Shown here in pieces: positions 1 through 13,192 of a stretch of 13,192 nucleotides of DNA. The stretch lies in contig DUGD01000058.1 of NCBI GenBank assembly GCA_013331575.1, positions 20,101 through 33,292 of the forward strand, in the 5' to 3' direction. Position 1 is the stretch's first letter, and every line of letters begins with the position of its first letter. Position numbers and translations under genes: made by a program. The notes under the pieces were generated by a model that had not been told where the DNA came from, did not search any database, and was given only the letters and a program-made list of their open reading frames with translations. The stretch is from Candidatus Woesearchaeota archaeon (GTDB taxonomy: Archaea > Nanobdellota > Nanobdellia > Woesearchaeales > UBA525).

Positions 1-1
1 C

Positions 2-2251
2 GGCGACGTCGCGGTCTATGACTCCATGGTCCGCATGGCCCAGGATTTCAGCTTGCGCTACCCGCTTGTGGATGGACAAGGCAACTTCGGCTCGGTCGAC
101 GGCGACCCCGCGGCCCACATGCGTTACACCGAAGCTCGCATGACCAAGATCTCGGATGAAATGCTCCAGGATCTCGATAAAGAGACGGTGGTCATGGTAG
201 AGAATTTCGACGGCACACTCAAGGAGCCGACCGTCCTTCCCGCGAAGATCCCCAACCTGCTCGTGAACGGCTCGGCCGGCATCGCGGTCGGCATGGCAAC
301 GAACGTCCCGCCGCACAATCTTCAAGAGACATGCCGCGCGGCGATCGCGCTCATCGACAACCCTGAGATCGACACGCTCGAGCTCGCGAAGCTCATGCCT
401 GGCCCCGATTTCCCGACGGGCGGCATCATCATGGGCCGTACCGGTATCATGCAGTACTACGGCGGCGGACGCGGCAAGCTCCTCGTGCGCGCGGTCATCA
501 ACCAGGAGAAATCCCGCACCCGCGGCGGCGAAGGCGCGGAGAAGACGAAGCTCATCATCACGGAGATCCCGTACCAGATCAACAAGTCCGACCTCATCAC
601 GGAGATAGCGGATGCGGTCAAGGAGAAGAAGCTCGATGGCATCTCGGACATTCGCGACGAGTCGGACCGCGACGGCATGCGTATCGTCCTCGACCTCAAG
701 AAGGACGCGAACCCCGAGTACGTGGAGAACCAACTCATCCACCACACGCGCATGCAGACCACGTTCGGCGTCATCATGCTCTCGCTCATCGACGGCCAGC
801 CGAAAGTGCTCGGCCTCAAGCCCATCCTCGAGCAGTACATCCTGCATCGTAGGCATGTCGTGCGAAAGCGCACCGAGTACGATCTCGGCAAGGCGAAGGA
901 CAAAGAGCACATCCTCGAGGGCCTCGTTATCGCGCTCGATCACATCGACGCTGTCGTCGCGCTCATCCGCAAGAACAAGAGCGTCGAAGACGCCCGCGCC
1001 GGGCTCATGGCCGGGTACTCCCTCTCGGAGAAACAGGCCAATGCCATCCTTGAGATGCGTCTCTCGCGCCTCGCCGCGCTCGAGCAGACAAAGATCCGCG
1101 ACGACCTCGCCGCGACGAAGATACTCATCATCGAGCTCGAGACCATCCTCGCCGACGAGAAACTGATCCTCGGCATCATCAAGAAGGAACTCGAGGCGCT
1201 CATCGAGGCATACCCGAGCCCGCGCAAGACGAAGATCCAGGAGGGTGGCGAGGCGGAGATAGACCTCGAGGACCTCATCGAGCCCGAGGATGTCGTCGTC
1301 ACCGTAAGTTCGGAGAACTACTGCAAACGCGTCTCGATAGACACCTACCGTGCGCAGGGACGCGGCGGTAAGGGCATCCAGGCCGCCACGACGAAAGAGG
1401 AGGATTTCATCCAGCACCTCTTCATCGCGAACACGCACGATTGGCTCCTGGTCTTCACCGACAAGGGCAAGGTCTACTGGACCAAAGTGTACAATATGCC
1501 AGAAGGCAGCCGCCAAGGAAAAGGCAAGCCCATCATCAACATCGTCAAGGTAGCGCCCGGCGAGAAGGTGCGCGCGTTCATCCCGGTCAAGGAGTTCAGC
1601 GAGGACAAGTTCCTCTTCTTCGTGACGAGGAACGGCACCGTCAAGAAGACGCAGCTCTCCGCCTACGGCAACGTGCGCGAGAACGGCATCATCGCCATCA
1701 ACCTCGAAGAGCACGACGATCTCGTGTCCGTGCTGCTCACATCGGGCCACGACACTATCTTCATCGCCACCGCGAACGGCATGGCCGTGCGCTTCTCGGA
1801 AAGCGATGTGCGCAGCATGGGCCGCAACAGCACGGGCGTCATCGGCATCCGCCTCGAGGAGAAGGACCGCGTGGTCGAAGGCATCATCGCGCACGAGAAC
1901 CTCACGATCTTGACTGTCACGGAGAACGGCTTCGGCAAGCGCACGGACGCGGCTGAGTACCGCCACATCAACCGCGGCGGCAAGGGTGTCATCAACATCC
2001 TGACCTCCGACCGCAACGGCAAGGTCGCCGCGGTGCGGTGCGTGGACGACACGAAGGACCTCATGCTCATCAGCAAGAACGGCATCACCATCCGTACGCC
2101 GACGAGCGGCATCTCGACCATCGGTCGCAACACGCAGGGCGTGCGCATCATGCGCCTGAAGGACAGCGACAAGGTCATCGCGTGCACTGTCGTAGAGCAC
2201 GAGAATGGCGACGCGCCGGCGGAACCCGCTGTGCCAATCGTACCGAAATAA
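2..2251 (+). CDS. gyrA: DNA gyrase subunit A, 5' end missing
   Basis: This is the breakage-reunion and DNA-wrapping subunit of DNA gyrase, which with GyrB introduces negative supercoils using ATP. The reading frame is open from base 2, so 749 residues are visible. By alignment to remembered E. coli GyrA the window begins at the residue equivalent to Gly81, so about 80 codons lie upstream. The active-site tyrosine lies in MRYTE (Tyr codon 125-127). The GyrA box, which separates true gyrase from topoisomerase IV, is seen as QGRGGKG at 1355-1375; the usual second residue is Arg or Lys, here Gly. The beta-pinwheel C-terminal domain follows, with repeated blades such as RNGTVKKT and NRGGKG. In the quinolone region the Ser83 equivalent is Val while Asp87 is kept (GDVAVYD). 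The protein ends in a short Pro/Ala-rich tail. No gyrB is visible. Confidence 0.97.
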
Positions 2252-2301
2252 TCCTGAAGTACGTCTTATCTCCGGATTCAGGTCAGGTATCGAAGAATAT
2301 T

Positions 2302-2318
2302 TCTCTTCAGAGATTTTT
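2302..2318 (+). terminator. Hairpin plus T-run after gyrA
   Basis: A small hairpin, TCTCT-TC-AGAGA (2302-2313), is followed directly by five T residues (2314-2318), 50 bases after the gyrA stop codon. Archaeal termination mainly needs the T-run, so the hairpin may be incidental. A second weak inverted repeat, CCTGAA/TTCAGG, lies just upstream (about 2253-2282). Confidence 0.5.
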
Positions 2319-2340
2319 CTATCAGGAATTCCTTGTCGTT

Positions 2341-2940
2341 CTACAGCTTGCCGAGATTCCGCACGATCGCGCTCGCATTCTCCACTATCTCCTTGAGGGA
2401 ATGGTTCTCGCGCAGTCCGCGTACGAGGTAATATCCTTTCGTGTACGCGTTCCGGAATGGCAGTCTTCGTTTGATCGCTTTCGCTGCGCAGATGCGCCAC
2501 GCGTATCGCGCATATGCGGCGTCTCCCGTGCGTCTCGTGCGTTCGCGCAACAAGTCTATCTCGAAATGTTCGCCGATGCCTTCGCCCAGCTCGAGCGCGA
2601 GACGGGGGTTGCGTTCCTCCATCTTGATATAGTCAGGGTTGAGTTGGTACGTCGCCGCATGGCCTGTCTCGTGGTACGTGCAACCCTCTGCCAATAACGG
2701 CGCTATCGGTTCTTCGGCGTTGTAGAATATGATATCCCTCTCTTGGAAGGCGTCGAGTTTCGATCGGTATGACATGCGCGATGCGCCGATGTGTCCTTTC
2801 CATTGCGGATAATCGGGCGCGAGCGCTGGCGGGGTGATCTCCACGCCTATGACTTCGCGTGCCATGACGATGGCATTATCTAGTGCCGGTGATACTATCG
2901 CCAGGTTCTGCGTCCGGTAATCGGGTGGGCTATCACTCAT
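2341..2940 (-). CDS. HExxH zinc-metallopeptidase-like protein
   Basis: A 199-residue protein, probably a soluble zinc hydrolase. The sequence shows HETGH at residues 90-94 (HExxH: two zinc-binding histidines and the general-base glutamate), followed by LGEGIGEHFE at 118-127. Glu120 in that second motif sits where gluzincins keep the third zinc ligand. There is no signal peptide and no membrane segment, so it is probably cytoplasmic. The substrate is unknown and no named peptidase family was recognised. The ATG at 2940 is supported by a TATA box about 25 bp upstream, which predicts a leaderless mRNA. It converges with gyrA and is the only gene of its unit. The N-terminal 70 residues carry no motif I can name. 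The peptidase assignment rests on the two motifs and their spacing; function is inferred, not shown. Confidence 0.72.
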   Translation of the reverse strand: MSDSPPDYRTQNLAIVSPALDNAIVMAREVIGVEITPPALAPDYPQWKGHIGASRMSYRSKLDAFQERDIIFYNAEEPIAPLLAEGCTYHETGHAATYQLNPDYIKMEERNPRLALELGEGIGEHFEIDLLRERTRRTGDAAYARYAWRICAAKAIKRRLPFRNAYTKGYYLVRGLRENHSLKEIVENASAIVRNLGKL

Positions 2941-2960
2941 GCTTTCGGGAGCACGGAACG

Positions 2961-2968
2961 ATTTAAAT
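2961..2968 (-). promoter_or_regulatory. TATA box of the metallopeptidase gene
   Basis: ATTTAAAT is centred about 25 bp upstream of the ATG at 2940. This is the spacing expected for an archaeal promoter driving a leaderless transcript. The rest of the 2941-3219 gap holds no convincing gene; its only other clear feature is the pyrimidine-rich terminator of the next unit. Confidence 0.6.
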
Positions 2969-3161
2969 GGGTTGTTCTCCTAGTAACCCTGCCACTATCC
3001 ATCTCCATCTATCAATCATGTGGTGTTGCTGCTACCGCGGTCCGTTCGTCTATACTAAGGGTTTATGCTGTGGGACGCTATACGCAGTATCATGCGTTCA
3101 CCGGTGTATCGGAGACCGAAGATGGCGTGGAAAGATGGAGTGTGCTGTGGGTGGAGATTAG

Positions 3162-3187
3162 CATAAAGGGAAGAAAGAAAAGAATGT
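3162..3187 (-). terminator. Pyrimidine-tract terminator after the XRE/membrane unit
   Basis: Read on the minus strand, the stretch is a T-rich tract (TTCTTTTCTTTCTTCCCTTT) beginning about 33 bases past the stop codon of the membrane protein gene. Poly-U tracts of this kind are the usual archaeal termination signal. There is no strong hairpin. Confidence 0.5.
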
Positions 3188-3219
3188 TTTGGTGTGTACG
3201 GGAGGTATGTGATTTCATG

Positions 3220-3666
3220 TCACATCTTCATCTTGACGTACAGTGTCGATCCGATCTTCGCCGCGAGCATCGCGCCGAGCACCACCGCGATCGACCAATC
3301 GAATGGCATCGACACGTTGATGCCGGTCTGGAACAGCTCCCTGTGCTGATACGTCTGGTATGCCGCGACGCCTATGAGCGCGATTATCGCGGCGAAAGAG
3401 CAGTTCCTCTCGATTATCAGCTGATGGTAGTTCTCCCGTTCATCGCTGACTTTCGATAATTGCATCATGATGTGGGATACGTCTATCACTACTATCGCTA
3501 TCACGCCGGCGAACAACCACTGTGATATCGCGTTGTTGAGTCCCATCGCGGTTATCCCGCCAAGCACGAATGCCAGTATTATGACGTAGGTCCATCCTTG
3601 CCATGTTTTCGGAGCCACGCCCCATCCGAATGTCCTGTATTTGAACCATTCTGGTTTGCCTATCAT
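3220..3666 (-). CDS. Four-helix membrane protein paired with an XRE regulator
   Basis: A 148-residue protein with four predicted transmembrane helices, roughly residues 25-43, 48-66, 90-106 and 122-140. The N-terminus has an aromatic cytoplasmic motif, WFKYRTFGWGVAPKTWQGW (residues 7-25), running into the first helix. I have seen similar W-rich leaders in small archaeal and bacterial membrane proteins of unknown function. A charged loop (residues about 72-85) separates the two helix pairs. The start at 3666 has a strong ribosome binding site, AAGGTGA, four bases upstream. It lies 55 bases downstream of the small XRE regulator on the same strand, so the two are almost certainly co-transcribed. 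Small membrane protein plus XRE pairs are common in archaea, and the membrane partner may modulate the regulator or be its main target. That role is inference. Confidence 0.75.
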   Translation of the reverse strand: MIGKPEWFKYRTFGWGVAPKTWQGWTYVIILAFVLGGITAMGLNNAISQWLFAGVIAIVVIDVSHIMMQLSKVSDERENYHQLIIERNCSFAAIIALIGVAAYQTYQHRELFQTGINVSMPFDWSIAVVLGAMLAAKIGSTLYVKMKM

Positions 3667-3721
3667 GTTTTCACCTTGTCATCTCTGTTTTTTCTTCGAT
3701 CATTGACATTGAGTCATTGTA

Positions 3722-3919
3722 TCATACTCCGAATAAATCTTCCACTTTGCACTTGAATGTCTTCGATAGCTTCAGCGCTAGCTCGAGCGACGGCACATAT
3801 CGGCCTCCCTCGATGCTTATGATTGTCTGGCGGGTTACTCCTGTCGCTTCCGCGAGCCGTTCCTGGCTCAGTTTCGCGTTCTCGCGGTACTCCTTGAGTC
3901 TATTCTTCGTGAGCGTCAT
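3722..3919 (-). CDS. Small XRE/Cro-family helix-turn-helix regulator
   Basis: A 65-residue protein made almost wholly of one HTH_3 (Cro/C1-type) domain, residues about 7-60. The recognition segment LAEATGVTRQTIISIEGGRYVPSLELALKLSKTF is typical of the YozG-like single-domain repressors. The length is normal for that group, so it is intact. ATG at 3919 is chosen because GGAGAG lies about six bases upstream and the domain starts immediately after. It is the first gene of a two-gene unit with the four-helix membrane protein. Its upstream region carries a dense cluster of inverted repeats (3975-4026) between the probable TATA box and the start codon, which suggests autorepression. The DNA-binding function is secure from the fold; the identity of the operator is inferred. 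Confidence 0.9.
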   Translation of the reverse strand: MTLTKNRLKEYRENAKLSQERLAEATGVTRQTIISIEGGRYVPSLELALKLSKTFKCKVEDLFGV

Positions 3920-3974
3920 GCGTTCTCTCCGGTATTGCGCTGTTTGTGTTGTTCTGTGCGGGCGTTGCGTGATG

Positions 3975-4026
3975 CTGTACGCACGGCATGTACAGTTTAC
4001 TGTACTGTATAGTATACTTTACTATA
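3975..4026 (-). promoter_or_regulatory. Palindrome cluster: likely XRE operators
   Basis: The control region of the XRE gene holds several nested inverted repeats. GTACAGTTTACTGTAC (3990-4005) is a perfect palindrome with 7-bp arms and a 2-bp spacer. CTGTAC at 3975-3980 makes a further inverted pair with GTACAG at 3990-3995. AGTATACT (4011-4018) is an 8-bp palindrome, and TATAGTA/TACTATA (4008-4014 with 4020-4026) forms another dyad. The cluster lies just downstream of the probable TATA box, so bound repressor would cover the transcription start. Confidence 0.6.
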
Positions 4027-4030
4027 AAAA
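4022..4030 (-). promoter_or_regulatory. Probable TATA box of the XRE unit
   Basis: On the minus strand this reads TTTTTATAG. A start site about 25 bp downstream would fall near 4000, inside the palindrome cluster, and would leave an untranslated leader of about 80 bases before the ATG at 3919. That agrees with the gene having its own ribosome binding site, unlike the leaderless genes elsewhere in the window. Confidence 0.45.
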
Positions 4031-4073
4031 CTTTTCTACTGGATTTCTACTGAATTCTAGGCTAATCCCCGTC

Positions 4074-4173
4074 TCTTGTCTGTTGTGGCGGCGGACATAC
4101 GACAGCAGTCCATGTGCGACTGCCGTCGGCTGCGGCCAGATGACGGCAGTCTGGACACGCGCCAAGGCCACAA
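4074..4173 (-). repeat. Structured dispersed element, copy 1
   Basis: A 100-base element repeated, inverted, at 9215-9311 with about 90% identity (roughly seven substitutions and three gap positions by eye). Basal stem TTGTGGC (4083-4089) pairs with GCCACAA (4167-4173). It continues with GGCG (4090-4093) against CGCC (4160-4163), leaving a 3-base bulge at 4164-4166. A second stem is GTCCA (4108-4112) with TGGAC (4152-4156). The apical stem GACTGCCGTC (4118-4127) with GACGGCAGTC (4142-4151) is a perfect 10 bp. The minus orientation is used here only because it matches the plus-strand reading of copy 2. It lies between the divergent XRE and GT-C units. It could be an RNA gene, a regulatory leader or a MITE-like element. 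Confidence 0.75.
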
Positions 4174-4212
4174 TGCGAATGTCGGTTATTTGCATCTCGT
4201 CTCCCACCCGAA

Positions 4213-4221
4213 CTTATTTAA
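4213..4221 (+). promoter_or_regulatory. TATA box of the GT-C operon
   Basis: TTATTTAAA is centred about 28 bp upstream of the ATG at 4246, predicting a leaderless transcript. The box is nearly symmetrical (TTTAAATAA on the other strand), so it might also fire toward the repeat element at 4074-4173. Confidence 0.6.
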
Positions 4222-4245
4222 ACTCTCGTCGATAGACTGCCCTGG

Positions 4246-5778
4246 ATGGAGGAAACGAAGCAGAGCGCTGGCACCGGTGATGCGGTCGTTGACGGGAGAC
4301 GGGCGTATCAGGGCTATCTCGCCCTCGCCATCCTCATGATCATCATCTTCGCCGTGAGGATGTCCGTCGTCGAGCAGACGCCATACTTGAGGTCCGACTC
4401 CTATCTCGCGGTGCGTAGCGTGGAGCATATCCAGGAGACTGGCGCACCGCTCCGGGATGACCCGCTCAGCGTGACCGGCCATGCGCGTATCGGGAATCCC
4501 GTCCACGAGTACGGCCTCGCGCTCCTCACCGCCATGACTCCCGTCGCCTACAAGGTATTGCCCAATCTCATCATGGCGCTCCTCCTCATACCGGTGTACC
4601 TCATCACGCGCCGCCTGAGCGGATCGTCATTTGTCGCGTTCATAGCGGCGCTTCTCACGGGCACGGGTCCCGTGCTCTTCGCAAGATCGATGAACTCAGT
4701 AAGCCCCGTGCCTCTCGCGCTCCTCCTCATCCTCATCATCATAGCGCTCCTGCACGATATCGAACGGCACATCTTCCCGCTCATCTTCTGCGCCATAGCG
4801 CTCGCGTTCACGCACCCGCTCATCTTCGTGCTATCGCTCTCATTGCTCATTATGATGCTGCTCCTGCGGGTGGAAGGATATGGCGTTGACGACAGGTTGG
4901 GGGAGCTGTTCTTCTTCACGCTCCTCCTCTCGCTGTGGTTCTACGTGCTGGTCTTCAAGAACGCACTCTTCGAATTCGGCATAGGGACTTTGTGGCGGAA
5001 CGTGCCCGGCGCGTACCTCGCTTCCGTGTTCGGCGACATCTCGCTCCTCTCCATGCTCTATGGCCTGGGTATCATCACGTTCCTGTTCGGCACGTTCGGC
5101 ATGTATCATGCGCTCTTCGAGCGCCCGCACCGCGAAGCTTACGTCGTTATGGGCCCGGTATTCGCCATCGCGGTCCTCATAGTGCTGCGCCTCATACCGA
5201 TAGATCTCGGCATCACTGTCATCACGCCCTTCCTCGCTATCATGGCGGCGTATGGCCTCATGGTCAGTGTGCATTACATCCGTCGGACGAAAGCCGCATG
5301 GTCGATCTATCCGCTCGCTGCGATGCTCGCGGTGTTCTTCACATTCAGCGCGCTTTTGCCCGCGTTGTCGAACGCTAACGGAGAGCTCGCCCGAGCCCCG
5401 TCAAGCGACCAAGTGGCATCATACGAGCGGCTCAGGGACCTGACCGACCAGCACGCAGTGGTACTCACGACCATGGAGGAGGCAGCAGCCGTGCAGTATT
5501 TCAGCGGCCGGACGACGCTCACCGACGACGATCTCCTTCCGGTGCATAATAGCGCGGCCGTCATGCGCGATATCGATGCGGTGTACACCGCCCGTTTCGC
5601 GCTGTCAGTGGCGGGGAAATCCGGCGAGATGGGCTTCACGCACATACTCTTCTCAGAGGACGCCGCGCGCAGATATGGCCGCGATCGCCTGCTCATAGAC
5701 GACGCGGCATGCATCGAGGTCAGCGATTTGCACAGAGGATCATTGTTATACGCAATACGCTGCGAGGAGGCGTCCTGA
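4246..5778 (+). CDS. Polytopic membrane protein, GT-C/STT3-like glycosyltransferase candidate
   Basis: A 510-residue protein with about ten to twelve transmembrane helices between residues 22 and 373 and a C-terminal soluble domain (about 380-510). The first external loop, RSDSYLAVRSVEHIQETGAPLRDDPL (residues 49-74), has the acidic and aromatic pattern (Asp51, Tyr53, Asp71, Asp72) seen in the first loop of GT-C transferases such as oligosaccharyltransferase STT3, where the Asp helps bind metal and substrate. No WWDYG motif is present, so it is not a canonical STT3. The family normally uses lipid-linked sugar donors at the outer membrane face. The start ATG follows a TATA box by about 28 bp. 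It overlaps the next gene by one base (TGATG), and the two share the soluble-domain signature FSGR (here 419-422). Function is inferred from architecture. Confidence 0.7.
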   Translation: MEETKQSAGTGDAVVDGRRAYQGYLALAILMIIIFAVRMSVVEQTPYLRSDSYLAVRSVEHIQETGAPLRDDPLSVTGHARIGNPVHEYGLALLTAMTPVAYKVLPNLIMALLLIPVYLITRRLSGSSFVAFIAALLTGTGPVLFARSMNSVSPVPLALLLILIIIALLHDIERHIFPLIFCAIALAFTHPLIFVLSLSLLIMMLLLRVEGYGVDDRLGELFFFTLLLSLWFYVLVFKNALFEFGIGTLWRNVPGAYLASVFGDISLLSMLYGLGIITFLFGTFGMYHALFERPHREAYVVMGPVFAIAVLIVLRLIPIDLGITVITPFLAIMAAYGLMVSVHYIRRTKAAWSIYPLAAMLAVFFTFSALLPALSNANGELARAPSSDQVASYERLRDLTDQHAVVLTTMEEAAAVQYFSGRTTLTDDDLLPVHNSAAVMRDIDAVYTARFALSVAGKSGEMGFTHILFSEDAARRYGRDRLLIDDAACIEVSDLHRGSLLYAIRCEEAS

Positions 5779-7148
5779 TGGCCGGCGTGATCTCGCACCA
5801 CGAACTCGAGTACCACTCGCAGCGGTATGCTGTCATAATCATACTGGCGTTGTCGCTCATCGTCTTCCTCGGCCCGCTCATCCTACGCGTCGCTGACGGA
5901 TCGCCCATAACGCCGGGCGGCGAGAGCTATACCCTCCTGCACGACGCGGACATCCTGCTGTCAGGTTCATCGACCGATACGGTCCCGTTCCAACGCTCGG
6001 TGCCGTCGCCATACGCTATCTTGCTCGCGTTCATGGCGCTCTTCGGAGTCCCATGGCTCTTGCCACCGCTCTTGGCCATCGCCGTGGTGATGATATCCTA
6101 TCTGCTGCTCACGGCAACGTACGGTCAGAGATCGATGGCGTTGTTCGCGGCGGTCGCGCTTATCATCTCTCCTCTCATGAGCGTCCTCGCGACGTGGCAT
6201 GCGCCGCTCCTATTATGTTCCCTCCTGGTGCTAGGCGCCATCGCTATCGGGCGGTTCGCGCCCGCGTTCATAGCAGCCGCCATACTCACCCATCCTGTCG
6301 GCGGGTCGCTCGCCGCCATGGCGTTCATAGCGTACGCGGCATACCGCAAGGAGTGGGTCCGCTCCGCGGTCATCGCAGGGTCATCGACCGCGATTGCAAT
6401 CGTCACGATACTGCTTTTCGGCACGAGACCTTTCCACGAGCTCGTCTTCGCGTCATGGTCGCCGGATATCATCTTCGAGCTGGGAATGCCTACCGGTGTG
6501 AGCGTGTTCTTGCTTATCTTGGCGTGCTACGGCATCATGGTCGATTTCACAGGCAGACGCATAGCATGGTTCTCCGTGCTGATAGCGCTCATGCTCGGCT
6601 CGATGGCGTTCCCATCATTGCTGATAGCATTGACCGTTATCATAGCCCTGCTCGTGGGGCACGCGGTGCACCGGTTGCTCGTTGTGGAATGGCGTCTTTC
6701 CATGCTGCAGGAATCGCTTCTCATCCTCATAGGATGCATCGCGCTCTTCCTCGTCATAACGACGATGCGCGAACGCCTCGCCGATGATCCCGATGCCGCG
6801 TTATCGCGCACACTCATCACGTTACGCAACACCGAACGCGACGGCGCCATTCTCACCGATCCACAAGACGCGCCGTTCGTGCGCCATTTCTCGGGTCGCA
6901 AGCCCGCGCTCGAGACGAATGACCATAGTGATATCTTCCTGTCTCGGGACGCGGTCCGTGCGTATGCATTCATGGAATCGTCGGATGTGGCGTATGTCGT
7001 TATAACAGACGCGATGCGAGATGATCTCCTGCTCGAAGGCGAGGATGGCATCCTCTTCTTGCTCCAGCACAGCGGCAGATTTGTTCCCATCGCGTCCCCG
7101 GGCGGAGCGAGCGTATGGTACTTCATACAATTGGAACGAGACGGCTAA
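5778..7148 (+). CDS. Second GT-C-like polytopic membrane protein, paralogue of the upstream gene
   Basis: A 456-residue protein with the same plan as its upstream neighbour: about ten membrane helices (residues about 18-330), then a soluble C-terminal domain (about 335-456). The soluble domains match in pattern: AVVLTTMEEAAAVQYFSGR upstream and AILTDPQDAPFVRHFSGR (357-374) here. The first external loop (residues about 38-73) is acidic but lacks the clear SDSY pattern of the partner, so one of the pair may be non-catalytic. ATG 5778 is chosen rather than an in-frame ATG at 5709, because it gives the TGATG overlap with the previous stop and GGAGG (5766-5770) lies seven bases upstream. The frame is open back into the upstream gene, but that part overlaps real coding sequence. 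Translational coupling suggests the two products act together, perhaps as a complex. Confidence 0.72.
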   Translation: MAGVISHHELEYHSQRYAVIIILALSLIVFLGPLILRVADGSPITPGGESYTLLHDADILLSGSSTDTVPFQRSVPSPYAILLAFMALFGVPWLLPPLLAIAVVMISYLLLTATYGQRSMALFAAVALIISPLMSVLATWHAPLLLCSLLVLGAIAIGRFAPAFIAAAILTHPVGGSLAAMAFIAYAAYRKEWVRSAVIAGSSTAIAIVTILLFGTRPFHELVFASWSPDIIFELGMPTGVSVFLLILACYGIMVDFTGRRIAWFSVLIALMLGSMAFPSLLIALTVIIALLVGHAVHRLLVVEWRLSMLQESLLILIGCIALFLVITTMRERLADDPDAALSRTLITLRNTERDGAILTDPQDAPFVRHFSGRKPALETNDHSDIFLSRDAVRAYAFMESSDVAYVVITDAMRDDLLLEGEDGILFLLQHSGRFVPIASPGGASVWYFIQLERDG

Positions 7149-7163
7149 TGCATCCGGAGAGAA

Positions 7164-7234
7164 ATCGCCGGGCGATGTGACGTTTGATCGGTTGCACGTG
7201 GCGACATGCCGCAGCGTTCCGCTGCGATGCCGCC
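7164..7234. terminator. Hairpins between convergent genes
   Basis: Two inverted repeats fill the gap between the convergent GT-C operon and MBF1. ATCGCC-G-GGCGAT lies at 7164-7176. A longer imperfect hairpin at 7200-7234 has a CGCAGCG/CGCTGCG core with a TTC loop and flanking GGCG/CGCC. Neither is followed by a T-run, so a role in termination or in 3'-end protection is only likely from position. Confidence 0.35.
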
Positions 7235-7248
7235 GATCGACAGTCGCA

Positions 7249-7725
7249 TTATTTCTTCTTCGTCTTGATGAAATCGCCGAGGCTCAAGCCTTTCTTCGTC
7301 TCAGTGTCGTTCTTCCATTCGCCCTTGATGGTCTTCACGGTCTGCACGATAGGTATCTTGAGCGTCTGCTCGATGCGTCGCGCGAGCTCGACATCGGGTA
7401 GTATCGCGCCGCTCTCGAAATGATGGTACGTGGATGCGCGCACGTTGAGTACCGCCGAGAATTCCTCGTGCGTCATTTTGCGTTTTTCGCGCTCTTTACG
7501 CAGTATCTCGGGAAGGTCCTTACGCACCTGCTCGGAGATCTCGGATTGCTCGCGGATGGGTGCGCTGCGGACTATCGGTCTTCCAGATGCCGGTCCTTTC
7601 GGCGCTGCGCGCGGTAGTTGTTTGACGATGCGCCCGTGTTTGCCGCACGCGTCGCATACGGCGAGTTTCGCGCCTTCTATCTCTGCCATCGCCGTCGCCT
7701 GTTTGCCGCACATGTCGCATTCCAT
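7249..7725 (-). CDS. Multiprotein bridging factor 1 homologue
   Basis: A 158-residue archaeal MBF1: an N-terminal zinc ribbon joined by a flexible basic linker to a Cro/C1-type HTH. The ribbon cysteines are Cys3, Cys6, Cys24 and Cys27 (CDMCG and CDACG). The linker runs about 33-58, the HTH about 71-125 (MTHEEFSAVLNVRASTYHHFESG), and the tail LSLGDFIKTKKK is characteristic of archaeal MBF1. The eukaryotic protein bridges activators and TBP; archaeal versions are reported to associate with ribosomes and to affect translation or stress response. ATG 7725 is preferred over an ATG at 7758 because archaeal MBF1 begins MEC and GAGGTG lies about six bases upstream. Its AT-rich upstream region has tandem ATTAGTAAT repeats. 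Family identity is confident; the exact role in this organism is not visible. Confidence 0.92.
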   Translation of the reverse strand: MECDMCGKQATAMAEIEGAKLAVCDACGKHGRIVKQLPRAAPKGPASGRPIVRSAPIREQSEISEQVRKDLPEILRKEREKRKMTHEEFSAVLNVRASTYHHFESGAILPDVELARRIEQTLKIPIVQTVKTIKGEWKNDTETKKGLSLGDFIKTKKK

Positions 7726-7778
7726 CGGTCGCACCTCTGTCTGTATCATCCGTCTCATTGTCTGTTGCGTTGCCTGGT

Positions 7779-7811
7779 ATTAGTGATAATTTATTAGTAA
7801 TAATTAGTAAT
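7779..7811 (-). promoter_or_regulatory. MBF1 promoter with ATTAGTAAT repeats
   Basis: Three direct 9-bp repeats are seen: ATTAGTGAT (7779-7787), ATTAGTAAT (7793-7801) and ATTAGTAAT (7803-7811). The last two start 10 bp apart, one helical turn. On the minus strand the region includes AATAAATTATC, the best TATA candidate, about 60-65 bp from the chosen ATG, so a short leader with a ribosome binding site is expected. The repeats could be a regulator binding array or only AT-rich promoter sequence. Confidence 0.45.
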
Positions 7812-7885
7812 GGTAGTAAATTAGCACCCTTGGTGATCAGCACGTCGTATTCTTAGTACGTTGTGTATCGTGTAGCGCGGTGGTT

Positions 7886-9109
7886 TTATGCTTTGTGTTT
7901 CGCGAAGACGATAAGCTGCATCTTGCGCTTTCCCATGAGCATATCGTGCTTGATAGCGCAAGCGAACCCATGTTTCTCTGATGGCACCATCAGCTCATCC
8001 GGTTTGTCGGTGAGGCATGAGATACGGCCGTTTTTCTTGAGTATGTATGCCGCTTGGTTGAAGAGTGCGTCCTGTAGTTTCGCCGCGGCGGCCGGCGCGA
8101 GGGATTTGCCGCTCGTCACAGGCGACGTGCGGATGTTGTCGATGCTTTTCTCGTCGCGTTTGAGATCGATCCAGTCGAGGTCGACTTTCGTCGAGAGGAT
8201 GTGGTCGTCCACGCCGGCGAGCTTGCTGTTCGTGCGCACCGCTTTCATCTCGCGCATGCTTCCGGCGTACGCTATGATGCGTCGTTCACTGTCGTTTTTT
8301 GTCTGGTCTTGCGCGCTGTCCTGCTCTCGTTTCCACGCGTTCCAGTCCATTGTCGTGAATACTGGGAATCTGGTGAATGCGAAGGCGCTCATCGGCAGGA
8401 ATTTCCTGGGACTCGTACGAGTGCGCAGGAGCGCCGCTTCGATGCAGAGCGTTCCGTCGTCGACGAAAGGGTCGAGGAGCACGCCTCCCGTCTTGCCACG
8501 TTTCGGGCTTTCATCCGAGCTCTCGGCGTAGATGGCCGATGATGCGGCGACCGTCGCCTTGATGCTGCGGCTGCTGAGCATGATGCGGTACTCTCGTTTG
8601 GAGAGCGAGAATCCTGCCATGTCCACGCCGATGTCGATGGCACCGGGTGTCGCTATCGCATAGACTATGATGGATGGGCGCTTGAGATCCACCGGTAGTT
8701 TGAGCGCATCGTGCGCCCATCCTCCCACCTCTTCGACGAGTTCCTGCGCGATAGGCATGCGGATATTGGGCATCCCGGTCTTCATGTCCATCCCGAGGAT
8801 ATCCCCTTCTGCTTTGCACGTCGCGCCTTCGTACGTGATAGCATCGCGTATTGCGGGGTCGAATACCAGTCCCGATACTTCATCGACCGTCTTCACTCGC
8901 GGCGCGCAGCGTAAGAGGACTCGTCGTGCGGTCTGCAATCGATAGCAGAGGAGCGCCGCGTCCATCACGGAGCCGTCCATCTCCACCAGGGTCGCATGGA
9001 CTGTCTGGGGGGTGCTGTTCGGCAGTAGCCGCTGTATCTCGAGGGCGCATGCCGCTTCGCAGCCGGTGTCCGTGATGATCATGATGCGCACGGTATCGGT
9101 CGTATCCAT
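7886..9109 (-). CDS. THUMP-domain RNA methyltransferase-like protein with degraded catalytic motifs
   Basis: A 407-residue protein with the layout of the UPF0020 group (RlmL, Trm14, TrmG10): an N-terminal THUMP region (about 8-140), then the linker pattern IDIGVDMAGFSLSKREYR (158-175) that in active members reads DtsGxSLhkRGYR, then a Rossmann methyltransferase domain. Active members make m2G or similar marks on tRNA or rRNA. Here motif I is DPFVDDGT (213-220) where DPFxGSGT is usual, the motif II acidic residue is replaced (YAGS, 281-284), and the catalytic N/D-PP-Y/F is TSPVTS (328-333). It may therefore bind RNA without methylating it. ATG 9109 is chosen over one at 9172 because a TATA box lies 26-27 bp upstream, inside the longer version. 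Stands alone between MBF1 and a divergent operon. Confidence 0.83.
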   Translation of the reverse strand: MDTTDTVRIMIITDTGCEAACALEIQRLLPNSTPQTVHATLVEMDGSVMDAALLCYRLQTARRVLLRCAPRVKTVDEVSGLVFDPAIRDAITYEGATCKAEGDILGMDMKTGMPNIRMPIAQELVEEVGGWAHDALKLPVDLKRPSIIVYAIATPGAIDIGVDMAGFSLSKREYRIMLSSRSIKATVAASSAIYAESSDESPKRGKTGGVLLDPFVDDGTLCIEAALLRTRTSPRKFLPMSAFAFTRFPVFTTMDWNAWKREQDSAQDQTKNDSERRIIAYAGSMREMKAVRTNSKLAGVDDHILSTKVDLDWIDLKRDEKSIDNIRTSPVTSGKSLAPAAAAKLQDALFNQAAYILKKNGRISCLTDKPDELMVPSEKHGFACAIKHDMLMGKRKMQLIVFAKHKA

Positions 9110-9130
9110 GCTCTTGCGGAACGACGGCCC

Positions 9131-9140
9131 GTTTATAAAC
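9131..9140 (-). promoter_or_regulatory. TATA box of the THUMP-methyltransferase-like gene
   Basis: GTTTATAAAC, a perfect 10-bp palindrome, is centred about 26-27 bp upstream of the ATG at 9109. The spacing fixes that start and implies a leaderless mRNA. Being symmetrical, it could also direct transcription toward the repeat element at 9215-9311. Confidence 0.65.
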
Positions 9141-9214
9141 GGTTCTAAATATGCGACCCTGACGAAAGACATGCCTGAAGCAAGATCTGCGGTTCTGAAG
9201 TCCGGCAGTCTTTG

Positions 9215-9311
9215 TTGTGGCCTTGGCGTGACTCCAGACTGCCGTCATGGCCGTAGCCGACGGCAGTCGCACATGGACTGCGTCATATATGCGCCGCCAC
9301 AACAGACAAGA
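9215..9311 (+). repeat. Structured dispersed element, copy 2
   Basis: Inverted second copy of the 4074-4173 element, 97 bases. Stems in this orientation: TTGTGGC with GCCACAA (7 bp), a CTT bulge, then GGCG with CGCC. TGAC/GTCA and TCCA/TGGA follow, with one-sided bulges on the 3' strand. The apex is GACTGCCGTC (9237-9246) with GACGGCAGTC (9259-9268). The apical loop differs from copy 1 by a 2-base gap and one substitution (CGTA against CGCA inside a GGC/GCC mini-stem), while the long stems are identical. It lies between the divergent THUMP-methyltransferase-like gene and the 9457 operon, the same kind of location as copy 1. Confidence 0.75.
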
Positions 9312-9333
9312 ATAATGGTGTGTCACACGCCCG

Positions 9334-9343
9334 ACTGTACAGT
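9334..9343. promoter_or_regulatory. ACTGTACAGT palindrome, possible XRE site
   Basis: A perfect 10-bp palindrome built from the same ACTGTAC/GTACAGT half-sites found in the XRE control region (3990-4005), but with overlapping rather than separated arms. It lies 23 bp beyond copy 2 of the structured element and about 83 bp before the TATA box of the 9457 operon. Next to it is GTGTG-T-CACAC (9318-9328). Binding by the XRE protein is only a suggestion. Confidence 0.3.
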
Positions 9344-9425
9344 GCCGATATGCGGTGCTAGTACTCCCGTCTTCGTGTAGCTATGCGTTCGCTTCGCGCG
9401 TCGACGGTTCCCCGCCGGGAGAAAG

Positions 9426-9434
9426 CTTATAAAG
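9426..9434 (+). promoter_or_regulatory. TATA box of the 9457 operon
   Basis: CTTATAAAG is centred 27 bp upstream of the ATG at 9457, giving a predicted leaderless transcript. This spacing argues against an in-frame TTG at 9439 as the start. Confidence 0.7.
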
Positions 9435-9456
9435 AACCTTGACGCGCCGCAAGAGG

Positions 9457-10065
9457 ATGGTGGCACCAACACGTTTCTCAGTCTTGCTCTCGGACGCTGA
9501 CCGTCAGGTCCAGATAGCGGATCACCTCCTCACCGTCACATACCCGATGGTGAAGGACCCGAAACTCCTCATGAGCGTGATAGAGCACTGCCGCCGGGCG
9601 ATCGAGGATTGCGCCGATGCGGTCGTCGAATTCCACGTCTCGCGCGACGAGTACGAACTCCCGCTCCACACGACCGCAGGCCAACCCGTGGGCAAGCACA
9701 ACGCGCTCGCGGCATTCTCAGATCTCGTCAAGATACGCCACCCGAACATCCCTGCGGCGGGCGACGCCGTTGCGCTATGCAAGGATTTCATGCTCACGCT
9801 GCAACAGTACAAAGAGGCCCCGGTGTCGTTCCCCCGCGATGAGCGGCTCGTCATAGCGAGCGAAGGGTTCGCGTTCCTCAAGGAGGTCACGCCGGCTGAA
9901 CTCAAGCGCTCGCTGCACGAGGTGAAACGCTTCGTGCACGGTGCGCATCAGCACATACTGCTCTCGCAGGAGCATCCGCGGTTGAAAAACGGACTGCATG
10001 AAGGGCACGGCAGCGTGCACGGCCATGAACAAAGCCGTGAACACGGGCATGGCAAAGGAGCATGA
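9457..10065 (+). CDS. Conserved helical protein with His-rich tail, function unknown
   Basis: A 202-residue soluble protein, mostly alpha-helical. The N-terminal segment IADHLLTVTYPMVKDPKLLMSVIEHCRRAIEDCADAVVEF (20-59) resembles a family I recall from DPANN genomes with no assigned function. It also resembles the start of the protein encoded two genes downstream (VEHLIYVSLKYTRTVDVIINIL), suggesting a shared fold. A second conserved-looking block is FPRDERLVIASEGFAFLKEVTPAELKRSLHEVKRFV (125-160). The C-terminus (179-199) is His/Gly-rich (HEGHGSVHGHEQSREHGHG) and might bind metal or be a charged linker. No catalytic motif was recognised; a HEPN-like helical fold is possible but unproven. ATG 9457 is set by the TATA spacing. 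First gene of an operon with the short ORF and the Lys-rich protein. Confidence 0.8.
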   Translation: MVAPTRFSVLLSDADRQVQIADHLLTVTYPMVKDPKLLMSVIEHCRRAIEDCADAVVEFHVSRDEYELPLHTTAGQPVGKHNALAAFSDLVKIRHPNIPAAGDAVALCKDFMLTLQQYKEAPVSFPRDERLVIASEGFAFLKEVTPAELKRSLHEVKRFVHGAHQHILLSQEHPRLKNGLHEGHGSVHGHEQSREHGHGKGA

Positions 10066-10177
10066 TGCGCAGCGAAATAACAAGATGCTTTCCAAGATAG
10101 TCACTCCCGAGATGATGAACAGCAATCGCACAGTCAAAGATTATGTTATACGCAACAATTATGCTATACGCAGGTGA
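10049..10177 (+). CDS. Short overlapping ORF (42 residues) bridging two operon genes
   Basis: An ORF of 42 codons from ATG 10049 to TGA 10175-10177. It overlaps the end of the upstream gene by 17 bases in another frame and stops 5 bases before the next start codon. In-frame ATGs also exist at 9998 and 10025 (59 and 50 residues) and at 10085 (30 residues), so the start is uncertain. The product is basic and polar (VKDYVIRNNYAIRR at the end) and lacks a membrane helix. Its last 12 residues come from an imperfect 18-base repeat, giving DYVIRN/NYAIRR. Without it the operon would have an unusual 117-base gap. It shows no match to a family I know, and it may be a leader for the following gene rather than a functional protein. 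Confidence 0.4.
   Translation: MAKEHDAQRNNKMLSKIVTPEMMNSNRTVKDYVIRNNYAIRR
10140..10172 (+). repeat. Imperfect 18-bp-period direct repeat
   Basis: ATTATGTTATACGCA (10140-10154) is followed by ATTATGCTATACGCA (10158-10172), one mismatch in 15 and a period of 18 bases. Each unit holds a TATA-like core (TTATAC, CTATAC) at about the right distance from a start codon of the next gene (GTG 10174 or ATG 10195), so the repeat may supply an internal promoter. It also encodes the repeated hexapeptide at the end of the short ORF. Confidence 0.55.
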
Positions 10178-10182
10178 CGCAC

Positions 10183-11058
10183 ATGATGGAGAAGATGAAC
10201 GAATCGTATGAAGAGCTCAAGCGGGTGGAGCATCTCATCTATGTCAGCCTGAAATACACACGCACAGTCGACGTCATCATCAACATACTCAATCGGATGG
10301 TCGATGGTTATGCGCTCATGACCGATGCGCTCATCATGTACGCGAAGGAGAGCGGTAAGATACTCTCCGAACCGGAATCCGCCATCGAACGGGCCGTGCT
10401 CGTAAAGCAGGTGTTCTCGGGTGACGAGGTGGTGGTGGACAACATGGACCTCTACCTCCTGCTCCGCAAGCTCTTGCGCGCGAAATCGGTCGATCGGGAG
10501 AACGAGTACCGCCGCCATGTCACGATGAAGACTGTGATAGAGGGCCGTGAGGAGATAGTGAACATCGACATCATCACGAACTACTGCCTTTACCAGCGGG
10601 AGTTTTTCAGCCATGTACGCGGCATCATCGAGGGCAAGTCCGCCATCGAGACGCGGCAGCAGGAGGCCGCGCAGCCAGAGGCGCCGTCATGGATGCGTCC
10701 GGTGCAGGATACCGAACGCGAGGATGAGGAGGAGATAACCCGGCAGAGCAGGCCCGCATCGCCTCCTCCTCCGCCGACGAGGCAACCGCTGAAAGTCCGC
10801 CCCGTGACCGCACCGCCAAGAAAACGCGCTCCGCGCCCCAAGAAGTACAAGATACAGATACCCAAGGGGAAGAACCCGATCCTCCAGCCGATGTACACGC
10901 CCGCGCTGCGTGCGGCCATCGAAGAGGAACGGCGCAAGAAAGAGGCCGCCGCGAAACTCGCCGCGAAGCCCGTGAGGAAGGCGAAGCCCGCGAAATCGTC
11001 GAAACCGGCGAAGAAGGCCAAGCCGAAACCAGCCGCCAAAGCGAAGAAGAAGCGTTAA
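10183..11058 (+). CDS. Conserved helical protein with basic Lys/Pro/Ala tail, function unknown
   Basis: A 291-residue protein in two parts. The N-terminal domain (about 1-150) is helical, with EELKRVEHLIYVSLKYTRTVDVIINILNRMVDGYALMTDAL (10-50) and DLYLLLRKLLRAKSVDRENEYRRHVTMKT (89-117). I recall this pattern as a conserved DPANN family of unknown function. The C-terminal part (about 155-291) is low complexity: acidic (176-184), then proline-rich (191-213), then strongly basic, ending in Lys/Ala/Pro repeats like a histone H1 tail (AKPAKSSKPAKKAKPKPAAK). Such a tail may bind nucleic acid; this is inference. ATG 10183 is chosen because GGTGA ends five bases upstream; GTG 10174 is an alternative that would fit a TATA-like TTATAC about 26 bp before it. 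Third gene of its operon, followed by a T-rich terminator. Confidence 0.8.
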   Translation: MMEKMNESYEELKRVEHLIYVSLKYTRTVDVIINILNRMVDGYALMTDALIMYAKESGKILSEPESAIERAVLVKQVFSGDEVVVDNMDLYLLLRKLLRAKSVDRENEYRRHVTMKTVIEGREEIVNIDIITNYCLYQREFFSHVRGIIEGKSAIETRQQEAAQPEAPSWMRPVQDTEREDEEEITRQSRPASPPPPPTRQPLKVRPVTAPPRKRAPRPKKYKIQIPKGKNPILQPMYTPALRAAIEEERRKKEAAAKLAAKPVRKAKPAKSSKPAKKAKPKPAAKAKKKR

Positions 11059-11066
11059 GCGGAATA

Positions 11067-11089
11067 CTTTTTTATTTCTTTATTTTCTT
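11067..11089 (+). terminator. T-rich terminator after the Lys-rich protein gene
   Basis: A pyrimidine tract with runs of six, three, three and four T residues begins about 9 bases after the stop codon. It is the clearest archaeal poly-U termination signal in the window and separates this operon from the structured region downstream. Confidence 0.65.
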
Positions 11090-11145
11090 CTGTTATTATA
11101 CATTTCACAACATAGCAACTCAACCGACCATCATCAGTAGTAGAC

Positions 11146-11244
11146 GGACTGCCTTGGAGTACAAGACGAGGGAGGAGTATTTGCGTAACAAATCTTGCGA
11201 GTCCCGAGACAATGCCGCGTAGCGCGGTGTGTGCTCCGCAGTCC
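11146..11244 (+). ncRNA. Candidate structured RNA between convergent operons
   Basis: The 200-base gap between two convergent operons contains a folded segment. GGACTGC (11146-11152) pairs with GCAGTCC (11238-11244). After a CTT bulge, GGAGTACA (11156-11163) pairs with TGTGCTCC (11230-11237), with one T-G wobble, giving 15 bp. Inside are hairpins ATTTG-CGTAA-CAAAT (11179-11193) and CCGCG-TAG-CGCGG (11215-11227). There is also a GGGA/TCCC helix (11170-11173 with 11202-11205) flanked by tandem G-A pairs, which recall a kink-turn. TATTATAC at 11094-11101 is a possible promoter. It is not a tRNA: no T-arm or D-arm can be placed. Strand is uncertain; plus is chosen for the promoter candidate. Confidence 0.4.
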
Positions 11245-11246
11245 TC

Positions 11247-11258
11247 AAAGAAAGAAGT
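11247..11258 (-). terminator. T-rich tract after the kinase-like gene
   Basis: On the minus strand the tract reads ACTTCTTTCTTT and begins three bases after the stop codon of the kinase-like gene. It is a weak but well-placed poly-U terminator for the three-gene minus-strand operon. Confidence 0.4.
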
Positions 11259-11261
11259 CAG

Positions 11262-12107
11262 TTAGGCGCAAAACTTGCGTAGTTCATCAAGGTCTTTCTG
11301 CGCTCTATCGAGGTTCACGCCCACTTCGGTCTTGAAATTGATGGTCCGGACGAGCTCCACGAGATGCATGTGCGCGAGGTACTCCGGCGTGAGGAAACTC
11401 CCGTCAGCCACCTCGTTATAACCGGCCATGAACTCGCGGTACTCGTCCTCGTGGCCGATGGCGCGCAGAAGCTTCGCCACTCCCTGACCGCGCATGCGGG
11501 GGTTGATGCCCTCTTCATCGATGAACAGGATATTATCGTCCTTGTCGATCATGAAGTTCCCCTTGTGGAGATCGTTCATGTCGAGCGATATCCGCACAGT
11601 GACGCGGTCGAGCGATTGCTCATAACGGCCGAGGACGCGGTCATGCAGCTCGCGGTCGATGATGCCGCGATGCAGGAGCTTGGCGATCCTCGTGATGAAG
11701 AATTGCCTGTGATCGTGGTCTGCGTTTGCCTCGGCGCTATTGACCTCAGCGCATAGACGGCCGATCTTCCTCGCGCTCCGGCGGAGATCATCGTTAGTGA
11801 GCCCTCGGTATCCGACGAGCGCTTCGGTGAGTATGTACCGTCCGTCGCGGCCATAGAACTTGGGGAAGATGTTCGGGAACCTGCGGAGGTTATCCTCGAT
11901 AGTTTTTGCTCGGGCTTCAGAATCGCAAACCCTGAGCTTGTACTTACCGCTCGCGCACGCCACGAAGAACGCGTTGCCGCTGAGCGCGTTGCTGGCTATG
12001 AGTGGTTCGATGCTCTGTATCTCGCCGAGAAAATGCGCGAATGGCCGGTCGTTCTTGACACTCTCGAGATTCTCCGCAGACCGCCTATGGACAGAATCCA
12101 TGCGCAT
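11262..12107 (-). CDS. APH/choline-kinase-like phosphotransferase
   Basis: A 281-residue protein with protein-kinase-like fold signatures. The N-lobe has KYKLRVCDSEARAKTIEDNL (55-74), where a Lys or Arg and the helix Glu71 would contact ATP, and RYILTEALVGY (90-100) as hinge. The catalytic loop is MNDLHKGNF (177-185), retaining Asp179 and Asn184 of HxDxxxxN but with Met in place of the His. The metal-binding Asp is in FIDEEG (Asp197). The substrate is unknown; relatives phosphorylate small molecules such as aminoglycosides, choline or sugars, and resistance should not be assumed. ATG 12107 is preferred: it shares TGATG with the stop of the upstream gene, which suggests coupling. GTG 12110 is the alternative. 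It is the last gene of a three-gene operon with a 130-residue unknown and a membrane protein. Confidence 0.72.
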   Translation of the reverse strand: MRMDSVHRRSAENLESVKNDRPFAHFLGEIQSIEPLIASNALSGNAFFVACASGKYKLRVCDSEARAKTIEDNLRRFPNIFPKFYGRDGRYILTEALVGYRGLTNDDLRRSARKIGRLCAEVNSAEANADHDHRQFFITRIAKLLHRGIIDRELHDRVLGRYEQSLDRVTVRISLDMNDLHKGNFMIDKDDNILFIDEEGINPRMRGQGVAKLLRAIGHEDEYREFMAGYNEVADGSFLTPEYLAHMHLVELVRTINFKTEVGVNLDRAQKDLDELRKFCA

Positions 12108-12499
12108 CACATATAGGTGACGCCGTCAGCGATCGAGCGGATGCCGCCTTCGAGGTTCGTGTCCGCTATCTGGGCGTGCGTGTGCGGATGGATGAGCCAT
12201 TTCTCGTTCGTGGACAAGTTCACGAATATGACGGTGAGGTCCTTCACCGCGGCGAACGATTTCCATCCCTTGATGAGCGCGTCAACATTCGCCTTCGTCT
12301 GGTGCGTCGTGATGAGCGTCTTCCCTCCTGTCTTTCCAGCGTGCGGCGGGAGCGAGAGCTGCTCCATCGGGTACGCGACGAGCTCATAGTCTTTGAACGT
12401 GAAGATGACACAGTCATCCTTCTCATCGACAGTTTGGAGCTTGCGCGCGATAAGGTCGCGATGGCGGACGTACACTATGGTCCATTCACGTATGTCCAT
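12107..12499 (-). CDS. Conserved 130-residue protein of unknown function
   Basis: A soluble 130-residue protein. Visible blocks are WTIVYVRHRDLIARKL (6-21), a middle beta-rich stretch FTFKDYELVAYPMEQL, then TTHQTKANVDALIKGWKSFAAVKDLTVIFVNLSTNEKWLIHPHTHAQIAD (64-113), which alternates strand and helix around a conserved-looking Trp/Asn/His pattern. I recall similar short proteins in DPANN archaea but know no function. No signal peptide, membrane helix or catalytic motif is evident. The ATG at 12499 has GGAGGT three bases upstream and overlaps the preceding gene by 14 bases. Its stop overlaps the start of the kinase-like gene by one base. This middle position suggests the product works with the membrane protein, the kinase-like protein or both. 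Confidence 0.75.
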   Translation of the reverse strand: MDIREWTIVYVRHRDLIARKLQTVDEKDDCVIFTFKDYELVAYPMEQLSLPPHAGKTGGKTLITTHQTKANVDALIKGWKSFAAVKDLTVIFVNLSTNEKWLIHPHTHAQIADTNLEGGIRSIADGVTYM

Positions 12500-13013
12500 G
12501 CAACCTCCGATGGCCGAGATACGGGATCGTCATCGCGGCGGTGAATACGAACGCGAGCAGGAGCGGGTTGGGATACCACGCGTCGGCTATGCCTTCATAG
12601 CGTCGTTCTAGGAGCGCGATGCATATCGTCACGGTGATGACCGATCCCATCACGAGCCAGCTCATCGCGTGATGCCTGTGCGTATGGTGCGCTGTGAGCG
12701 TATCGAGCACCGCGGCCAGAAGGAGACCGTAAAGAATCCCGAGGAGTAGCGTGATGGCAGTCGATATGATCGGATGCGCGAAGAGAAGCACTGGGAAGAG
12801 CGCTATCGACGCTCCGACGCTGCCTGCGAGCATCGCTACCACGATGGTCCATAGCCGCACGTGCTCTGCGAAACGGACTTCCGGATGTTTGGCGGTCTCG
12901 GCCTTCTCGAAGATTCCTTTCGCCTTCTCTATCTCGCCAGGCGTCCATCCCTTTTTGCGTAGACGTTCCGCATCCAAGTGCGTCGCAGTCATATGGGCCA
13001 TTATTATCGTCAC
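12486..13013 (-). CDS. Four-helix membrane protein with N-terminal helical cytoplasmic segment
   Basis: A 175-residue protein. The first 50 residues are charged and helical, with LRKKGWTPGEIEKAKGIFEKAE (18-39), a pattern I recall from small DPANN membrane proteins. Four hydrophobic helices follow at about 54-76, 81-106, 116-134 and 148-165. A His-rich loop, TAHHTHRHH (107-115), lies between helices two and three and might bind metal; in relatives I recall a shorter HH there. No enzymatic motif was found. The GTG at 13013 is chosen because a TATA box is centred 26 bp upstream, consistent with a leaderless transcript. ATG 13001, preceded by GGTGA, is a real alternative and would remove four residues. 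It is the first gene of the three-gene operon and overlaps the next by 14 bases. Confidence 0.78.
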   Translation of the reverse strand: MTIIMAHMTATHLDAERLRKKGWTPGEIEKAKGIFEKAETAKHPEVRFAEHVRLWTIVVAMLAGSVGASIALFPVLLFAHPIISTAITLLLGILYGLLLAAVLDTLTAHHTHRHHAMSWLVMGSVITVTICIALLERRYEGIADAWYPNPLLLAFVFTAAMTIPYLGHRRLHGHT

Positions 13014-13034
13014 CTGTAATTGTCTCCTTAGTCA

Positions 13035-13043
13035 GTATTTAAG
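13035..13043 (-). promoter_or_regulatory. TATA box of the membrane/unknown/kinase operon
   Basis: CTTAAATAC on the minus strand is centred 26 bp upstream of the GTG at 13013, matching the spacing of the other leaderless promoters in the window. Confidence 0.6.
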
Positions 13044-13121
13044 AGCTTTTTGGCGTGGGCCACAACATTATTGCACATAGAGTATTAGATTCGTATAGCG
13101 CATTAGTAGTATCGGGAACAC

Positions 13122-13189
13122 TGCCGCCCTGGCGCATGCCCTGAGGGCGCCGTGTCGGGTACGGCCCATGGCCGGGGGACCCGACGGCA
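13122..13189 (+). other. Compact three-stem fold at the window edge, possible RNA
   Basis: The last 70 bases fold on themselves. TGCCG (13122-13126) pairs with CGGCA (13185-13189). Hairpin GCCC-TGA-GGGC (13138-13148) has an outer GGC/GCC pairing at 13131-13133 and 13149-13151. Stem GTCGGGT (13154-13160) with ACCCGAC (13179-13185) encloses CGGCC-CAT-GGCCG (13162-13174). It does not match tRNA, 5S or the conserved SRP or RNase P motifs I know, and it may continue past the window. It also shares CATGGCCG and CCGACGGCA with the dispersed element, perhaps by chance. Strand is undetermined. Confidence 0.35.
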
Positions 13190-13192
13190 ACA

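Follow-up and report, generated by a model that had tools for sequence, protein, structure and literature searches.

Two copies of a structured sequence of about 100 nt lie in inverted orientation in the window, that is, the whole 13,192-nt stretch of woesearchaeal DNA analysed here. They raise the question of whether such a repeat is a functional RNA or a mobile palindrome, the two possibilities offered in a preliminary description. The copies are real: 4074-4173 on the plus strand and 9215-9311 on the minus strand are identical in 90 of 100 alignment columns, and a repeat search recovers them as three inverted pairs of 90-97% identity. Both sit between divergent ORFs, as had been claimed, and the proposed fold is confirmed, with its base stem, its 3-nt bulge (AAG) and its perfect 10-bp apex. 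Fold z-scores are -1.6 (plus strand) and -2.9 (minus strand) for copy 1, and -3.8 and -3.6 for copy 2. We argue, with a probability of roughly 0.7, that the window copies are decayed members of a large MITE-like family (~145 bp) of woesearchaeal non-autonomous DNA transposons, which a DDE transposase would mobilise in trans and whose choice of target TBP/TFB would set, while the pairing of their core looks constrained as DNA.

The ~100-nt unit first described holds as the core, but the whole element is longer, a palindrome of ~145 bp. Indeed, in the flanks of the better copies the core is embedded in a longer palindrome with ends GGCTCTTAGGCAAT, and register with such better-kept copies places the full extents of the window copies at 4052-4198 and 9191-9333. 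Identity of copy 1 to the consensus is 62% and 29% in the arms and 91% in the core. The features are as follows (TIR, terminal inverted repeat; R2, a covariance model described below).

4052..4198, plus strand: copy 1, putative whole element, with degenerate left end GAATTCTAGG and right end ATTTGCATCTC, in register with copies having intact TIRs GGCTCTTAGGCAAT
4081..4174, plus strand: copy 1, conserved folded core (P1, P2, AAG bulge, apex); R2 match of 81.8 bits (L001:1514-1607)
4082..4089, plus strand: copy 1, P1 5' strand GTTGTGGC, pairing with 4167-4174
4090..4093, plus strand: copy 1, P2, GGCG, 4 bp with CGCC at 4160-4163
4118..4151, plus strand: copy 1, apex hairpin with a 10-bp stem, GACTGCCGTC (4118-4127) / GACGGCAGTC (4142-4151), inner GGC-UGCG-GCC; double changes across copies
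4164..4166, plus strand: copy 1, 3-nt bulge AAG between P2 and P1
4214..4221, plus strand: TATA-like TTATTTAA, 15 bp from the putative right end of copy 1 and 32 nt before the ATG at 4246
9191..9333, minus strand: copy 2, putative whole element, both ends decayed; arms 41% and 38%, core 95%; neither side has a TATA at 15 bp
9214..9304, minus strand: copy 2, conserved folded core; R2 match of 85.2 bits (L003:1500-1590)

An ACTGTAC palindrome, which had been noted near one end of each copy, is not part of the element: among 45 copies in the genome from which the window comes (4 of them without a placed end), only the window's two carry ACTGTAC within 60 nt of the probable end. The ACTGTAC palindromes at 3990-4005 lie before a minus-strand frame, starting near 3919 (window 3800-4030), which by eye reads like a small Cro/XRE-type regulator; they may be its operator.

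The element is also not the two-copy local feature that it was taken for. The source genome (1.63 Mb in 99 contigs, 74.6% complete) gives 45 alignments in a DNA search at E up to 10, some of them fragments of a single copy. The DNA search found no match at E 0.001 in 57 other genomes of the order, including three of the same genus, and an exact DNA pattern gave 0 matches in genome contigs and 0 in viral contigs, where records of the source genome may be left out. Covariance models reach further, and running them against the source genome and its relatives, a check proposed at the outset, returned many further copies. Model R1, made from 19 copies (alignment A1), has 95 matches in the source genome at E up to 1, a number in which some copies are counted on both strands. 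Its only matches in 144 further genomes of the order are six in G038, which belongs to another family. Model R2 was made from 52 diverse copies (alignment A4) taken from the source genome and G038 only, and of 352 genomes of the order it matches 17, one of them the source genome. Because of this origin of the training copies, the matches in the other 15 genomes are independent finds. At E 0.001, R2 counts are at least 118 in the source genome, 67 in G295, 48 in G006, 43 in G003, 31 in G038, 27 in G002, 25 in G008, 20 in G004, 7 in G154, 5 in G327 and 4 in G322 (lower bounds, since 150 candidates were scored in the source genome and in eight others), with at least two in each of three genomes and at least one in each of three more; for G001 and G005 there is no R2 match at this threshold among the candidates scored. 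In a draw of 371 genomes from the phylum, eight have R2 matches at E 0.0001, all within the same order. NN gaps occur inside cores or inserts at L015, L033, L035, L038, L039, L119 and L246; the assembly is broken at the repeats, so copy numbers are probably underestimated. At L037, L018, L134 and L116, distances of 47-76 bp separate copies of different subfamilies, as if one site had been hit repeatedly.

The ends of the element include GGCTCTTAGGCAAT, GGCTCTGTCCCAAAT and GGCTAATATGAA. They were sought with an inverted-repeat search that used no promoter information, on those 205 of the 214 rows of alignments A5 and A6 that have 75 nt or more of flanking DNA to the left and to the right and are not identical in sequence to another row. 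An inverted repeat matching in 10/13 positions or more and starting with GG is present in 25 of these 205 core matches, about five of which look spurious by eye (L014, L023, L025, L131 and L242, none of them in the set with target-site duplications); the same test finds none in the other 180. Fifteen of the 25 are flanked by a 9-bp target-site duplication matching in at least 8/9 positions, exactly in ten cases. They come from G000 (4), G038 (2), G295 (2), G027 (1), G155 (1), G322 (3) and G327 (2). Seven TIR groups are seen: GGCTCTTAGGCAA, GGCTCTGTCCCAA, GGCTYWGTRGAAA, GGYTAARTC, GGCARTTATGAAA, GGCTAATATGAA and GGTTCTGTTTGAA. Two more copies, whose ends fall outside the inverted-repeat search window owing to inserts, have target-site duplications of 9 (L027) and 8 (L022). 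IS200/IS605-type (PATE) elements make no target duplication, end in hairpins and use an HUH transposase; for the copies with clean TIRs this type is ruled out by the 9-bp duplications.

An unoccupied target is found in one sister genome. When L207 is compared with L308, G155 has TCCTCAAAG, then 143 bp, then TCCTCAAAG again, and G154 has one TCCTCAAAG and no element. The orthologous flanks are 92.9% identical on the right and 98.4% on the left, where a further indel of ~55 bp lies near the unoccupied target. Target-site duplications and an empty site had both been suggested as worth looking for, and both exist. The elements show three marks of a MITE, namely terminal inverted repeats, a target duplication of constant length and an empty site in a relative. 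Taken with the many copies and the GG start of the TIRs, this identifies them as MITE-like non-autonomous DNA transposons.

The window locus itself was compared with its nearest named relative, Candidatus Woesearchaeota archaeon UBA525 (GyrA 76%), in which 9 of 12 window ORFs tested are found in unchanged order. No core match occurs in the 22-kb orthologous locus of UBA525: both window copies are absent and no junction is recognisable. At the copy-2 site the intergenic length is ~101 bp in UBA525 vs ~346 bp in the window, with start codons of our choosing. At the copy-1 site UBA525 has, by eye, a different small gene upstream; the gene orthologous to the one beside copy 1 has the same promoter (TATTTAAA) in this core-free locus. 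The window also holds a GyrA gene (26-2251) in a woesearchaeote. Matching loci number 33, 3 of them labelled archaea and the rest bacteria, and gene transfer from bacteria fits this mostly bacterial set.

The core has a simple consensus. P1 is 7-8 bp long and free in sequence, mostly ending in GC; P2 is 4 bp (GG-C/A/T-G and its complement); the AAG bulge comes next, followed by an inner hairpin or two. The loop CTGCATGAATCG is found in one large class of cores. The bulge is retained in most copies inspected, with occasional variants AGG, AG and AAT. Although its sequence is free, P1 forms pairs in 94.0% of the cells of A4 and 94.8% of those of A5. P2 does so in 99.5% and 99.8%, respectively, its third pair being C-G, A-T or T-A in A4.

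Compensatory changes in the stems, a point on which the preliminary description had let its reading of the repeat depend, are plentiful. In A4, 92.9% of cells pair, and 315 cells carry a double change vs 90.8 +- 9.7 after shuffling and 28-49 with partners slid; 25 of 28 pairs show a double change, which was equalled in 0 of 500 shuffles. A5 holds 102 matches, 101 of them distinct and six from the training set. Here 88.7% of cells pair, with 718 double-change cells vs 211.9 +- 14.6 shuffled and 85-139 slid; double changes affect 24 of 26 pairs, equalled in 15 of 500 shuffles. The core stems covary strongly, though it must be noted that all these figures are somewhat inflated because the alignments were fitted to the structure.

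Several cores carry additional sequence. A second hairpin insert of ~50 bp (GCGAAG-hairpin-CTTGCGCAGGGAGAACATCTCCCTCGC) lies in the 5' internal loop or, in the opposite orientation, near the apex (L027, L052, L016, L115, L119, L139, L148 and L051), and its part GGGAGAAYATCTCCC has 8 distinct contexts in the source-genome loci examined. A subfamily has the insert TTTGACTACGAAGTAGGCGAACC-TAGGAACGAAGTGACTA at the AAG bulge (L013, L014, L019, L021, L022, L023, L025, L026, L027 and L051); a 129-nt query starting in this insert gives 26 alignments in the source genome at E up to 1, some outside the element. Other cores sit in a constant frame AATGAATCACCGCGGCCTAAAGGCCGCGGTATC ... CCTCGAGCTGAAGCACGAGGTATC (L146, L150, L230, L232-L235, L238, L239, L242 and L244), which we take to resemble the end hairpins of IS200/IS605.

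Arms and core do not decay together. The comparison covers 15 of the 33 copies with both ends placed, the arm consensus being made from the same 15; copies were left out for large inserts (12), for N (L015, L035, L039) or for a divergent apex (L030, L037 and the second copy of L008). In these 15 main-family copies the arms are 25%-100% identical to the consensus and the cores 88-95%. L009 and L011 retain cores of 92-93% beside arms of 25-33%. Conversely, the copies whose right arms are best preserved (L005, L012, L020 and L024; 0.96-1.00) have cores no nearer the consensus (0.89-0.93). A plain decaying MITE does not account for core conservation in copies that have lost their ends. It seems that the core, kept where the arms decayed, has a history of its own, through selection, gene conversion or its own mobility.

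Own mobility would mean that the core is a single-strand hairpin element, REP-like or IS200/IS605-like, which enters several hosts, MITEs among them, P1 being partly the stem of the palindrome entered. The core does occur in three different settings: within TIR elements, within a constant frame of hairpins resembling CCGCGGCCTAAAGGCCGCGGTATC (source genome), and at sites without visible repeats. The free yet paired P1 and the different decay of arms and core fit the same idea. However, no bare-core insertion with an empty site was seen, and the intermediate arm identities (0.34-0.66) look like gradual decay, which makes this explanation unlikely as things stand.

Is the structure one of RNA or of DNA? 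Selection on an RNA strand should make G.U commoner than A.C at paired positions. With pairs having <75% Watson-Crick cells left out, G.T does not exceed A.C in A5 (29 vs 34) or, appreciably, in A4 (16 vs 14). In A6, an alignment that includes misaligned copies with an insert next to P1, G.T reaches 90 vs 36 for A.C (P 2e-6), and P2 alone in A5 has 9 G.T and 0 A.C, all at a single pair. Relative to co-directional neighbouring genes the cores show no orientation bias in three classes (11:17, 6:8 and 11:9); the ORF calling behind this test was crude, with 37 of 198 copies scored inside an ORF and 26 unclear, and matches with <200 nt of flank were left out. Rfam gives no match overlapping a core, either in the window or in 10 other loci. 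Because neither A4 nor A5 has a G.U excess, orientation is unbiased and Rfam gives no match to the cores, a structure acting at the DNA level, as a hairpin or cruciform, is favoured over one acting in a transcript.

The alternative that the core is a functional non-coding RNA, a riboregulator or ribozyme expressed from each copy, with the transposon context incidental, is rather unlikely. The strong covariation with a conserved bulge and terminal loops speaks for it, as do the cores of L009 and L011, so well preserved despite their arms, and the G.T counts in P2 and A6. Against these stand the overall lack of a G.T excess in A4 and A5, the unbiased orientation, the lack of an Rfam match and the at least 118 matches in one genome. 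Thus, of the two possibilities raised at the outset, the mobile palindrome stands, since copies are many, TIRs and 9-bp target-site duplications occur, and one target is unoccupied in a sister genome, whereas a functional RNA is not supported, given no Rfam match, no G.U excess in two of three alignments and no orientation bias.

Particular RNA identities were also tried. A known RNA family is ruled out by the Rfam result for the window and 10 loci, and a cis-regulatory RNA of the neighbouring genes was rejected on the lack of orientation bias. The archaeal BHB splicing motif has a central helix of 4 bp, set off from a further helix at either end by two 3-nt bulges, one on each strand; P1, the 4-bp P2 and one 3-nt bulge fit it, but by inspection there is no conserved second bulge and helix. 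The AAGG of the core resembles the twister-sister ribozyme. That candidate was dismissed as well: there is no Rfam hit, and the strand opposite AAG is continuous, unlike loop L1 in the available part of its description (PMC5660989).

Another explanation of the perfect stems is neutral: template switching between the arms of a palindrome would keep them paired, and covariation would then be no sign of selection. Watson-Crick pairs do make up almost all of the pairing (1919 of 2016 cells in A5), with G.T about equal to A.C. However, such correction should erase the AAG bulge and the unpaired loop bases, and these are among the best-conserved positions, so that we consider this account quite improbable.

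The 9-bp-duplicating elements insert next to promoters. In the source genome, with ends placed by register and decayed copies included, the first 50 nt of 74 flanks contain 22 outward TTTAWA, of which 17 start at 12-18 bp. For 15 clean copies two tests were made: under the strict one, an outward TTTAWA starts 14-17 bp from the element in 9 copies, and under the loose one a TATA lies at 13-18 bp in 13. Random positions in the same loci pass at 1.1% (strict) and 6.4% (loose), and random positions outside ORFs of at least 80 aa in these loci at 2.0% and 9.9% (binomial P 2e-12 and 7e-12). TATA occurs at this spacing in six of the seven TIR groups; L027 has TTTAAA at 17 and L022 GATAAAA at 15. In 7 of the 13 copies passing the loose test, an ORF of 50 aa or more has its start codon 28-34 nt beyond the TATA, which is the usual archaeal spacing for leaderless genes. 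Clean copies outside the source genome pass the strict test in 7 of 11 cases, a near-independent sample only, because the hypothesis was formed on source-genome copies and some of the other flanks had been seen beforehand. The exceptions include L210 and L303, the two copies of the GGTTCTGTTTGAA group, which fail both tests, and L219, which passes the loose one weakly.

The two window copies differ in this respect. Copy 1 fits the spacing, with TTATTTAA at 4214, 15 bp from its probable end, and an ATG 32 nt on; copy 2 does not. With the pattern used, a TATA-like match at 12-18 is absent in 23 of the 41 source-genome copies with an end placed, copy 2 among them. The TATA is left of the core in 10 source-genome copies and right of it in 10, two being counted on both sides.

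That insertion is random and copies survive only between genes upstream of promoters, the 15-bp spacing reflecting selection and not targeting, is very improbable: gene-damaging insertions do get lost and main-family copies of the source genome lean to divergent gaps (12 vs 4 convergent, P 0.08), but survival predicts no spacing defined to within 1-2 bp, the rate at random non-ORF positions of these loci is 2%, and the spacing recurs in six of seven TIR groups.

Targeted insertion of a MITE-like element can be pictured as follows. A DDE transposase supplied in trans would cut and join at the TIRs, and the promoter-bound TBP/TFB complex would set the choice of target, as the spacing suggests. 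The 9-bp target plus ~6 bp presumably spans the TFB recognition element (~6 bp) and the DNA immediately before it. With the target just upstream of that element, insertion would take place at the upstream edge of the TBP/TFB complex and the promoter would be spared. The folded core would be a conserved module shared by elements whose TIRs differ; our best guess for its role is a recognition structure for the mobilising proteins. TBP/Brf1 corresponds to archaeal TBP/TFB. We put forward, tentatively and at somewhat less than even odds, the wider proposal that woesearchaeal DNA transposons use the pre-initiation complex as an address, at the upstream edge of TBP/TFB and as the archaeal counterpart of Ty3/TFIIIB, and that a portable hairpin module of conserved fold moves between transposons whose ends differ and is kept when they decay.

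A partner enzyme of the PF13610 family was considered because the element ends are IS6-like: GG-starting ends such as GGCTCTGT... presumably resemble those of bacterial IS6. PF13610, a DDE family and the one transposase family searched, in 19 genomes, has no match in the source genome and is present in three of the 19 (3 of 17 with cores), namely G154, G155 and G327. L224 and L225 hold an IS of ~890 bp with a PF13610 transposase, whose ends GGTTAAGTAA/GGCTAAGTAA differ from the element ends and which is flanked by exact 9-bp duplications (CTCTTTACC, CCCTGAGCC). The L224 copy has one in-frame TGA in its transposase and is inserted directly beside a MITE end. As far as the accessible parts of the papers go, the IS6 family makes 8-bp duplications (PMC7986276) and archaeal IS6/IS26 members have been argued to be separate (PMC6807381). 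The archaeal IS6/IS26 branch is alike in its GG-starting ends and differs in the length of duplication, 8 bp (PMC7986276) vs 9 bp for the present elements and for the IS of L224 and L225. Membership of the elements in the IS6 family was rejected on the 9-bp duplication, on their being too short for a transposase gene and on the lack of PF13610 in the source genome.

Several known systems are comparable. Extragenic palindromes of the REP/ERIC/Correia type are likewise structured, intergenic and present many times per genome, with compensating changes; the 9-bp duplications, the promoter spacing and the AAG bulge with a 4-bp P2 set the woesearchaeal elements apart. The MITEs of Sulfolobus, Haloquadratum and other prokaryotes and archaea are also short, non-coding, multicopy and intergenic, with TIRs and target duplications, in the part of a review available (PMC10969869). 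The woesearchaeal elements are unlike these in their sharp TATA distance and in a folded core conserved across different TIRs and genera; the term TATA is absent from the main text of that review, within the same limits. Sharp targeting of transposons to an initiation complex is documented, in the accessible portion of one source, for retrotransposons of yeast and Dictyostelium (PMC5911963). According to the same text, TRE5 of Dictyostelium inserts 40-54 bp upstream of the tRNA coding sequence, and a reconstituted Ty3 reaction requires TBP and Brf1 with the integrase and is enhanced by Bdp1 (PMC5911963). Ty3 and TRE5, acting through TFIIIB, are the closest analogue, inserting a short and constant distance away from an initiation complex that contains TBP (PMC5911963). 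However, they are retrotransposons at Pol III genes, whereas here a DNA transposon lies at archaeal promoters of protein-coding ORFs, and the measured quantity is the spacing, from which tethering would follow.

MITEs are already known; what is new here is the promoter address together with the shared folded module. A paper on IS6-family elements of Pyrococcus furiosus deals, in its accessible text, with rearrangements and antisense transcripts and not with promoter-adjacent insertion (PMC6640164). In literature searches reaching few subscription journals, the matches listed contained no description of this element for MITEs or insertion sequences in Woesearchaeota/DPANN, and no case of archaeal promoter-directed transposition.

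The folded core, with covariation that is nearly all Watson-Crick and no clear wobble preference, is a case on which methods for distinguishing structure at the DNA level from structure at the RNA level can be tested. If the proposed use of the promoter complex is true, these archaea would provide a DNA-transposon system that is simple, works with the ancestral TBP/TFB pair and lends itself to in-vitro tests of tethering. It would also suggest how dense small genomes tolerate mobile DNA, and the elements would mark real promoters in uncultured archaea.
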